Below, piece by piece: positions 1 to 64,000 of a stretch of 64,000 nucleotides of DNA (position 1 is the stretch's first letter; every line of letters begins with the position of its first letter). The position numbers and the translations under genes are program-made. Origin of the DNA: Methanohalophilus euhalobius (GTDB lineage Archaea > Halobacteriota > Methanosarcinia > Methanosarcinales > Methanosarcinaceae); contig NZ_OBDR01000008.1 in assembly GCF_900215215.1 (NCBI RefSeq), positions 1-64,000 of the forward strand, read 5' to 3'. A model generated the notes under the pieces. That model was not told the DNA's origin and did no database searches. It was given only the letters and a program-made list of their open reading frames with translations.

Positions 1-147
1 TCTAAGTCTACAAAATTCATTAAAAATAGCTTATTGAATTTGACAGTTACCGTGGATTACATGAGAAATAAGGCAAAAAGATACATTTACGCTAATTTTG
101 ATGCAATAAATACACTGATTTTAAGGCAAAAAGGGATGAAATCGTAG
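1..147 (+). CDS. possible 3' end of a gene entering from the left
   Basis: Reading frame 1 is open from the window edge to a TAG at 145-147, giving a 48-residue lysine- and asparagine-rich tail ending RQKGMKS. A second stop (TGA) follows four codons later in the same frame, so even if TAG were read as pyrrolysine the protein would end there. I recognise no family. Composition is AT-rich and compatible with either coding or chance, so this is only a candidate C-terminus. Confidence 0.25.
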   Translation, partial: SKSTKFIKNSLLNLTVTVDYMRNKAKRYIYANFDAINTLILRQKGMKS

Positions 148-258
148 AAATTGACTTGAATTATTTAATACTGTCAAATGGGTTTTCCTGACAAAAAAGT
201 GAAATTTTTAGGTTGGAAGAGGAGACGGTTTCTTCAGCAAGGAGTGAATACTGTCAAA
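38..258. repeat. cluster of short direct and inverted repeats
   Basis: The 12-mer AATACTGTCAAA occurs at 167-178 and again at 247-258. Its core CTGTCAAAT (171-179) has a perfect inverted copy, ATTTGACAG, at 38-46. AGGCAAAAAG occurs at 71-80 and 124-133. The motifs lie upstream of the small gene at 325 and could be operator half-sites or decayed mobile-element ends; the sequence does not decide. Confidence 0.35.
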
Positions 259-324
259 CTTGGGATACAAAGAATAATAAATATTGGAATCCATTCTATA
301 TGCACAAAAAGGGAAGTGTCAAAA

Positions 325-474
325 ATGAAAGTCGAACTTAATGTTGATGGTAAAAATATAGAAATAAACGATTTTGTACAGAAATTCCTGGGAAAAACTG
401 CGGCTGCGGCTGCAGAAAGTCTGCATGGTGTCGACCCAACCTGGAAAGAGATCGACATCCACATCAAAAAATAA
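325..474 (+). CDS. conserved small methanogen protein (49 aa)
   Basis: A 49-residue protein starting MKVELNVDGKNIEINDF and ending WKEIDIHIKK. The frame is open further upstream to 178, but the ATG at 325 is preceded by a GGAAGTG-like ribosome site and gives the compact beta-alpha-beta pattern I associate with a small protein family widespread in methanogens (recollection, not searched). An AT-rich TATA-like stretch lies near 269-285. It is convergent with surE: its stop codon ends at 474 and the surE stop begins at 475, leaving no intergenic base. Function is unknown; nothing suggests a catalytic site. Confidence 0.7.
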   Translation: MKVELNVDGKNIEINDFVQKFLGKTAAAAAESLHGVDPTWKEIDIHIKK

Positions 475-1263
475 TCAAAATAATTTTTCTATTTCCGAGT
501 TGTCCACCCTGGAAGTCGAATCCAGACTCAGAGGTGTTATCGATATGTGCCCCTTCTGGGTAACGGCATGTACATCGGTACCTTCTTCACCCTCTGGTAT
601 CGGGTCGCCTGCAAGCCAGTAATATGGCCTGCCCCTGGGATCATGGCGCTCTTCGACTTCCATATTGAAAAACTTTCTTGCAAGGCGGGTGATCTCGATC
701 TCGGTATCTTCTTTCACATCATGCGGCAGGTTTACATTCAATATATCCACGTTTTCAGGCAGCCCGTGTTCCAGGACCTTTTTCGCAATCCGGTTCACTA
801 CCCTGATACCGACCTCGAAATCATGTTCATAATCCCGCAGGTCATCGAATTTGAGACCCTGTTCTATGACCTGGATGGAAACTGCAATTGCAGGGATGCC
901 ATAACTTGCACCTTCCAGTGCCGCACCCACGGTTCCTGAGGTAGTCGCGGTATCCGTACTGATATTTTCCCCGATATTGAATCCCGACACAATAAGGTCG
1001 GGTTTTTCCTTCATAACCGAAAATATCCCCAGTATCACTGAATCAGTGGGAGTACCGCCTATTGCATAAGCATCCACGCCATCTATCTTTGTACGGTTCA
1101 TCCGCAGGGGCTCAAAAATAGAAATTGACCGCCCTACACCGCTTTTCTGGAAAGCCGGTGCAGCAATCGTCACATCGCCCAGTGAATCCACACTTTTGTA
1201 AGCAGCACGTATTCCCGCAGAATACACACCGTCATCATTGGTAAGCAGAATTTTTTTCGACAT
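475..1263 (-). CDS. surE: 5'/3'-nucleotidase SurE
   Basis: SurE is a metal-dependent nucleoside monophosphatase/survival protein. The 262-residue product starts MSKKILLTNDDG, with the acidic metal ligands Asp10-Asp11. It also has the conserved Ser41, the GGTPTDSV segment at about 69-76 and SGFNIGENISTDT at about 93-105, which contains the metal-binding Asn. The frame stays open 28 codons upstream (to 1347), but that extension overlaps the neighbouring gene and is not SurE-like, so the internal ATG at 1263 is chosen. It follows the 1313-1792 gene on the same strand after a 49-base gap and may be the last gene of the betaine-transporter transcript. Length is normal for the family. Confidence 0.93.
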   Translation of the reverse strand: MSKKILLTNDDGVYSAGIRAAYKSVDSLGDVTIAAPAFQKSGVGRSISIFEPLRMNRTKIDGVDAYAIGGTPTDSVILGIFSVMKEKPDLIVSGFNIGENISTDTATTSGTVGAALEGASYGIPAIAVSIQVIEQGLKFDDLRDYEHDFEVGIRVVNRIAKKVLEHGLPENVDILNVNLPHDVKEDTEIEITRLARKFFNMEVEERHDPRGRPYYWLAGDPIPEGEEGTDVHAVTQKGHISITPLSLDSTSRVDNSEIEKLF

Positions 1264-1312
1264 GGAAAGCCAGATTGACCTTAAGGGTTTTAAAGGTAAT
1301 GAATTGAAAAAA

Positions 1313-1792
1313 TCAGTAATTGATCCATTTTGAGTATTCGTCGACAAAACATTCTATGATATCTTGCCGGGTCAGATTCTCTATATCATATTCATGGACA
1401 GTACCGTTGCGAAGTAATATTTCCACCTTACGGATACGTGGCTGCTCTTCATCTGCATGTGCCGGAAAAGCAAAACCGGCCTTTTGATAGGCCCTGCCCC
1501 TTATTTCAAAATAGAATTCTTCAACCTGTTCATCTGGTTTTTTGACGGAGGGGACATAAACTGTCAGAGAGGCGGAGTTCATCCCGGTATCATCCACATT
1601 GACCTCAACCGTTCTGCCATATTTTTCAATTTCCTTTTTCAGGTCGTCATAGGCAGGAAATACCACATGTTTGAAAAAATCCCTCATATTGAGTTCTGCA
1701 AACCTGACATGCATTTCCTCCGTAGTCCTTTCCCCGGAATTTTTCTTTTCCGCCTGAAAAATATCCCGCAATTTTTGTTCCCACATGTTCAT
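1313..1792 (-). CDS. hypothetical protein coupled to BCCT transporter
   Basis: A 159-residue, charged, soluble-looking protein (starts MNMWEQKLRDIF, ends YSKWINY) with no signal peptide or membrane segment. Its ATG overlaps the TGA of the upstream transporter (ATGA, 1792-1789), so translation is probably coupled. An internal ATG at 1786 is an alternative start. The middle alternates strands typical of a small alpha/beta fold (TVEVNVDDTG, EEFYFEIRGRAY, RKVEILLRNG). I do not recognise the family. The context suggests a cytosolic accessory or regulator of osmolyte uptake, but this is inference from position only. Confidence 0.75.
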   Translation of the reverse strand: MNMWEQKLRDIFQAEKKNSGERTTEEMHVRFAELNMRDFFKHVVFPAYDDLKKEIEKYGRTVEVNVDDTGMNSASLTVYVPSVKKPDEQVEEFYFEIRGRAYQKAGFAFPAHADEEQPRIRKVEILLRNGTVHEYDIENLTRQDIIECFVDEYSKWINY

Positions 1793-3387
1793 TTGGACCC
1801 GCCTTTGAAAAGTTCTCCTACCAGTTGTTTAGCTCTATTATCTGATGTATTTTCCGGCGGTTTTTTCTCCGAATCTATGACCCTGTAGCTATCAGACTCG
1901 GTTTTTAATCCCTTCGATACACTGTAACACATCAGAATTAAAACGACACAGAATGGCAGAGCTGTGGTAAGGGCAGCTGTTTGCAACCCCACAAGCCCCC
2001 CGGTCAACAGAAGAACAGCTGCAACAGCACCCTGAAGCAGGGACCAGAATAGCCTCAGGGGAATTGCTGGTTTGGGATCTCCCCCTGAGGAAAGGATGGA
2101 AATAACAAGGGAACCCGAATCAGACGATGTAACAAAGAAAGTCATTACGACAATCGTTGCAAGAGCAGAACTTAGCAATGAACCCGGCAATTTATCCAGC
2201 AGGACATAAAGGGCCGTCGGAATACTTGTCTGGACAGCATTTACAATACCACCGTTACCAAACACCTCCATATGAATTGCTGTGTTACCAAAGACGATAA
2301 TCCAGATGAAAGTTACAATTGCAGGAACAAGCAGTACTCCCCTGATAAATTCCCTGATTGTGCGCCCCCGGGATACACGTGCAATGAACATGCCAACAAA
2401 GGGTGACCAGGAGATCCACCAACCCCAGTAGAACATGGTCCACATTTTCTGCCATTCCAGACCAGTGAACGCATCGGTCTGGAAAGTAAGGTAAACAATG
2501 TTTTGCAAATAGTAACCTATACTTTGTACAAATGAACTCAAAAGGAAAACAGAGGGACCTACGATAAAGACGAATATGACAAGGGCAAGACCCAGCAGGA
2601 TATTAACCTGACTCAATATACGTATTCCCCTGTTCAGACCTGATATCACAGAAGTAGTGGCTGCAAGAGTTATGAATACAATCAGCAAAATCTGGTTATT
2701 TATAGACACCGACATCAGACCAAGATAATCCATTCCTGCATTAATCTGCATTACACCCAGACCCAGTGAAGTGGCAACACCAAACAATGTGCCAAAGATG
2801 GCCAGCACTTCTACAATGTTTCCACGTATTCCATATATCCTGTCACCAAACAACGGATACATTGTAGAGCGAATTGTCAGCGGCATATCATGCCTGTAGG
2901 AAAAATATGCAAGCGAAAGCCCCACCACAGTATATATTGCCCAGGCATGAAGCCCCCAGTGGAAAAAAGAGAGGTTCACCGCTTCAACTGCCGCCTCAAT
3001 TGTCCCGGGTGCAGCATCCCGGGGAGAAGCGAAATGAAGAATTGGTTCTGCGACACTATAGAAAAGCAGCCCTATGCCCATACCTGCACTGAAAAGCATT
3101 GCAAACCAGGTGGTATCTTTATATTCCGGCCGATCCGAATCCTTGCCCAACCGGATGGATCCATAGGGACTGAAATATAGCCAGATAACAAATAGGAGGA
3201 AAAATGCAACTGAGAGAATGTAGAACCAGCCAAAGTTTACTACAATCGTATTTTGGAATGTTCCAAAAATTTCAGATAATCTTTTTGTAAAAAAGACCCC
3301 AATCGACACGAAAAATAATACCAGAACTGCCGATACATAAAAAACATGAGGATTTACCTGAAACCCGGGACTTGCCTTTATCTGCAT
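1789..3387 (-). CDS. BCCT-family betaine/choline/carnitine transporter
   Basis: A 532-residue secondary transporter with about 12 predicted membrane helices. The glycine-rich family motif GMGIGLLFYSVAEP lies at 102-115, and the tryptophan-rich substrate segment of TM8 (FYWGWWISW) at about 319-327, followed by the charged loop RVSRGRTIREF. BCCT carriers import quaternary ammonium compounds, usually glycine betaine, with Na+ or H+; in halophilic methanogens they serve osmoprotection. The C-terminal tail (about 40 residues) is hydrophilic and charged, as in osmosensing members such as BetP, but this does not prove sensing. The gene starts at an ATG after GGAGG and is coupled to the downstream unknown gene. 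The exact substrate cannot be read from the sequence. Confidence 0.92.
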   Translation of the reverse strand: MQIKASPGFQVNPHVFYVSAVLVLFFVSIGVFFTKRLSEIFGTFQNTIVVNFGWFYILSVAFFLLFVIWLYFSPYGSIRLGKDSDRPEYKDTTWFAMLFSAGMGIGLLFYSVAEPILHFASPRDAAPGTIEAAVEAVNLSFFHWGLHAWAIYTVVGLSLAYFSYRHDMPLTIRSTMYPLFGDRIYGIRGNIVEVLAIFGTLFGVATSLGLGVMQINAGMDYLGLMSVSINNQILLIVFITLAATTSVISGLNRGIRILSQVNILLGLALVIFVFIVGPSVFLLSSFVQSIGYYLQNIVYLTFQTDAFTGLEWQKMWTMFYWGWWISWSPFVGMFIARVSRGRTIREFIRGVLLVPAIVTFIWIIVFGNTAIHMEVFGNGGIVNAVQTSIPTALYVLLDKLPGSLLSSALATIVVMTFFVTSSDSGSLVISILSSGGDPKPAIPLRLFWSLLQGAVAAVLLLTGGLVGLQTAALTTALPFCVVLILMCYSVSKGLKTESDSYRVIDSEKKPPENTSDNRAKQLVGELFKGGSK

Positions 3388-3428
3388 GTTGCCTCCTATC
3401 TATATAATAGACTGGCACAGAGACAAGT

Positions 3429-3437
3429 TATAAAAAA
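3429..3437 (-). promoter_or_regulatory. probable TATA box of the BCCT gene
   Basis: On the minus strand TTTTTTATA lies 42 bases upstream of the transporter ATG. That would place transcription start near 3405 and leave a short leader containing the GGAGG ribosome site. Assignment is by motif and spacing only. Confidence 0.45.
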
Positions 3438-3495
3438 GTTTTGATTGTATATTTACTGATTCGCATAAAAAGAAGGTAAGAAAAGTAAGAAGAGT

Positions 3496-3771
3496 TCAAT
3501 CATTCATAGAAAAGGGAGTTACTAACTTTGCATAATTAACTTCATGAATATTCTCATTTTCGGAAATGTCACTCACAAACTGGGCTCCGTTAACTTCATA
3601 GTCACCCATTCCATAGGTAGTTTCAAATTCTTCTTCCGCTGCAACAGGATCACAGAGATATATTTGGAGTTGCCCATTTGGATCAAGGAATACTGAAGGA
3701 TGAACACCGGTTTTTTCGTAATCTTCTACTGCGCTCCTGAAAACCATTGACATGTAATTAATAGTCTGCAT
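3496..3771 (-). CDS. hypothetical acidic small protein
   Basis: An acidic 91-residue protein (MQTINYMSMVFRSAV... ending LVTPFSMND) with no signal peptide or transmembrane segment. The frame has an earlier ATG at 3780, but the ribosome site GGAGATGAT overlaps that codon. The ATG at 3771 has normal spacing from it and is preferred. Residues 21-35 (HPSVFLDPNGQLQIY) resemble a beta-hairpin. No family recognised. It lies alone between the BCCT promoter and alaS, transcribed away from alaS. Confidence 0.65.
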   Translation of the reverse strand: MQTINYMSMVFRSAVEDYEKTGVHPSVFLDPNGQLQIYLCDPVAAEEEFETTYGMGDYEVNGAQFVSDISENENIHEVNYAKLVTPFSMND

Positions 3772-4018
3772 TAATATCATCTCCTAAATAGAAGAATCTA
3801 CTTATGGACATTCATATAACCTAGATGTACACAAATTGCTCAAAAGTAAGCTTATTAATGTATGCTTGTGTTCAAAAAATATGGCACAATAAATATAAAT
3901 ATCAAATAATAAGTGATTGAGAAGGTGTATATATGAGAAATATTTTTAAACATGGGGGCATTAGGCATAAGAATCTGAGGCTCTATTGTTACGATTAACT
4001 ATTCAATTTGGGATTATT

Positions 4019-6793
4019 ATGCTTGAAGAGGAATACGATATAAATTTCTTCTACGAAAACGGTTTTATCAGAAAACAGTGCCAAAAATGTGGCAGTTATT
4101 TCTGGACCCGTGACAGAGACAGGGATACATGCGGAGATGCACCCTGTGACCCATATTCATTCATCGGCAACCCCGTCTTCAAGAAAAAGTTTAATCTTGC
4201 ACAGATGAGGGAGTTTTATCTTAGTTACTTTGAGAAAAATGGACACACACGTATTGAAAGATACCCTGTGATAGCACGCTGGAGAAATGATATCTATCTT
4301 ACTATCGCCTCCATAGCAGATTTCCAGCCCTTTGTAACTTCCGGACAGGTTGCTCCCCCTGCAAATCCACTCACCATATCACAACCATGTATTCGCCTTT
4401 CTGATCTTGACGCAGTAGGAAGAAGTGGCCGTCATCTGACTACCTTTGAGATGATGGCACACCACGCATTCAACAAAAAGGATAATGAGATCTACTGGAA
4501 AGACCGGACAGTACAGCTCTGTGACGGCCTGCTCAACGAACTTGGAGTAGACCCATTTGCTGTAACCTACAAAGAAGAACCCTGGGCAGGTGGCGGAAAC
4601 GCCGGTGCCTGTGTTGAAGTTCTTATAGGTGGCCTGGAAGTGGCAACCCTTGTGTTTATGAATCTCCAGCAATCCAAAGACGGAGATATCGTGATTAAAG
4701 GTGATACTTACAGGAAAATGGACAATTACATCGTGGACACAGGGTACGGGTTGGAAAGGCTGGTATGGGCATCCCAGGGAACCCCTACTGTATATGATGC
4801 TATATTCCCGGAAGTTGTCGGGGAACTTATGGAACTGGCAGGTGTGGAACATCGGCTGGAAGATGAAGATTATGCAAATATTTTATCCCAGAACGCCCGG
4901 CTTGCAGGCCTGATGGATGTAAGCGAAAAAGCAAACCTGCTGGAATTGCGCAAACAGGTAGCTTCAAACATAGGAATTACTGCTGATAAACTGGGCACCA
5001 TAATGGAGCCCGTGGAAACGGCATATGCCATTGCAGACCATGCCCGTTGTATAACATTTATGCTGGGTGACGGAATAATACCTTCAAATGTCAAAGCAGG
5101 ATATCTTGCAAGACTTGTGATCAGACGTACAATGAAGATGATGCAGGACCTTGGCATCACAATCCCGTTATCTGACATTATACAGATGCACATCAACCAT
5201 CTCCCCGAATACCCTGAATTCGCCGACAGATTTGATATAATAAACGACATACTGGATAACGAAGAAAAGAAATTCCAGGAAACCCTGCAGCGTGGGAAGA
5301 AACTCATACAAAAATCTGCAAAGCACTACAAGAAAAAGGGAGAAAAAATGCCTCTTGACACTGTTATAGACATGTATGACAGTCATGGCATACCGGCTGA
5401 GATATCCAAAGAAGCTGCCTCTGAAGTAGGAGTGGAAATCGAACTACCCGATAATTTTTACTCCCTTGTCGCTGAGCGGCACAGCAAATCCGTACAGGAA
5501 GAGGAAAAAGAAATCCCCTATGCAGATCATCTCAAGAAACTCCCCCCTACAAAACGGCTTTTCTACGATGAGCCAAACAGAATGGAATTCGAAGCTGTTG
5601 TTCTTGATGTTTTTGACAATAATATAGTGCTCGACAGCACACTTCTCTATCCTGAAGGAGGGGGACAGCCGCCAGACCATGGCACATTCATGGTAGATGA
5701 TGCCTTACTCAAAGTAATCGATGTCCAGATATTTAACGGGGTGGTCACCCATACCATAGAAGAAATCGAAGATGAACTCCATATTCGAAAAGGAGATATG
5801 GTTACGGGAAAAGTGGATGAAAAACGTCGTATGGCACATGCAAGAAATCATACTGCAACCCATATAATAAATGATGCAGCGCGGCAGGTGCTGGGAGACC
5901 ATATATGGCAGGCAGGTGCACAGAAATTCGTCGACCGCGCCAGGCTTGATCTTTCTCATTACAAAAGGATTGCTCCTGAGGAACTCAATGAGATTGAGAT
6001 GATTGCAAACCAGATGGTAATGGAGAACAAACGAGTAATTAGCGAGTGGATGGATCGCAGTACCGCCGAAAAAAGATACGGATTTAGCCTTTATCAGGGC
6101 GGAGTACCACCAGGGGACCGCATTCGCGTATTGCATGTAGGAAGCGATATTGAAGCCTGTGCTGGGACTCACTGCACCTTTACCGGTCAGGTTGGCCCCA
6201 TCAAAATCCTGAAGACAGAACGGATACAGGATGGAGTGGAACGTATTGAATATGCAGCAGGCGAAGCTGCTGTTGTAGCTTTCCAGGCAAGGGATAAACT
6301 TCTCAGAAGTTCTGCAGAAACATTGAGGGTATCTACCGAGCAGCTACCGTCAACCATTGAACGTTTCTTCACTGAATGGAAAGAATTTAAGAAAGAAAAT
6401 ACCCGGCTCAAGAAAGAACTGGCAGAATCCCGCGTAAATCACTTAATTGAAAATGCTGAACATCTAAAGGATATTCGCTTTATAAGTTCAAGAGTCGACG
6501 GTGCAGATGCCGATGAACTTACCCGAATGGCAGGAGAACTTGCTTCAAGTGACGATATTGTTGCATTACTCTTAAGTGATCATGAAGGTGTCAAGATCGC
6601 AGCTGCTGCGGGTGACAGTGCAGTTTCAAAAGGGGTTAACGTAGGAAACATCGTACGTAAAATAGCAAGTCTAACCGGCGGAGGCGGAGGAGGTAAACCT
6701 TCAATGGCACGTGGCGGAGGTCAGGATAGTGCAAAGATTGACGAAGGACTTGCATTGGGTCGCCGGATGGTAGAAGAGCAACTCAGGGATTAA
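4019..6793 (+). CDS. alaS: alanyl-tRNA synthetase, archaeal type
   Basis: A 924-residue enzyme charging tRNA-Ala in the cytoplasm. The N-terminus has the archaeal cysteine-rich extension (RKQCQKCGSYFWTRDR). The class II catalytic core follows. The editing domain carries its zinc/active-site motifs: HTATH at about 611-615 and CAGTH at 714-718. The glycine-rich C-Ala domain (GGGGGGKPSMARGGG) closes the protein. The frame opens at 3986, but the first 11 codons are not family-like, and the ATG at 4019 starts MLEEEYDINFF as archaeal homologues do. A TATA-like AAATATAAAT at 3891-3900 may mark the promoter. Full length, all editing residues present. Confidence 0.96.
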   Translation: MLEEEYDINFFYENGFIRKQCQKCGSYFWTRDRDRDTCGDAPCDPYSFIGNPVFKKKFNLAQMREFYLSYFEKNGHTRIERYPVIARWRNDIYLTIASIADFQPFVTSGQVAPPANPLTISQPCIRLSDLDAVGRSGRHLTTFEMMAHHAFNKKDNEIYWKDRTVQLCDGLLNELGVDPFAVTYKEEPWAGGGNAGACVEVLIGGLEVATLVFMNLQQSKDGDIVIKGDTYRKMDNYIVDTGYGLERLVWASQGTPTVYDAIFPEVVGELMELAGVEHRLEDEDYANILSQNARLAGLMDVSEKANLLELRKQVASNIGITADKLGTIMEPVETAYAIADHARCITFMLGDGIIPSNVKAGYLARLVIRRTMKMMQDLGITIPLSDIIQMHINHLPEYPEFADRFDIINDILDNEEKKFQETLQRGKKLIQKSAKHYKKKGEKMPLDTVIDMYDSHGIPAEISKEAASEVGVEIELPDNFYSLVAERHSKSVQEEEKEIPYADHLKKLPPTKRLFYDEPNRMEFEAVVLDVFDNNIVLDSTLLYPEGGGQPPDHGTFMVDDALLKVIDVQIFNGVVTHTIEEIEDELHIRKGDMVTGKVDEKRRMAHARNHTATHIINDAARQVLGDHIWQAGAQKFVDRARLDLSHYKRIAPEELNEIEMIANQMVMENKRVISEWMDRSTAEKRYGFSLYQGGVPPGDRIRVLHVGSDIEACAGTHCTFTGQVGPIKILKTERIQDGVERIEYAAGEAAVVAFQARDKLLRSSAETLRVSTEQLPSTIERFFTEWKEFKKENTRLKKELAESRVNHLIENAEHLKDIRFISSRVDGADADELTRMAGELASSDDIVALLLSDHEGVKIAAAAGDSAVSKGVNVGNIVRKIASLTGGGGGGKPSMARGGGQDSAKIDEGLALGRRMVEEQLRD

Positions 6794-6891
6794 TCATCAA
6801 ACAGGTTTGGGACTTATTATAATGTGAACAGAAGTCCCAAACATTAATATTCTAAAACGCCAAATAGAGATATCAGGAGGAGTAGAGGGAA

Positions 6892-7959
6892 ATGTCCGGC
6901 GAAGATACCGCAGAGATTATGGATACTTTTCGTGAAGGACTTGCCGACAAAACTACTGTTTTTCTGGCTCCTGCAAGTGTATCCAGTGAAAGGTTAATCT
7001 ATTTTTATATTCATTCCATACTCGAAAATGATGATCAAAAGAATATAATATGGCTCTGCCTGAAAAACTCAAGAGACAAAGTGATAGCTAATTTTAGAGA
7101 TTACGGGATGGATATCGAAGACTATCTGGCCAGAATGTGGTTTATAGATATTGAAGACCCTTCAAAAGAGAAAAAAGAAAACATCCTTTACTATTCTTCT
7201 CAGACCGATTATATGAAAATCGGGTCACATACATCTAAACTATTTTCTGAAATGCCCGGGTCAACAATGGTCATTGATGACATGAACATCCTTTCAAAGG
7301 ATAATCTCCAGGTTGTTGAAAATTTCCTGAAATACGTCATGTCAAATGTCCACCAGCATGAAGGAAGCGCTGTATCAATGCTCAATAAAGGTTCTGCTGG
7401 TGAAAAAGAAGGAACTTTGGTATCCTTTTTCGATGTTGTAATAGATGCCTCGGATACAGGAGAGATGCATGTTGAAATGGGACTGAATAGTCTTGATGTG
7501 AAATACGTAGTAGACAAGGGAAAAATCAATCTATACTATATCCAGAAAAAGGTCAAAAAAGAAAGACTCAAAATACTTATTGTAGATGATGAACCCGATA
7601 TTCCTGATCTTTTGAAATTGTCCCTTAAAGATGAACCCTACGATTTTTTAGTTGCATATAACGGGAAAGATGCCATTGAAATTGCAAGAGAAGAACTCCC
7701 CGACCTTATATTACTGGATATAATGATGCCTGATATGGACGGTTATGAGGTCGTTGAGACCCTGAAAAAGAAAAGGGACACAAGAGACATTGCAATTATC
7801 ATGATTACAGCCAAAACAAAAGTAGATGACAAACTAAAGGGAATGGAACTGGGTATCGATGATTATATTTCAAAACCCTTTGACAAAAGAGAAGTTAATG
7901 CCCGTATTAAGATGGTTATGAAACGTTTTGGCTGGAAACCCCCTGAAGAAAAGGAATGA
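6892..7959 (+). CDS. degenerate RecA/KaiC-like domain fused to receiver domain
   Basis: A 355-residue protein. Residues 1-215 look like a KaiC/RecA-fold ATPase that has lost the Walker A loop: the expected P-loop position near 25-33 reads LAPASVSSE, while a Walker-B-like strand TMVIDDMN remains at 125-132. Residues 226-345 form a complete response-regulator receiver with acidic Asp232/Asp233, phosphoacceptor Asp276 (LLDIMMPDMDG), Thr306 and Lys328. There is no DNA-binding output domain. It starts after AGGAGG and stands alone downstream of alaS. A phospho-controlled protein-protein output is plausible; the partner kinase is not in the neighbourhood. The receiver call is certain, the N-terminal fold assignment moderate. 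Confidence 0.82.
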   Translation: MSGEDTAEIMDTFREGLADKTTVFLAPASVSSERLIYFYIHSILENDDQKNIIWLCLKNSRDKVIANFRDYGMDIEDYLARMWFIDIEDPSKEKKENILYYSSQTDYMKIGSHTSKLFSEMPGSTMVIDDMNILSKDNLQVVENFLKYVMSNVHQHEGSAVSMLNKGSAGEKEGTLVSFFDVVIDASDTGEMHVEMGLNSLDVKYVVDKGKINLYYIQKKVKKERLKILIVDDEPDIPDLLKLSLKDEPYDFLVAYNGKDAIEIAREELPDLILLDIMMPDMDGYEVVETLKKKRDTRDIAIIMITAKTKVDDKLKGMELGIDDYISKPFDKREVNARIKMVMKRFGWKPPEEKE

Positions 7960-8095
7960 TTTACTCAACTTTCCTTTTGTAGCTTTTGTAATTTGAATAT
8001 TATAACTACAACCATCAAAAACATTAATTTTAAAAGCTCTGGTAACCGCAACAAGTTGCAGGCCATACCTGATAAAAAAGTACCCAGGTGACAGG

Positions 8096-8352
8096 ATGAA
8101 AAAAGAAAAATCATTATATCGCAACCCATATCTTATAGCAGTACTCTATATCATTGCAATTCTTTTTCTGTATACGGTATACCGTGATCTGATAGCTATA
8201 GCTGTTGGCGGGATATTTATTACCATTTTTGGCCTGATGTACGGAGTGCAGGAACATGACAGAGATCTTATATTTTACTCCGGTCTATTTTTTTATCTGC
8301 ATCAATCGTGGCAATAATCATAGCAGGTACCTTTGTTTCAGTCATTGTATAA
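8096..8352 (+). pseudogene. small three-helix membrane protein, frameshifted at a T7 run
   Basis: The ATG at 8096 opens MKKEKSLYRNPYLIAVLY and two hydrophobic segments, then the frame runs into HQSWQ-stop at 8315-8317. Reading with one extra T in the T7 tract at 8288-8294 instead gives FFLSASIVAIIIAGTFVSVI and a natural TAA at 8350-8352. That completes a third helix and an 84-residue protein. The lesion may be a real slippage mutation, a programmed or phase-variable shift, or a consensus error. The family is an unnamed small membrane protein; function unknown. Confidence 0.7.
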
Positions 8353-8537
8353 CTTAAATTGAGTTCACCAAATCATACTTTGTGGCCATGCTATTCTATA
8401 GAAGCCACTATTACACATAAGCAAACCTTTAATATAAGATTAGACAAGATGTTGTTCGAGATTTGCCGGACATACACATATTATGCCATCCGGTACTGAA
8501 TATCAAACTTATTTATCATAATTATCGGAGTGTCCTG

Positions 8538-11135
8538 ATGACGATCCCTAAAGAATATAACCCCCAAGAAGTGGAAAAAAGATGGCAGAATGCCTGGGAC
8601 ATGTCAATGTACCATTTTGATTGGGAAGATGAGAATAAACCCCAGTATATAATAGATACCCCGCCTCCCTATCCTACAGGCAATTTCCATATTGGAAATT
8701 CCCTTAACTGGTGTTACATCGATTTTGTTGCAAGATACAAACGCATGCAGGGATTCAATGTTATGTTCCCACAGGGATGGGACTGTCACGGCCTTCCCAC
8801 CGAGGTGAAGGTGGAAGAGATACATGGCATTACTAAAAACCAGGTCCCAAGAGCTGAATTCAGGAAGCTCTGTGAAGAACTTACAATCGGAAATATAGAG
8901 AAAATGCGCCAGACAATGCGCATGCTGGGTTTCTCGGTGGATTGGAGTAATGAATTCATCACGATGAAACCCGAATACTTCGTGAAAACACAGCGCTCCT
9001 TTGTCCAGATGCAAAAGCAGGGACGTATTTATCAGGCCGACCATCCGGTGAACTGGTGTCCGCGCTGCGAAACAGCTATTGCCTTTGCGGAAGTCGAATA
9101 TGAAGCAAGGGACACAAAACTGAACTATTTGAACTTTGATAAAGTCAAAATCGCCACCACAAGACCTGAATTGTTGGCTGCCTGTGTGGCTGTGGCAATC
9201 AATCCCGATGATGAAAGATATAAGGAAAAGATTGGTGAAAATGTAAAAGTACCTTTATTTGACCATGAAGTGCCTGTAATCGCTGACAAAGAGGTCGATC
9301 CGGAATTCGGTACAGGTGTGGTAATGATATGCACCTTCGGTGACAAACAGGATGTACGCTGGTGGATCGAGCACAACCTACCTCTGCGTAAGGCTATTGA
9401 CCGGAATGGCTTTATGACAGGTATTGCCGGCAAATATGAAGGAATGAAATCTTCAGAATGCAAGGATGCAATCATTAGGGATCTCAAAGAGCAGGGTTAC
9501 CTGTACGATCAGGACAGCCTTGATCAGAATGTGGGAATGTGCTGGCGTTGCAACACACCGATAGAGATCCTTTCTGAAAGGCAATGGTTTGTCAAAATTG
9601 AAAATGATAAAATCCTTGAGACTGCAAATGAGATCAACTGGATTCCCGACTACATGAAGATACGTCTGGAGAACTGGACAAACACCATGGAATGGGATTG
9701 GTGTATATCCAGACAGCGTATTTTTGCCACCCCCATACCTGTGTGGTACTGCAAAAAATGTGGAAAATCCCTGATTGCAGAAGAGGACTGGTTGCCTCTT
9801 GATCCCACACAGACAAAACCTCCAATACCCTGTGAATGTGGTTCGACTGATTTTGAAGGTGAAGAAGATGTACTGGATACCTGGATGGACTCATCCCTGA
9901 CAGCCCTGCACGTTACAGGCTGGCTTACAGATCATGAAATGAGATCACCTGCACAGCTGCGACCCCAGGGCCACGATATTATCCGCACGTGGGCATTTTA
10001 CAGCATACTGCGCTCCAAAGCCCTTCAGGATTCCAAGCCATGGGATTCTATCATGATAAATGGAATGGTACTCGGAGAAGACGGACACAAGATGAGCAAA
10101 TCCCGGGGCAACATCATTTCTCCGGAAGAGGTCGTTGACCAGTACAGTGCGGATGCGTTCCGCCAGTGGGCTGCAATCGGAGGTTCTACTGGTTCTGATG
10201 TAATGTTTAGATGGAAAGACGTGGTATCAGGGTCCAGATACTTTAACAAAATGTGGAGTATCTTCCGCTTTTCAATGTCCCATCTGGAAGAAGTACTCCC
10301 CGACATCCCTGAAGTTGCCACATCCAGCCTGGGCACAGTGGATCGTTGGCTGCTCAGCAAACTCAACAGGCTGATAATTTCAGTAACCAAAAATATGGAT
10401 AACTATCAGTTCGACGAAGCCTGCAAATCCATACGCGGATTTGCCTGGGAAACCCTTGCAGACAACTATATCGAACTTGTTAAAGCCAGACTATATAGAG
10501 AGGATGAAACTTCAAAGAGAGCAGCTCGTTACACCCTCCACACAACTCTGGAAACTCTGACCCGCATGCTTGCACCCTTTGCGCCTTTCTTTGCAGAGGA
10601 AGTTTATTCCCATATTTCTACAGGCAGCGTCCACCAAACAAAATGGCCCTCTGCACACAGGGAAATGATCGATGAAACTTCTGAGAAGCAGGGTGAAATA
10701 ATAAAAGACCTCGCAAGCAGTATCCGCAGGTATAAATCCGATTCAGGGATGGCTCTGAATGCTCCTCTCAAGAAGATCGAGATATATTCTGTAATGGATG
10801 ATGTTACCGATCTTGAGGGAGCTACAAATTCCGCGGTGGAAGTTATAGAAGGAAAACCCGAATTTGAACATGTGCCTGTGGATGTGAAACCCAACATGGG
10901 AATTATCGGACCAAAATTCCGCAAACAGGCTGGCAGTATCATCACTACCCTGAAAAGCATGGATGCATCCCGGGTTGCACAGATGAAGGAATCCGGATCC
11001 ATTGATATTGAAGTTGATGGAGAAAAAATAAGTCTGGAACCTGAAAGTGTGGAAATAATAAAAGAAGTGACGTCTGCAGGCAGGACAGTGGATGTTATTG
11101 AAGTCAGCGATGTAATGGCCGTAATATTGCGCTGA
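8538..11135 (+). CDS. valS: valyl-tRNA synthetase, archaeal type
   Basis: An 865-residue class I synthetase that charges tRNA-Val. The HIGH motif is HIGN at 51-54 within [13 protein letters not shown], and KMSKS lies near 517-521 (HKMSKSRGN). The editing-domain signature is [10 protein letters not shown], which marks ValRS rather than IleRS (whose motif is TTTPWTLP). Zinc-knuckle cysteine pairs appear around [13 protein letters not shown] and PCECGS. The frame is open from 8463, but family similarity starts at the ATG at 8538 ([16 protein letters not shown]). Full length. Confidence 0.95.
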
Positions 11136-11183
11136 ATTAGCTATTTATTGGAGTACTCCCCTTGTTTCTATGGGGGAATACCA

Positions 11184-11705
11184 ATGGTCTATAACACTAT
11201 ATTGATAACTACCGACGGTTCTGAAAATGCCCGAAAAGCCGTGCAATCGGGAATAGATTTAGCAAGTGCATGTGGTTCAAAGGTCTATGCACTTTATGTA
11301 ATGGAAATGAATCCCGGAGGCCTGACCAGGGAAGCAATACACCGGGACTGGAAAACGGCAATGCAGGTGTCACTTCCAGAACACATATCTCCGGCCCAGT
11401 GGCGCGAATTTGCAAAGATTGCCGACGAGAACTGGAGAATAGAGCGCAAGAAACATCTCGAGGAAAAAGCAGAAAATATTCTTTCCTACGTAGAAGAACT
11501 CGGGAAAAATAAGGGCGTAGATGTCGAAAAAGTACATATCGAAGGCAAACCTGCAAATGAGGTCCTTGATTTTGCCTCCGATAAGAACGTAGACCTGATT
11601 GTAATGGGCACATTGGGCATGGGTTCTGACGGGACATTCCGGCTGGGACGTGTAGCAGAAAGAGTGATCCATAATGCCAGCTGTGATGTAATGTCGGTCA
11701 GGTAA
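11184..11705 (+). CDS. universal stress protein (UspA family)
   Basis: A 173-residue single Usp domain. It starts YNTILITTDGSENA, with the beta1 and Asp typical of ATP-binding Usps, and ends with the nucleotide-binding pattern GTLGMGSDGTFRLGRVAER (G-x2-G-x9-G-like). It contains a ~45-residue helical insertion after beta2 (about 35-80) that short Usps lack. The ATG at 11184 follows GGGGGAA; the open frame upstream (11148) is not Usp-like. Its last 8 bases overlap the convergent marC gene. The role is likely ATP-linked stress signalling; the specific cue is unknown. Confidence 0.88.
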   Translation: MVYNTILITTDGSENARKAVQSGIDLASACGSKVYALYVMEMNPGGLTREAIHRDWKTAMQVSLPEHISPAQWREFAKIADENWRIERKKHLEEKAENILSYVEELGKNKGVDVEKVHIEGKPANEVLDFASDKNVDLIVMGTLGMGSDGTFRLGRVAERVIHNASCDVMSVR

Positions 11706-12339
11706 TTCCTGCAAGGTTACTGTATATATTCCACACACCATGAGTTACAAAATCCACCGCAAGAGCTGCAAGGAAAAGCCCGAGCAGCCTGGTGATAACA
11801 TGTGCTCCGGTGTATCCTATTAATTTATAGAGACGGCGGGAATAATATAGAGTCACAAAGCATATGCCAAATGTCAGCAGAATTGCCAGCAATACCACTA
11901 GTTTATAGGAAATTAAAGGGGAGGTACCTGAAAGCACGACTACGGTTGTGATTGTTGCAGGCCCCGTCATCAATGGAAGGGCAATGGGAAATATCCAGAC
12001 ATCATCACGGCTGAGGGATTCATGAATTTCCTCTTCAGTTACACTTTCCCCGGATACTTTTGAGAGCAGCATATCAAAGGCTACCTTGAACAGCAATATT
12101 CCACCAGCCACCCTCAGGGAATCTACACTAATCCCGAAAACATTGAGGATGCCGTGACCGGTAACGGCAAAGAAAATGCATATCGCACAGGAAAGAAGGG
12201 TTGCACGGGTTGCTATACTGTTTTTTTCTTCCTGTGTCATGCTGCTTGTTAGAGAGATGAACGTTACGACTACTCCGATCGGACTCACTATAATGAAGAT
12301 GCTAACAAAGGAGTAGATAAAGAATGATACAACGTCCAT
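11698..12339 (-). CDS. MarC-family integral membrane protein
   Basis: A 213-residue protein with six hydrophobic segments and the MarC (UPF0056) hallmarks. These are the opening segment SPIGVVVTF at about 19-27, the central IALPLMTGPATITTVVV at about 118-134 and a C-terminal LLGLFLAALAVDFV helix. Despite its name the family's transport role is unproven; it was originally misassigned to multiple antibiotic resistance. Complete and of ordinary length. It is convergent with the Usp gene and followed upstream on the same strand by mscS. Confidence 0.88.
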   Translation of the reverse strand: MDVVSFFIYSFVSIFIIVSPIGVVVTFISLTSSMTQEEKNSIATRATLLSCAICIFFAVTGHGILNVFGISVDSLRVAGGILLFKVAFDMLLSKVSGESVTEEEIHESLSRDDVWIFPIALPLMTGPATITTVVVLSGTSPLISYKLVVLLAILLTFGICFVTLYYSRRLYKLIGYTGAHVITRLLGLFLAALAVDFVTHGVWNIYSNLAGIT

Positions 12340-12390
12340 ATCCGGTCACTATAGCAATCTGGTATTTAAAAGTGATCCTAAATAAGTTAT

Positions 12391-13671
12391 TTAATTAACA
12401 TCATTTTCACTGACAGATTCTTTACTTTCTGATAAACCGTAAGATTTTTTGTCCTCAATCTCACAGGACTCGGATTCCATTATTTTCACCATTTGGTTAT
12501 AATCCTCAAGAATGCTGTCCATGATGGAACTGAGGTGTTCAAGCACCTTGGAGTGAAGCAGGCCTTCGGGCGATGATTCCATTTCTCCCGGTTCCGGGGC
12601 TTTTTCCAGTGCCTCAACAATCTGCTCTATGTTGCCCAAGCGATCCTTTATAGAAGACCAATTATTCTGCTGGATTTCGGCAGATTCTTCGGGAAGGCAG
12701 GAAATTTGTTTTTCCACTTTTGCCTTTTTATTATCAAAATATTCCAGCGTTTTTCTGGCCTTTTCCAGCATTTCAGCTTCTATAGCCTTATCAAAAATAA
12801 TTTCTTCGGTGGATACTTCAGGAATATAGTCCCTATCTGGACGGAATTCCTCCTCATTCTCCTTTTTTTCCGGTAGAGGAGGAATGAATCGTTTGCCATT
12901 ATTCATGACTCTCTGGTTCATGAATGTAGGAGATACAATTTCAATATCCATTCTATGAAGGGAGTCCAGCACTTCCTTCTTAAAATTAGAACGATCAGTT
13001 AGCAAGGCTTTAGTCTCTTTCAGCAGACCTCCCACCTTGTAGGTGACGGAGAAATCCCCCAGCTCAAGAACATGTACGAAAGGATCTTCCAGGCCTGCCT
13101 CATCAGCCGCCTTGAGAAGGGCTGTTTCAATATCCTGCCGGCATATATCATAACCCAGTGAAACGTTAGTAGAGATTATAGTTCCCGACGAGCGTATGGT
13201 AGTCAGGGGGTTGGACATTATTTTCAGGTTTGGCACGGTAATCAGGTCACGATCTTCTGACTGAATTCGTGTGTAGAGTATGGTTTTGTCCGTCACCCTG
13301 CCAAAGATTTCACCGCTTCTTATATAATCACCCACATTGAATGGCTTGATGAGCCGAACCATTATACCGGACATTCCATTTGAAACAAAAGTGGTAGAAG
13401 AAAGAGCTACCGTAGCACCAACAATAATACCTATCGCACTTACAATGATCTGTTTTGAATCACTGGATATCGGCAGGGAAAATATAACCAGCATCATACC
13501 CAGGAATGTTATAAGGGTAAAGAAAAGATTCCTTATGAAAGGGTCACCTTTGAAAACCAAAGATTTTTTGAAAAGATACTGGAGCAGCAGGATCACCAGC
13601 AATGTCAATATAACTATGATTATCGTCAAATAAAAATCATCGGCCCCTACTGCGATACAATATTCCTCCAT
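12391..13671 (-). CDS. MscS-type mechanosensitive channel with long acidic tail
   Basis: A 426-residue protein. Two or three N-terminal membrane helices precede the pore helix region (SAIGIIVGATVALSSTTFVS) and the MscS beta domain signature FNVGDYIRSGEIFGRVTDK. After the alpha/beta vestibule domain (to about residue 255) comes a ~165-residue hydrophilic, glutamate-rich, coiled-coil-prone extension, which the minimal 286-residue E. coli MscS lacks. The ATG at 13671 is preferred over an upstream in-frame TTG at 13689. The expected role is emergency solute release on hypo-osmotic shock, complementing the BCCT uptake system. The tail may tune gating or bind partners. Confidence 0.9.
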   Translation of the reverse strand: MEEYCIAVGADDFYLTIIIVILTLLVILLLQYLFKKSLVFKGDPFIRNLFFTLITFLGMMLVIFSLPISSDSKQIIVSAIGIIVGATVALSSTTFVSNGMSGIMVRLIKPFNVGDYIRSGEIFGRVTDKTILYTRIQSEDRDLITVPNLKIMSNPLTTIRSSGTIISTNVSLGYDICRQDIETALLKAADEAGLEDPFVHVLELGDFSVTYKVGGLLKETKALLTDRSNFKKEVLDSLHRMDIEIVSPTFMNQRVMNNGKRFIPPLPEKKENEEEFRPDRDYIPEVSTEEIIFDKAIEAEMLEKARKTLEYFDNKKAKVEKQISCLPEESAEIQQNNWSSIKDRLGNIEQIVEALEKAPEPGEMESSPEGLLHSKVLEHLSSIMDSILEDYNQMVKIMESESCEIEDKKSYGLSESKESVSENDVN

Positions 13672-13736
13672 TAATACTGGAAATAACAAATATTAGGTAT
13701 AAATCTGTACTTACTTATACCTATACCCAAAACCGA

Positions 13737-15065
13737 TCAGTTAATTCGTTCGACTATTCGCAGGGCCATCTCCACCACATCTGTAGCATTCTTGCCAAGC
13801 AGTCTTATCATGGGTTCTTTTCCGACATCGCCTTCATCATATATGATTTCAGGAACCTTACCATATTTTTCTATTGCATAAGCCGTGCCCCAATCCATTG
13901 TACTCACATCGGAAGGCTCGTCCTTGCGTTCAAAGGAAGCAATGCCAAAGCCCATCTGGCTGCAGGCAGCAAGTATCTCCTTACTGTACTTAACATTCAG
14001 GCATGCCCTGATTTCAGGATTGGAATGTATAGCAGCAAGTACCACTCTTCCAACATGTTTACTGGCACCAAACCCAACACACCCTGATGCCACAGGCCTG
14101 CCTTTTGAACGGGTTATACGACCGTGTACGCCGGCTACGTCGGATATTGTTTCCGCCTCGGGAGTTGCCATGGCAATATTGCACCCTACCTCAGGGATGA
14201 GTTTTGAAAAAGCCTTTTCCGAAAGCAAGAGATCCAGGGCCTCGGTAGTATTCACAAAAGTATGGTATTTTGCAGCTGAATTACGCAGAAAAGCAAGCGG
14301 ATCTACCGGGGATACACCCATTCCAACATCGGTACTTCTGGAAATGGCATTTTCTACAAATCTTTTGGCACACCTTGCAGCCTCGGGCACTCTCAATTCA
14401 TTTGAGAGATAAACAAGCAAAGCCGCCGAATAGGTACACCCGGAACCATGAGTTCCCCCTTCAACAAATCGACTTGATATTGTTGTAAATGTGTCATTGT
14501 GGGATTCGTAGACAAGATCCGAAGCATCAAAATGGCCTCCTGTGATTATTACATTATCCACACCGTGTTTTGCTATCCTGCGAGCTGCTTTCTGCCCGTC
14601 TTCCCAGGTGTTTATCGTAACTCCTGACAGGGCTTTTGCCTCATATATGTTGGGAGTTACAACAAAAGCCAGAGGCAACAATGTTTCTTTCAGGGTATTA
14701 AGCGCAGATTCAGCAAGCAAGGTGCCTCCGGCCTCGGCAGCCATTACAGGATCCACAACCAGTTTAAGACGATGCTTCTTTACCTCAGATGCAACCGCAT
14801 CGATAATTTCAGGAGAAGAAAGCATTCCTGTTTTTGCCCACTTTACATCCATATCCGTACATACCGTATAAATCTGAGAGGATATGTGGGATAGAGGCAC
14901 CTCCGTTGAATCCTGCAGTCCCATAGTGTTCTGGGAGGTGATGCATGTAACGGCGCATGTGGGATGCATTCCCAGTGCCGAAAAGGTACGAATGTCTGCT
15001 TCTATACCGGCACCGCCGCCGGAATCCGAACCTGCTATCGTAAGGGCTACCTTTGTATTGCTCAT
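13737..15065 (-). CDS. thiDN: bifunctional HMP(-P) kinase / thiamine-phosphate synthase (ThiD-ThiN)
   Basis: A 442-residue fusion. Residues 1-260 are ThiD, which phosphorylates hydroxymethylpyrimidine and its phosphate: AGSDSGGGAGIEAD near 11-24 and the catalytic/anion-hole motif GGTHGSGCTYSA near 203-214. Residues about 270-442 are the ThiN domain (IPEVGCNIAMATPEAE, GRITRSKGRPVASG, DWGTAYAIEKYG). In archaea ThiN replaces ThiE for joining HMP-PP with thiazole phosphate. The ATG at 15065 follows AGGTGGA. The architecture is normal for methanogens. Confidence 0.94.
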   Translation of the reverse strand: MSNTKVALTIAGSDSGGGAGIEADIRTFSALGMHPTCAVTCITSQNTMGLQDSTEVPLSHISSQIYTVCTDMDVKWAKTGMLSSPEIIDAVASEVKKHRLKLVVDPVMAAEAGGTLLAESALNTLKETLLPLAFVVTPNIYEAKALSGVTINTWEDGQKAARRIAKHGVDNVIITGGHFDASDLVYESHNDTFTTISSRFVEGGTHGSGCTYSAALLVYLSNELRVPEAARCAKRFVENAISRSTDVGMGVSPVDPLAFLRNSAAKYHTFVNTTEALDLLLSEKAFSKLIPEVGCNIAMATPEAETISDVAGVHGRITRSKGRPVASGCVGFGASKHVGRVVLAAIHSNPEIRACLNVKYSKEILAACSQMGFGIASFERKDEPSDVSTMDWGTAYAIEKYGKVPEIIYDEGDVGKEPMIRLLGKNATDVVEMALRIVERIN

Positions 15066-15198
15066 ATAATTCCACCTGATGATAATTTCTTTGACTGATG
15101 CAGAATATCTGCGATACCTTTATATATAGTATTTGCACCATGAGAGATTTACATTATTGCATGCAAACACCCAATTAAATTCGTATGGGTAACTTAGA

Positions 15199-15449
<251 letters not shown>

Positions 15450-15528
15450 CCTATAAGAATAATCAGGGCAATCAATGGTACCCTTCAAAATACTGATTAC
15501 TACTATCCATATTACAAGGTGATAAATA

Positions 15529-15699
15529 ATGTCAAAAGGTACTCCCTCAAGAGGAAAAAGACAGAAACGTACACATGCTAAATGCAGACGTTGTGGTAGC
15601 GTATCTCTTAACATCCATACCAAACAGTGCACATCATGCGGATTTGGTAAGACTTCACGTATGAGAAGTTACAAGTGGCAGCGCAAGTGCAAATACTGA
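15529..15699 (+). CDS. rpl37e: 50S ribosomal protein L37e
   Basis: A 56-residue basic zinc-ribbon protein of the large ribosomal subunit. It starts [19 protein letters not shown], with the four zinc cysteines at 19, 22, 34 and 37 (C-x2-C ... C-x2-C) and a basic tail [10 protein letters not shown] ribosome site AAGGTGAT (517-524 region of 15.5 kb) precedes the ATG. It lies between the Sm-like gene and purF, as in many archaea. Confidence 0.97.
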
Positions 15700-15727
15700 T
15701 TACTCTTATTCTTTTGCTGAGGTGCAA

Positions 15728-17140
15728 ATGAAGGAAGAATGCGGTGTTGTAGGGATTTTACTGGATGATACAAAATCCCAATCAAAAACCGCCGCACTTC
15801 AGATTTACTATTCTCTCTATGCACTACAGCACAGGGGCCAGGAATCCACCGGCATTACTGTTTACAATGGTGGTTCAACCCATTCGCTGAAAGGGATGGG
15901 TCTTGTCCCGGAAGTTTATACAATGGAAGACATTGTTAAACTTGTAGGCCATGTGGGAATCGGTCATGTCCGCTATTCCACAACGGGCCAGTCACGCATA
16001 GAAAATTGCCAGCCCCTAATTGTGAATTACAAAAGTGGTACTGTAGCTATTGCTCATAATGGCAACCTGATAAACGGCAGCGACCTGCGGGACGAACTGG
16101 AATCAGAAGGCAGGATTTTCATTACCGATTCTGACACCGAAGTTGTTGCCCACCTTCTTGTCAAGGAACTGCTAAAGCATGGACCTGTAGAATCTATCAA
16201 GAATGTAATGAAAAGGCTTAAGGGGTCATATTCCCTGGCCATAATGATCGATAACCTCCTGGTAGCCGCCAGGGACCCCCTTGGAATCAAACCTCTCTGC
16301 ATAGGAAAAACTGACCTTGGGCTGGTAGTTGCATCCGAAAGTGTGGCCATTGATACATTAAACGGCAAACTTATCCGGGATGTAAAACCCGGCGAAGTCA
16401 TTGTATTAAAAGATGGTCAAGTGGAAAGCCATCAGGTATACAATACCACACATGCGGCACATTGTGTTTTTGAATATATTTATTTTGCAAGACCTGATTC
16501 TGTAATTGATGGGCAGCTCGTCTACAAAGTAAGGGAACGTATTGGCAGGGAACTTGCAAAAGAACATCCTGTAGAAGCAGACATTATTTCCCCTGTGCCT
16601 GACTCGGGCATAACTTCTGCTGTCGGGTATACCAGGGAATCAGGCATCCAGTATCAGGAAGGCTTGATGAAAAATCGTTATATTGGCAGGACCTTCATTC
16701 TTCCGGGCCAGGAAATGAGGGAAACAGCCGTCAGGCTCAAGATGAACACTATTGCAGAAAACATAGAGGACAAAAGGGTAATACTCATCGATGACAGTGT
16801 TGTAAGGGGAACTACTTCCCGAAGAATCATCAATATGATAAAAGACTCCGGTGCCAGAGAAGTACACGCCAGAATTGGGAGCCCAGCTATAATTGCCCCC
16901 TGTTATATGGGTATTGATATGGCTACCCGTGAGGAATTAATTGCGGCCAACAACAAAGTAGAAAATATTTGTAATACCATAAACGCAGATTCCCTGGGCT
17001 ATCTAAGTATCGACGGACTGGTCAGAGCCATAGGTCTTGACAAAGAAGATCTATGTATGGGATGTCTGACAGAAGTATATCCACTGGAAATTCCCGGGGA
17101 AAAATGCCAGTGCAGGCAAACCCGGCTTAATCAATTCTAA
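15728..17140 (+). CDS. purF: amidophosphoribosyltransferase
   Basis: This is the first enzyme of purine synthesis, making phosphoribosylamine from PRPP and glutamine. The ATG at 15728 gives MKEEC, so a four-residue propeptide precedes the catalytic Cys5; the in-frame GTG at 15722 is less likely. The N-terminal Ntn glutaminase shows LQHRGQESTGI and VRYSTTGQS. The C-terminal PRTase carries the PRPP loop VILIDDSVVRGTT near 349-361. Cysteines in AAHCVFEY, APCYMG and DLCMGC match the [4Fe-4S] ligands of the Bacillus-type enzyme. Its 3' end overlaps the convergent PAP2 gene by 14 bases. Confidence 0.96.
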   Translation: MKEECGVVGILLDDTKSQSKTAALQIYYSLYALQHRGQESTGITVYNGGSTHSLKGMGLVPEVYTMEDIVKLVGHVGIGHVRYSTTGQSRIENCQPLIVNYKSGTVAIAHNGNLINGSDLRDELESEGRIFITDSDTEVVAHLLVKELLKHGPVESIKNVMKRLKGSYSLAIMIDNLLVAARDPLGIKPLCIGKTDLGLVVASESVAIDTLNGKLIRDVKPGEVIVLKDGQVESHQVYNTTHAAHCVFEYIYFARPDSVIDGQLVYKVRERIGRELAKEHPVEADIISPVPDSGITSAVGYTRESGIQYQEGLMKNRYIGRTFILPGQEMRETAVRLKMNTIAENIEDKRVILIDDSVVRGTTSRRIINMIKDSGAREVHARIGSPAIIAPCYMGIDMATREELIAANNKVENICNTINADSLGYLSIDGLVRAIGLDKEDLCMGCLTEVYPLEIPGEKCQCRQTRLNQF

Positions 17141-17573
17141 ACCTTTTTACTTTTCTTACAAATGCAGGATACAAAAGCAAACCTGCATAACCCAGAATAA
17201 TACCTGCTATTGCACCTGCTATAACATCCGAAGGATAATGTACACCCACCACTATCCGGCTGATACCCATCATTATGGCAAATATCCAGAATAAATAACT
17301 TGATTTGCCTGAAACTGGATGCAAAAAACTGGCAGTTCCAAAAGCCAGTGCTGTGTGACTGCTGGGAAAAGAATAACCGGCTGCATCCACAAGGATACGT
17401 CCGGTTTCTGGCCTGGGGACCATGAATAATGATTTAATCCAATAAACAAGCAGCCATATTATGAACAAAAGTGACAAGTAATAGACTGCATAGGATTTAC
17501 CTTTAAATATATATAGAAATGCAGCGATTAACAACCATATAAACAGGTTTCCCGCTATTGTCAGGGGGACCAT
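17127..17573 (-). CDS. PAP2-family membrane phosphatase
   Basis: A 148-residue integral membrane phosphatase with the three PAP2 motifs: KSLFMVPRP (K-x6-RP), PSSH, and SRIVVGVHYPSD (SR-x5-H-x3-D). Substrates in this family are lipid phosphates such as phosphatidate or polyprenyl diphosphate; which one is not visible. The first ATG is at 17573, but the frame stays open upstream to 17630. That stretch encodes FDLQLFHYINSIQALDFI, which looks like the usual PAP2 N-terminus yet contains no ATG, GTG or TTG. The true start may therefore be non-canonical, or the 5' end mutated. Confidence 0.85.
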   Translation of the reverse strand: MVPLTIAGNLFIWLLIAAFLYIFKGKSYAVYYLSLLFIIWLLVYWIKSLFMVPRPETGRILVDAAGYSFPSSHTALAFGTASFLHPVSGKSSYLFWIFAIMMGISRIVVGVHYPSDVIAGAIAGIILGYAGLLLYPAFVRKVKRFRID

Positions 17574-17699
17574 AATAAAATCAAGAGCCTGAATGGAATT
17601 TATGTAATGAAATAATTGTAAATCAAATTCCTAAAATGGCATTGATATAATATTATAAGCCAGATATAAATAATTTTGCAGGATAATCGCTGTGAAAAC

Positions 17700-20600
17700 A
17701 TGCAAAACAATTCAAACTCCTGGGACTTCTGGATCGACAGAGGTGGCACATTCACCGATATCGTGGCCCTGAAACCGGACGGGAAACTCCTGACACACAA
17801 ACTCCTGTCCGACAATCCCGAACAATACGAAGATGCTGCTATAGAAGGAATTCGACAAATCCTGAATCTCGGAAAAGATGAAACCCTTCCTGCAGAAAAA
17901 ATTGCATCTATCCGTATGGGAACCACTGTAGGAACAAATGCACTGCTTGAGCGCAGGGGAGAGCCTACAGTACTTGTAATAACGGAAAGGTTCAGGGATA
18001 TCCTGAAAATAGGATACCAGAACCGCCCCTCTATATTTGCACTTGATATAAAAAAACCCGAAGTCCTCTATGAGGAAGTTATTGAAGTCAGGCAAAGATA
18101 CAGCTCTGACGGAACAATAGTAACTCCTCTGAACTGTGAGGACATCAAAGAAAAACTTATGGAATATTACCATAAAGGTTACCGCTCTGTCGCAGTTGCC
18201 CTTATGCATTCATTTCGCTATCCTGCTCACGAAGAGCAAATCGAAAAGATTGCACATAATGCAGGATATACCAATATATCCCTATCCCATCGCACAAGCC
18301 CGTTAAGCAAGCTGGTTGCCCGGGCAGAAACAACAGTTGTGGATGCATACCTGTCCCCGGTGCTGGAACATTATGTAAACCTGGTACGCAACAAACTCAA
18401 TGATCAGAAAAACTCGACTGATCTTTTTTTCATGCAATCCAGCGGCGGACTTGTCGACGGAAACAGTTTCAGGGGCAAAGACAGTATTCTTTCTGGACCT
18501 GCCGGCGGTATCGTAGGATCAGCAGAAGTCTGCAGGATGGCAGGGTTTGATCGGGTAATCAGTTTTGATATGGGAGGTACATCCACCGATGTAGCCCATT
18601 ACAGGGGAGAAATGGAACGAACCCTTGAATCAACTATCTCAGGAACACATCTGCACACTCCAATGCTGAACATACATACTGTTGCTGCAGGCGGTGGATC
18701 AATCCTGCATTTTGAAGATGGCAGGTTCCAGGCAGGACCTGATTCTGCGGGAGCCGACCCCGGACCCGCCTGTTACAGGAAAGGAGGGCCACTTACCGTT
18801 ACTGACTGTAACGTAATGCTGGGCAAGATCAGCCCACAGAATTTTCCCCGCATTTTCGGTGAAAATGCGGATTTATCCCTTGACAGGGAAATTGTTGTGG
18901 AAAAATTTTGTGAACTTGCAGAAGAAATAAAGTTGCAAACCGGCAAAAGCATGAATCCGGAAGAAGTTGCCGAAGGTTTCCTGAAGGTGGCAGTGGAAAA
19001 TATGGCTAATGCCATCAAACATATTTCGGTGAAAAGAGGGTATAATCTTGAAGATTACATTCTCTGTTGTTTCGGAGGTGCAGGAGCCCAACATGCGGGT
19101 CTTGTAGCTGATTCTCTGGGAATTGAAAAAATACTGATTCATCCCTTTGCAGGAGTACTGTCAGCCTACGGAATGGGACTTGCAGACAGACGGGTAATCG
19201 AGGAGAAGGCTCTGGAAAAGTATCTTGAAGAAGGGATTGAAAAGGAACTGACAGGTGTTACAAAGAACCTTTCTGAAAAAGGAATGGAACGCATGCTTGC
19301 CACAGGTGACAGGAATATTGACATCGAAACCGTGGAAAGGGTCCGCCTGAAATATGAAGGTACTGAAACAACTTTTGATGTGCCATATGGCCCTATAGAC
19401 GAAATGACAAAAATGTTTTACAACCTGCACATAGAACGTTTTGGTTTTGTAAGCGAAAATAGAAAACTGGTAGTAGATTCTGTTTATGTGGAAATTATTG
19501 GGAAGAACCAGATACCTGCAGAAACCACCCATTTATTAACAGATAAAAACCCGAAACCTGCATCTTCAAAGGAAGTTTACATGGAAGGGAGATGGCACCG
19601 GATACCTTTGTTCACAAGGGATGTTCTCAAACCCGGCAATCGGATCACCGGTCCTGCCCTGATCATGGAAGATACAACTACCATTGTACTGGAACGTAAA
19701 TGGCAGGCTTGCGTAACAGAACACAATCATTTGCTACTGGAAAAAAAGATGACAAAGTCCAGACCGGATATTGGTACTGAAGTCAATCCTGTCATGCTTG
19801 AGATATTCAATAACCGTTTCATGTCAGTAGCCGAGCAGATGGGATACAGGTTGCGCAATGCAGCCCATTCGGTAAATATTAAGGAGAGACTGGATTTTTC
19901 CTGTGCAATCTTTGATGGCAGCGGTAACCTTGTTGCAAATGCGCCCCACATCCCGGTACACCTGGGCTCCATGGAAGACGCAGTAAAAGAGGTAATCCGC
20001 AATCATGAGAATGATTTCAGCGAAGGTGATACCTACATTCTCAATTCCCCCTATCATGGAGGGACCCATCTGCCCGATATAACCGCAGTTTCCCCGCTTA
20101 TTAGCAACGGAAAACCACAATTTTATGTAGCATCCAGAGGCCACCATGCGGATATCGGCGGGATTACTCCAGGTTCCATGCCACCATTAAGCAAGAGGAT
20201 CGAGGAAGAAGGAGTTCTTATTGAAGAATTCAAACTTACAGAGCAAGGAAAATTTCGGGAAGAAGAATTTGTGGAACTTTTCAATCAGGCAACATATCCC
20301 CCTCGAAACCCCGACCAGAACATCGCAGATCTCAAAGCACAGATTGCTGCCAACCAGAAAGGAATAGAAGAACTCCGCAAACTTGTTGATACCTATTCCC
20401 TGAAAACCATTACTGCATACATGCAACATGTACAGGATAATGCCGAAATGGCAGTGGAAAAAGTGATTGATATTTTAGAAGATGGAGATTTCGAGTACAC
20501 ACTGGATGATGACAGTAAAATTGCAGTAAGGTTAAGAATTGACAGGGATAACACAAAAGCAACCATCGATTTTACAAACACTTCACCTCAAACAAAAAGC

Positions 20601-21308
20601 AATTTCAATGCACCGTCTGCAGTCTGCAAAGCTGCGGTACTTTATGTATTCCGGACACTTGTGCAGGATGATATTCCGCTTAATTCGGGCTGTCTCAGGC
20701 CTATTACGATAATCATTCCCGATAATTCGATGCTTAATCCTTCATATCCTGCAGCTGTTGTGGCCGGCAATGTCGAAACTTCCCAATACATCGTGGATTG
20801 CCTTTACGGAGCCCTCGGTATACTTGCACCGTCCCAGGGAACAATGAATAATTTCACGTTCGGCAATGACAGATTCCAGTATTATGAGACCATCTGCGGA
20901 GGGGCAGGAGCAGGCAATGGTTTTGATGGAGAAGATGCGGTTCAGACACACATGACTAATTCTCTGATTACAGACCCCGAAATAATGGAATTACGTTTTC
21001 CTGTCAGAATAGAAGAATTCAGTATTCGAAGGGGTAGTGGAGGAGCGGGAAAATTTCAGGGAGGCAATGGCGTGATCAGAAGGATACGTTTTCTCAAAAA
21101 AATGAAGGCAGCAATTCTTTCAAGCCACAGGAAATACCCGCCAAAGGGAATGGCAGGCGGAGAAACTGCAAGCACCGGCGAAAACATCTTAAAAAAGAAA
21201 AGTGGGCAAACTATTGAACTTTCAGCAGCTGATGAAATGGAAGTGGAAGAAGGAGATGTATTCATAATTAAAACTCCCGGAGGAGGAGGCTATGGAAACA
21301 GGGAATGA
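17700..21308 (+). CDS. 5-oxoprolinase / N-methylhydantoinase A-B fusion
   Basis: A 1202-residue ATP-dependent amidohydrolase combining both hydantoinase subunits, as eukaryotic 5-oxoprolinase does. The HyuA half (1-680) has WIDRGGTFTDIVA near 10, the phosphate loops SGPAGGIVGSA and FDMGGTSTDVAH, and CCFGGAGAQHAG. The HyuB half begins near 696 (NPVMLEIFNNRF), contains SGNLVANAPHIPVHLGSM and ends with KTPGGGGYG. Substrates of the family are 5-oxoproline, hydantoins or related cyclic amides; the sequence does not choose. The ATG at 17700 is preferred to an upstream TTG at 17676. It overlaps the next gene by 17 bases, implying an operon. Confidence 0.92.
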   Translation: MQNNSNSWDFWIDRGGTFTDIVALKPDGKLLTHKLLSDNPEQYEDAAIEGIRQILNLGKDETLPAEKIASIRMGTTVGTNALLERRGEPTVLVITERFRDILKIGYQNRPSIFALDIKKPEVLYEEVIEVRQRYSSDGTIVTPLNCEDIKEKLMEYYHKGYRSVAVALMHSFRYPAHEEQIEKIAHNAGYTNISLSHRTSPLSKLVARAETTVVDAYLSPVLEHYVNLVRNKLNDQKNSTDLFFMQSSGGLVDGNSFRGKDSILSGPAGGIVGSAEVCRMAGFDRVISFDMGGTSTDVAHYRGEMERTLESTISGTHLHTPMLNIHTVAAGGGSILHFEDGRFQAGPDSAGADPGPACYRKGGPLTVTDCNVMLGKISPQNFPRIFGENADLSLDREIVVEKFCELAEEIKLQTGKSMNPEEVAEGFLKVAVENMANAIKHISVKRGYNLEDYILCCFGGAGAQHAGLVADSLGIEKILIHPFAGVLSAYGMGLADRRVIEEKALEKYLEEGIEKELTGVTKNLSEKGMERMLATGDRNIDIETVERVRLKYEGTETTFDVPYGPIDEMTKMFYNLHIERFGFVSENRKLVVDSVYVEIIGKNQIPAETTHLLTDKNPKPASSKEVYMEGRWHRIPLFTRDVLKPGNRITGPALIMEDTTTIVLERKWQACVTEHNHLLLEKKMTKSRPDIGTEVNPVMLEIFNNRFMSVAEQMGYRLRNAAHSVNIKERLDFSCAIFDGSGNLVANAPHIPVHLGSMEDAVKEVIRNHENDFSEGDTYILNSPYHGGTHLPDITAVSPLISNGKPQFYVASRGHHADIGGITPGSMPPLSKRIEEEGVLIEEFKLTEQGKFREEEFVELFNQATYPPRNPDQNIADLKAQIAANQKGIEELRKLVDTYSLKTITAYMQHVQDNAEMAVEKVIDILEDGDFEYTLDDDSKIAVRLRIDRDNTKATIDFTNTSPQTKSNFNAPSAVCKAAVLYVFRTLVQDDIPLNSGCLRPITIIIPDNSMLNPSYPAAVVAGNVETSQYIVDCLYGALGILAPSQGTMNNFTFGNDRFQYYETICGGAGAGNGFDGEDAVQTHMTNSLITDPEIMELRFPVRIEEFSIRRGSGGAGKFQGGNGVIRRIRFLKKMKAAILSSHRKYPPKGMAGGETASTGENILKKKSGQTIELSAADEMEVEEGDVFIIKTPGGGGYGNRE

Positions 21309-21831
21309 AAAAAACTGCGCCCTTCAAGTACCGGTACATATACCTGCTGATGGTGAATCGGGTTGTTTCTGGGAAGACAGAAAAGACCGCCACCACTGTG
21401 GCATTGACCTTTATGCAGAAAAAGGAACCCCGGTTTTTGCCATAGAGGAAGGGGAAGTTGTAGAAATTGAAATAATGACCTCTTCCTCAATGATAGAGTA
21501 CTGGAATGAAACCTACCATCTAATAGTACGGGGAAATTCCGGGAAATATTACAAATACGGGGAAATGGGCATGACCATTCCGGAAAAGGGTTCAAGGGTC
21601 AAAAAATATGACCGGATTGGAAAAGTCGGACAGGTACTCAACCCTGAGATGATAGATAGCACATCACCCCGATACATCCAGGCACTCAAAGAAAAAAATC
21701 CTGCCATGCTGCATCTTGAAATATGGGAAAAATACCCTGTTACAGATAATAAATTGTATCTGGGAGGCAACTGGTTCGGGTCCAAAAAACCGCCGGGCCT
21801 CTTGAACCCCCTGCATTATTTGCATAAATGA
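21292..21831 (+). CDS. M23/LytM-like zinc peptidase-fold protein, cytosolic
   Basis: A 179-residue protein with a duplicated-hybrid-motif (lysostaphin/M23) domain. The first ligand pair is His35-x3-Asp39 (HHCGIDLYAEKGTPVFA), the core strand is EEGEVVEIE, and a late HLEIW near 141 substitutes for the usual HxH ligand. One of the canonical catalytic histidines therefore appears replaced, which may mean a binding rather than a hydrolytic role. There is no signal peptide or membrane segment, and methanogens have no murein. It overlaps the oxoprolinase gene by 17 bases, so a shared task (for example on a gamma-glutamyl or cyclic peptide) is conceivable but unproven. Confidence 0.75.
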   Translation: METGNEKNCALQVPVHIPADGESGCFWEDRKDRHHCGIDLYAEKGTPVFAIEEGEVVEIEIMTSSSMIEYWNETYHLIVRGNSGKYYKYGEMGMTIPEKGSRVKKYDRIGKVGQVLNPEMIDSTSPRYIQALKEKNPAMLHLEIWEKYPVTDNKLYLGGNWFGSKKPPGLLNPLHYLHK

Positions 21832-21902
21832 AAATCATTCTCTGTAGAATTCCTTTCATATGACTTCAGCTAATAAATCAGCATTTCTATAAGAAAAAAT
21901 TC

Positions 21903-22258
21903 CTAGTGTGATTTTGAATGAAAAAAGGAGGTGAATCCACTGATAACAACACCGTCGGCATTCACATTAAATACGTCATCTGTCTCTATATGATGACGAT
22001 CTGAGATAATGGCAGCATTCACTATTGTATCGGCAGGGTTACCGGATTTGGAAATTATTGTGAGTTTTTTATTAATGTAGACACTTTCCGTGTAATTCCC
22101 GGGATACACAAGGATTGTATCTCCTGATGTTGCATTATTTACAGCCTGCTGCATTGATCTGTAATCCGCTCCTTGGCTACCGTCAACTGTGAGTGTATCT
22201 GCCATTGCAGGGAGTGTTGTGATTGTAAGGATGATGAATGCTATTAATAGTGCTCCAT
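21903..22258 (-). pseudogene. truncated NosD-like surface protein remnant
   Basis: The longest frame (from 22205) begins MADTLTVDGSQGADYRSMQ and matches the N-terminus of the large beta-helix protein at 48-52 kb: QAVNNATSGDTILVYPGNY versus QAAVSNASSGDTILVDSGTY. It stops after VISGFTSFFHSKSH, where the repeats should begin. Upstream in the same frame is a clear signal peptide core (GALLIAFIILTITTLPAMA), but the ATG with its GAGGGA ribosome site at 22258 is one base out of frame. Both the C-terminal truncation and the start frameshift indicate a dead copy. Confidence 0.75.
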
Positions 22259-22285
22259 ATTTGATTCCCTCAATAATAAATTAAA

Positions 22286-22321
22286 GACAATTATGTGAAG
22301 GACTTTCACACAATTGATGTC
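22286..22321. other. imperfect palindrome upstream of the surface-protein remnant
   Basis: GACAATTATGTGAA, a 5-base GGACT spacer, and TTCACACAATTGATGTC form a long hairpin with a perfect TGTGAA/TTCACA core. It lies just upstream of the remnant's ATG and may be an operator or leader stem-loop. There is no T-run to suggest a terminator. Confidence 0.4.
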
Positions 22322-22674
22322 TTACAAAATCTTTTCAGGTTTATGGTGCCCGGAATGCCGCAATCGTTGCTTTGCAGGCAAAGATGTGGGGTCCTGACTG
22401 ATTGAACACTTTCTAACCTCACATCGAAAATTATGTTTGATATTATACTATATAGTGTTGTTGGCAGTGAATATTTATTCTTATGTTTAGGTTAAGTTAA
22501 AAATATTTTACCTAGCAGGTATGCTGCCCCCTGTCCAAGTTTACAGGAAAGACAACATTATTGGATACTCTGCCAGCTGCACCTCAGAAATAATCCGGTC
22601 CCACAAACTTCCACAACGAAATGCCTCATCTTTATAACAAATGAAAATCTACTTGCAGGTAGGTGAATATAATC
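22322..22674. other. intergenic region before hdrC
   Basis: It is AT-rich, with TATA-like stretches (ATACTATATAG near 22446 and TTTATAAC near 22630, the latter suitably placed for hdrC). The only coding-like trace is a 26-codon ORF starting at the ATG at 22317 with a C-x2-C-x3-C pattern (WCPECRNRC). It is too short to call. The ribosome site AGGTGA precedes hdrC. Confidence 0.4.
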
Positions 22675-23163
22675 ATGGCAGGTACGCCCTCAATTGAGGA
22701 GGTTATAGAGGATTTCAATGTCCTGAAATGTATGCAGTGTGGCGTATGCAGTGGTAGTTGCCCCTCCGGCAGGCAGGCCAGTCTGAATGTCAGGCGGCTT
22801 GTGCGCAAAATCGGGAAAGACCATACAGCCATTTCCGATGAGACCCTCTGGATGTGTACGACGTGCTACAACTGTCAGGAGAGGTGTCCCAGGGGTATTG
22901 CAATTGTGGATGCCATACTCGCTGTGCGAAGTATTGCTGCTCATGAAGGACTGATTCTGGAGCGACACAGGCATGTGGCCAATCTGCTTCAGGAACATGG
23001 CCATGCTGTACCTATTGATGACACTCACAGAGAAAAACGCATGCAATTGGGCCTGAACTCCCTGCCTTCCACGGTCCATAGCCATCCCGATGCCCTGAAA
23101 GACGTAAAGCGCCTGCTTGCAAGTTGTGGTTTCGGGGAAATTACAGGAGGTGAGGAGCAATGA
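22675..23163 (+). CDS. hdrC: CoB-CoM heterodisulfide reductase subunit C
   Basis: A 162-residue iron-sulfur protein with two [4Fe-4S] motifs: C19-x2-C22-x2-C25-x3-C29P (CMQCGVCSGSCP) and MCTTCYNCQERCP about 40 residues later. HdrC passes electrons from HdrA or a ferredoxin-type donor to HdrB for reduction of CoM-S-S-CoB. The ATG at 22675 follows AGGTGA. Its last four bases overlap hdrB (ATGA). No hdrA is adjacent, as is common for one of the hdr sets of Methanosarcinales, so the HdrA partner must be encoded elsewhere. Confidence 0.94.
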   Translation: MAGTPSIEEVIEDFNVLKCMQCGVCSGSCPSGRQASLNVRRLVRKIGKDHTAISDETLWMCTTCYNCQERCPRGIAIVDAILAVRSIAAHEGLILERHRHVANLLQEHGHAVPIDDTHREKRMQLGLNSLPSTVHSHPDALKDVKRLLASCGFGEITGGEEQ

Positions 23164-24038
23164 AAATATCCCTGTTCCTGGGCTGTCTTGTGCCCAACCG
23201 CTATCCTGGAATCGAAAAAGCCACAGGGATTTGCCTTGAATATCTGGGTATCGACTGGAAAGAGCTGGAAGGCGCATCCTGTTGTCCGGCACCCGGTGTA
23301 TTCCGCTCGTTCGATGAGCCCACCTGGCTGGCCCTGGCTTCCAGGAACATCACATTGTCGGAGACGGATGAGAGGGATGTCCTGACAATCTGTAACGGTT
23401 GTTATGGGTCCCTGGCGGATGCCAATCTCAAACTGAAAAACAACTCTCTCCTGAAAGAGCAGACCAACAGCCATCTGTCACAAATAGGTCGCCATTTTGA
23501 CGGTACCATTGATGTACGCCATATCATCGAATTCCTGTATTCTGAAATCGGTGTGCAAAAAATAAAAGAAAAAATTGTCAGGCCCCTGGATCTGAAAGTG
23601 GCCGTTCATTACGGTTGTCATATGCTCAAACCTTCATCAAGCAGGGCTACTGACAGTGTTGAGCGCCCTTCTGTTTTTGATGAACTGGTGGAAGCACTGG
23701 GCTGCACAAGTGTGGATTATCCCGATAAGATGGAATGTTGCGGTGCCGGTGGCGGTGTCAGGTCAGCCCTGGGTGAAACGGCCCTTGCAATCACCGAACA
23801 CAAACTGGGCAAGATTGAAGAGGCAGGTGTAGATTGCATCGTGGAAGCATGTCCTTTCTGTCACATGCAGTTTGATGCGGGCCAGGTATCCCTTGCAGGC
23901 AAAGGCAGGGAATTTGGCATCCCCGTAATTCACTACTCCCAGTTACTGGCCCTCTCACTGGGCTATTCTGCAGAGGCTGTCGGTATAGATCTCAATGAAA
24001 TGGATTGTTCGGATTTCTGTAATTTACTTGGTAAATAA
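23160..24038 (+). CDS. hdrB: CoB-CoM heterodisulfide reductase subunit B
   Basis: The 292-residue catalytic subunit of the cytoplasmic heterodisulfide reductase. It carries both CCG cysteine-rich domains that hold the noncubane [4Fe-4S] clusters. The first uses Cys9, Cys41-Cys42 (GASCCPAPG) and Cys78/Cys81 (CNGC). The second uses YGCHMLKPS, MECCGAGGG and EACPFCHMQ. Translationally coupled to hdrC. Full length with all ligands present. A hairpin follows within 6 bases of the stop. Confidence 0.95.
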   Translation: MKISLFLGCLVPNRYPGIEKATGICLEYLGIDWKELEGASCCPAPGVFRSFDEPTWLALASRNITLSETDERDVLTICNGCYGSLADANLKLKNNSLLKEQTNSHLSQIGRHFDGTIDVRHIIEFLYSEIGVQKIKEKIVRPLDLKVAVHYGCHMLKPSSSRATDSVERPSVFDELVEALGCTSVDYPDKMECCGAGGGVRSALGETALAITEHKLGKIEEAGVDCIVEACPFCHMQFDAGQVSLAGKGREFGIPVIHYSQLLALSLGYSAEAVGIDLNEMDCSDFCNLLGK

Positions 24039-24064
24039 AAAAGACTGAGCGCCCTGGGCTCAGT
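24035..24064 (-). terminator. hairpin plus T-run
   Basis: ACTGAGC...GCTCAGT forms a 7-bp stem at 24044-24064. Read on the minus strand it is followed by CTTTTTTATTTA, a good intrinsic-terminator shape for the DUF4139 remnant. It also sits just after the hdrB stop and may serve both strands. Confidence 0.55.
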
Positions 24065-24310
24065 AATTGTAGAGGGATGTATAGGTAACTTCCACATCTC
24101 CCTTGGCAGGTACTTCCACCTTGAACTCGATGGTGTTTGCATCCTGCTTGGTTGTAGGAATGGGATGATTCGGTGAATCCCCAGTCTCCATAGAAACGTT
24201 CCACTATCACAACATCCTCGGTTGTTTCCTTGTAATTGGAAATCGTAATCTTGTTCGTGTTCCTGTATCTGTTGGTTCCGATTCTCCATCAGGTAAACCT
24301 TATTATTTTG
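24060..24310 (-). pseudogene. decayed C-terminus of a DUF4139-family gene
   Basis: Two minus-strand frames together encode a recognisable DUF4139 tail: IGTNRYRNTNKITISNYKE, then TTEDVVIVERFYGDWGFTES in one frame, then KQDANTIEFKVEVPAKGDVE and VTYTSLYNY-stop in another. The shift falls near 24145-24160, and a further shift appears near 24290 (KVYL versus RIGTN). The N-terminal several hundred residues are absent; nth occupies the sequence beyond. No start codon is usable. This is a relic, and its terminator-like hairpin is retained. Confidence 0.75.
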
Positions 24311-24328
24311 CATAACATTAGGTTATCC

Positions 24329-24949
24329 ATGGACACAGAAGAAATATTCGACAGATTGAAACCCCTCTATCCCCATGAATACTTTTCCACTGAAAGGGAT
24401 CCTTTCTACATATTGATATCAACTGTTCTTTCCCAGCGCACCAGGGATGAAGTTACAGAAATTGCTTCCAGGAGACTTTTTGAGCACTATTCCACTCCTG
24501 TCCAGATGGTGGAAGCAGATATAGAAAGTATTGAAACCCTTATCAGGGATGTGGGTTTTTACAGGGTGAAAGCCGGCAGGATAAAAGAGATTTCTCAGAT
24601 ACTTATAGATGAATATGATTCACAGGTCCCTGCTACCATGGATGAGTTACTCAAATTACCAGGGGTTGGAAGAAAGACTGCAAACTGTGTTCTGTCCTAT
24701 GCTTTTTTGGAAAAAGCAATCGCAGTGGATACTCATGTACACAGGATCTCAAACAGGCTCGGTCTTGTGGAAACCACAACCCCAGAACAGACTGAAATTG
24801 AGTTACAAAAACAGGTTCCTCTGTCTTACTGGAGAGAAGTTAACGAATTGTTTGTCCAGTTTGGCAAAACGGTGTGCAAACCTCTGTATCCGGATTGTGT
24901 GGCTTGTGTAATAGAAGATTTATGTGCTAAAAAAGAAAAGAAAAAGTAA
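24329..24949 (+). CDS. nth: endonuclease III DNA glycosylase
   Basis: A 206-residue bifunctional glycosylase/AP lyase removing oxidised pyrimidines. The HhH motif LPGVGRKTANCV carries the catalytic lysine, and AVDTHVHR supplies the catalytic aspartate. The C-terminal [4Fe-4S] cluster ligands are C-x6-C-x2-C-x5-C (CKPLYPDCVACVIEDLC). An upstream open stretch from 24236 is the antisense of the DUF4139 relic, so the ATG at 24329 is the start. Convergent with mtrH. Confidence 0.95.
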   Translation: MDTEEIFDRLKPLYPHEYFSTERDPFYILISTVLSQRTRDEVTEIASRRLFEHYSTPVQMVEADIESIETLIRDVGFYRVKAGRIKEISQILIDEYDSQVPATMDELLKLPGVGRKTANCVLSYAFLEKAIAVDTHVHRISNRLGLVETTTPEQTEIELQKQVPLSYWREVNELFVQFGKTVCKPLYPDCVACVIEDLCAKKEKKK

Positions 24950-24964
24950 AACCGATCTGAAATA

Positions 24965-25921
24965 TCAGACCAGTTTGTTGATTGGGTGGTTTTCGTCTTC
25001 GATCTCAAGACCCAGTTCCTTGGCATTTTCTGCAAGGATGATATCGGTCATTGCGGTTGCCGGGAACACAGTGTTTGTGTTCTCGATTGGACCGAAGAGC
25101 TGGAAGTTGGATCCGAGGATCTGTGGCACGAGGTTTGTACCGATGTCTGTAGGCATGTAGATTGCCTTACGCTGCTCCTTGGTCTCGAACTGTTTCTTGT
25201 ATGTCTTCATCCAGTCCCATGCGGATGCCATGTTGTGGTAACCTCCACCTACAGGCAGGCCAAAGTGGCCCTTTACAGCAATTACTGCACGGATGGATGA
25301 ACCGGCACCGGCACCAAGGGGAGTTGCTGCAACATCGACAAGAGGTTTTGTGATTCCACAGTCTTTGGCGATATCAAGCATACCCTGTGTCTGACCGGAT
25401 GCACCCTTTTCGAGTACTTCGATCTTACCCTTAAGGGTGGGGTCAACTGCATTGAATGCAAGTACGATGGATGCTTCAATGTCACTTCTCTTGACCGCTT
25501 CTATCTCTTCTTCGTGGATACTTGCGTTGATGGAGTTGTAGATTGCCCTGTCAGCAACACCTATCTCTGTAACATAATCAGCTGCTGCAGCACGGACGTC
25601 CCCTGCTGAAGAATCTATCAGGAACGGAGTCTTTTCATCGTACTCAACAAACCAGTCTATGTACTTTTTGATGGCTTCCGGGGTTTCACCCACTATCTGG
25701 TTGGCACAGGGGTTTCCTGTAGTTTCTGCCATCTCGAGCATGTTGTCCCAGAGTTTTTCTGCTGCTGGTCTGTCGAATTCTCCTGTATCTTCGTCAGTGA
25801 CAATGTTGTGCCTATTGTAGAACATTGACCCGACCAGGATGGTTGGGTATTGGCCGGGTTGTCCGCCGAACTTGACATTTCCGACCTCGAATACTTCCTG
25901 CTTCTTATCAAATTTGAACAT
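24965..25921 (-). CDS. mtrH: tetrahydromethanopterin S-methyltransferase subunit H
   Basis: A 318-residue soluble TIM-barrel methyltransferase that moves the methyl group from methyl-tetrahydrosarcinapterin to the cobalamin on MtrA. It starts MFKFDKKQEVFEVGNVKFGG and contains the conserved FLIDSSAGDVR and TPLGAGAGSSIRA segments. It is the last gene of mtrEDCBAFGH, 15 bases after mtrG, and converges on nth. Full length; identity certain from family and operon position. Confidence 0.97.
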   Translation of the reverse strand: MFKFDKKQEVFEVGNVKFGGQPGQYPTILVGSMFYNRHNIVTDEDTGEFDRPAAEKLWDNMLEMAETTGNPCANQIVGETPEAIKKYIDWFVEYDEKTPFLIDSSAGDVRAAAADYVTEIGVADRAIYNSINASIHEEEIEAVKRSDIEASIVLAFNAVDPTLKGKIEVLEKGASGQTQGMLDIAKDCGITKPLVDVAATPLGAGAGSSIRAVIAVKGHFGLPVGGGYHNMASAWDWMKTYKKQFETKEQRKAIYMPTDIGTNLVPQILGSNFQLFGPIENTNTVFPATAMTDIILAENAKELGLEIEDENHPINKLV

Positions 25922-25936
25922 GTTATTACCTCTATT

Positions 25937-26170
25937 TTAGAAAAGTATCGGTGATATCGAGATATAGAGCAAGAACATCAATATGCCTGCAACTGCTCCA
26001 TAGAGTATTCCTATATCCCTTCCTACTTTCTTGCCTATCTTCTGTGTGATTTCACTGTTGGCAAACTCGATTTTCTCGTCTATATCATTGAGTTTCTTGA
26101 GTATTTCATCAAAATCCTCCGAGTCCACCACTACGGCTGGAATATTGTTATTCGCTTGTTCGTCAGCCAT
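25937..26170 (-). CDS. mtrG: tetrahydromethanopterin S-methyltransferase subunit G
   Basis: A 77-residue subunit. The first ~50 residues are hydrophilic and helical (FDEILKKLNDIDEKIEFANS), followed by one C-terminal membrane helix (GAVAGILMFLLYISISPILF). It is a single-span component of the Na+-translocating Mtr complex. It is separated from mtrF by one base. Confidence 0.94.
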   Translation of the reverse strand: MADEQANNNIPAVVVDSEDFDEILKKLNDIDEKIEFANSEITQKIGKKVGRDIGILYGAVAGILMFLLYISISPILF

Positions 26171-26171
26171 C

Positions 26172-26399
26172 TTAAATCACCTGCCATACCAATAGTGGTA
26201 GTATGATTACCATTATCAGTGCAAAAAGAAATCCGATTGTGAAACCGACTATTCCTGCGGCTGATACACCGGAATCAAGTTTTTGGTTCCTGGAAATCAG
26301 CTGGGCCCTGTAACGGATATCTTCGACCACTCGATCAATAGCGCCCATTTTTGGTTCAATGACCATTGGCACGCCTTTTCCATATTCTTCTTCCGCCAT
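26172..26399 (-). CDS. mtrF: tetrahydromethanopterin S-methyltransferase subunit F
   Basis: A 75-residue single-span subunit: a soluble N-terminus resembling the MtrA C-terminal region ([20 protein letters not shown]), then a membrane helix ending LLVWQVI. The ATG at 26399 is chosen. The strong ribosome site GGGAGGTGA forms the last codons and stop of mtrA and is correctly spaced from this ATG. An in-frame GTG at 26408 lies inside that site. Confidence 0.94.
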
Positions 26400-26404
26400 A
26401 TCAT

Positions 26405-27127
26405 TCACCTCCCGAATAATATCAGGCCAAGCAGGGACAATGTAATGGTAAGTCCGATCATTATTCCTTCAATCTTGCCTGCGTGAACACCGGCATGGAA
26501 TTTATTGAACTCTCCGATCCTGGCCATTTCCCTTTCGATATCAAGTATCCTGCCACGAATTACAGAGAACTCTGATGCCATTGGTTTTAGGCCACCGACT
26601 TCTTCTTCCTCTTCTGCTTCACCGCCGACTTCTACCACAAGGGGATCTGCATCAAAAGCACCAGGATCTTTGGCTGCAAGTTCCTTTATCTTACCGGTGA
26701 TAGTTCCCATGTCTTCAGTACCAATAAGATCGATACATTCGACCTGTTCCTGATACCTCTGTATAGCTTCTTCGGTCAGGTTCTCCACATATGGAATAGC
26801 ACCACTGGCATTCACGATCCTGTTATCACTGACACCGTTTTTGTGCAGCATTATGAATGCATCACCGGTTATGTGTCCCTTTACTTCAGACCCGGTTACG
26901 ACCAGATACCTGATATTGGGGTTTGCAATAATATGGGATACAACTTTTTCCAGACCCAGATTCTCTGTTTTACAGGGGCCAACAATAGAAGCTCCTGCAT
27001 CCAGCATGGGTCCTCCCTCCAGGTGTGAACCCAGGGTAATTACTGCAACACAGTTTTCCGGATCTCCTACCTCGTATTCTCCCTTGAGGATTGGCCATCC
27101 GGGTGCTGGTTCTCTCTTTTCTGCCAT
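26405..27127 (-). CDS. mtrA: tetrahydromethanopterin S-methyltransferase subunit A
   Basis: The 240-residue corrinoid-carrying subunit. The cytoplasmic domain has the cobalt-coordinating histidine at about 85 ([11 protein letters not shown]), equivalent to the known His84 of MtrA. A glutamate-rich linker near 165-175 and one C-terminal membrane anchor ([17 protein letters not shown]) follow. Methylation and demethylation of its cob(I)amide drives Na+ export by MtrE. Its stop codon doubles as the mtrF ribosome site. Confidence 0.97.
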
Positions 27128-27128
27128 T

Positions 27129-27452
27129 TTACAATCCTCCGGTCATGCTAAGCATGTAGATCACAATTGCCAGAATTCCTGAGAATACCAGTCCTACAAT
27201 GACGCCATAGAACAGGTTGCTGTAGATACCGGCATTGTATGATGTATTTTCTCTTCCCGGGAAGGAACTTAGAAGTGGCCTGTCCGGGGCGAGGGAATTT
27301 ACAAGGTCATCTGCAATCTTGTCAAGATCATCTATTCTTTCAACTATTGGATCCATGGAATATTGAATCACATCATCCCGTTCTGCTGCAAGCAGGGATG
27401 ACATTGGATCCAGTACTAAATGTACTTCAGGTGCAACATGTACCATGCTCAT
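27129..27452 (-). CDS. mtrB: tetrahydromethanopterin S-methyltransferase subunit B
   Basis: A 107-residue subunit with a soluble N-terminus ([18 protein letters not shown]) and one C-terminal helix ([19 protein letters not shown]). The ATG at 27452 overlaps the mtrC stop by four bases and follows GGAGGA at good spacing; a second ATG two codons later is possible. It lies one base upstream of mtrA. Confidence 0.94.
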
Positions 27453-28264
27453 TCCGATTCCTCCTCTTCCTTTGGCAGGAGACCTGTTCCAACCACATCA
27501 TATGCATCCCTGACAACATAGTTCCTGTACTGGCTGAACGAAACATACCATATGGCCAGTCCGATGACGATTGTGGGGGCAGCGGATGCACCGGCTGAAA
27601 CTGCAGAGACGATACCGGCCATTATCATTGCAATAGCACCTTTCTCGAATGCAGTGGAAAGGGTCCTGTCCTGTTTTTCATCGGGCCCGAGGTTTGCATT
27701 GAACGGATGAAGAATTGCCATACCTCCAGCGATGAAAATCAATGCGATGTAACCTGTAGCGATTACCTCTGTCAGAACCACATCAAACATGAAAGTGCCT
27801 GTCATGGCGGTACTGAGGCCTACAATGGCCAGCGTACCGGCACCTGCGATTTCTGTCATGGATTGTTCCATGATTGGAATGCCCATTCCGATTATTCTGT
27901 TGGCAAGGGCACCGATTACCAGGCCGATAACCATTGCGGTTACAAATGCAACTATGGGTCCGGCAATACCTCCGATTGCTAGGCCAAACATTGTTGCCAC
28001 CACTCCCATACCCAGAGCGAGCATACCGATGGAAGGTACACCTGTACCAAGTCCATAACTGGCAACTCTGCGTACTGCAGCTGAGCCCCATACGATGGCA
28101 CAAATTGCACCGAGGGCGCCTATGAATGAGAAGGCAGGTCCTGCAAACTGTACCATGAAATAGCTCAAATAAATTGCAATAAGTCCGCCTGCTGCTCCGA
28201 AAGCGATAAGTTTATTCTGGGGAATTGCCTCTGAGGCACCTCCGCCACTTCCTCCTGCAGACAT
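27449..28264 (-). CDS. mtrC: tetrahydromethanopterin S-methyltransferase subunit C
   Basis: A 271-residue polytopic membrane subunit with seven or eight hydrophobic helices. It opens with the glycine-rich [18 protein letters not shown] and ends with the cytoplasmic [10 protein letters not shown]. With MtrD and MtrE it forms the membrane core of the complex. Coupled to mtrB by an ATGA overlap. Confidence 0.96.
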
Positions 28265-28265
28265 T

Positions 28266-28985
28266 TTACAGACCTCCTATTGTAATTACACTTACAATTG
28301 CACACATAAATGTGACAATTAAAGATGTTACTACTGCTTTTGGCCACTTCTTAAACTTAGGGTCATGGAATCCTTCGATTGTACCGCCTATGTTGTAAGA
28401 TGGAATCACAGCGTTGACGAAGAAAATTCCCACTGCAAAGATAGCTGCAAGGCCTATAAAGTCTGCAGAGGCCATACCGTTTGCAATACTCATCAGGGAA
28501 TAATAGACAAGCGCACCGCCGATACCACCCAGACCTCCTCCAATAATACCACTTACAAATGATACAGTTGGAAGACCGTGTCCTTCGGTACCCTGTGATA
28601 CATAGATATCCTGCCTGTCCTTTGTGATTGGGTCATAGTCTACCTTTGCTGAAGCCGGGGGGACACCGACACCGTAAATGTATACAAGGTTCCCGATTAT
28701 CATAGTTACGCCGATCATAATCATTGCACCGACCATACCGGCTGCAAGGATCAGGGCGATACTGTCTGTCAGGTTAAGCATTGCGCCTGCTGTTACAAGT
28801 CCTGTAAGACCCGCACCTGCAGCCAGCTGTACTGTACCTGTTCCAATTCCGGTAGCCTGGGCCATTGCCGCGGGGGCACCACCCACAGGTACGAAGTGGA
28901 CACTTCCGGATACGAGCACTCCTCCAAGTGTGATGAGGATCACGTATAGGAAATTGGCTGCCAGTACTCCTGCAATATCTATCAT
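28266..28985 (-). CDS. mtrD: tetrahydromethanopterin S-methyltransferase subunit D
   Basis: A 239-residue polytopic subunit with six or more helices rich in Gly/Ala ([18 protein letters not shown]). A conserved hydrophilic loop, [20 protein letters not shown], lies near 125-144. Its start overlaps the mtrE stop by four bases and mtrC follows after one base, so the operon is tightly packed. Confidence 0.96.
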
Positions 28986-29890
28986 GCAGTCACCTCTTCA
29001 TCTTCTTTGTACGGACCGTACTGGTTACGTGCGAAAACTTCCAGTCTGCGGTTTCCTAAGATCAAAATAAGTATGATTGCCAGTCCGGCGATAATTGCCA
29101 GCCAGCCAATATTGGCACCCATTGAAGGGTCAAATATTGTAGTAATCCAGCCACTGAGGAATACGGTCATACCAAAAGCCAGTCCTGTTACAGGTCCACC
29201 GAATTTGGCGCAGAACCAGGAATTATCGATACCGTTTCTCAGTCCGCACTCTGCTTTTCTCACGATATTACCGGAGTTTGCGGCATTAAGCCCGGATCCG
29301 AATTCCACATTCTGGAATTCACGCTCTGCACCATAGTGTACATCCCCTGTAGAAGATCCGATTGCTCCCACTGTGATACCCCATATGAATGCAAGCAGGG
29401 TAAGCGGGAAAGGATGTGCCAGGACAGATGTCATGAGATATGACACAACAAGGATACAAAATGTGGTAATGTAGGCAAATCCCATCATAACAGGTACGTG
29501 TGAACGGACCATGTCAAGATATATGGGTTGTCTGAATCTTTTCTGACTTGCGCTCCTTCCCAAATATGCAGTTGTTGCGTAAGTGCCGTGTATACCGGCT
29601 GCAATGAGAGCTCCAACTGCGATGGCAAAGACCACTGACATACTGTAGGCGCTCATAAGCACCGATGCGGATGCACCTCCGACCGCTGCCAGTAAGGCAT
29701 TGGAGGGGGGTTCACCTGAAATGGCTTTGTTGAAAATCCTGTGTGGATACATCATCTGGGGTGCCAGCTGTACCTGGGAGTTCGGGTTACTCTGTGAACC
29801 GACATCGGATTCCAGATCTTCCGATGCACCGGCGATAGTTGCCGCTGCACCCATTAGTGCCAACACACCCATTCCTATGAGTGGTTCCAT
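28982..29890 (-). CDS. mtrE: tetrahydromethanopterin S-methyltransferase subunit E
   Basis: The 302-residue membrane subunit thought to form the Na+ translocation path, with about six helices. The first helix begins [22 protein letters not shown] long cytoplasmic loop ([20 protein letters not shown]) precedes the second. A membrane-embedded acidic residue, as in [11 protein letters not shown], is the sort of site proposed for Na+ coupling. It is first in the mtr operon, with a strong AAAGGAGGAT ribosome site. Confidence 0.96.
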
Positions 29891-30256
29891 ATATTTTATC
29901 CTCCTTTTAATTAATTATAATAAATCCATGTATTGTTGTAGAACAACTTTTTGGGGTTTGTTCTGTATGTTATGAATTATAACATAGACTCATCTAAGGT
30001 GGGTTTGGATTATTTAATATAATTCATAAACCTTTCGGATTTGTCTCCTGAAATCGATTATATTTCCCACATAAAGAGGGATTTGTTCAGCATATCAACA
30101 ATTGGATCAATATGTTTATCACTTACCATAATTACATCAGAAATCATCAAAATCTAAATTCATATACGCCGTATCAATGGGAATGATGCTTTAACTGAAC
30201 AGTACCTCTTTGCCTTACCAAAAAGACTATTTATCACTTGCAGAACAGTATTCTAT
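29891..30256. promoter_or_regulatory. divergent mtr operon / TIM-barrel gene regulatory region
   Basis: 366 bases without a gene separate mtrE (leftward) from the gene at 30257 (rightward). On the minus strand CGAAAGGTTTATGAATTATA (30037-30018) resembles a BRE/TATA promoter, giving mtr a leader of about 100 bases. Inside that leader is a perfect 8-bp inverted repeat, TATGTTAT-GAATT-ATAACATA (29966-29986), and a smaller one, GTTGT-AGA-ACAAC (29935-29947). On the plus strand CTATTTATC at 30227-30235 sits about 25 bases before the ATG at 30257, so that gene may be leaderless. Confidence 0.5.
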
Positions 30257-31060
30257 ATGATTGGTGCATCTTCCTTTGCAGCCCCGCTGCCCGGACTCGA
30301 TGAGTATGTTGATTCTGTTGAACTCTATATTCCCAAACTTGGTGTATATGATGGAAGAACACTGGACAGGGAGCGGCTCTTTTCAATACTTGATGAATTA
30401 TCCACCTGTGATCTGGAGACATCGATTCACGCTCCTTACTTTGCCGATGTGCCAACCTATCCTTCTGGTCTTGTGGTTAATACGGCAGCCATGGACAAAC
30501 AGGATTTCAGACTCATGGAAGAGTCCATTGATCTTGCCGCAGAGATTGGCTCCCAAGCTGTAGTCATCCATCCCGGTATTCAGGGGGAAGATTATGAAAA
30601 ATCTTTCAGTAAAATGATTGCAAACCTGAAACAACTGGCCGCCTTTGCTTCAGACAGAGGTGTGGTACTGGGACTTGAAAATAAGGAAAATACAGCTCCT
30701 GATAATCTCTGCTGTGATGCAGAGGAAGTTGTAAGGGCAGTCCTTGAAGTTGATTCTCCCTCTCTTGGTATTACTTTTGATGTTGGTCATGCCAATCTGA
30801 CCTGCAGGGGGGACTGTGGCCTGCTCAGACATTTTGCCCGACGTTTTGCAGAACATGTTGTCCATGTACACGTTCATGATAATCACGGAAAGTGCACGGG
30901 TGATTATTTCGGAGATGCACACCTTGGTCTAGGTGCGGGTTGTATTGATTATACCGTACTTGAAGAATTGTCGGGATTTGATGGAATATTCAATCTTGAA
31001 GTCTTTTCTCTGGATGATGTCATTGCGGGAAGGAATAAACTGGATGAAATATTTCCCTGA
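30257..31060 (+). CDS. AP-endonuclease-2/xylose-isomerase-like TIM barrel protein
   Basis: A 267-residue single-domain TIM barrel of the sugar-isomerase/endonuclease IV superfamily. Metal-ligand-type residues are visible: SIHAPYF (His), AVVIHPG (His), LGLENKEN (Glu), ITFDVGHAN (Asp, His), VHVHDNHG (Asp/His) and FNLEVF (Glu). It could be a sugar-phosphate isomerase/epimerase or an AP endonuclease-like enzyme; the short length and lack of the DNA-binding loops favour the former. It is transcribed divergently from mtr. Substrate unknown. Confidence 0.85.
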   Translation: MIGASSFAAPLPGLDEYVDSVELYIPKLGVYDGRTLDRERLFSILDELSTCDLETSIHAPYFADVPTYPSGLVVNTAAMDKQDFRLMEESIDLAAEIGSQAVVIHPGIQGEDYEKSFSKMIANLKQLAAFASDRGVVLGLENKENTAPDNLCCDAEEVVRAVLEVDSPSLGITFDVGHANLTCRGDCGLLRHFARRFAEHVVHVHVHDNHGKCTGDYFGDAHLGLGAGCIDYTVLEELSGFDGIFNLEVFSLDDVIAGRNKLDEIFP

Positions 31061-31235
31061 ATTCACGGGATACAGGCCTTCCCTGTAGACGTTTTCTCTA
31101 ATTTTTTGATTTCATGCATGGATACCTGTGTGCAGAGGGGGATATTTTTACCTTGTTCCATTTTCTTATGGAAAAACTATTAAAACATTACAGCAATGAG
31201 TATTATAGTGGTTGCAATACAAAGAAGGTATCAGC

Positions 31236-31700
31236 ATGAGTAGGTATGAGAAATTCAAGAAAATGGAAAACAAGACATACTCTGAAGTCAACAGGTACCT
31301 TAAGTCTACAACTCATTTGACAGCGCGTGAATGGATGATTGCCCGTCTCTGTGCAGATTTCAAAAATGTATCCGACCATTCGGAAATGACCTGGATAGGT
31401 GAAAACCTGCCGGATATTGTGCCATTTGCAGAGAGTCCGTATTCCAGACAGGAAGTATCCAATGCCCATTCCACCTTCAAGAAAAAAGTCAGGCGTAGTG
31501 GCACAACATTTTTTTATGCATATTATGCAGGCCTGATAGGCCAGGAAGAAATCCTAACCATGATACATAGCATGATAGATGATATAGGAGAACTGCTCAA
31601 GATTGAAGGCGGGGAATTATCCGAATCCCATTCAGAGGAAGTGCAGCTATTGATTGCACAAGTCCTCAAAAATATCAATGAAGCAGAGGGATTTGATTAA
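31236..31700 (+). CDS. DUF5806-like conserved archaeal protein
   Basis: A 154-residue soluble helical protein. Conserved blocks include NRYLKSTTHLTAREWMIARL near 19-38, followed by a segment ending WIGENLPDIVPF. I recall these from a protein family shared by methanogens and haloarchaea (DUF5806), but this was not searched. The start at 31236 follows AAGGT; the upstream 31212 start is not preferred. There is no signal peptide, metal motif or nucleotide-binding site. It is monocistronic; the 200 bases after it hold only the promoter of the next operon. Function unknown. Confidence 0.75.
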   Translation: MSRYEKFKKMENKTYSEVNRYLKSTTHLTAREWMIARLCADFKNVSDHSEMTWIGENLPDIVPFAESPYSRQEVSNAHSTFKKKVRRSGTTFFYAYYAGLIGQEEILTMIHSMIDDIGELLKIEGGELSESHSEEVQLLIAQVLKNINEAEGFD

Positions 31701-31901
31701 TGATATTGTTAGCTATATGGATTACACACGTGATGCAAAATATATGGTATTTATAATGTCGTATCATTCTCTCAATTGCCGAATATCTGTGGGCTCCTGT
31801 CAACCTCCTTTCCATTATCCTGTTTCCCACAATTATCTGAGGGGAGCTCACAACTTTTTAATGGCAATATGTATTTATCATCCCTTTTTATAGTATAACC
31901 A

Positions 31902-33176
31902 ATGACCCTCAGAGATTTTATTGACAGGATCCGTACTTCCGGCAGGCTTACCGTAATCAAAGAAAAAGTGAATGCCGAGTACGAGGCACCAATGATTGCA
32001 AAAAAGACCGCCGGGCCGGTCCTTTTCGAAAATATTAATGGTTACCGGGCGATCATGAACGTATTGGGAAGCAGGGATGAGCTGGGAGCAATGCTCAATG
32101 TCAATAGAAAAGACATTATCCAGAGTCTTTCCAGGATACAGCCTGATGGTGAAATAAGGATTGTGGATTCCTCTCCCACACAAGAAGTTTGTGTGGAGGA
32201 AGTGGACCTTTATTCTCTTCCTATAATGACTCATTTTGAGAAAGACGGCGGTCCCTATATTACGGCAGGAATAGTTGTTTCTGAATATGATGGTGTGACA
32301 AATGCCTCGATCCATCGCCTGATGGTTGTGGGAAGAAACAAACTGGCTGCACGCCTCGTGCCTCCAAGACATACATATCTTCTGCAAAAGGAGGCGGAGA
32401 ACAATGGTGATCCATTGCCTGTTTCCATAGTATTGGGCCCTCATCCTGCGGTTGCTTTTGCATCCTCCACACGGGTCGGGGAAGGCAAGGAATTTAATTA
32501 TGCGGCTTCCCTGATGGGCAATCCTGTGGAACTTTTTGAATGTGACAATGGTGTAAAGGCCCCACATTCCGAAATCGTCATGGAAGGTTACATCTATCCC
32601 GAAGAAAGGACAGATGAAGGTCCATTTGTGGATATCACGGGTACCTATGATCTTGTGCGCCAGGAGCCTGTCATAACGGTTACCAAAATATGGCATCGTA
32701 AAGACCCCATATATCACGGAATATTACCTGCAGGTCCCGAACACCTGTTGATGATGGGTGTGCCTTATGAACCCCGTATTTACGGGGCTGTCGGAGAAGT
32801 TACAAAAGTAAAGAATGTAATTCTGACCGAAGGAGGGTGCTGCTACCTTCATGCCATTGTCCAGATTGAAAAGCAGACAGAGGGGGATGCAAAAAACGCC
32901 ATAATGGCAGCGTTTGCCGCCCATACCAGTCTCAAACATGTGATTGTTGTGGATGAGGATATAGATATATTTGACAGTAACGACATCGAATTCGCAATGG
33001 CAACACGTGTGAAGGCGGATTCAGATGTTATGATAATTCCCGGGGTCCGGGGAAGCTCTCTTGATCCGCGGGGTGCTCTGGACGGTACAACTACTAAAAT
33101 GGGTATTGATGCCACAAAAGTGCTGGCAGAAAAAGAGAAATTCGAAAGAGCAACGATGCCAAAAAACATTTACTGA
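31902..33176 (+). CDS. UbiD-family decarboxylase, probable anhydromevalonate-phosphate decarboxylase
   Basis: A 424-residue UbiD-fold enzyme needing prenylated FMN. UbiD blocks are visible: ITAGIVVSEYDGVTNASIHR, the active-site region EGYIYPEERTDEGPFVDITG (including the conserved Glu) and PGVRGSSLDPRG. Because the next two genes encode the AcnX-type dehydratase subunits, the best assignment is decarboxylation of trans-anhydromevalonate 5-phosphate to isopentenyl phosphate. That step belongs to the archaeal mevalonate route established in Aeropyrum and Methanosarcina. A T-rich TATA-like element (TTTTTATA near 31886) precedes it. A generic UbiD function is the alternative. No UbiX is nearby. 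Confidence 0.88.
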   Translation: MTLRDFIDRIRTSGRLTVIKEKVNAEYEAPMIAKKTAGPVLFENINGYRAIMNVLGSRDELGAMLNVNRKDIIQSLSRIQPDGEIRIVDSSPTQEVCVEEVDLYSLPIMTHFEKDGGPYITAGIVVSEYDGVTNASIHRLMVVGRNKLAARLVPPRHTYLLQKEAENNGDPLPVSIVLGPHPAVAFASSTRVGEGKEFNYAASLMGNPVELFECDNGVKAPHSEIVMEGYIYPEERTDEGPFVDITGTYDLVRQEPVITVTKIWHRKDPIYHGILPAGPEHLLMMGVPYEPRIYGAVGEVTKVKNVILTEGGCCYLHAIVQIEKQTEGDAKNAIMAAFAAHTSLKHVIVVDEDIDIFDSNDIEFAMATRVKADSDVMIIPGVRGSSLDPRGALDGTTTKMGIDATKVLAEKEKFERATMPKNIY

Positions 33177-33197
33177 TCATATTTGAAGGTTTATTAT

Positions 33198-34388
33198 ATG
33201 TATCTCACACCTGAAGAAGAAAGAATGATGGCAGGGGAAAGCGGCCCTACCCTGCAAAAGGCTATGGAAATCCTGGTCGCACTGGGTGATATCTACGAGG
33301 CAGACCGCCTGATTCCCATTAAAAGTGCCCAGATTGCAGGTGTCTCCTATAAAACGATGGGTGATGCCGGTCTGGAATGGATATCCGATCTTGAAGGCAA
33401 GGTGCAGGTGCCTTCCATCCTCAACCCTGCCGGCATGGATCTTGAAAGATGGCAGGAGATGGGAATATCTGCCGAATTCGCCGAAAAGCAGCAGGAGATC
33501 ATCGAAGCATACAGGAATCTGGGTATAGGGGTCCAGTGTACATGCACGCCGTATTACCTGCAAAGTTTCTCGGCAACCTACGGTGATCATCTTGCCTGGA
33601 GTGAATCCTCAGCTGTATCCTACGCTAATTCCGTTATCGGGGCCCGTACCAATCGTGAAGGTGGCCCTTCTGCTCTCTGTGCAGCTCTTGTGGGTAAAAC
33701 CGCAAACTATGGCTATCATCTGGATGAGAACAGGATACCTGAACTCATGATATCCGTGGATTGTGAACTGGATGCTTCGGATTATGCAGTCCTGGGATAT
33801 ATCGCAGGCAAAGCAGCAGGTAAACGTGTGCCTCTATTCAAGATGCGATCTACACCCCACAGGGATCAGCTCAAAGCACTGGGTGCTGCAATGGCTGCAT
33901 CCGGCGCAGTAGCCCTCTATCATGTGGACGGTGTAACTCCTGAAACCTGCAGGAAAGATTTCGAGCCACCCGCGGAACAATTGACGATTGAAAAAAGCCA
34001 GATAGATGAAGTATATGAAACAGTATCAGGTGATGGGATTACAGAATGTGACAGCGCTGCTGTGGGTTGTCCTCACTGTTCACCGGAAGAACTGGAAGAT
34101 GTTGCTGCAAAGCTTGAAGGTAAGGTTGTGGACAACAATGTCTGGATATTTACTTCCAGGGAAGTTGCTGTATCCAATCCCAAGATAGTAGAAAGTATCG
34201 AGAGAAGTGGTGCAAAGGTCCTCTGTGACACATGCATGGTGGTCTCCCCTGCAACCGATAAGTTCTCTCACATGGCAGTAAATTCCGGAAAAGCCTATGC
34301 CTACCTGCCTGGAATGTGCAAGGTGGCCGCAACAATTGCCAATATTGAGAAATGCATGGAAAAAGGGGGTGGAGCCCATTCGGATTAA
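33198..34388 (+). CDS. AcnX-type phosphomevalonate dehydratase, large subunit
   Basis: A 396-residue aconitase-X catalytic subunit (formerly DUF521). Conserved pieces are YLTPEEERMMAGESGP at the N-terminus, TCTPYYL, the SESSAVSYANSVIGARTNRE block and the C-terminal cysteine site VLCDTCMVVSP. Family members bind an Fe-S cluster; together with the small subunit they dehydrate (R)-5-phosphomevalonate. The ATG at 33198 follows GAAGGT; an upstream TTG at 33183 is less likely. It is 21 bases after the UbiD gene and overlaps the small-subunit gene by 20 bases. Confidence 0.9.
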   Translation: MYLTPEEERMMAGESGPTLQKAMEILVALGDIYEADRLIPIKSAQIAGVSYKTMGDAGLEWISDLEGKVQVPSILNPAGMDLERWQEMGISAEFAEKQQEIIEAYRNLGIGVQCTCTPYYLQSFSATYGDHLAWSESSAVSYANSVIGARTNREGGPSALCAALVGKTANYGYHLDENRIPELMISVDCELDASDYAVLGYIAGKAAGKRVPLFKMRSTPHRDQLKALGAAMAASGAVALYHVDGVTPETCRKDFEPPAEQLTIEKSQIDEVYETVSGDGITECDSAAVGCPHCSPEELEDVAAKLEGKVVDNNVWIFTSREVAVSNPKIVESIERSGAKVLCDTCMVVSPATDKFSHMAVNSGKAYAYLPGMCKVAATIANIEKCMEKGGGAHSD

Positions 34389-34779
34389 AGGCAGGGGTAT
34401 CTCAAAAGGAAGTGCTGATGGTGAAGTATTGCTTTCAGAAGACCCAATCTCATTTCTGGGCAACGTAGACCCGCAAACAGGTAAGATTGTTGATCCGGAG
34501 CATTGTCTTTTCGGTAAAAATATAGCTGGCAAGGTATTGGTATTTCCACATGGGAAAGGCTCAACAGTGGGTTCCTATGTAATTTACCAGCTTTTCAAAA
34601 ATGGTGTTGCTCCGGTTGCAATGGTAAACCTGGAATGTGAACCGATAGTAGCTGTGGGAGCGATCATATCCGAAATTCCTCTGGTTGATGGTCTGGAAAG
34701 TAATCCATTTGAGATGCTGAAGGATGGTATGCACGTGAATGTAGACGGAAATGAAGGCTGGCTGGAAACAAAGGAGTAA
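34369..34779 (+). CDS. AcnX-type phosphomevalonate dehydratase, small subunit (DUF126)
   Basis: A 136-residue swivelling beta-barrel domain of the aconitase-X complex. It has KGRGISKGSADGEVLLSEDP at the start and the substrate-loop motif FPHGKGSTVGSYVIYQL in the middle. The GTG at 34369 (VEPIRIKGRG) is chosen because similarity begins there. Earlier ATGs lie deep within the large-subunit gene in another frame. It acts with the large subunit as phosphomevalonate dehydratase. The M50 gene starts two bases after its stop codon. Confidence 0.88.
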   Translation: MEPIRIKGRGISKGSADGEVLLSEDPISFLGNVDPQTGKIVDPEHCLFGKNIAGKVLVFPHGKGSTVGSYVIYQLFKNGVAPVAMVNLECEPIVAVGAIISEIPLVDGLESNPFEMLKDGMHVNVDGNEGWLETKE

Positions 34780-34780
34780 G

Positions 34781-35890
34781 ATGGGTTTAAAACGGAAACC
34801 TTCAGTAGACCCTCAGGTCAAACAGCTTATTGACTGGATGTATCTTCAGGTAAGTCCTTTTTTCAGGGTATATGAGGTGAACTACCATGCCGGGTCGGTC
34901 TATTTCTATGGAATGTCACGGGTTAGCCGCAAGATCATACAGGAATCCCTCACAGTGCAGTTTGCCTCCAGGGGTTACAACCTTGCTATCGAATCTAAGT
35001 TAGGGGAAGAGGTAATTGCAGCGGTTCCCTTCAAACAAGGAAAAGACAGAGTCTGGATAAACGCTGTGCTGGCAATAGCCACTTTTTTTACAACCATGTT
35101 TGCCGGTGCAAGCATGTTTGGGGCAGATGTAATTGCAGATCCGATCTCTGCTTTTGAAGGTTTGCCTTTTACTATCGCTATAATGGGTGTGTTGGGTTCA
35201 CATGAGATGGGGCACTATCTCGCAGCTCGCAGGCATGGCATGCAAACTTCCCTGCCCTATTTTATTCCCTTTCCCTCCATAATCGGAACAATGGGGGCGG
35301 TTATCAAACACAAAGGAATGATACCGGACAGGAAATCCCTGTTTGATGTGGCAGTTTCAGGCCCCCTTGTAGGGCTTGTGGCCTCAGTAATTGTAACGAT
35401 CATAGGTTTGATGCAACCCCCGCTGGAGTTCTCTCAGGCACCCGGGACCCTTATGATAGACCTGCAGATGCCTCCCCTATTTGCCTTCCTGCAATGGCTA
35501 ATGGGTTCCAGTGGTCAAACCATTCACCCTGTGGCTTTTGCCGGCTGGGTGGGCATGTTTGTCACCCTGCTCAACCTGCTACCTTCGGGCCAGCTGGACG
35601 GAGGGCATGCCATGCGTGCAATGCTTGGTGAAAAAGCGAAATACATTTCTTCAGCAATGCCGGTTATACTCGGATTGGTAGCCATATATATAGGCACTGT
35701 AATGGGACAGAATGCCGGAATCTGGTTTTTCTGGGCGGTTTTACTGTTTCTTTTTGCTACCGCAGGCCATCCCCGACCAATGGAAGACAGCCATGAACTT
35801 GACGGGAAAAGGATGTTACTGGGAATAGTTACCTTCGTGTTGGGCCTGTTGTGTTTCACACCGGTTCCTTTTACTGTAGTTACTGTTTAA
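34781..35890 (+). CDS. M50-family intramembrane metalloprotease (site-2 protease)
   Basis: A 369-residue polytopic protease. The zinc motif HEMGH is at about 141-145, and the third ligand sits in SGQLDGGH near 270-275. About eight hydrophobic segments follow a 90-residue soluble N-terminal domain. It resembles the archaeal/plant S2P-like group without a PDZ domain. It begins two bases after the dehydratase small subunit with an AAGGAG site, so it is probably co-transcribed with the mevalonate genes; no functional link is evident. Substrates unknown. Confidence 0.9.
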   Translation: MGLKRKPSVDPQVKQLIDWMYLQVSPFFRVYEVNYHAGSVYFYGMSRVSRKIIQESLTVQFASRGYNLAIESKLGEEVIAAVPFKQGKDRVWINAVLAIATFFTTMFAGASMFGADVIADPISAFEGLPFTIAIMGVLGSHEMGHYLAARRHGMQTSLPYFIPFPSIIGTMGAVIKHKGMIPDRKSLFDVAVSGPLVGLVASVIVTIIGLMQPPLEFSQAPGTLMIDLQMPPLFAFLQWLMGSSGQTIHPVAFAGWVGMFVTLLNLLPSGQLDGGHAMRAMLGEKAKYISSAMPVILGLVAIYIGTVMGQNAGIWFFWAVLLFLFATAGHPRPMEDSHELDGKRMLLGIVTFVLGLLCFTPVPFTVVTV

Positions 35891-35903
35891 GGAAGTGAAT
35901 TGA

Positions 35904-37028
35904 ATGGATATAAATCTCCGATGGCATCGAAAGAACTCATACAGTCTGGCGACGCTTTATCCCTTGCTTGAAAATGCCGATTTTGTCAGGCATCCGGTTG
36001 ACGGCATAATGGTGTACAGCTTTTCCACCGCACAAAAAAGAAACATATTTAGGGAAGTATCCTCTTCAAACACCGATTCTGTCTATATAGCAGGAGGGCC
36101 GCATCCATCAGGATCAGTGGAAGAAACTCTTGGGTTTTTTGATTATGTGGTGATAGGGGAGGGAGAAGAAACCCTGCCAGAACTTGTGGATACCCTGCAG
36201 ATGGGTGGAGATATTTCAAAAGTAGCCGGCATCGCCTACAAAAAAGAGGGTAATATTGTGTATACGGCTGCCCGGCAACCGGTAAACCTTGATGATTATC
36301 CCTGTTTTGACTGTGATGGGCCCCGATCGCCAATTGAAATCAGCCGGGGATGTCCCTGGAATTGCAAATATTGCCAGACTCCCAGACTTTTAGGTCACAA
36401 AATGCGTCATCGAAGTATTGACTCCATTGTTCGTTATGCACGCTGCTACAATGACCTGAGATTCACCTCTTCAAATGCTTTTGCCTACGGGAGTGACGGA
36501 ATTCATCCAAGGCCGGATAAGGTGGAAAAATTACTTGCCTCCCTTGCAGAACTTGAGGGAAAGAACATTTACTTTGGTACATTTCCTTCGGAAGTGCGTC
36601 CTGAATTCGTGTCCGAGGATGCCCTGGAACTGGTAGATAAATACTGCACAAACAAAAGCATAAGCCTGGGTGGCCAATCAGGCAGTGATAGGATACTCAG
36701 GCAAATTCGCAGGGGACATAGCAGTGAAGATATCTTTAATGCCGTTGAGCACTGTGTGGACAAAGATATAGTGCCGATGGTGGATTTCATATTCGGTTTT
36801 CCCGGTGAAAACGAAGAGGACCAGCGAATTACCCTAGATATGATCAACTGGATAATCAGTAAAGGTGGCAAGGTGCGGGCTCATTACCTGACTCCACTAC
36901 CTTCGACTCCCTATGGAAATATAGTTCCTGCACCGATTGAACCGGATGTAAATAAACTTCTGGGTAAACTGGCACTGGATGGGAAATTGACAGGAAAATG
37001 GGCTCAATTTTTATATGCAAGATGGTGA
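35904..37028 (+). CDS. B12-binding/radical SAM domain protein
   Basis: A 374-residue protein. Residues 1-120 form a cobalamin-binding-like Rossmann domain (YIAGGPHPSG, VVIGEGEETLPELV) but lack the DxHxxG cobalamin motif. The radical SAM core has C150-x3-C154-x2-C157 (SRGCPWNCKYCQ) and downstream SLGGQSGSDRILRQIRRGH, DFIFGFPGE and HYLTPLPSTPYG. It fits the methanogen-wide family I recall as TIGR04013 (not verified). The reaction is unknown. It is 13 bases after the M50 gene and overlaps the convergent cysteine-cluster gene. Confidence 0.88.
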   Translation: MDINLRWHRKNSYSLATLYPLLENADFVRHPVDGIMVYSFSTAQKRNIFREVSSSNTDSVYIAGGPHPSGSVEETLGFFDYVVIGEGEETLPELVDTLQMGGDISKVAGIAYKKEGNIVYTAARQPVNLDDYPCFDCDGPRSPIEISRGCPWNCKYCQTPRLLGHKMRHRSIDSIVRYARCYNDLRFTSSNAFAYGSDGIHPRPDKVEKLLASLAELEGKNIYFGTFPSEVRPEFVSEDALELVDKYCTNKSISLGGQSGSDRILRQIRRGHSSEDIFNAVEHCVDKDIVPMVDFIFGFPGENEEDQRITLDMINWIISKGGKVRAHYLTPLPSTPYGNIVPAPIEPDVNKLLGKLALDGKLTGKWAQFLYARW

Positions 37029-37708
37029 GTATGAAATTGTCCGCAATGGTACACGTTAACGACAATTTCTTTTCCTGAATTGTATTTTTTCATCTGTCTT
37101 TCGTATTGTCTCTGGGAAGGTTTGAGTTTATTTTCCCTGAAATAGGAGAGCAGGGTAGTAAGGAAATCTATTCGGTGCTGCAGGAATCCGGTTTCATATT
37201 CTAACACATCTTTTGCTATCTGCATGGCGTCCTTCTCAGTCATTTCACAGTGGTAGTAACCGTGTTCGTTCAGGCCTGCTACATATCTCCACAGGAGTTT
37301 GCCCCTGCTGTTGGGTTCGCGATTGAGCATATACGGATATATGCTGCATATGGCGGGCCTCTGTGTGTATATGGCACACAGGTCATCTTCTCCCAGGAAA
37401 GCACAGGTCCCGTCATCCTTGTAGGTCAGGGCATACCCCTGTACATAGAAATTGCCCTTGTTATCACAGTAATCAAAATAAGGTGCAGGTGTAATTTTTG
37501 AAGAATCAACCATCTCGATTCTCTCAACATCATTCTCAAGCAGGAAAACATGGTCATTGTAATCGCGGGTGCAACAGCGTGTACACCTGCTGCATTCAAA
37601 ACCCACATCTTTGATTATATCAACCAGTTCTCCAAAAGGATATGCCTCTACAGCAGAGAGGTCTGATCTGGTCTGTGAGAGCTCTTTACTTATCAAAGTT
37701 ATCTGCAT
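37004..37708 (-). CDS. YkgJ-type cysteine cluster protein
   Basis: A 234-residue protein of the CxxC cluster family (PF03692). C39-x2-C42-x2-C45-C46 (CSRCTRCC) lies near the N-terminus. CAFLGEDDLCAIYTQRPAIC and SIYP near 101-125 supply further ligands. The family probably coordinates zinc or an Fe-S cluster; its role is not established. The ATG at 37708 overlaps the CAGGTG ribosome-site-like sequence, leaving the start a little uncertain. The 3' end overlaps the radical SAM gene by 25 bases. Confidence 0.85.
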   Translation of the reverse strand: MQITLISKELSQTRSDLSAVEAYPFGELVDIIKDVGFECSRCTRCCTRDYNDHVFLLENDVERIEMVDSSKITPAPYFDYCDNKGNFYVQGYALTYKDDGTCAFLGEDDLCAIYTQRPAICSIYPYMLNREPNSRGKLLWRYVAGLNEHGYYHCEMTEKDAMQIAKDVLEYETGFLQHRIDFLTTLLSYFRENKLKPSQRQYERQMKKYNSGKEIVVNVYHCGQFHTHHLAYKN

Positions 37709-37750
37709 CACCTGGGACTAACCGCGCTGGCATAGTATTTAAGAATATTT

Positions 37751-38176
37751 TCAACGGACTACATATACAGGTTTTTTGGAATTGCGTATCACCTTCTCCG
37801 CAACACCGCCAAGCAGGAATTCTTTGGTGCTCTGCTGGCCCTTGCAACCAATGACGATCATATCAACACTCTTTCGTTCAGCAAAATCCATGATCTCATC
37901 TGACGGATATCCTTCCAGCATTTTTGTCTCGCAGGACAAACCCTTCTCTTTTGCAATAGCCATTGCCTTCCGGAATGTGTCTTTGCCCATCTCCTCCAGC
38001 ACCCGGCTAGAAGGACTCCAGGAATCAGGATTTGACAGAAGGGATGAACCGGGATGTACCACATAAACTACGTAAATACTACTATCCAAACTCTTTGCAA
38101 TTTCCATCCCCGCTTCAAGCACCTGTTCCGAATAGCCGGAACCGTCAACGGAAATAAGCATCTTGGTGTAACTCAT
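37751..38176 (-). CDS. universal stress protein (UspA family)
   Basis: A 141-residue single-domain Usp. It opens YTKMLISVDGSGYSEQ with the ATP-site Asp and closes with the nucleotide loop GCKGQQSTKEFLLGGVAEKV (G-x2-G-x9-G) and KPVYVVR. Shorter than the Usp at 11.2 kb and without its helical insertion, so the two are diverged paralogues. Monocistronic between the cysteine-cluster gene and uvrC. Confidence 0.92.
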   Translation of the reverse strand: MSYTKMLISVDGSGYSEQVLEAGMEIAKSLDSSIYVVYVVHPGSSLLSNPDSWSPSSRVLEEMGKDTFRKAMAIAKEKGLSCETKMLEGYPSDEIMDFAERKSVDMIVIGCKGQQSTKEFLLGGVAEKVIRNSKKPVYVVR

Positions 38177-38231
38177 TATCTAATCACCCTTGCAGTTAAT
38201 TAGGACAGTATTTTTTATATAACTGTCGTGC

Positions 38232-40043
38232 TCATTTTTGTTCCCTGAGCTTTTCGGCAATACGTCTTGCAAGTTCCTTTCCGATTCCCTCAATTTCTGC
38301 GACCTCTTTTTCCTCAGCCTGTCTGATCTTTTCCACAGAGCCGAAATGCTGCAGAAGTTCTTTCTTTTTCTTCTCCCCGATACCTTCAATCCCATCCAGC
38401 TCGGAATGGGAAAGTCTCGCTGATCTTCTTTTCCTGTGGGAAGCCACTGCAAACCTGTGTGCTTCGTCCCTTACCTGCATGAGTATTTTTAGTGCAGGCG
38501 ATTTTTTTGGCAGAATCAGCAGTTTACGTGGATGGTTTTCAGGAAAGATTATGTGCTCGAATTTCTTGGCAAGGCCGATTATAGGTATATTCATCTGTAG
38601 TTTTTGCAATTCCCGGTTTGCGGCATTGACCTGTCCCTCTCCCCCGTCGATAAGTATGAGGTCTGGCATGGCTTGTTTGTCCTTTTTATGGGAATATCGC
38701 CTGCCAACTGCTTCGGCCATCATGGCAAAATCATCAATTCCTTCAACACTTTTGATATTATAATGCCTGTAATCCGCTTTTGACGGTGTACCGTTTTTGA
38801 ATACCACCATCGAAGCTACCGGATCGCTTCCCGATATGTTGGATATGTCAAAACCTTCTATGTGTCGCGGCAGGGTGCCAATTCCCAGTTTTTCCTGCAG
38901 AGCCTCGAGCCCTTTCAGTGTTCCCTCTTTTTTTGCCTTCTCCGTGTTTGCCCTTTCTCGGGCCATTGTGGCATTTTTCATCGCCATATCAAGGAGTTTT
39001 TTCTTTTCCCCTATCCGGGGAATGTTCAGGGTGACTTTCCTGCCAGCCTTTTCAGACAGCCATTTCAGGATTACTTTTTCCTCCGGTGGCATTTCTGGCA
39101 CAACAATTTCGGGAGGTACAGGGGAATCCTGGTAGTATTGTTTGATGAATTCGGCAATAATTTCAGAGGACGTACTTTTCCCCCGGTTCAGTTCAAAATC
39201 CGCCCGTCCCACCATGCTGCCGTTTCTCACGTAGAAGAGCTGCACGTAGACATCCTTTTCATCCACATGTAACCCGATTACATCCCTGTCATCGATTCCT
39301 GCAGTTGTCCTTTGCTGTTTTGCAAGTTCTTTTAAGCCCTCAATCTGGTCCCGGATAACCGAAGCTGCCTCATATCGCTGCTTTTCTGCGTATTCCTGCA
39401 TTTGCTTTTTGAGTTTGCCCAGCAGGTCACCGGTGTCCCCCCGGAGGTACTTTACTGCCGCCTTCACATTATCCCTGTATTCTTCTGCATCCACATCTCC
39501 TGTACAGGGTCCCATGCAGCGATTTATATGATAATTCAGGCAGGGCCTTTTCTTTTGTGTGGGATTGCCGTGACACCTGCGGATTTTGAAGATCTGGGAT
39601 ATCAGGTCAAGAGTGGTGCGCACTGGCTTTACACTGGTGTATGGGCCAAAATACACAGCATCGTCCATTAACCTGCGTCTGACCAGGTATATGCGCGGGT
39701 ATCTGGAATTGATGGTTACCTTCACATAGGGATAACGTTTGTCGTCCTTAAGGCTGATATTGTACCTGGGCCTGTTCTTTTTGATAAGGTTGGCTTCCAG
39801 AATAAGGGCTTCAACTTCTGTGGATGTAACTATGTATTCTATATCCCTGATCTTGCTGACAAGAACCTTTGTTTTTTGGCTCTTGTTTTTGTCAGTCTGA
39901 AAGTACTGGCTGACCCTTTTCTTCAGGTCCCTAGCTTTACCGATGTAGATTATGGTATCATTTGCATCCTTCATCAGGTATACGCCGGGCAGGTGGGGAA
40001 AATCCGATATGTCCGGATGTCCCGGCACAATATTTTCACTCAT
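38232..40043 (-). CDS. uvrC: excinuclease ABC subunit C
   Basis: A 603-residue dual-incision nuclease of nucleotide excision repair. The GIY-YIG domain is N-terminal (PGVYLMKDANDTIIYIGKA near 19-37, NLIKKNRPRYN later). The UVR motif lies near 205-240. The RNase H-like endonuclease domain has GFDISNISGSDPVASMVVF and DLILIDGGEGQVNAA. A C-terminal tandem HhH ends ARRIAEKLREQK. The ATG at 40043 overlaps the stop of the upstream exonuclease (ATGA). A GTG at 40058 is the alternative. uvrA and uvrB are not in the window. Confidence 0.95.
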   Translation of the reverse strand: MSENIVPGHPDISDFPHLPGVYLMKDANDTIIYIGKARDLKKRVSQYFQTDKNKSQKTKVLVSKIRDIEYIVTSTEVEALILEANLIKKNRPRYNISLKDDKRYPYVKVTINSRYPRIYLVRRRLMDDAVYFGPYTSVKPVRTTLDLISQIFKIRRCHGNPTQKKRPCLNYHINRCMGPCTGDVDAEEYRDNVKAAVKYLRGDTGDLLGKLKKQMQEYAEKQRYEAASVIRDQIEGLKELAKQQRTTAGIDDRDVIGLHVDEKDVYVQLFYVRNGSMVGRADFELNRGKSTSSEIIAEFIKQYYQDSPVPPEIVVPEMPPEEKVILKWLSEKAGRKVTLNIPRIGEKKKLLDMAMKNATMARERANTEKAKKEGTLKGLEALQEKLGIGTLPRHIEGFDISNISGSDPVASMVVFKNGTPSKADYRHYNIKSVEGIDDFAMMAEAVGRRYSHKKDKQAMPDLILIDGGEGQVNAANRELQKLQMNIPIIGLAKKFEHIIFPENHPRKLLILPKKSPALKILMQVRDEAHRFAVASHRKRRSARLSHSELDGIEGIGEKKKKELLQHFGSVEKIRQAEEKEVAEIEGIGKELARRIAEKLREQK

Positions 40044-40804
40044 TTCTGTGGTGTACACCCCTTAAAGCAATGTTCAATAAACCTGTCATATGTAATCTCC
40101 AGGATAGTTTCCAGATTCACTATATCTTGCCTGTTGTACTCAAGAAGCAGGTCAAGGGCTTTTTCATTCCCTTTTTCATATTCTTTCCACAGGTGCACGG
40201 CTTCAAAACCATCCATTCCTTCAGTTTCTTCGGAGCGGTTAATTCCCAGCATGTGTTCTATATTTTTGAGTCCGCCTTTAAACCCTATTCTCCTTAAAGG
40301 ATACATAAGATCGGTATGCATTTGTTCCATTGTGATCTGTGGGAACTCTCGCTGTATGAAAGGAAGGTCAAAACGCGCACCATTAAAAGTTACCAGGAAA
40401 TCGTATTGTTCCATCTCCTGCACTATTTCTTCCAGATTTATGCCCCGCACGAAACTTTTCACATCTTTACCGTTATAAACTCCAATGACAGTTATTTCAG
40501 AGGATGCAGGTGAAAGCCCTGTGGTTTCAATATCCACGTAGGCTACAGAGTCCGAAAAATTACGGAATCCTCTCCAGTGTTCGGATGTAGGTATCGATTT
40601 TGCAAAATAAGGAATATCGCGTATCTCAAGTTTTTCGATGGAGTTTTCAATTTCCATTGCAATTTTATCTTTTTTGGAACCCGGGAGGTTTATTGCGCTT
40701 TTATTCTGCAGGAATTCATTCCATGTCGTAATTCCACCGGACCATATCTTCCTCTCGGTTTCTTTCCCGATGCCCGGGATATGAATATAAGTACTTGTAA
40801 GCAT
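40040..40804 (-). CDS. HhH-RNase H-like (YprB-type) 3'-5' exonuclease
   Basis: A 254-residue protein. A helix-hairpin-helix-like N-terminus (TYIHIPGIGKETERKIWSGG) precedes a DEDD exonuclease of the RNase_H_2/YprB group. ExoI is YVDIETTGLSP; ExoII is the segment FNGARFDLPF; the last acidic motif is YNRQDIVNL. TDLMYPLRRIG and GLKNIEHMLG are typical of the group. The ATG at 40804 has a GGTGA site; upstream TTG/GTG starts are less likely. It is translationally coupled to uvrC (ATGA overlap), implying a role in repair or end processing. Confidence 0.85.
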   Translation of the reverse strand: MLTSTYIHIPGIGKETERKIWSGGITTWNEFLQNKSAINLPGSKKDKIAMEIENSIEKLEIRDIPYFAKSIPTSEHWRGFRNFSDSVAYVDIETTGLSPASSEITVIGVYNGKDVKSFVRGINLEEIVQEMEQYDFLVTFNGARFDLPFIQREFPQITMEQMHTDLMYPLRRIGFKGGLKNIEHMLGINRSEETEGMDGFEAVHLWKEYEKGNEKALDLLLEYNRQDIVNLETILEITYDRFIEHCFKGCTPQK

Positions 40805-40942
40805 TAATGTCACCAATATTTTATATGATGGATTCAGCTCATGTAATTAAATTTGCCAGAATATATATCATTTAAGAAAATGTATTTATATATATGACCA
40901 ACGTAAATTCTTATACAATATACAACTATAACAGGGGATAAC

Positions 40943-41206
40943 ATGCGCGCAGATATTACATCACTCTTTGGGTTAAACGTATATACCAACCTCGGTACTT
41001 ATGTGGGTAAAGTTGATGACCTTGTAATGAATGTGGAGGAGGGGGTAATAAGTGGTCTTGCTCTTTCTGACATCAGTCGTGATTTTTTCGATGTTCCTAC
41101 AAAGGGTGTCATAATTCCCTATCGCTGGGTAATCACAAGCGGGGACATCGTTCTTATCAGGGATGTTGTCAGCAAATTCAGGAATAAAGAGAAAGAAGAA
41201 GACTGA
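40943..41206 (+). CDS. PRC-barrel domain protein
   Basis: An 87-residue protein, essentially one PRC-barrel: ITSLFGLNVYTNLGTYVGKV, DDLVMNVEEGVISGLAL, KGVIIPYRWVITSGDIVLI. A charged tail KFRNKEKEED follows. PRC-barrels bind RNA or protein partners (RimM, photosynthetic reaction centre H, archaeal CdvA); single-domain archaeal versions have no set role. It is 7 bases upstream of the Thg1-like gene and probably co-transcribed, which hints at RNA metabolism. A TATA-like TTTATATATATG is near 40884-40895. Confidence 0.88.
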   Translation: MRADITSLFGLNVYTNLGTYVGKVDDLVMNVEEGVISGLALSDISRDFFDVPTKGVIIPYRWVITSGDIVLIRDVVSKFRNKEKEED

Positions 41207-41213
41207 TCATCTC

Positions 41214-41945
41214 ATGAAAGAGCGAGAGATCTATGCTGATTTGCGTTGTGTGTCTCCGGTAATTCTTCGAGTAGATGGCAGGAACTTCCAGCATACCCTG
41301 AAAAAAGAAGGGTTTGAAAAACCCTATGACCTTTTCTTTGCCACCTGTATGGCCGATTCAATAGAGCTGTTTTTCAAAAAAAGCAACATGAACCCGGTTT
41401 TTGCGTACACTTTTTCTGATGAGGCAAGCATTGTATTCACGGATCTGCCCTTTGACAGAAGAGTGGAGAAACTTGATTCGGTTGTACCTTCTTTTTTGAG
41501 CAGCTCTTTTACCCTTTTTTCAGGAATTGAGGAACCTGTGGCCTTTGACTGCCGCGTGATTCCTGTATGCAGTGGCCAGTTTACCGAATATATGCAGTGG
41601 CGACAACAGGAAGCCTGGCGCAATTTTGTTAGTTCTTATGGTTATTACACTCTTATAGATGAAGGTATTGACAGAAAAAGTGCAGCTTCGATCATGCATG
41701 GCAAAAAATCACAGGACATACATGAGATGATGTTTGAAAGAGGCACAAATCTGGCAAAGAAACCTGCATGGCAAAGGCGAGGTGTGGCTGTATACAGGGT
41801 GAAATATCCAATAGAAGGGTATAATCCTCTTCTGGAGGAAAAGACACGTTCCACACGTTCACGTATCTACCAGGATTGGGATTTGCCTCTTTTCAGTACA
41901 GAAGAGGGAGATAATTTCCTCAAAAGACATATATCTCTGGATTGA
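41214..41945 (+). CDS. Thg1-like 3'-5' polymerase (tRNA-His guanylyltransferase family)
   Basis: A 243-residue protein that adds nucleotides in the 3'-5' direction, for tRNA-His G-1 or repair of truncated tRNA 5' ends. The palm motif ILRVDGRNFQ carries the first metal aspartate; FSDEASIVF holds the second carboxylates (an archaeal variant of SDE). RSTRSRIYQDWDLP ends the core. The ATG at 41214 is chosen over earlier codons inside the PRC-barrel gene. Some Methanosarcina homologues contain an in-frame TAG; this copy has none. Complete. Confidence 0.88.
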   Translation: MKEREIYADLRCVSPVILRVDGRNFQHTLKKEGFEKPYDLFFATCMADSIELFFKKSNMNPVFAYTFSDEASIVFTDLPFDRRVEKLDSVVPSFLSSSFTLFSGIEEPVAFDCRVIPVCSGQFTEYMQWRQQEAWRNFVSSYGYYTLIDEGIDRKSAASIMHGKKSQDIHEMMFERGTNLAKKPAWQRRGVAVYRVKYPIEGYNPLLEEKTRSTRSRIYQDWDLPLFSTEEGDNFLKRHISLD

Positions 41946-42004
41946 ATAGAGATTGCACAATTATTGACCTTATTATCAGTTAAATTATCTTATGCGGTGA
42001 CTCC

Positions 42005-42958
42005 ATGGACAGAATAGATCTTGTTAAAAGGAATGCTCAGGAAATTGTTACAGAGAAGGAACTGGATGAACTGATGGAAGCAAAAGCAGAGCCTTCTGCC
42101 TACACCGGTTACGAACCAAGCGGTAAGATACATATGGGTCACGTGCTTACCGTAAACAAATTGATCGACCTTCAGAAGGCCGGCTTCAATATAACGGTAC
42201 TCCTTGCAGATGTGCACGCTTTCCTGAATCAGAAAGGTACTATGGAAGAAGTAAAACAAATTGCTGATTATAACAGGAGATGCTTTCTTGCACTGGGGCT
42301 TGACCCTGATAAAACCAATTTTGTTTATGGTTCGGATTTCCAGCTGGGTGAGGAATATATGCTCAATGTACTCAGACTCACCTGTACTACTTCTCTGAAC
42401 AGGGCCCGCCGCAGTATGGATGAGGTAGGAAGAACAATGGATGATCCGCGGGTTTCCCAGATGGTCTATCCGATAATGCAGTCTATTGATATTGCTATGC
42501 TTGATGTTGATGTAGCTGTAGGTGGTATCGACCAGCGTAAGATACACATGCTTGCCCGTGAGGGACTGCCTGGAATGGGTTACAAGGCACCGATATGTCT
42601 CCATACTCCAATCCTGCTGGGACTTGACGGTGATAAAATGGCATCTTCCAGAGGCAATTATATTTCTGTGGATGATGATGAGGCAACCATCAAGAAAAAG
42701 ATGAAAAAAGCTTTCTGTCCTGCTGGTGAGATAGTTGATAATCCTGTGTTACAGCTCTTCCGCTACCATATATTACCCCGTTATGAAGAGGTCGTGTTTG
42801 AAAGGCCTGAGAAATTTGGAGGCAATCTTACATGCAATGGTTACGAGGAACTTGAAAAAATCTTTGAAGACGGGACCCTGCACCCAATGGACCTTAAAAA
42901 CGGTGCTGTAAAATACATGAGCCTGTTACTTGCACCTGTCAGGGAAGTTCTCCTGTAA
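42005..42958 (+). CDS. tyrS: tyrosyl-tRNA synthetase, archaeal type
   Basis: A 317-residue class I synthetase lacking the bacterial S4 domain, as expected for archaea. The HIGH motif is HMGH at 43-46 (GYEPSGKIHMGH); KMSKS is represented by DKMASSRGN near 204-212. Tyrosine/tRNA determinants such as YPIMQSIDIAMLDVDVAVGG are present. Complete; promoter and ribosome site lie in the 60 bases upstream (TTATCTTATGCGGTGAC). Confidence 0.96.
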   Translation: MDRIDLVKRNAQEIVTEKELDELMEAKAEPSAYTGYEPSGKIHMGHVLTVNKLIDLQKAGFNITVLLADVHAFLNQKGTMEEVKQIADYNRRCFLALGLDPDKTNFVYGSDFQLGEEYMLNVLRLTCTTSLNRARRSMDEVGRTMDDPRVSQMVYPIMQSIDIAMLDVDVAVGGIDQRKIHMLAREGLPGMGYKAPICLHTPILLGLDGDKMASSRGNYISVDDDEATIKKKMKKAFCPAGEIVDNPVLQLFRYHILPRYEEVVFERPEKFGGNLTCNGYEELEKIFEDGTLHPMDLKNGAVKYMSLLLAPVREVLL

Positions 42959-43019
42959 ATCCCCACGATAACATATATAATGTTTGCAGGCAGATATTTA
43001 GCATTAAACCGGGGGAAAC

Positions 43020-44174
43020 ATGAAATATACATTTCAGGATTCTACTGATCTGCCTGTACAGCGGGATTTCATTGAGGATTTAAAGAACTTTGTGGATGCC
43101 TGTTCCAAAGTTCTTCCTGTAGAAAAGGAAGCGATTGAAAAAAATGAAAATTATTACAAAAATATCGGTTCTCTGGAAAAAGCACTGGAGGAACTGAATA
43201 GTTCCAATGATAAAACTGTGGAATGTGTCAAATCCCTGGATTCTGATTTTGCCGGCCACTATCTGGATGAATATAAAAAATCAGTCCTGGAAGCCTGTGA
43301 CAGAGCTGTACATGAAGGCTTGGAACAGGTAAACCTCTCTATCGAAAAGGAAAGAAATGACTATAACAAATTCATGAATTCTATCGGCAGTCAGGTCCTT
43401 TCTATGTTGAATCCTCTTTTTGAAGGCGGAATTTATGGTTCTCATGAAAGTTATTCCATGGAAGCTGAAAATGGCCATTTAACCGGCAAGAAGGTCTCAA
43501 CTTTTGGGTCAATGCAATCTTTCTTTGAATTGGGTTATAACAGGTCTTCTGTTGCGGTAAAAGATCTGATTGATACCCTTTTTATCCCTACGTGGACAAG
43601 AACCGGATTAATATCCAAGGAAAAAAAGATCAAAATGGAAGACCTGTCCGAGTATTTACTGAAATCGTTTGAGTATGATGGCAAGGAGCACGTGGACGCC
43701 TCTTTCAGCAATAAAAAGGCAGACCATTCGCTGAGAATTATTTCAGACGGCGATGAGTATTCCGTGATTTTTGATGATACTGATATTACTGCAGACCCTG
43801 CGCTTTTTAAATCAATAACCCTCGAAGAGATTGATTCACTTGTCAATAATCTTGTGGGATTTGCCCGGTCCAGTATTGCTTCCCGCAAACTTGTCAATTT
43901 GATGGCCGGTGATGAGAATGCCATTTACAGTAATGAGATATTTGACTGCTTAAAGGCTGTTGCAGAACAGTATTCAGACATTATAACCCAGTGTCGTGAA
44001 AGGGGATATGTGAAAGGTGAAATTACCATCAAGATTGAGCAAGAAGATGGAACACGCACTGAAAAGTACGTGGATCGCAGCGAAATTTTCAACCGTCTTT
44101 CTGAGCTTGGTAGTGAAGGATTGGAGATTGCAGGTATTCTCGGGGTTGAATCTTCCAAAAGCAATTCACATTAA
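43020..44174 (+). CDS. hypothetical Methanosarcinales protein (384 aa)
   Basis: A soluble 384-residue acidic protein. Residues 1-125 are strongly helical and coiled-coil-prone. The middle has aromatic patches (FELGYNRSSVAVKDLIDTLF, PTWTRTG). Residues 190-265 suggest a beta-rich domain (DEYSVIFDDTDITADPALF). The C-terminal ~110 residues are helical again. There is no signal peptide, membrane helix, metal motif or P-loop. It starts after GGGGGA and stands alone downstream of tyrS. I do not recognise it. Codon use resembles its neighbours, so it is not obviously foreign. Confidence 0.75.
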   Translation: MKYTFQDSTDLPVQRDFIEDLKNFVDACSKVLPVEKEAIEKNENYYKNIGSLEKALEELNSSNDKTVECVKSLDSDFAGHYLDEYKKSVLEACDRAVHEGLEQVNLSIEKERNDYNKFMNSIGSQVLSMLNPLFEGGIYGSHESYSMEAENGHLTGKKVSTFGSMQSFFELGYNRSSVAVKDLIDTLFIPTWTRTGLISKEKKIKMEDLSEYLLKSFEYDGKEHVDASFSNKKADHSLRIISDGDEYSVIFDDTDITADPALFKSITLEEIDSLVNNLVGFARSSIASRKLVNLMAGDENAIYSNEIFDCLKAVAEQYSDIITQCRERGYVKGEITIKIEQEDGTRTEKYVDRSEIFNRLSELGSEGLEIAGILGVESSKSNSH

Positions 44175-44535
44175 TTTTTCTTGTGGTCAGGCATAACATT
44201 TATTGCATTCTCAAAAATAGAATTTATAATTATCTGTTATTATTAAATATTAATTATGCCGATATGGCCATTAATGAACTCATAAATAATAAGTCTACAG
44301 TTTAAGGAAACACTGCCTGTATCACTTCCTTGGAAGTCTTCTATCATTCGATATCCATGAGTGTATAATTTTGATTAATATTCCTATAGAGATTTCTGAT
44401 TAACTCCTCCCCTCACCCAAACTAAACAACAATATTTATATTCTATCAAGATAAATTTAGTTATATGAGTACTTTCAGTAATTTCACCCTGAAACACAGA
44501 ATATGACCGTTTGATAGCTGGTGGTGACAAACTAT
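44175..44535. other. AT-rich intergenic flank of an IS remnant
   Basis: There is no convincing gene. Long A/T tracts and TATA-like motifs occur (TATTTATATTC near 44431-44441), and no ORF above 60 codons has family-like content. The left terminal inverted repeat of the IS remnant would be expected here but could not be identified by eye. Confidence 0.4.
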
Positions 44536-45134
44536 ATGATAATAGACAAGTTGATCGACTGGAAACCATTTCGTCCCATACTGGAATCTATGTATATCAA
44601 CAGGACAGACAAAGGTGGTCGACCTGAAAATGATGTTGTAATGATGTTCAAAATGCTTGTGTTACAACAATGGCATGGTCTTTTTTGATCCAGAACTTGA
44701 ACCACAAAGACAGATTGATTGTAGAGGATTGGAAATTGGTCAAAAAAAGGTGGCAAATCATATTTTGGGTACAAACTGCTACGATTATTGATAAGGAGAA
44801 TGAGTTGATTCGAAGGTTTGAAACGACTGTGGCATCAGTACATGATTCACAGGTGGATCTGTCAAAAAAAGGAGAAGTGGTGTATAGGGATAAGGGATAT
44901 TTCGAAGTGGCGGCAAAAGGATTTGCAGCAACGATGCAAAGAGCGGTAAGAGGAAAGCCACTGAATATCAGACAGATTATGCGCAATGACAGGATTAGTG
45001 TACAGAGGATGCCCTGTGAAAGGGTGTATGCGGTGACAAAAGGCGTATTCAAAGCGGGAAAGGTGATGGTGACGGCGTTTTGTTTCAATTTGCATCAAAT
45101 GAGGACGTTAAAAAGAAAAAAGGTGGTGGACTGA
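44536..45134 (+). mobile_element. degenerate IS5-type transposase remnant
   Basis: The ATG at 44536 encodes a typical IS5/DUF772 N-terminus (MIIDKLIDWKPFRPILESMY, then GGRPENDVVMMFKMLVLQQW) that stops at 44688. The remainder, in a different frame (44670-45134), matches the DDE half: TIIDKENELIRRFETTVASV, VVYRDKGYF, then RGKPLNIRQIMRNDRISVQR and VYAVTKGVFKAGKVMVT. At least two internal deletions are inferred: about half the expected catalytic core is missing between WHGLF and the TIIDKENEL block, and one segment is lost before MQRAVRG. No active transposase can be made. Ends were not located. Confidence 0.85.
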
Positions 45135-45450
45135 GGGCGGAAACTATCTAAAAATAAGCAGATATTTCAGAATAATTGCCCGGGAAACAGGCTAGTAGAG
45201 TGATAATAAGAACAAATTTTATAGAAGTTCTGGAAGAGGAACGTTGATCAGAATTCTCAAATGAGAATGGATTTATCAGATCCATTCTTTATTTTGAGGA
45301 TATCAGCAATATCCATCACAACCAGGATACCAGTGATCGATTATTTGAGATATCGGCGCAACATCTATTTCTCTGGCATACTGAATTTTTTATGTTGTAT
45401 TGGCATACAAATATATAATATATTAACTATAGTTGCAAATTAGAGTTAAG
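45135..45450. other. intergenic region with several short hairpins
   Basis: No gene seen. Perfect small inverted repeats lie at 45253-45268 (ATTCTC-AAAT-GAGAAT) and 45298-45314 (GGATAT-CAGCA-ATATCC). A TATA-like TATATAATATATTAAC at 45412-45427 probably serves the small membrane gene at 45451. Confidence 0.4.
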
Positions 45451-45657
45451 ATGAACAAGGTTATATCTGAATTTATTATAATTATATCTTCAATTCTATT
45501 TTTAATGTTTACGGTTTTTGCACTATTAGCCATTGAATATTTAATGGGAGGGAGTATGCTTAGCAAAACGTTGCTATCTACTGCTACCTGGACAATGATT
45601 ATCATTGCAGGATCGATGATGCTTGGTGTGCTTTGCTTAGTGTATTATCTAAAGTGA
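45451..45657 (+). CDS. small two-helix membrane protein
   Basis: A 68-residue protein starting MNKVISEFIIIISSILFLMF with two strong hydrophobic segments (IIIISSILFLMFTVFALLA and WTMIIIAGSMMLGVLCLVYY). The ATG at 45451 is preferred over an upstream TTG at 45433. A TATA-like element lies about 30 bases upstream, so the mRNA may have a very short leader. No family recognised. It lies in an IS-scarred region and could be lineage-specific. Confidence 0.55.
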   Translation: MNKVISEFIIIISSILFLMFTVFALLAIEYLMGGSMLSKTLLSTATWTMIIIAGSMMLGVLCLVYYLK

Positions 45658-45810
45658 ACCAATTCTTCTCAGAAAGAGTTTTTTGCAGTGATCGCAATCA
45701 TGAGTTGGCACATACACATTTGTTATTGATTAAATCCAGCACTTTTTTACATCAAAGTACAGCTTCTCAGCATCTACCGGAAGATAAACTTGTTTTTCGT
45801 TGGGAAAGGT

Positions 45811-46005
45811 ATGAAGCAGGAAGCCATCTGGTTTAGCCAAGTGGTAGTTCACACTCTAATACTTACAGTGTACATTATTCTGACATCCATTATTGCAGGC
45901 TATCTTACAGAGATGATAGTGGATGATGAATCAAAATCTTACAGATATAAAAGAAAAGATATGACAATTGATTTTCAAACAGTGGTTAATATTAGATTGT
46001 GCTGA
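45811..46005 (+). CDS. doubtful small membrane ORF
   Basis: An open frame of 64 codons from the ATG at 45811 with one hydrophobic helix (VVVHTLILTVYIILTSIIAGYL) and a charged tail (DDESKSYRYKRKD). An AAAGG motif abuts the ATG too closely for a normal ribosome site. The 150 bases upstream (45658-45810) hold nothing I can assign. It may be a gene fragment. Confidence 0.3.
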   Translation: MKQEAIWFSQVVVHTLILTVYIILTSIIAGYLTEMIVDDESKSYRYKRKDMTIDFQTVVNIRLC

Positions 46006-46013
46006 AACGGAAA

Positions 46014-47885
46014 TCATTTTGGTACAGGTATCGCTAACGTAAAAGTAGTACCCATTCCAGGCTCACTTTCCACCCGTATACTTCCACCATGCATTTTCAC
46101 ATATCTGTTTACAATGGCAAGCCCCAGACCGGTGCCACCATATTTACGGGTGGAAGACGAATCGACCTGTTTAAAGGGATCAAATATGCTTTGGAATTTT
46201 TCATCAGGAATACCTATACCATTATCTGAGATAGATATTTCAATATTATCACCGACAAGCTGGGATGTAATTGTAACTTTACCTTTTTGAGGTGTGAATT
46301 TAATTGCATTGCTGAGTATATTATACATGATTTGTTTGAATTTTACCTTATCAGCAAATATTTCTATATCTTCAGATTCGATGTTGGATGTAAGTTCAAT
46401 ATCTTTTTTATTAGCCATGGGTTGCATCAAGGTTACTACTTCATCCACCGTTTCTGTAAGGTTCATGTTTTCAGGTTCATACCCCATTTTACCCGCTTCT
46501 ATTTTGGAAAGATCAAGAATATCATTGATCAATTTCAACAGATGTTTTCCGCTTTTGAGAACATTGGATATGTATCTGGTCTGGTTTTCATTCAAATCAC
46601 CATGTTTTTTATCTTTCAGGATATTAGAAAAACCAATGATTGAATTAAGAGGTGTCCTTAATTCATGACTCATATTGGCAAGGAATTCTGATTTGGCACG
46701 ATTTGCTTCCTCAGCTGCTACCTTACTTTCCACGAGATGTTTTTCTATTTCCTGGCGAATATCTTCCAGTTCCAGTTTGTAGAGGGCAAAAGAAATGTCA
46801 CCTTTTACTTCTTCAAACAAACCGATTATTTCGCCGTCCTGTGCAAATTCCCGGGATATGGTGGCTGCAATTACACCATATACATTATCCTTGTATTCAA
46901 GTTTAGAAAGCAGGTGTACTGATTTTGTATATTCCTTTGCCGGAGTATGATCGGTATATTGCTCAAATAAGTCATCCACAATAAGCAATTCGTCTTTTTC
47001 TAAAACAGTCCTGATATAATCAGGGGTTTCACCTTTTTCCATTTTTGAGGAAAGGAGTGAATATTTACTAACTCCGCTACTTTCCTCAAAAAGGATTGGC
47101 TTTTGATTATGATCCATCAAACATATACATGCACTGTAAAAACTATGGGATTCAGCGAGGATGTCACAGATACCCTGTACAAGTTTTAATTTATCGTTTT
47201 CTGTTACGATAAGCTGGTTTACATTGCGTATGGATTTTAACACCGAAGTCAGGTACTCAATCCTTTTTTCATTCGTTTTACGTTGAGTGATGTCATTGAT
47301 AATACATATCGTTCTTTCATAGTTTCCATTGGTTTTATTCATACCTGAGGAATTTATGATGACATCAATAAGAGTGCCATCCTTTCTAACCATCTTGTAT
47401 TCTTTACCGTAAGAATAGCCGGTTTCAAGGATTTCCTGAAGGGATTGGGAAGCTTTGCCCAGATAATCCGGATGAATTATCTTTGCCATTGGATAGCCTA
47501 TGATTTCCTTTTTTTTATAACCCAGGAAATTCTGGACCTGGTTGTTGCAGTCAACAATTATGCCATCAGAATCTATAGAGGTAATCAGGTTTGCAGCGGT
47601 TTCAAAGATGGACCTGTATTCCTCTTTGGCTTTTAAGGCCTCTTCGTAGAAGTTGTTGATTTCATTAATGTGGGGTATTACGTAAAATAGAAACAAAAGG
47701 GCGGTTACCAGAACAAAAAGCCATCCTTTATAGGTTTGCAGCAGGCCATATAATCTTATATCAGAAACAAACCATCCCAATGCCATATCTGAAAACAGGA
47801 TCCAAAGACCTGCAAAGACAACATATAACAATGTGGTTGTCAGAACAGCATTTACATCCTTTTTAATCTGTGATGATTCTTTCAT
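46014..47885 (-). CDS. membrane sensor histidine kinase (PAS-GAF-HisKA-HATPase)
   Basis: A 623-residue kinase. Two N-terminal membrane helices (about 14-36 and 53-70) flank a very short external loop. A PAS domain follows (residues about 85-205, with [20 protein letters not shown] and the PAC end [11 protein letters not shown]), then a GAF-like domain (about 225-370). The HisKA phosphoacceptor is His407 ([10 protein letters not shown]), and the ATPase has N box [11 protein letters not shown]1 DNGIGIP and G2 GGTGLGLAI. No response regulator is adjacent; the receiver protein at 6.9 kb is one possible partner in this window. The stimulus is unknown. Confidence 0.93.
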
Positions 47886-47962
47886 CTGATTTTAGTACTA
47901 TTACTTCTAACTATAAGGGTATTGGTTCTATAGAAAATTTACCAATCAAAAAGAAATATTAT

Positions 47963-47980
47963 GAGCGGGTGACTCCGCTC
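47963..47980 (-). terminator. hairpin terminator of the surface-protein gene
   Basis: GAGCGG-AGTCAC-CCGCTC forms a perfect 6-bp stem 13 bases after the surface-protein stop codon. On the minus strand it is followed by ATAATATTTCTTTTTG, so it is terminator-like. Confidence 0.55.
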
Positions 47981-47993
47981 ATTTTCAAGACTT

Positions 47994-50900
47994 TTAGTCC
48001 TTCCGCATTATGAGTGCTGCACCTGCAATCAGTGCCACTGCAAAAATGGCGGTAAAGCCGGGTGTCTGAGCATTTTCAGTTTCAGATGCAGGTTCATCTG
48101 TTGTTTCTTCATCTTCAGGTTGCTCGGCAATCGGTTCTTCAATCCCTTCTTTGTATTCATCTCCAACAATGCTGAATACAGAAAATCCGGGAGTCTCGGC
48201 TGTGAAGTGGAGATATTGGTCATCTTCTCTGACCTGATTACTTGGAAGGTCCTGCCACTTTCCATCATGGAATCTGGTCATGCGTATTGTGGAAGGGTCG
48301 ATGTTGTTTTCCTCAACCCATTCTTTGCTGACCTTGAACTCGATCAGGATGTTGTCAGCATTTTCATCAGAGATAGTACCTTCACTGCCAACGGTGATAC
48401 TCATCAACTGGTAGGAATTACCTTTTGGATCATCCACATCATCGGGTTTGTCCTTGAGTGCCTGCACCTTTGCTACAACTGTGCCTTTGTCATCCTTTGC
48501 ATCAAAACTGATTCCAAGTACAGGTCCTTGTCCATCAGAGAAATCATATTTCACATTCGATCCAGCAAGCACACGTTTAATTCCGGAAACTGTACCTTCG
48601 ACATCTTCAGGAGGCATACTTGGACCTACTGAAGAGCGTCCACCGGAACTGCTCTTTTTATAGTCATCTGCTTTGAGAGTATCAGCCCTGATCACGGACA
48701 GGTTGACTGTGTTGTTATAATTACCCAGAACATCAGTGGCGTTTACATTCAGGTAATATGTGTCTTCAGCATCTGTATCCACCATTATGGAATTGTTTAC
48801 CCAGTAGCCACTAACATTTTTGAGAACCGCTTCATCTACTGTATCATTTATACTGGAGACATTGACCACCACTGAGGAGATGCCGGATGTGTCTTTTACC
48901 GAAACGTTCATCTCAAGAGTGTCTCCAACTTTTACCCTTTTCTCCTTTGGAGAAATTGCAGTGACCTCGGGTGTTTTACCATCAGCAGTATAGGTCGACC
49001 AGTGATCTACACTGAAAGTCAATGTACCTTTCTCTGCGTTCCAATCAAGCCCTGAAACCGAGTCACTGGAGGTATTGCCTGCTTCCAGGATTGGCTGGCC
49101 ATCGAGCAGTATGCCCGGCTGGTTTTCGAAGGATCCAAGGCCATACATTGTAAGACTGGTTGAATTATTCAACCTGCTCAGGTTTGCAGAGTCCAGTGTT
49201 GTCTGCGCTGTATCGAAATCTACATATTCCCCGAATTGTTGCAATTTCTGGGCAAACTCAATATCACAGAGATTTACGTATTCCGTGAATTCCAGACTTC
49301 CAATTACATCACCATTACTGTCGTTTGCTTCAAAGGTCAGGTTGCTTACATTGGTAAGATCTTCAATAGTAGTCCAATCTGTAGTATTGGGGTTACCCAG
49401 ACCGGTTATATTTGATTGGGGATTGAAATTCAGCATTACAGGACAGACGGTATTGTTAGCACCTGTAGCTGTTGTGGCATGAATGGAAATATAATAGACA
49501 CCAGTATCATTATCTGGCATAGTATGATTCAGAAGGGTGAATACACCATCACCCTGATGCTCAAATGAAATGGGATTAGTATTTCCAGTTATATTGGAAA
49601 AATCTGCAACTACGCTGGCATCCGATTTATTATCCAGTTTTGTCCACAAACTGATATTCTCCCCACTGTAAGCAAAGGTGAAATTTGCATTTTCAGATCT
49701 GTTAGTGCCATCATTGTTGATGAAAAAGACAGCCGGTGATTCTGTGAATTTAAGAGAAGTCGGCATTACAAGAGGCAAATAGTCGTAATTATTCTCTGCT
49801 TCATGTATTGTGTAAGTATCGTTGGGAGTATCACAAAAACCATCGCCATCAGTATCAGTATTTTCCTGACTAAAACCGGTGCCATCCGGAGTCGCCCAGA
49901 GGTTACCTCCGATATAGTCTCCGCCTGCAATATTGGGACCGAGGGTTTTTGTGGTGTTCCAGTAATTGGTCAGAGTTCCAGAAATGTAAGCATTCCGAAT
50001 ATCATTGTTGAAATAATTATTATAGATATGATTTTCAGAACTTCCACCACTTAAATATATGCCACCACCCCCATTCATTGAGATAGTATTATTGTAGATG
50101 GAGTTATTATACCCTGGATATAAAAAAATTCCATACCGATCATTATTGGACAGGATATTTCCACTCAATTCATTTTTTCCAGATTCATGGATATATATTC
50201 CACATCCATATCCTTGATCTGAATTTATTTCATTGTCCCCATTATTAGAAATATTATTATTGCCAACAAAATTATTAGATGATCCGTATTGCCCGCCCAA
50301 AAGTAGTCCAATTTTGTTATTCAATATAGTGTTATTAACCAGCCTGTTTTCGTGGGAAGAAACAAAATAAACTCCATTGTTGATATTATTTGACACATTG
50401 TTTTGAGTCAAATTGTTGTATTTAGAGTGAGCAATCTTTATTCCATTATTGTTATCCAAAGCTATGTTGTCAATAAGGGTAGTGTTATAAACATATGAAA
50501 TATCTATACCATTATTGTTATTCAAAACTGTGTTATCTATAAGGGTATTATTTTCATTATAGACTCTATCAACATCATACAGAGTAATACCATTTTCAGT
50601 ATTATTAAACACAGTGTTACCAGTCAAAATGCTATCCTGAGGATATTGTAAATAGATACCATTGGAATTGTTATATACAGTGTTATCAGTCAAAGTGCTA
50701 TCCTGAGGATATTGTAAATAGATACCATTGGAATTGTTATATACAGTATTACTGGAAAAATTATTGTCACTGGAAGTATCTTTAGGCGAAGACATATAAA
50801 TTCCATTGCCATCATTGTCTGAAATTGTGTTGGCAGTTATATTGTTAGTAATAGAATTTAGTAGATATATACCACTATATGCGGTCACATCAAAATATCC

Positions 50901-51837
50901 ATTGCCTGAAATTGTGTTGTCAATAAGATTATTAGAATTGCTTCCCTCTAATTTTATTCCATGATAGCCATTGCCTGAAATTGTGTTGGCAGTTATATTG
51001 TTAGTAATAGAATTTAGTAGATATATACCACTAAATTCGTCCCCATCAAAATATCCATTGTCTGAAATATTATTGGCAGTTATATTGTTATTATCACAAT
51101 CATCCATAAGAATGCCATGACCCTCGTTATCTTGAATGATGTTATCAATCAATTTATTATCATTACTTGAAGATTGCAAATAAATTCCAATTCCGGGATT
51201 TTCTGATACATCGTTTCCTGTCAAATTGTTATTGTTGGAATTTGCTAAATAAATCCCATAGTTATTACCAAAAACAATATTATTACTTAGATTGTTGTTT
51301 TCAGAAGAGGCCAGATAAATTCCATAAATCATACTATTATTTGCAATAGTGTTGCCTGTTATGTTATTATTGGAAGAACTACTTAAATATATAGCACTAA
51401 AGTAGTTATCTGGAATTGTGTTATCAGTTAGGTTGCAATAGTTTGCATTATTCAAATAAATGCCTGATGCATAAATACCATTATTACCATTAGCACCACT
51501 AATATTAAATCCATTAATAGTTACACTATCAGATTTTATATCAAAGACAGGATTTTCTGGATCGGCTGCAATGACATGTGTGACAGAAGCACCATTTGCC
51601 GAAGTGATATTCAATAATGATGTGGAAACTTCGATATTCTCAATGTAGGTACCTGAATCCACGAGAATAGTGTCTCCACTACTTGCATTACTCACAGCTG
51701 CCTGTATAGGAGTGGAGGATTCATTGAAAGAGTTGCCATCTTTCCACCATCCAGTGTCGTTCACATTAAGTGTATCTGCACCTGCTGTACCAACCATCAA
51801 AATGGTTAAAATCAGAAGTATTAGGGGGGATTTTCAT
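47994..51837 (-). CDS. giant parallel-beta-helix surface protein with PGF-CTERM anchor; signal peptide frameshifted
   Basis: A ~1280-residue secreted protein. It has an N-terminal DTLNVND domain and some 25-30 NosD/PbH1 rungs (repeats like NGIYL..S..NNLTDNTISNN). Next come two Ig-like segments, a PGF-pre-PGF domain (SGIKRVLAGSNVKYDFSDG, then FHDGKWQDLPSNQ) and a C-terminal PGF-CTERM signal (TPGFTAIFAVALIAGAALIM, then RKD) for archaeosortase processing and lipid anchoring. An ATG with AAGGTG at 51837 opens MKIP, but the six-base C tract (G6 on plus, 51824-51829) shifts the frame. With five C the sequence reads MKIPLILLILTILMVGTAG, a perfect signal peptide. As written, only a TTG at 51800 starts the main frame, without a full signal. 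Confidence 0.85.
50612..50748 (-). repeat. 66-bp tandem repeat inside the beta-helix gene
   Basis: Two nearly identical 66-base units (the second copy begins at about 50678, with only scattered differences) encode 22-residue rungs NGIYLQYPQDS-TLTDNTVYNNS. The unit length equals one beta-helix turn, so gain or loss preserves both reading frame and fold. Confidence 0.85.
50821..51033 (-). repeat. 57-bp perfect repeat pair, 156-bp period
   Basis: An identical 57-base block occurs at 50821-50877 and 50977-51033; similarity extends further around each copy. The translated unit contains SGIYLLNSITNNITANTIS. The period of 156 bases equals 52 codons. It indicates recent duplication or gene conversion within the helix domain. 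Confidence 0.85.
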
Positions 51838-52139
51838 CTGGACACCTTGCTGTTTTAATTAGAATTATGCAAGCCCGGGATTGAAGAGGGGGCTAATTGT
51901 TCATATTATTAATATTTGAGACATAACGTATATAATAATATCTGTCCTATACAAAACATGCTTTGTCTACAAATTACACAAAAATTCTATATTGGCATTC
52001 ATGATGCCTGTTATGATGGGGTATTCTGCAACTATCCTTACCCAAATCCCTTACATGTGTAGCCCAATTGCAGCAGTATAAATATCTCCCTGCCAATCTA
52101 CTCTTCAGGGTTAAAACCTCAAGGAGTGGGAATAAATAA
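51838..52139. other. intergenic region between surface-protein gene and small basic protein gene
   Basis: It is AT-rich. On the minus strand TATTATTATATACG near 51940-51927 is a plausible TATA region for the surface-protein gene. On the plus strand AAGGAGTGGG at 52120-52129 is the ribosome site of the next gene and GTATAAATATCTC at 52076-52088 a likely TATA box. No other gene seen. Confidence 0.45.
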
Positions 52140-52283
52140 ATGATAGAAAAAATTGTACTGTACAAACAGGGGAAAAAGATTGACCCGGCTGTGGTCTTTT
52201 CTGCCATTTTGGACAATAAAGGCAGAGTACGTCGCAACAGGATGTATCGGCTCTATTCGGGCCACGGCTACAACAGGGGGTGA
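52140..52283 (+). CDS. small basic protein (47 aa)
   Basis: The ATG at 52140 follows AAGGAGTGGG and a TATA-like GTATAAATA about 55 bases upstream. The product starts MIEKIVLYKQGKKIDPAVVF and ends YSGHGYNRG; it is strongly basic in the second half (KGRVRRNRMYRLYSGH). Such a tail suggests nucleic-acid contact. There is no membrane segment. No family recognised, but promoter, ribosome site and spacing all look genuine. Confidence 0.6.
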   Translation: MIEKIVLYKQGKKIDPAVVFSAILDNKGRVRRNRMYRLYSGHGYNRG

Positions 52284-52405
52284 GCGAAAAATCTAAAATG
52301 GCCTTTCTACAACCTCCTTCCTGTGTTTTGGATTGTTAAGCTCTTTCAAGGACTTTTTCTTTTTCCGCTGATACCCTTATGTAGCATCAGTACAAATTTC
52401 AGTAC

Positions 52406-53578
52406 ATGAAGCAAACGAACAATTTCCCGGACGTTACTGCAGCCCTTGCAAAAAACCGATGTGAAGCCTACCTCCTTGTTGCCGATTCTTCCAACGCCGA
52501 TATGTATTTTGCCACGAAATTCCGTGCAGGCGACCCTTTCTGTTACATCCAGACCCGCAATGCCAGGGACATGATGCTTATATCGGATATGGAAAAGGGC
52601 AGGGCTCAGAAGGAAAGCAGGATCGAGGAAATCGTGCCTTTAAGTTTCTGCGATTACAAAAAACGCCTCAAGGAAACAGCCGACCCGGGCAGGGCCTACG
52701 GGGAATGTATCGGCCAGTTACTGCAGAAGGAAGGAGTGCGACATGTGGCAGTACCCCGGGATTTCCCCGTTTATACGGCTCAGGTGCTCAAAGAGATGGG
52801 CTTTACCGTCAATCCGATCCAGAGCCCCCTTAGAAAATTGCGTGAGGTCAAGGAAAAGGGGGAGGTCAATCTTATCAGGCAGGTCCAGCAGGCCAACGAA
52901 GAGGCAATGCAGGCAGCCATTGAAACCATCAGGACCGCTGAGATCGAGGACAATAAACTCTTCCTTGAAGGTCAACCCCTGACAGCATCCAGGGTACGCA
53001 GGATTATTGAACATTGCCTGCTTGATCATGACTGTCGGGCCCATGGAACCATTGTGGCCTGTGGCAAGGGTGCAGCCGATCCACACTGGCATGGTGAGGG
53101 ACAGCTGCTGGCAAGCGAGCCCATTGTGATCGACATCTTCCCGCAGCATAAAATGCATCACTACTGTGGCGACATGACCCGTACCGTTACCAGGGGAGAA
53201 ACTACAGAACAATTACAGCAGATGTACGATGCCGTGCTTGCAGCCCAGGAAAAGGCTCTGGGAATGCTTAAACCCGGTGTTGCAGCAAATGATGTGCATC
53301 AAGCGGTCTGTGACGAGTTCGAAGAAAGGGGATATTTCACGGATGCTGAAAAAGGTGAAGGATACATCCACTCCACAGGGCATGGTGTCGGACTGGAAGT
53401 GCATGAAGCACCCTCGATCGGTTTAAGGGAGATACCCCTGCAGCCGGGCAATATCATTACCATTGAACCGGGGCTCTACTACCCACAGATCGGCGGGATA
53501 CGCCTGGAAGACCTGGTCCTGATAACAGAACATGGTTATGAGAACCTGAACACTTTTGAAAAGGAATTTGTAGTATAA
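52406..53578 (+). CDS. M24-family aminopeptidase (Xaa-Pro dipeptidase-like)
   Basis: A 390-residue protein with a creatinase-like N-terminal domain (1-150) and an M24 pita-bread catalytic domain. Metal ligands are visible in VIDIFPQHKMHHYCGDMTRT (two Asp), STGHGVGLEVHE (His), ITIEPGLYYP (Glu) and GIRLEDLVLI (Glu). Family members cleave Xaa-Pro bonds or dipeptides in the cytoplasm. It is 34 bases upstream of the type II methionine aminopeptidase gene, an unusual pairing of two M24 genes. Confidence 0.92.
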   Translation: MKQTNNFPDVTAALAKNRCEAYLLVADSSNADMYFATKFRAGDPFCYIQTRNARDMMLISDMEKGRAQKESRIEEIVPLSFCDYKKRLKETADPGRAYGECIGQLLQKEGVRHVAVPRDFPVYTAQVLKEMGFTVNPIQSPLRKLREVKEKGEVNLIRQVQQANEEAMQAAIETIRTAEIEDNKLFLEGQPLTASRVRRIIEHCLLDHDCRAHGTIVACGKGAADPHWHGEGQLLASEPIVIDIFPQHKMHHYCGDMTRTVTRGETTEQLQQMYDAVLAAQEKALGMLKPGVAANDVHQAVCDEFEERGYFTDAEKGEGYIHSTGHGVGLEVHEAPSIGLREIPLQPGNIITIEPGLYYPQIGGIRLEDLVLITEHGYENLNTFEKEFVV

Positions 53579-53612
53579 ACATTAATCTCCAGAATCATAA
53601 CAGGTGATGAGC

Positions 53613-54503
53613 ATGCAGGATAAAGTTCAGGAAGTCGAGGAGATTCTCGATAAGTATCTAACCGCCGGTAAGATTCTGTCACAGGTACGGGGAGAAGCCG
53701 CGGATAAAATCAAGGTAGGGGCAAAGCTGCTGGATGTAGCCGAGTTTGTGGAACAACGTACAATGGAACTTGGAGGCAAACCCGCTTTCCCCTGCAATCT
53801 TTCACGTAATGACGAAGCCGCCCATGCAACCCCGATGGCAGGGGATACGGAAGTTTTTGGCAAGGACATAGTCAAGCTGGATATGGGAGTACATGTGGAT
53901 GGCTATATTGCCGATGCCGCCCTGACCGTTGACCTTTCAGGAAATAAGGATCTGGCAGATGCTTCCAGAGAGGCACTGGATGCAGCCATAGATACTGTCA
54001 AAAGCGGTGTGAATACTGCAGAGATCGGAGCGGTTATCGAGGATACAATCCGTGACAAGGGATTCAAACCGGTTGCAAATCTCACGGGCCACGGCCTTGC
54101 ACGTTATCAGGCACATACCCCGCCAAGCATACCCAACCGCCATATCGGACAGGGGATGGAACTTCAGGCAGGCGATATCATAGCCATCGAGCCCTTTGCG
54201 ACAGATGGTGCGGGCAAGATCTCAGATGGTAGTTTCACGGAAATCTACCAGTTCATACAGAAAAAGCCCATACGTATGCCTGCAGCCCGCAAACTTCTCA
54301 AGGAACTGAAAGAATACAGCACCCTTCCCTTTGCCAAAAGATGGCTGACCTCTTCCAAAATCGATCTTGCCCTGATGCAACTTGAAAAGGCTGAAATCAT
54401 CACTTCCTTCCCTGTACTGAAAGAGGTGGGCGGAGGAATGGTATCCCAGGCCGAGCACACGCTGATTGTCACTGAAGATGGGTGTGAGATCACTACTCGT
54501 TGA
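53613..54503 (+). CDS. map: methionine aminopeptidase, type II archaeal
   Basis: A 296-residue enzyme removing initiator methionine. Dimetal ligands appear in KLDMGVHVDGYIADAAL (Asp, Asp), GHGLARYQAH (His), IIAIEPFATDG (Glu) and the final QAEHTLIVTEDG (Glu). The ~60-residue helical insertion of type II enzymes (SKIDLALMQLEKAEIITSFP) is present. The ATG at 53613 follows AGGTGAT; two earlier in-frame starts overlap that site. The exported-protein gene starts 10 bases after its stop. Confidence 0.95.
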   Translation: MQDKVQEVEEILDKYLTAGKILSQVRGEAADKIKVGAKLLDVAEFVEQRTMELGGKPAFPCNLSRNDEAAHATPMAGDTEVFGKDIVKLDMGVHVDGYIADAALTVDLSGNKDLADASREALDAAIDTVKSGVNTAEIGAVIEDTIRDKGFKPVANLTGHGLARYQAHTPPSIPNRHIGQGMELQAGDIIAIEPFATDGAGKISDGSFTEIYQFIQKKPIRMPAARKLLKELKEYSTLPFAKRWLTSSKIDLALMQLEKAEIITSFPVLKEVGGGMVSQAEHTLIVTEDGCEITTR

Positions 54504-54513
54504 GGTGTCCGTT

Positions 54514-55125
54514 TTGCGTAAACTTGTGGTTGCAATACCTATCCTGCTTGTACTATTTATTCTGATTATGCCTGCATCTGCCCAGATGACCTGGAGCAAT
54601 CACATAATACTTAAAAACAACATCATGAAATGGAATTACAACGAAAGTTACACAAATTCATCCGCCATTCTTTACAGAGACTACATCGACTCACAATTGG
54701 GAGACGACAGCGGGCTTGTAAACGCCTGGGAAGTATTGAAAATGGATGTCAAAGTGCGCAATTATCTCAAAGGAGAACTGGAAGAGGAGATGGATGTACA
54801 GATCAATGGTTCCTCCGAGAATATCCAGGTAACCGATATCGCAGCACAAATGGGATTTGAAACACTGGGCAACATCAACAAAACAGACAGGATAGACAAC
54901 CGTTACAGTGTCGACTATATTTTTGATACTCCAGTTCTCAATTCCGACACAAACTTTACCTTCAGGGGGCAGAATCAGTCTGAAGTTGTTATCGAACTTG
55001 CTGATACAGTGGAGATAAATTCTACAGCAGGAATGGAGAATGTTATTGTTTCAGAAGGAGAAAATACTACTTTTGTGAGGGGCAATATAGGGAATACATC
55101 GTATTTTTCCCTTTACACTGAATAA
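54514..55125 (+). CDS. exported protein of unknown function
   Basis: A 203-residue product with an N-terminal signal peptide (LRKLVVAIPILLVLFILIMP, then ASA with cleavage after it) and a mature part rich in Asn/Thr/Ser with several N-glycosylation sequons (NES, NSS, NGS, NKT, NQS, NTS). No C-terminal anchor is visible, so it is secreted or envelope-associated. The TTG at 54514 is chosen: GAGGTG lies at correct spacing, and earlier frames overlap map. No family recognised. It lies inside the map-DUF1805 operon. Confidence 0.75.
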   Translation: MRKLVVAIPILLVLFILIMPASAQMTWSNHIILKNNIMKWNYNESYTNSSAILYRDYIDSQLGDDSGLVNAWEVLKMDVKVRNYLKGELEEEMDVQINGSSENIQVTDIAAQMGFETLGNINKTDRIDNRYSVDYIFDTPVLNSDTNFTFRGQNQSEVVIELADTVEINSTAGMENVIVSEGENTTFVRGNIGNTSYFSLYTE

Positions 55126-55138
55126 TCAGGTGAGCAAA

Positions 55139-55426
55139 ATGAGAATAGAACAGATCAAACTGGAAAACGGTACAGCACAGGGTCTCAAATGGGAATTTGA
55201 AAACGCTTCCCTGCTCCTGATCAAAGCCGACATGGGTTATGTGATGTGTGGCTATCTCAATATGGAAACCGCAGACAAACTGGGGGATGTGGCTGCTGTG
55301 GTAAGTGGTGTGGACAGTTTTGAAGATGTACTGCAGGCATCTCTGAAATCGGTAAGCAAAAAAGCCCTTGGTATCGGAATTGAGGAAGGGATGACCGGCA
55401 GACAGGCTCTTGAAAAGATGTTCTGA
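55139..55426 (+). CDS. DUF1805 (YunC-like) protein
   Basis: A 95-residue compact alpha/beta protein: KMRIEQIKLENGTAQGLKWE, LLIKADMGYVMCGYLNME, then KLGDVAAVVSGVDSFED and KKALGIGIEEGMTGRQALEK. This matches DUF1805, widespread in archaea and bacilli and of unknown function. The ATG at 55139 follows AGGTGA. The methyltransferase gene starts two bases after its stop. Confidence 0.85.
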   Translation: MRIEQIKLENGTAQGLKWEFENASLLLIKADMGYVMCGYLNMETADKLGDVAAVVSGVDSFEDVLQASLKSVSKKALGIGIEEGMTGRQALEKMF

Positions 55427-55427
55427 T

Positions 55428-56465
55428 ATGCGCTACGCTTTTGAGCTTTCCGGAGACCATGAAGAAATCGCTGCAGACGAGGCTCTGGCCTGTCTGGCTA
55501 CCGAAGGTCTCAAACCGGTATACACGCAGCATTATGATCACTGCCTTGTGGTGGAACTTGAAGAGCCGGATGCCGAAATTAGGTTGGAAAAATTTGCCGG
55601 AAAACTGGCCATGTGCCATCATATCCTGCGCGTTACTTTCATCTGCAATAATGAACCCGAAACCATTATTTCCAGTGCAGAAAACTGCGACATCAAACCC
55701 CATCTTTCTGCAGGCCAGACCTTTGTAGTACGTGCCCGGAAGGTCAATCACCATACCACCGTGGAAGGCTCCTACCTGGAACAGAGGGTAGGCGGAGCTG
55801 TTTTCAGGAAGGGTTACAGGGCCAATCTCAACCAACCCGATGTTACCCTGCGGCTCATACTGACCGAAAAATGCGTATGTGGTTGTGTCATTGCATCCAT
55901 AGACCGCAAGGCATTCCATGCACGTGCACCCCACAAGAAACCCTTTTTCTATCCAGGGGTACTCATGCCCATTACAGCCCGGGCGCTGGTGAATCTTGCA
56001 GGGGTAAACAAGGATACCAGACTGCTGGATCCGTTCTGCGGTACTGCCGGCATACTTGTGGAAGCGGCCATGCTGGGTTCAAGAGTAATCGGCCTGGAAG
56101 CGCGGAATGAGATCATACAGGGAGCAAAAATGAATCTGGAATATTTCGGCGGGGATTATAACCTGCTGCAGGGGGATGCCTGTAAATTACCCCTCAAAAA
56201 CAGCTGCATTGATTCAGTGATCACCGATCCTCCTTATGGCAGGTCCGCCATGATAAAGGCAGAATCCATCCGGCATTTATACGAAGAATCCTTCGCAGAA
56301 ATGTACAGGGTTCTCAAACCCAGCAGTAAAGCAGTAATCGTCTCGGAGATGGAGATTAACAGGCTCGCACTGGATGCGGGATTTACAATAGTGAAACAGT
56401 ACAGCCAGAGAATACACAGAAGCCTGACCCGCAATATTACAATTTTGCAAAAAAATAATCAGTAA
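55428..56465 (+). CDS. THUMP-domain tRNA (guanine-N2) methyltransferase, Trm-G10 type
   Basis: A 345-residue protein with an N-terminal THUMP/ferredoxin-like RNA-binding domain (to about 155) and a Rossmann methyltransferase. Motif I is LDPFCGTAGILVEAAMLG, and the N6/N2-type catalytic motif IV is DPPYGR at 267-272. The layout matches archaeal Trm-G10 enzymes that form m2G/m2,2G at tRNA position 10. The ATG at 55428 gives MRYAFELSG. Its 3' end overlaps the convergent metallopeptidase gene by 7 bases. Confidence 0.9.
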   Translation: MRYAFELSGDHEEIAADEALACLATEGLKPVYTQHYDHCLVVELEEPDAEIRLEKFAGKLAMCHHILRVTFICNNEPETIISSAENCDIKPHLSAGQTFVVRARKVNHHTTVEGSYLEQRVGGAVFRKGYRANLNQPDVTLRLILTEKCVCGCVIASIDRKAFHARAPHKKPFFYPGVLMPITARALVNLAGVNKDTRLLDPFCGTAGILVEAAMLGSRVIGLEARNEIIQGAKMNLEYFGGDYNLLQGDACKLPLKNSCIDSVITDPPYGRSAMIKAESIRHLYEESFAEMYRVLKPSSKAVIVSEMEINRLALDAGFTIVKQYSQRIHRSLTRNITILQKNNQ

Positions 56466-57019
56466 AATGTCTTTTTAATGAGATGCCAGTATGCTGCAAG
56501 TTCCAGTTCATACTTTTGTCGTAGAGGATATCTGGCTTCTACCAGGTTCCAGAATCTCTTATTGTGCTTAAACTCGATAAGGTGCAAAAGCTCGTGATAC
56601 ACAATAAATTCTATCAGGTTATCCGGCAGATACATCATGTGCCGGTTGAAAACAAGTTTTTTATCACTGCTGCAGCTGGCCCATTTCCTCTTCATTTTCC
56701 TGAAAGTTAAATCCCTGACCTCCACTTCCAGTTCACGTTGCAGCCTTTGTACAATACTTTCCACGAAACTATAAAAGAGAGGATCTGCGCGCTTTTTCTC
56801 CAGTCTCTTTTCCCCGGATAGAGCAATAACCCGCTGCAAATGCAGATGTTTGTTGTAAATCCAGTCTGTATTTTTCTCGATAAAGGCTGCAGCATTACCA
56901 TATCCTTTGGGAACAATTACCCGCAACATTCCGTCCTTAAACTCCAATCTTGCGTATTTGACGGGACGGTGAACTATATCATAATCTATTACAGCATCTC
57001 GAATATGTAACTGCATCAT
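56459..57019 (-). CDS. YgjP/DUF45-type metallopeptidase
   Basis: A 186-residue protein with the zinc motif HELLH at about 142-146 and the downstream HNKRFW with third-ligand context. The core signature RKMKRKWASCSSDKKLVFN is the classic YgjP WGSC-like block. The cytosolic substrate is unknown; some members regulate small-protein turnover or assist type I restriction loci, and no such locus is here. It is 8 bases downstream of truA. Confidence 0.9.
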   Translation of the reverse strand: MMQLHIRDAVIDYDIVHRPVKYARLEFKDGMLRVIVPKGYGNAAAFIEKNTDWIYNKHLHLQRVIALSGEKRLEKKRADPLFYSFVESIVQRLQRELEVEVRDLTFRKMKRKWASCSSDKKLVFNRHMMYLPDNLIEFIVYHELLHLIEFKHNKRFWNLVEARYPLRQKYELELAAYWHLIKKTFY

Positions 57020-57027
57020 TCAGCCTT

Positions 57028-57837
57028 TTATTCTTTTGGCAAAAACTGGTCCATTACCTCGGCTAACACCTGATGATAAACAAGATATTCCTCTATTCTT
57101 TCACGGGAGCGACGCATGGAGTAACCGTCATCAAACCACTGGACTGAATCGCCATAATTCACATCCGTCAGAATAAGCCCATAGGGTTTTGCAGGTTTAA
57201 TACCCTCTTCGTAGGAAGCAGGATCCAGCATGTTTTCCAGCCATTCCAGATCCCTGGCACCATTGCCCACAAGCAACAGGACAGTTACAATCTTGCGAAT
57301 CATTTTCCACAGGAAACTGTTGGCCGTGATATCGATCCTGAGCAGGTTGCCTGCAAGTCTCACATCGATCTTCTCGATTCTGCGAATGGTACTGCGTCCG
57401 TTATCCCTGAAACAAAAATTAGCAAAATCATGACTGCCTTCAAGGATACTGCAAGCGGCTCTTATTTTTGAAATATCGGCATCCATTGAAGGTGTTATAT
57501 AGCGATAGGTACGATTTCTGGCATACCTTCTGGGATGAAAATCACTGTCGACTTCAGCACGGGACCACGCCCATATATCCCCGGGTAATTTGGAATTGAT
57601 CACCCTGGGAATAGCCAGCTTGGGTTTATCGGTATCAAAAGCCACCACCTGTCCCATGGCATGCACTCCGGTATCCGTACGCCCGGCACTTACAAATCTG
57701 GCAGAGGAAGGATCCTCGATAATCTCAAGGGACTGCAGGGCTTCAAAAAGTTTCCCTTCCACAGTGGATACTCCAGGCTGCACCTGAGAACCACGATATG
57801 AAGAGCCTATATAAGCGATTTTGAGAGCAACTCTCAT
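57028..57837 (-). CDS. truA: tRNA pseudouridine synthase A
   Basis: A 269-residue enzyme for pseudouridylation at tRNA 38-40. The catalytic aspartate is in SAGRTDTGVHAMGQV. Additional conserved blocks are GSSYRGSQVQPG near 11-22, FHPRRYARNRTYRY and FLWKMIRKIVTVLLLVG. Length and motifs are complete. Same strand as the metallopeptidase and HTH regulator genes. Confidence 0.94.
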   Translation of the reverse strand: MRVALKIAYIGSSYRGSQVQPGVSTVEGKLFEALQSLEIIEDPSSARFVSAGRTDTGVHAMGQVVAFDTDKPKLAIPRVINSKLPGDIWAWSRAEVDSDFHPRRYARNRTYRYITPSMDADISKIRAACSILEGSHDFANFCFRDNGRSTIRRIEKIDVRLAGNLLRIDITANSFLWKMIRKIVTVLLLVGNGARDLEWLENMLDPASYEEGIKPAKPYGLILTDVNYGDSVQWFDDGYSMRRSRERIEEYLVYHQVLAEVMDQFLPKE

Positions 57838-57857
57838 ACAGGATCACTTGTGTCCAA

Positions 57858-58550
57858 TTACACCTTTTTCCTATTATAAATTTCCCACAACGCAAGTACT
57901 GCTATTATAAACAGGCATCCAAAGAAGAACCATACGCCTATATGGGAGAGGAAATCCACAGATATCAGACTGCTGGCATCTGCTGTACCTGCTGATTCAC
58001 CGGCTGCCCTGGCAGCTTCTGTGGTTGCGTTTGTGGGAGCTTCGCCAGCAAAAAGAGCCGTGTCATTGCTGGCATTGCCAGCCGGCATCTCAGACATCAC
58101 CGCAGGGGCGACCGGTGGCATGGTCTGGCCCAGAGGTTCAAAATCCCTGAAATATTCAATACCCAATGCTGCAAAAAGAGCCGCTCCTGCCATTGCCACA
58201 TATTTGCGCAACATACCGAGGATACTGGAGCGATCGGTTTTGCTGCTGCCCGGAACTACCACGATCATTTTTTGCACGGGTTCATATATCTTGATCTCCC
58301 TGCCCTTGCGACTCCATTTGGTCTCCTTTACCTGTATGAGTTCGCTTTCCAGCAAACCATCCAGATTGTACTTGATAGTGGTAAGGGGCATATCAAGCTC
58401 TTCGGCTATCGAAGTTGCAGACATGGACTGTCTTGCGAGTAATTCCAGGATCTTCAGGGATTTCTCATTGGAAAGGGCCTGGGTGATTTTACGTGAATCT
58501 TCATTTAAAGGTAAGACCAATACTTTTTCCGTATTGCCATCGTTTTCCAT
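57858..58550 (-). CDS. membrane-anchored winged-helix transcription regulator
   Basis: A 230-residue protein. Residues 18-90 form an ArsR-like winged helix (KSLKILELLARQSMSATSIA, then EELDMPLTTIKYNLDGLLES). A first membrane helix (AMAGAALFAALGIEYF) is followed by ~60 residues rich in Ala/Thr/Ser/Asn outside the cell, then a second helix (VWFFFGCLFIIAVLALWEIY) returns to a basic tail. The topology suggests an envelope-sensing one-component regulator. The ATG at 58550 has no ribosome site and a TATA-like AAATTTATTA about 35 bases upstream, so translation may be leaderless. Ligand unknown. Confidence 0.85.
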   Translation of the reverse strand: MENDGNTEKVLVLPLNEDSRKITQALSNEKSLKILELLARQSMSATSIAEELDMPLTTIKYNLDGLLESELIQVKETKWSRKGREIKIYEPVQKMIVVVPGSSKTDRSSILGMLRKYVAMAGAALFAALGIEYFRDFEPLGQTMPPVAPAVMSEMPAGNASNDTALFAGEAPTNATTEAARAAGESAGTADASSLISVDFLSHIGVWFFFGCLFIIAVLALWEIYNRKKV

Positions 58551-58669
58551 ACAAAGGAGTATCAATTAATGAAGTAATAAATTTAGTGTAATGTGCGGAC
58601 CACTCCGTAGTATATCCTTAAATTTAAATACTACTTCCTACAATGTGATGTAACTTTTAAGGCGATATC

Positions 58670-59737
58670 ATGATTACGAAAAAGCAAATCTCCGACATCC
58701 TGAAAGATTACAATACCGATGACCTGGCGATTGCAACGGTATGTTCTCATACTAGCCTCCAGATATTTCATGGAGCCAGGAAAGAGGGGTTAAAAACAAT
58801 CGGAATTTGCATAGGTGAACCTCCGCGCTTTTATGATGCCTATCCCCTGGCCAAACCCGATGAGTTCATTTCCGTTGACAGTTACAAGAATATTCCCGAT
58901 ATCGCCCCCCTTTTAAGACAGAAAAATGCCATAATAATACCACATGGCTCCTTTGTGGAATACATGGGTGCCGAGAAATTCCTTGATCTTGAAGTACCCA
59001 CCTTTGGTAACCGTGCTGTACTCAATTGGGAATCAGACCGCACAAAAGAGCGGGAATGGCTGGAGGGAGCAGGAATCCACATGCCCCGGCTTGTAGAACC
59101 AGAGGATATCCACGGTCCTGTAATGGTCAAATATCACGGTGCCAAAGGAGGACGTGGTTTCTTCATTGCCAAGAACTATGAGGAATTTCTGAAAAATATC
59201 GATGAAAGTGAGAAGTACACCGTCCAGGAATTCATTGTAGGGACGCGTTATTACCTGCACTTCTTCTATTCTCCTCTCAAGCAAGAAGGATACAGGCTCA
59301 GTAACGGAACTCTTGAAATGCTGAGTATGGACAGGCGTGTCGAATCCAATGCCGATGAGATCTTCCGTCTGGGTTCTCCTAAAGAACTCGAAGAATCAAA
59401 CGTGCAGCCTACCTATGTTGTTACCGGCAATATCCCCCTGGTAGCCAGGGAATCCCTGATGCCCAAGATTTTTTCCCTCGGAGAACAGGTTGTGGAAGAA
59501 TCCCTCAAACTGTTTGGTGGCATGATCGGGTCCTTCTGTCTGGAAACGGTTTTTACAGACCAGCTTGAGATCAAGGTCTTCGAGATTTCAGCCAGGATAG
59601 TAGCAGGGACCAATATATACACCAATGGTTCCCCATACTCCGATTTCATAGAGGAAGGACTATCCACAGGCAAACGTATTTCCCAGGAAGTCAAGCGTGC
59701 AGCAGAGCAGGAAAAACTGGAAGTAATCCTTTCCTGA
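58670..59737 (+). CDS. purP: formate-dependent FAICAR synthetase PurP
   Basis: A 355-residue ATP-grasp enzyme that formylates AICAR with formate and ATP in archaeal purine synthesis, replacing the folate-dependent PurH activity. Conserved features are VCSHTSLQIFHGARKEG (phosphate site), IIPHGSFVEYMG, the ATP-grasp loop VKYHGAKGGRGFFIAK and the final EISARIVAGTN. The ATG at 58670 follows AAGGCGAT; TATA-like TTAAATTTAAATA lies at 58619-58631. With purF at 15.7 kb, this is the second purine gene here. Confidence 0.95.
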   Translation: MITKKQISDILKDYNTDDLAIATVCSHTSLQIFHGARKEGLKTIGICIGEPPRFYDAYPLAKPDEFISVDSYKNIPDIAPLLRQKNAIIIPHGSFVEYMGAEKFLDLEVPTFGNRAVLNWESDRTKEREWLEGAGIHMPRLVEPEDIHGPVMVKYHGAKGGRGFFIAKNYEEFLKNIDESEKYTVQEFIVGTRYYLHFFYSPLKQEGYRLSNGTLEMLSMDRRVESNADEIFRLGSPKELEESNVQPTYVVTGNIPLVARESLMPKIFSLGEQVVEESLKLFGGMIGSFCLETVFTDQLEIKVFEISARIVAGTNIYTNGSPYSDFIEEGLSTGKRISQEVKRAAEQEKLEVILS

Positions 59738-59773
59738 AAAATCAGGAAGACAATAGTCCAGTCTCTCTTTTTT
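59731..59773 (+). terminator. purP terminator
   Basis: The purP stop codon lies in a perfect hairpin, TTCCTGA-AAAA-TCAGGAA (59731-59748). It is followed by a pyrimidine tract ending in TTTTTT (about 59767-59772), an intrinsic-terminator shape. Confidence 0.6.
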
Positions 59774-59841
59774 CATTAAATCTTTTTTGAAATAATTATG
59801 TCTCAATAGCCGGCTATGGTTTGAAAAAAGTAGACCAAAAA

Positions 59842-59957
59842 GAGGGGTTGTTGAGGAATACTCGATTATGGGGGATGAGTTTTGGAGGATCAGTACTGCA
59901 ATACTCAATTGGGGGGAGTTTGGGGTATTTTCGCAGTATTCCTCAACTATTCCCCTC
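59842..59957. repeat. 116-bp MITE-like or structured element with inverted ends
   Basis: The ends are GAGGGG (59842-59847) and CCCCTC (59952-59957). Inside them lie perfect 13-bp arms, GTTGAGGAATACT (59850-59862) and AGTATTCCTCAAC (59935-59947). The interior has a second AATACTC (59900-59906) and G-runs of 5, 6 and 4. It occupies the gap between the convergent purP and lipoprotein genes, flanked by A-tracts. It contains no ORF. Confidence 0.6.
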
Positions 59958-60025
59958 AAATAATCTATAATATATATAGTTTCTTATTTTTCGTTACGGT
60001 TTTGAATGTTTAAGGCATCCAGATG

Positions 60026-60655
60026 TTAATTATCCATTCCCAATGAATCAGGGTTTTCTGCCATATCTATTACATCATCCAGACTTGCAGGCATCGATCC
60101 ATTGGTATAATTGGCAGTATCAGCATTTTGCATAACCGTATACCCCTCTTTCATGTTGTCCAAACCTTCAAAGCTTGAACTGTTCATCATATTGAAAATA
60201 TAAGCATAGTTTACCCGTGCCATATTTTCCTCAACTTCCTGCAGGGTGGTTTCCTTGGTGATGTCAAGGGTTTGGGCATTTTCCTCCAGAATTATTCCCA
60301 GAGTATAAGATTGGTTCAACAATTGCCCATATCTTTGCGCTGCAGGTTGCACCTTAGGAGAAGGATTGAAGGACGCCAGATTTTTTTTGGATTCGATAGA
60401 ATGAGCAGTCAGATTTGCTGCTGCTTGTTCCAGAGCTTTTGAATCCTGTGTTTCAAAGGCCTGTTTGATATCCCTGTAATCTGAATTGATGGTATCAACC
60501 GAACCTTTCATCCATGCCAGAAACTCAACATCCTCTTTGCTCTGAGATACAGTACCTTCGACATCATTTATTGTATCCTGTAGATCAGAACATCCCGAGA
60601 TAAACAATACCAAGAACAATACTAGAAACGAAAAAAGTACTCCCCTTCTTTGCAA
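60026..60655 (-). CDS. putative lipoprotein
   Basis: A 209-residue exported protein with a hydrophobic signal and a lipobox ending at Cys22 (LVLFISGC). The mature part is helical, Asn/Gln/Ser-rich and coiled-coil-prone (DTINDVEGTVSQSKEDVEF, SKALEQAAANLTAHSIESKK). It is predicted to be lipid-anchored outside the membrane. No catalytic motif or family recognised. A T-rich stretch follows it in the gap shared with the element at 59.9 kb. Confidence 0.75.
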   Translation of the reverse strand: MQRRGVLFSFLVLFLVLFISGCSDLQDTINDVEGTVSQSKEDVEFLAWMKGSVDTINSDYRDIKQAFETQDSKALEQAAANLTAHSIESKKNLASFNPSPKVQPAAQRYGQLLNQSYTLGIILEENAQTLDITKETTLQEVEENMARVNYAYIFNMMNSSSFEGLDNMKEGYTVMQNADTANYTNGSMPASLDDVIDMAENPDSLGMDN

Positions 60656-60714
60656 GAACTTTCCTCCTGCAAAGGAGAGGAGTGAACATACTAATATACT
60701 TTACGTATTATAAA

Positions 60715-62034
60715 TCAGGCAGACGTGTAAACCTTAACGTTTGCAGGACTTTTGGTGATATTGCCCTTTTTCACGCCGATCAGGGTATCAATCCCTTTAT
60801 TGGATGCTATGTCCAGTATACGCTGGGTAACAACACCGTCAAATACTACACTTTTCACATTATCTTCTGAATTCTTCAATGTATTCACAAGATCACGTAC
60901 AGGTGTTTCATTGACGACCTTATCATCCTGATCAAGTAAGCGTGCTCCAAGGGTACCTGCAAGAGATTCCGAATGAGAACTCAAACGTTTCAGAACCGGG
61001 TGTTGCGATGTTGCAGGTTTTGTTGTGGAAGGTTTTGGCTTTTCTTTTTTGATAGGTGGTTCGGCAATCTTTTTCATTTTGGCAGCGGGATTCCTGGCAC
61101 GATCAGGTTTGACCCTTTTCTCACGTTTTGGAACCCTGGAGATACGGCCACCCTTTTTCGGACCTGAAGAGCTGGATGTTTTGGCTTTTTCAGCAGGTTT
61201 ATCGATAGAATAGGCTTCCATGGCCTGTTCTACCGGTACTTTCTGGCGCAGGGCACGTATGATTTCCCGCTGTACAAGATCTTCAACAGTTTTACCATCA
61301 GGGGCACGTGCCACATAATCTATATCTGCTACCTGCAGCAGTTCCTTGATAATGAGTTTGCCTCCCCTGTCACCGTCGGTAAATGCTGTTACGGTCTTTT
61401 TCCTGGTAAGTTCTGCAACCTCTGGAGGCACATTGGTACCACCCACACAGATAGCATTCTTAATACCATAACGCAGCAGGTTCAGGACATCGGCACGTCC
61501 TTCTACCACTACAATGGCATCAGAATCAACAACATTGGGACCGCAGGGGATGTTCTTATTCTTACCAAAGAACTGCATCTCTTCAATGCGCACGGATTGA
61601 CGTACTTCGTCAGCGATTTCCTGGGATTCAGGCAGGTTGGCATCGAACATACCTGTGAGAATGAACTTGGCCCTTTCAACTATATGTTTGCGTTTGGTCG
61701 CGCGAACATCCTCTATATTGCTAACCTCGATATTCGCAGAACAGGGACCTACCCTGTCAATGGTTTCCAGGGATGCTGCAAGGATTGATGTCTCGATCCT
61801 GTCCAGACTGGAAGGAATGTGTATGTTGCCCTTGGTCTTTCCGCCTTTGGTGCTTACAACGACCTCGATCCTGCCAATCCTGCCGGTCTTCTGGAGATCA
61901 CGCAGATCAAGATCAGACCCCAGCAAACCTTCGGTCTGTCCGAAGATAGCTCCTACAATATCAGGGCGTTCTATCACCCCGTCAGCATTGATTTTTGAAT
62001 GAATGATATACTTTGTTGTATCAGTACTTTGCAT
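60715..62034 (-). CDS. dnaG: archaeal DnaG-type primase
   Basis: A 439-residue protein with a central TOPRIM domain: [20 protein letters not shown], then [20 protein letters not shown] with the DxD-type acidic pair. The N-terminal archaeal domain begins [20 protein letters not shown]. The C-terminal third is a Lys/Pro/Ser-rich linker (about 285-345) plus a small terminal domain. Archaeal DnaG is associated with the exosome and may prime DNA. The ATG at 62034 follows AAGGAGTGA; the open frame upstream to 62103 is not family-like. Confidence 0.95.
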
Positions 62035-62616
62035 TGTTGATTCACTCCTTATTCTTAGAGAATGCATTAAAATCGCGATCAGAACAAAGTAAAACAGAAT
62101 CAATATTTCCAGAAGTCACCACATCAAGCCCGGATAATGCCGGCTCTATGCTTTTGTCCCCCACGGACAAATGTTGTACCAACAGTCCGAATGAACACAT
62201 AAGACTGTGAACTAACTTGTTTAAGTTCAATTTTGCTTGTGTGATTGGATCTTATCTAAATTATCCAATGTTATATAACCGACCCTATCGGAAATATATG
62301 CTTCTATGAGTGATGAAATCTGATAATGCTTCCGTTTTATTGATCATTGGCCACCCATGTTGGCAGCCAATCGTAATGATCCAAATTTATCTGCATTGGC
62401 TGATTATTCATTAGATCATAACACCTAATGAAATTTGATTATCTTAATAATGATCATATATTTTTAATGACCAATTCTAGTTGGATTTTGTCCTTTAAGA
62501 ACTTTATGGTACTTACCAAAGAACAAAAAGATCAGACTAAAAGAAAAATGTAGATGTGTCTCCAGTGGAAATATGGGGGTCTGCTGTTGGTCTTTTCCCA
62601 TTTAACGGAGGATCAT
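62035..62616. other. 582-bp gene-free region with hairpins
   Basis: No CDS or tRNA recognised. At 62341-62381 lie nested arms, ATTGGC...GCCAAT and GATCATT...AATGATC. At 62408-62431 TCATTAG-10 nt-CTAATGA is a perfect 7-bp stem. The hexamer GATCAT recurs at 62342, 62414 and 62452. It is upstream of dnaG and downstream of the kptA stop. It could hold the dnaG promoter, a terminator set or a small RNA. Confidence 0.4.
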
Positions 62617-63240
62617 TTACTCATCTGCAACTTCTATATATTCTGGCAAAACTTCCTTGCTGAGTACTATCTCATCGTTAGCACAGAGGAACTCATATCC
62701 ATCTTTTGCAGCACTGGCAGCATCTATCTCAAGTATAACCGGATTATCGGTATGCACCGCCGCCGCCTGTCTTGCTTGCTGGCTGGTAGTACTCAGATGA
62801 ATATAGGTCTGCCTGTAAGGTTTGATACCATTTTCCAGAAGCATATCAACCTCTTCCTGACTGACCCCATAATAGAGTACATCAGAATCATACAGGGGAT
62901 AATCAAGATTCACATCTATAGAATGACCATAGCGGGCACGTATAAAAGAGTCATCAATTTCATATCTCTGTTTGGGATCAGATTCCACAAGGGACACCAG
63001 ACGCATCTTGCCTGCCCACTTATACCGTTTTTTCATTGCCTCACAAAAAGCATCAAGCTCGATCCATCCCTGAGCGTCCATATCCAGCCCTACATCATCC
63101 GGAAAATGCCTGAGGACACCGGAAACGAAACGTCCCAGTCTCATCTCATGCTCATCATCGAGCATAAATTTACCTCTTTCCCCGCATCGGGGGCATTCCT
63201 CACCACGGAAATAGCCGTGTTCTCCACATTTTCGGATCAT
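62617..63240 (-). CDS. kptA: RNA 2'-phosphotransferase (KptA/Tpt1 family)
   Basis: A 207-residue NAD-dependent enzyme that removes a 2'-phosphate from RNA. The archaeal N-terminus is a CxxH/CxxC zinc knuckle (IRKCGEHGYFRGEECPRCG). Catalytic features are RLGRFVSGVLRHFPDDVGL, RARYGHSIDV with the conserved Arg/His, YYGVSQEEVDMLLENGI and YIHLSTT. The ATG at 63240 is chosen because homologues start at the zinc knuckle; the frame stays open to 63324. Natural substrates in archaea remain unclear. Confidence 0.9.
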   Translation of the reverse strand: MIRKCGEHGYFRGEECPRCGERGKFMLDDEHEMRLGRFVSGVLRHFPDDVGLDMDAQGWIELDAFCEAMKKRYKWAGKMRLVSLVESDPKQRYEIDDSFIRARYGHSIDVNLDYPLYDSDVLYYGVSQEEVDMLLENGIKPYRQTYIHLSTTSQQARQAAAVHTDNPVILEIDAASAAKDGYEFLCANDEIVLSKEVLPEYIEVADE

Positions 63241-63370
63241 GATACCAGAAGGGGGATGGAACTTATGGTTAATTATATTATCGGAATGACCTGTTTCGTT
63301 AGGTTTATCACATTCGCCCTGCAATGAAGACTAAACCAATCATTGTTTATTAAAGAATGCAGGTGTGCTG

Positions 63371-64000
63371 ATGGACGATATCGATACAGTATATGAAAAA
63401 CTGGAAGGCATAATTTCCAGGGAAGAATTTGAAGCAAAGGTAGAGGAAAAAATAGAGGAGATGCATAACCTCTGTGATGTCCAGACAGCCGCCCTGCTGG
63501 TAGCACATAACCTCGGTGCTACGGATGCGGGCGTTGAAACGATTAAGATTGCAGACATAAATGAGGCATCATCCAACGTGAATTTCACAGGAAAGGCAAT
63601 TTCTGTTTTTGAACCAAAGGAATTCAGCCGTGACGATGGCACCACAGGCAGGGTTGGAAATATTATAGTGGCGGATGAAACCGGTTCGATCAGGGTAACT
63701 CTCTGGGACGATCTTGCAGACCTTTTAAAAACCGGTGATATCAGTACTGGTAAGAGTTACAATATTAGTGGCTACGCCAAAGAAGGTTATTCAGGAATTG
63801 AAGTCAATATCGGCAGAGGTGGAGGCATTTCTGAAAGTGAGGAAAATGTCAAGGCAAATATTAACCTCTCCGGTATCTCGGAGATAAAGGACGGAGATTC
63901 TGATGTTAATGTCGTTGGAATGGTCCTGGATGTATCGGATGTTCGCACTTTCCAGAAACGTGATGGTTCTCAAGGACGGGTACGCAACATTACAATAGGA
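63371..64000 (+). CDS. replication protein A (OB-fold ssDNA-binding), partial
   Basis: The frame starts at the ATG at 63371 after AGGTGTGCTG and remains open to the window edge (210 codons). Residues 1-65 are helical (YEKLEGIISREEFEAKVEEK). The first OB fold follows (TTGRVGNIIVADETGSIRVT, then LWDDLADLL). A second begins near 175 (DVNVVGMVLDVSDVRTFQKR, then DGSQGRVRNITIG). This is the tandem-OB layout of methanogen RPA1-type proteins. Divergent from kptA across 130 bases. Confidence 0.9.
   Translation, partial: MDDIDTVYEKLEGIISREEFEAKVEEKIEEMHNLCDVQTAALLVAHNLGATDAGVETIKIADINEASSNVNFTGKAISVFEPKEFSRDDGTTGRVGNIIVADETGSIRVTLWDDLADLLKTGDISTGKSYNISGYAKEGYSGIEVNIGRGGGISESEENVKANINLSGISEIKDGDSDVNVVGMVLDVSDVRTFQKRDGSQGRVRNITIG

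Follow-up and report, generated by a model that had tools for sequence, protein, structure and literature searches.

The window, i.e. the whole stretch of 64,000 nt of Methanohalophilus euhalobius DNA that we analyzed, carries downstream of alaS a gene coding for a protein of two parts, an N-terminal KaiC-fold domain without a P-loop (N-domain) and a receiver domain (Table 1). A preliminary description of this DNA had read the open reading frame as a KaiC-fold domain lacking Walker A joined to a complete receiver; our analysis confirmed this observation. The gene is called here iKaiC-REC after the published architecture (see below). The opposite strand of the gene, read in the matching frame, is interrupted by stops. 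Its neighbors in M. euhalobius are alaS, a 73-aa ORF and ileS, with neither a partner gene nor a kinase gene beside it. The upstream gene is taken to be alaS on the basis of its sequence.

The 73-aa ORF between iKaiC-REC and ileS (window 8096-8317) has hydrophobic stretches; it was seen in four loci of the genus and had no Pfam match. At another place in the window (17676-21308) hydantoinase/oxoprolinase A and B are fused in one 1210-aa ORF (PF05378, PF01968, PF02538).

Table 1. Features of the iKaiC-REC locus (positions in the window)
Feature	Positions	Strand	Basis or remark
alaS-like gene, 935 aa, constant upstream neighbor	3986..6793	+	homolog upstream in 31/31
11-bp perfect inverted repeat GTTTGGGACTT/AAGTCCCAAAC after alaS	6805..6842	+	z -2.61; overlaps upstream element
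Gene-specific upstream element tCCCAAA[CG]ATTAATA..AAAAcAaAACaAAT, 34 bases	6835..6868	+	conserved in 27/35 named loci
Shine-Dalgarno-like AGGAGG	6875..6880	+	read from sequence
iKaiC-REC gene	6892..7959	+	ATG start, 355 aa, stop included
N-terminal KaiC-fold domain without P-loop, residues 1-222	6892..7557	+	predicted structure
Degenerate P-loop position, residues 26-34 (APASVSSER)	6967..6993	+	between strand 21-26 and helix 33-46
Residues 58-59 (K-N), supposed position of KaiC Glu-Glu pair	7063..7068	+	putative placement
Walker-B-like strand, residues 125-130 (TMVIDD)	7264..7281	+	strand 125-130 in model
Receiver domain, residues 227-345, OmpR/PhoB-like	7570..7926	+	PF00072
Phospho-acceptor D276	7717..7719	+	38/38 sequences

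Fold of the N-terminal domain

At the sequence level the N-domain matched KaiC families below their cut-offs: TIGR03880 (KaiC_arch_3) with E 5.8e-4 and 19.5 bits (cut-off 249), and PF06745 with E 1.3e-4 and 21.8 bits (gathering cut-off 26.6); the PF06745 match in the window protein begins at profile position 48, i.e. past the P-loop. Among 21 family members compared at E up to 10, PF06745 matched four, DUF835 (PF05763) matched eight (best E 5.8e-4), and MEDS (PF14417) matched none. A phmmer search of solved structures with the N-domain returned nothing significant (best 2w0m, E 0.31), and a 21-row N-domain profile found no KaiC entry among them up to E 1. Alignment of the N-domain profile with the ArlH profile by hhalign was weak (probability 0.5, E 0.13), and in none of the loci inspected did the gene stand among arl genes; identity with ArlH/FlaH was not supported.

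Since the sequence search of solved structures was not significant, comparison of structures was needed; the N-domain was modeled alone because the receiver dominates fold searches made with the full model. The structure was predicted from an alignment of 21 of the 25 family sequences (the near-identical L013, L015, L019 and L022 were omitted, and the five receiver-less matches L036-L040 were kept out; a second alignment took all 25 sequences). The predicted model (pLDDT 89.6, pTM 0.88) had FlaH (4yds) as the top Foldseek match (E 4e-10), with KaiC and PH0284 next. VIA-align gave Z 19.6 to PH0284 (2dr3_F; 212 residues, 3.5 A), Z 18.4 to SSO2452 and Z of ~18 to KaiC CII, values far exceeding the level which the tool calls common. 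The KaiC/RecA-like fold proposed in the preliminary description is thus borne out by structure prediction, the predicted fold being related to, rather than distinct from, RecA/KaiC.

Two further parts of the proposal, loss of the P-loop and retention of a Walker B-like strand, held in 38 aligned sequences, those of 37 loci from named genomes and of the window (one, L134, is cut at the N-terminus). G-x4-G-K-[ST] was absent from residues 1-222 in all 38; an isolated GKS was seen at another position in one (L124). At the old P-loop P27 and R34 are invariant (37 of the 37 rows having a residue there). Residue 129 is D in 36 sequences and E in two. Position 58 is K, N or S, and 59 is mixed; among 37 rows E occurs at 59 in one and at both positions in none, with these residues being placed by our assumption at the catalytic Glu-Glu pair of KaiC. 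As far as a predicted model goes, the N-domain has the KaiC fold in a degenerate form.

Since the 38 sequences have neither G-x4-G-K-[ST] nor a Glu pair at 58-59, we find it most improbable that the N-domain uses an atypical loop for ATP binding and is an ordinary KaiC ATPase under receiver control, even if the Walker B aspartate is kept in 36 of 38, the overall predicted fold is intact, and the text of Galperin et al. has the architecture under ‘enzymatic output domains’ (their table says iKaiC; PMC5847659).

A possible, though rather unlikely, alternative is that the inactive domain serves as a ligand sensor, which would bind a small molecule or nucleotide in the old cleft and gate the receiver, similarly to the MEDS-type proposal. 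Invariance of P27 and R34 is consistent with such a role, as is the distribution of positions at least 90% conserved: 15 of 54 at those ends of strands that look toward the former nucleotide site versus 18 of 113 in the rest of the core; however, this enrichment is not significant (Fisher p = 0.096) and the face was drawn by hand. In the list of Galperin et al., MEDS is a sensor domain and DUF835 an iKaiC output domain (PMC5847659), but MEDS had no match in the 21 members and no ligand candidate came up.

Receiver domain

The receiver matched PF00072 with E 2.7e-30 and 105.2 bits (cut-off 30.2) over residues 228-339; the solved receivers closest in sequence belong to the OmpR/PhoB group (MicA/VicR, PhoP, PhoB). 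All 38 aligned sequences have the acid pair D232/D233, the acceptor D276, S/T306, K328 and the switch tyrosine Y325; the receiver is complete, as had been stated for the window protein, and is so in the whole set. K314, D323, D324, E334 and R338 are invariant as well (38 of 38); E319 is found in 37 of 38, and position 340 is K or R in all 38. These positions (K314, E319, D323, D324, E334, R338, K340) presumably correspond to the alpha4-beta5-alpha5 dimer face of PhoB.

The absence of a DNA-binding output, another point of the preliminary description, was also seen: the protein ends with the receiver, no other Pfam domain scored over cut-off, and the winged-helix DNA-binding domain of the OmpR/PhoB family is missing C-terminally by Pfam.

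Distribution, selection and prior description

In a set of 60 genomes (M. euhalobius and relatives) 30 had N-domain matches; 25 of these 30 belong to Methanosarcinaceae, a family represented by 37 genomes searched. All 25 orthologs of the family share the two-domain layout, one ORF coding for both the N-domain and the receiver; recurrence of this kind argues that the fusion is not due to chance. In a phylum sample of 392 genomes the N-domain was matched in 50 (41 in the family, nine outside it). In these nine the best matches fell in frames of 198-313 aa, which could not hold the iKaiC-REC layout, and two weaker matches in non-family genomes were in frames of 392-393 aa. Among the genomes listed, no match was seen in 19 genomes of g8 and g11, two genera with large genomes and therefore probably Methanosarcina.

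The scan of named genomes yielded 37 iKaiC-REC loci, all in Methanosarcinaceae records titled with non-Methanosarcina genera or ‘Methanosarcinaceae archaeon’; they include two HMMV records, one labeled ANME3. N-domain matches of 95-96% identity come from the named records of Methanohalophilus profundi and Methanohalophilus sp. RSK. In the genomes searched, iKaiC-REC appears restricted to Methanosarcinaceae outside Methanosarcina. Both halves of the protein are under purifying selection: in 15 pairs of six Methanohalophilus genomes (the two most divergent of eight were omitted) the N-domain had dN/dS values of 0.089-0.243 and the receiver values of 0.017-0.115.

Galperin et al. in 2018 listed ‘iKaiC-REC’, with iKaiC defined as an inactivated KaiC-like ATPase domain, for nine proteins of Methanosarcinaceae (example ABE53050/Q12U26) from six genera, Methanohalophilus included, and cited Makarova et al. 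2017 (mBio) for the fusion (PMC5847659). The window protein is almost certainly the Methanohalophilus ortholog of these response regulators. The architecture is therefore already known, and the earlier remark that such a design is not commonly described in methanogens has to be dropped, six methanogen genera being listed in that paper. What is added to the architecture published in 2018 is the gene context making the function testable: an architecture so far known from a list can be put to concrete tests through its conserved neighbors, i.e. the GvpD-like KaiC gene, the lone receiver, the kinase and the archaellum operon. The main text of PMC5847659 has no mention of archaellum/flagellum, FlaH or GvpD, and the neighborhood of iKaiC-REC, its upstream element and its retention without an archaellum were not found there. 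A literature search over titles and abstract openings found no experimental study of any iKaiC-REC protein.

Gene neighborhood

Neighbors were counted within the available flanks of the 37 named loci. The constant one is alaS: all 31 loci whose upstream flank reaches 2.5 kb or more have it upstream of iKaiC-REC; ileS is downstream in eight of 37. This proximity to tRNA-synthetase genes is the one ground in the genomes for supposing that iKaiC-REC acts on the transcription/translation machinery and not on a KaiC ATPase, in the manner of the BcsE N-domain, which binds S10/NusE and NusB (PMC7439463); we consider action of this kind very unlikely.

A GvpD-like KaiC gene was found upstream in 16 of 37 loci: it adjoins iKaiC-REC in 14, and in two it is three genes away, separated by kinase and PhnD genes. 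It was not found in the other 21, some of which are too short to show one. Its protein matched PF07088 (1.7e-20) and PF06745 (3.5e-14), and a P-loop was read in four copies. On the basis of these 16 loci, action of iKaiC-REC on another KaiC-like ATPase is plausible. A lone receiver gene is directly downstream in 21 of 37 loci, and a histidine kinase gene is beside iKaiC-REC in six of 37, none titled Methanohalophilus. In records titled Methanolobus, alaS is usually followed by the GvpD-like KaiC gene, iKaiC-REC, the lone receiver, a methyltransferase gene on the opposite strand and then arlCDE-F-G-H-I-J. Loci of the Methanomethylovorans type (L125, L126, L129) have a divergent kinase between alaS and iKaiC-REC.

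Pairings of KaiC-family genes, with each other or with receiver genes, were seen elsewhere as well. A Walker-A-less, receiver-less KaiC relative in L095 (8180-8911) overlaps an active KaiC ATPase gene (8908-9639) by 4 bp, and another such relative in L098 (7786-8514) overlaps an active KaiC ATPase gene (7065-7802) by up to 17 bp, starts being as called in both cases. Lone receivers of the kind that follows iKaiC-REC are located within ~6 kb of a 484-512-aa frame similar to the GvpD-like query in nine places (G037, G040, G042 twice, G046, G050 twice, G054, G058); the seven genomes concerned represent two further families of the order. The M. euhalobius genome itself has a REC-MetOD1 response regulator gene 58 bp from an active KaiC ATPase gene on the same strand (L090 6067-7687). 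All these pairings are associations, not proof.

Receiver-less relatives at three loci from three genomes and two families (L095 11331-12104, L096 7774-8712, L097 3660-4403) adjoin genes recognized by eye as ParA/MinD-like ATPase and HTH-like; the L095 relative matched PF06745 with 28.3 bits, from profile position 47 on.

A PAS histidine kinase (HisKA, HATPase) is encoded in the window at 46014-47885, ~38 kb from iKaiC-REC, and the ORF list shows no receiver gene near it; the preliminary description had pointed to it as a possible phosphate donor, and we rejected it as the cognate kinase for lack of linkage. The neighbor kinase of L051, used as a query, had partial matches alone in M. euhalobius (23-42% identity; the best, 35%, over the kinase core).

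Upstream region with a probable control element

The conserved element between alaS and iKaiC-REC has a core, CCCAAACATTAATAT at 6836-6850, that is unique in the genome up to one mismatch. Occurrences were counted in 35 of the 37 named loci, as L110 and L134 begin too near the contig end. A loose pattern of the element was present upstream of the gene in 27 of 35 loci and had no further occurrence in their 782,400 strand-bases; mononucleotide shuffles gave it in 0.045 loci on average; a strict pattern was present in 22 of 35. Loci missed by the loose pattern are L104-L108, L111, L131 and L136; in L104-L108 we recognized by eye a related variant, AAAAGGTTAATATT. The element stays with iKaiC-REC under varying upstream genes (alaS, GvpD-like, PhnD, kinase); therefore, iKaiC-REC probably has its own promoter, and co-transcription with the upstream KaiC gene is then not required. 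Judging by sequence, 6835-6868 is the probable promoter/operator of iKaiC-REC.

The inverted repeat is the only copy in the genome and is perfect or slightly worn in six of eight genomes of the genus; by its appearance it could be terminator-like or an operator. An Rfam search of 6700-7000 gave no match up to E 1.

Possible relation to the archaellum

Archaellum genes are located downstream of iKaiC-REC in 21 of the 37 named loci, and ArlH (FlaH), a KaiC-family ATPase, was the best Foldseek match of the N-domain. KaiC-like CirA and ArlH have been tied to motility in Haloferax (PMC13286277). One could suppose that iKaiC-REC acts on ArlH or ArlCDE, controlling assembly or switching of the archaellum. 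Among the 37 family genomes, 19 have both iKaiC-REC and the ArlI type searched for (>40% identity), six have iKaiC-REC only, two ArlI only, and 10 neither (Fisher p = 0.001); this p-value overstates the association because the genomes are related, and the two-by-two table is a simplification, since PF04659 is matched in G001 and G004, two genomes in which this ArlI type was not found. In G026 (Methanosalsum-like; L073 12980-14314) the locus has neither iKaiC-REC nor the lone receiver nor arlCDE but still has alaS, the methyltransferase gene and arlF-arlJ, so that the losses flank the retained methyltransferase gene on both sides; at other sites of the G026 genome, too, no iKaiC-REC and no such lone receiver was found. 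This joint absence hints at a link between iKaiC-REC and ArlCDE.

On the other hand, an opposite-strand methyltransferase gene stands between iKaiC-REC and the archaellum genes in 20 of the 21 loci, and thus a shared operon is not indicated; with alaS as the constant neighbor, the archaellum may be a bystander. In Methanohalophilus and Methanococcoides records no archaellum follows iKaiC-REC, ileS being next in all but L102; the archaellum operon is at another site in G003, G005, G006, G009, G019 and G033. Neither ArlI (>40% identity) nor PF04659 was found in M. euhalobius (G000), G007 and G002; still, between G000 and G007 the N-domain had a dN/dS of 0.12 and the receiver one of 0.04. Retention in these two genomes speaks for a task of iKaiC-REC beyond the archaellum, and the genomes that yielded no archaellum gene make it unlikely that the protein serves motility alone. 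Because the gene is under selection in G000 and G007 with no PF04659 or ArlI detected, we hold it unlikely that iKaiC-REC is a dedicated archaellum regulator; the archaellum is one possible client.

In three Methanosalsum-like genomes ArlI is about twice the usual length (L073 7939-11319; also L058 and L074, with frames of 1078 and 1164 aa). The L073 protein has a 575-aa in-frame insertion after residue 396 of the reference, in which PF14890 (intein splicing) matched with 5.5e-6 and 26.7 bits, below the cut-off of 35.8; L058 had no such match at 1e-3. By its sequence, the insertion looks like an intein in the archaellum motor ATPase.

Proposed mechanism

The explanation that we favor tentatively, while giving it somewhat less than an even chance, is phospho-controlled pairing of inactive KaiC domains that dock on an active KaiC-family ATPase. 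An unlinked histidine kinase would phosphorylate D276; the phosphorylated receiver would dimerize via its alpha4-beta5-alpha5 face, like OmpR/PhoB receivers, and the receiver dimer would bring two KaiC-fold domains together. These domains, without P-loop use of ATP, would dock on the active ATPase and cap or gate its ring; the docking partner could be the GvpD-like protein in Methanolobus, and ArlH or another KaiC protein elsewhere. iKaiC-REC would then be a phosphorylation-controlled pseudo-subunit of a KaiC ATPase, with a KaiC-fold protein-binding module as its output. The kinase, dimerization, partner and direction of the effect are parts of this mechanism that we infer.

The docking mechanism is consistent with the fold, the P-loop loss, the intact receiver and the conserved dimer-face positions, as well as with the adjoining GvpD-like KaiC gene, the KaiC gene overlaps (L095, L098), the lone receiver, the absence of both iKaiC-REC and the lone receiver from G026, the REC-MetOD1 gene near an active KaiC gene, and the precedent of BcsE. 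Against it are the lack of an adjoining partner or kinase gene in M. euhalobius, the 21 of 37 loci in which a GvpD-like neighbor was not found, the own promoter suggested by the upstream element, and the weakness of the ArlH profile match (E 0.13).

In an extended version, which we regard as doubtful, iKaiC-REC would be a phospho-controlled pseudo-subunit assembling with rings of active KaiC-family ATPases and switching them, as part of a module with its own conserved promoter element; the module would consist of the GvpD-like KaiC, iKaiC-REC, the lone receiver and sometimes the divergent kinase. If this were true, bacterial-type two-component signaling would plug straight into the archaeal KaiC network, steering the archaellum in some lineages. 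The iKaiC-REC fusion is among the few places of physical contact between bacterial-type receivers and the archaeal KaiC family; Galperin et al. argued that archaeal signaling is a bacterial/archaeal hybrid of that sort (PMC5847659).

Comparison with known systems

The iKaiC-REC of Galperin et al. shares architecture and family with the window protein, and Methanohalophilus is among the genera named for it (PMC5847659). With KaiC/RAD55-like ATPases of solved structure (PH0284 2dr3, SSO2452 2w0m, KaiC CII, FlaH/ArlH 4yds, 4wia) the N-domain shares the fold over 187-212 residues, with Z 17-20 and identity of 9-15% among the best 50 matches listed; unlike these ATPases, it has no Walker A and no Glu pair at 58-59. 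The GvpD-like proteins encoded upstream in 16 of the 37 loci are of the KaiC family, but are ~446 aa long, have a P-loop and carry no receiver.

DUF835 is, like the N-domain, an inactivated KaiC-like domain, which was matched by eight of 21 members at E up to 10; in the DUF835 architectures listed the receiver comes first (REC-DUF835), unlike in iKaiC-REC (PMC5847659). MEDS, marked iKaiC together with DUF835 in the same list, occurs there as MEDS-REC and REC-MEDS in two proteins of Nitrososphaera and Nitrocosmicus (PMC5847659); inactivated and KaiC-like as it is, MEDS differs from the 21 iKaiC-REC members in giving no match with them.

The layout of Escherichia coli BcsE is similar to that of iKaiC-REC: a RecA/KaiC-like N-domain with a divergent Walker A is followed by a receiver fold (PMC7439463). 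The receiver of BcsE is degenerate, whereas that of iKaiC-REC is complete, and BcsE, which belongs to a bacterial cellulose system, adds a degenerate GGDEF domain (PMC7439463). The N-domain of BcsE drives homo-oligomerization (PMC7439463), and BcsE is a precedent for the layout of iKaiC-REC.
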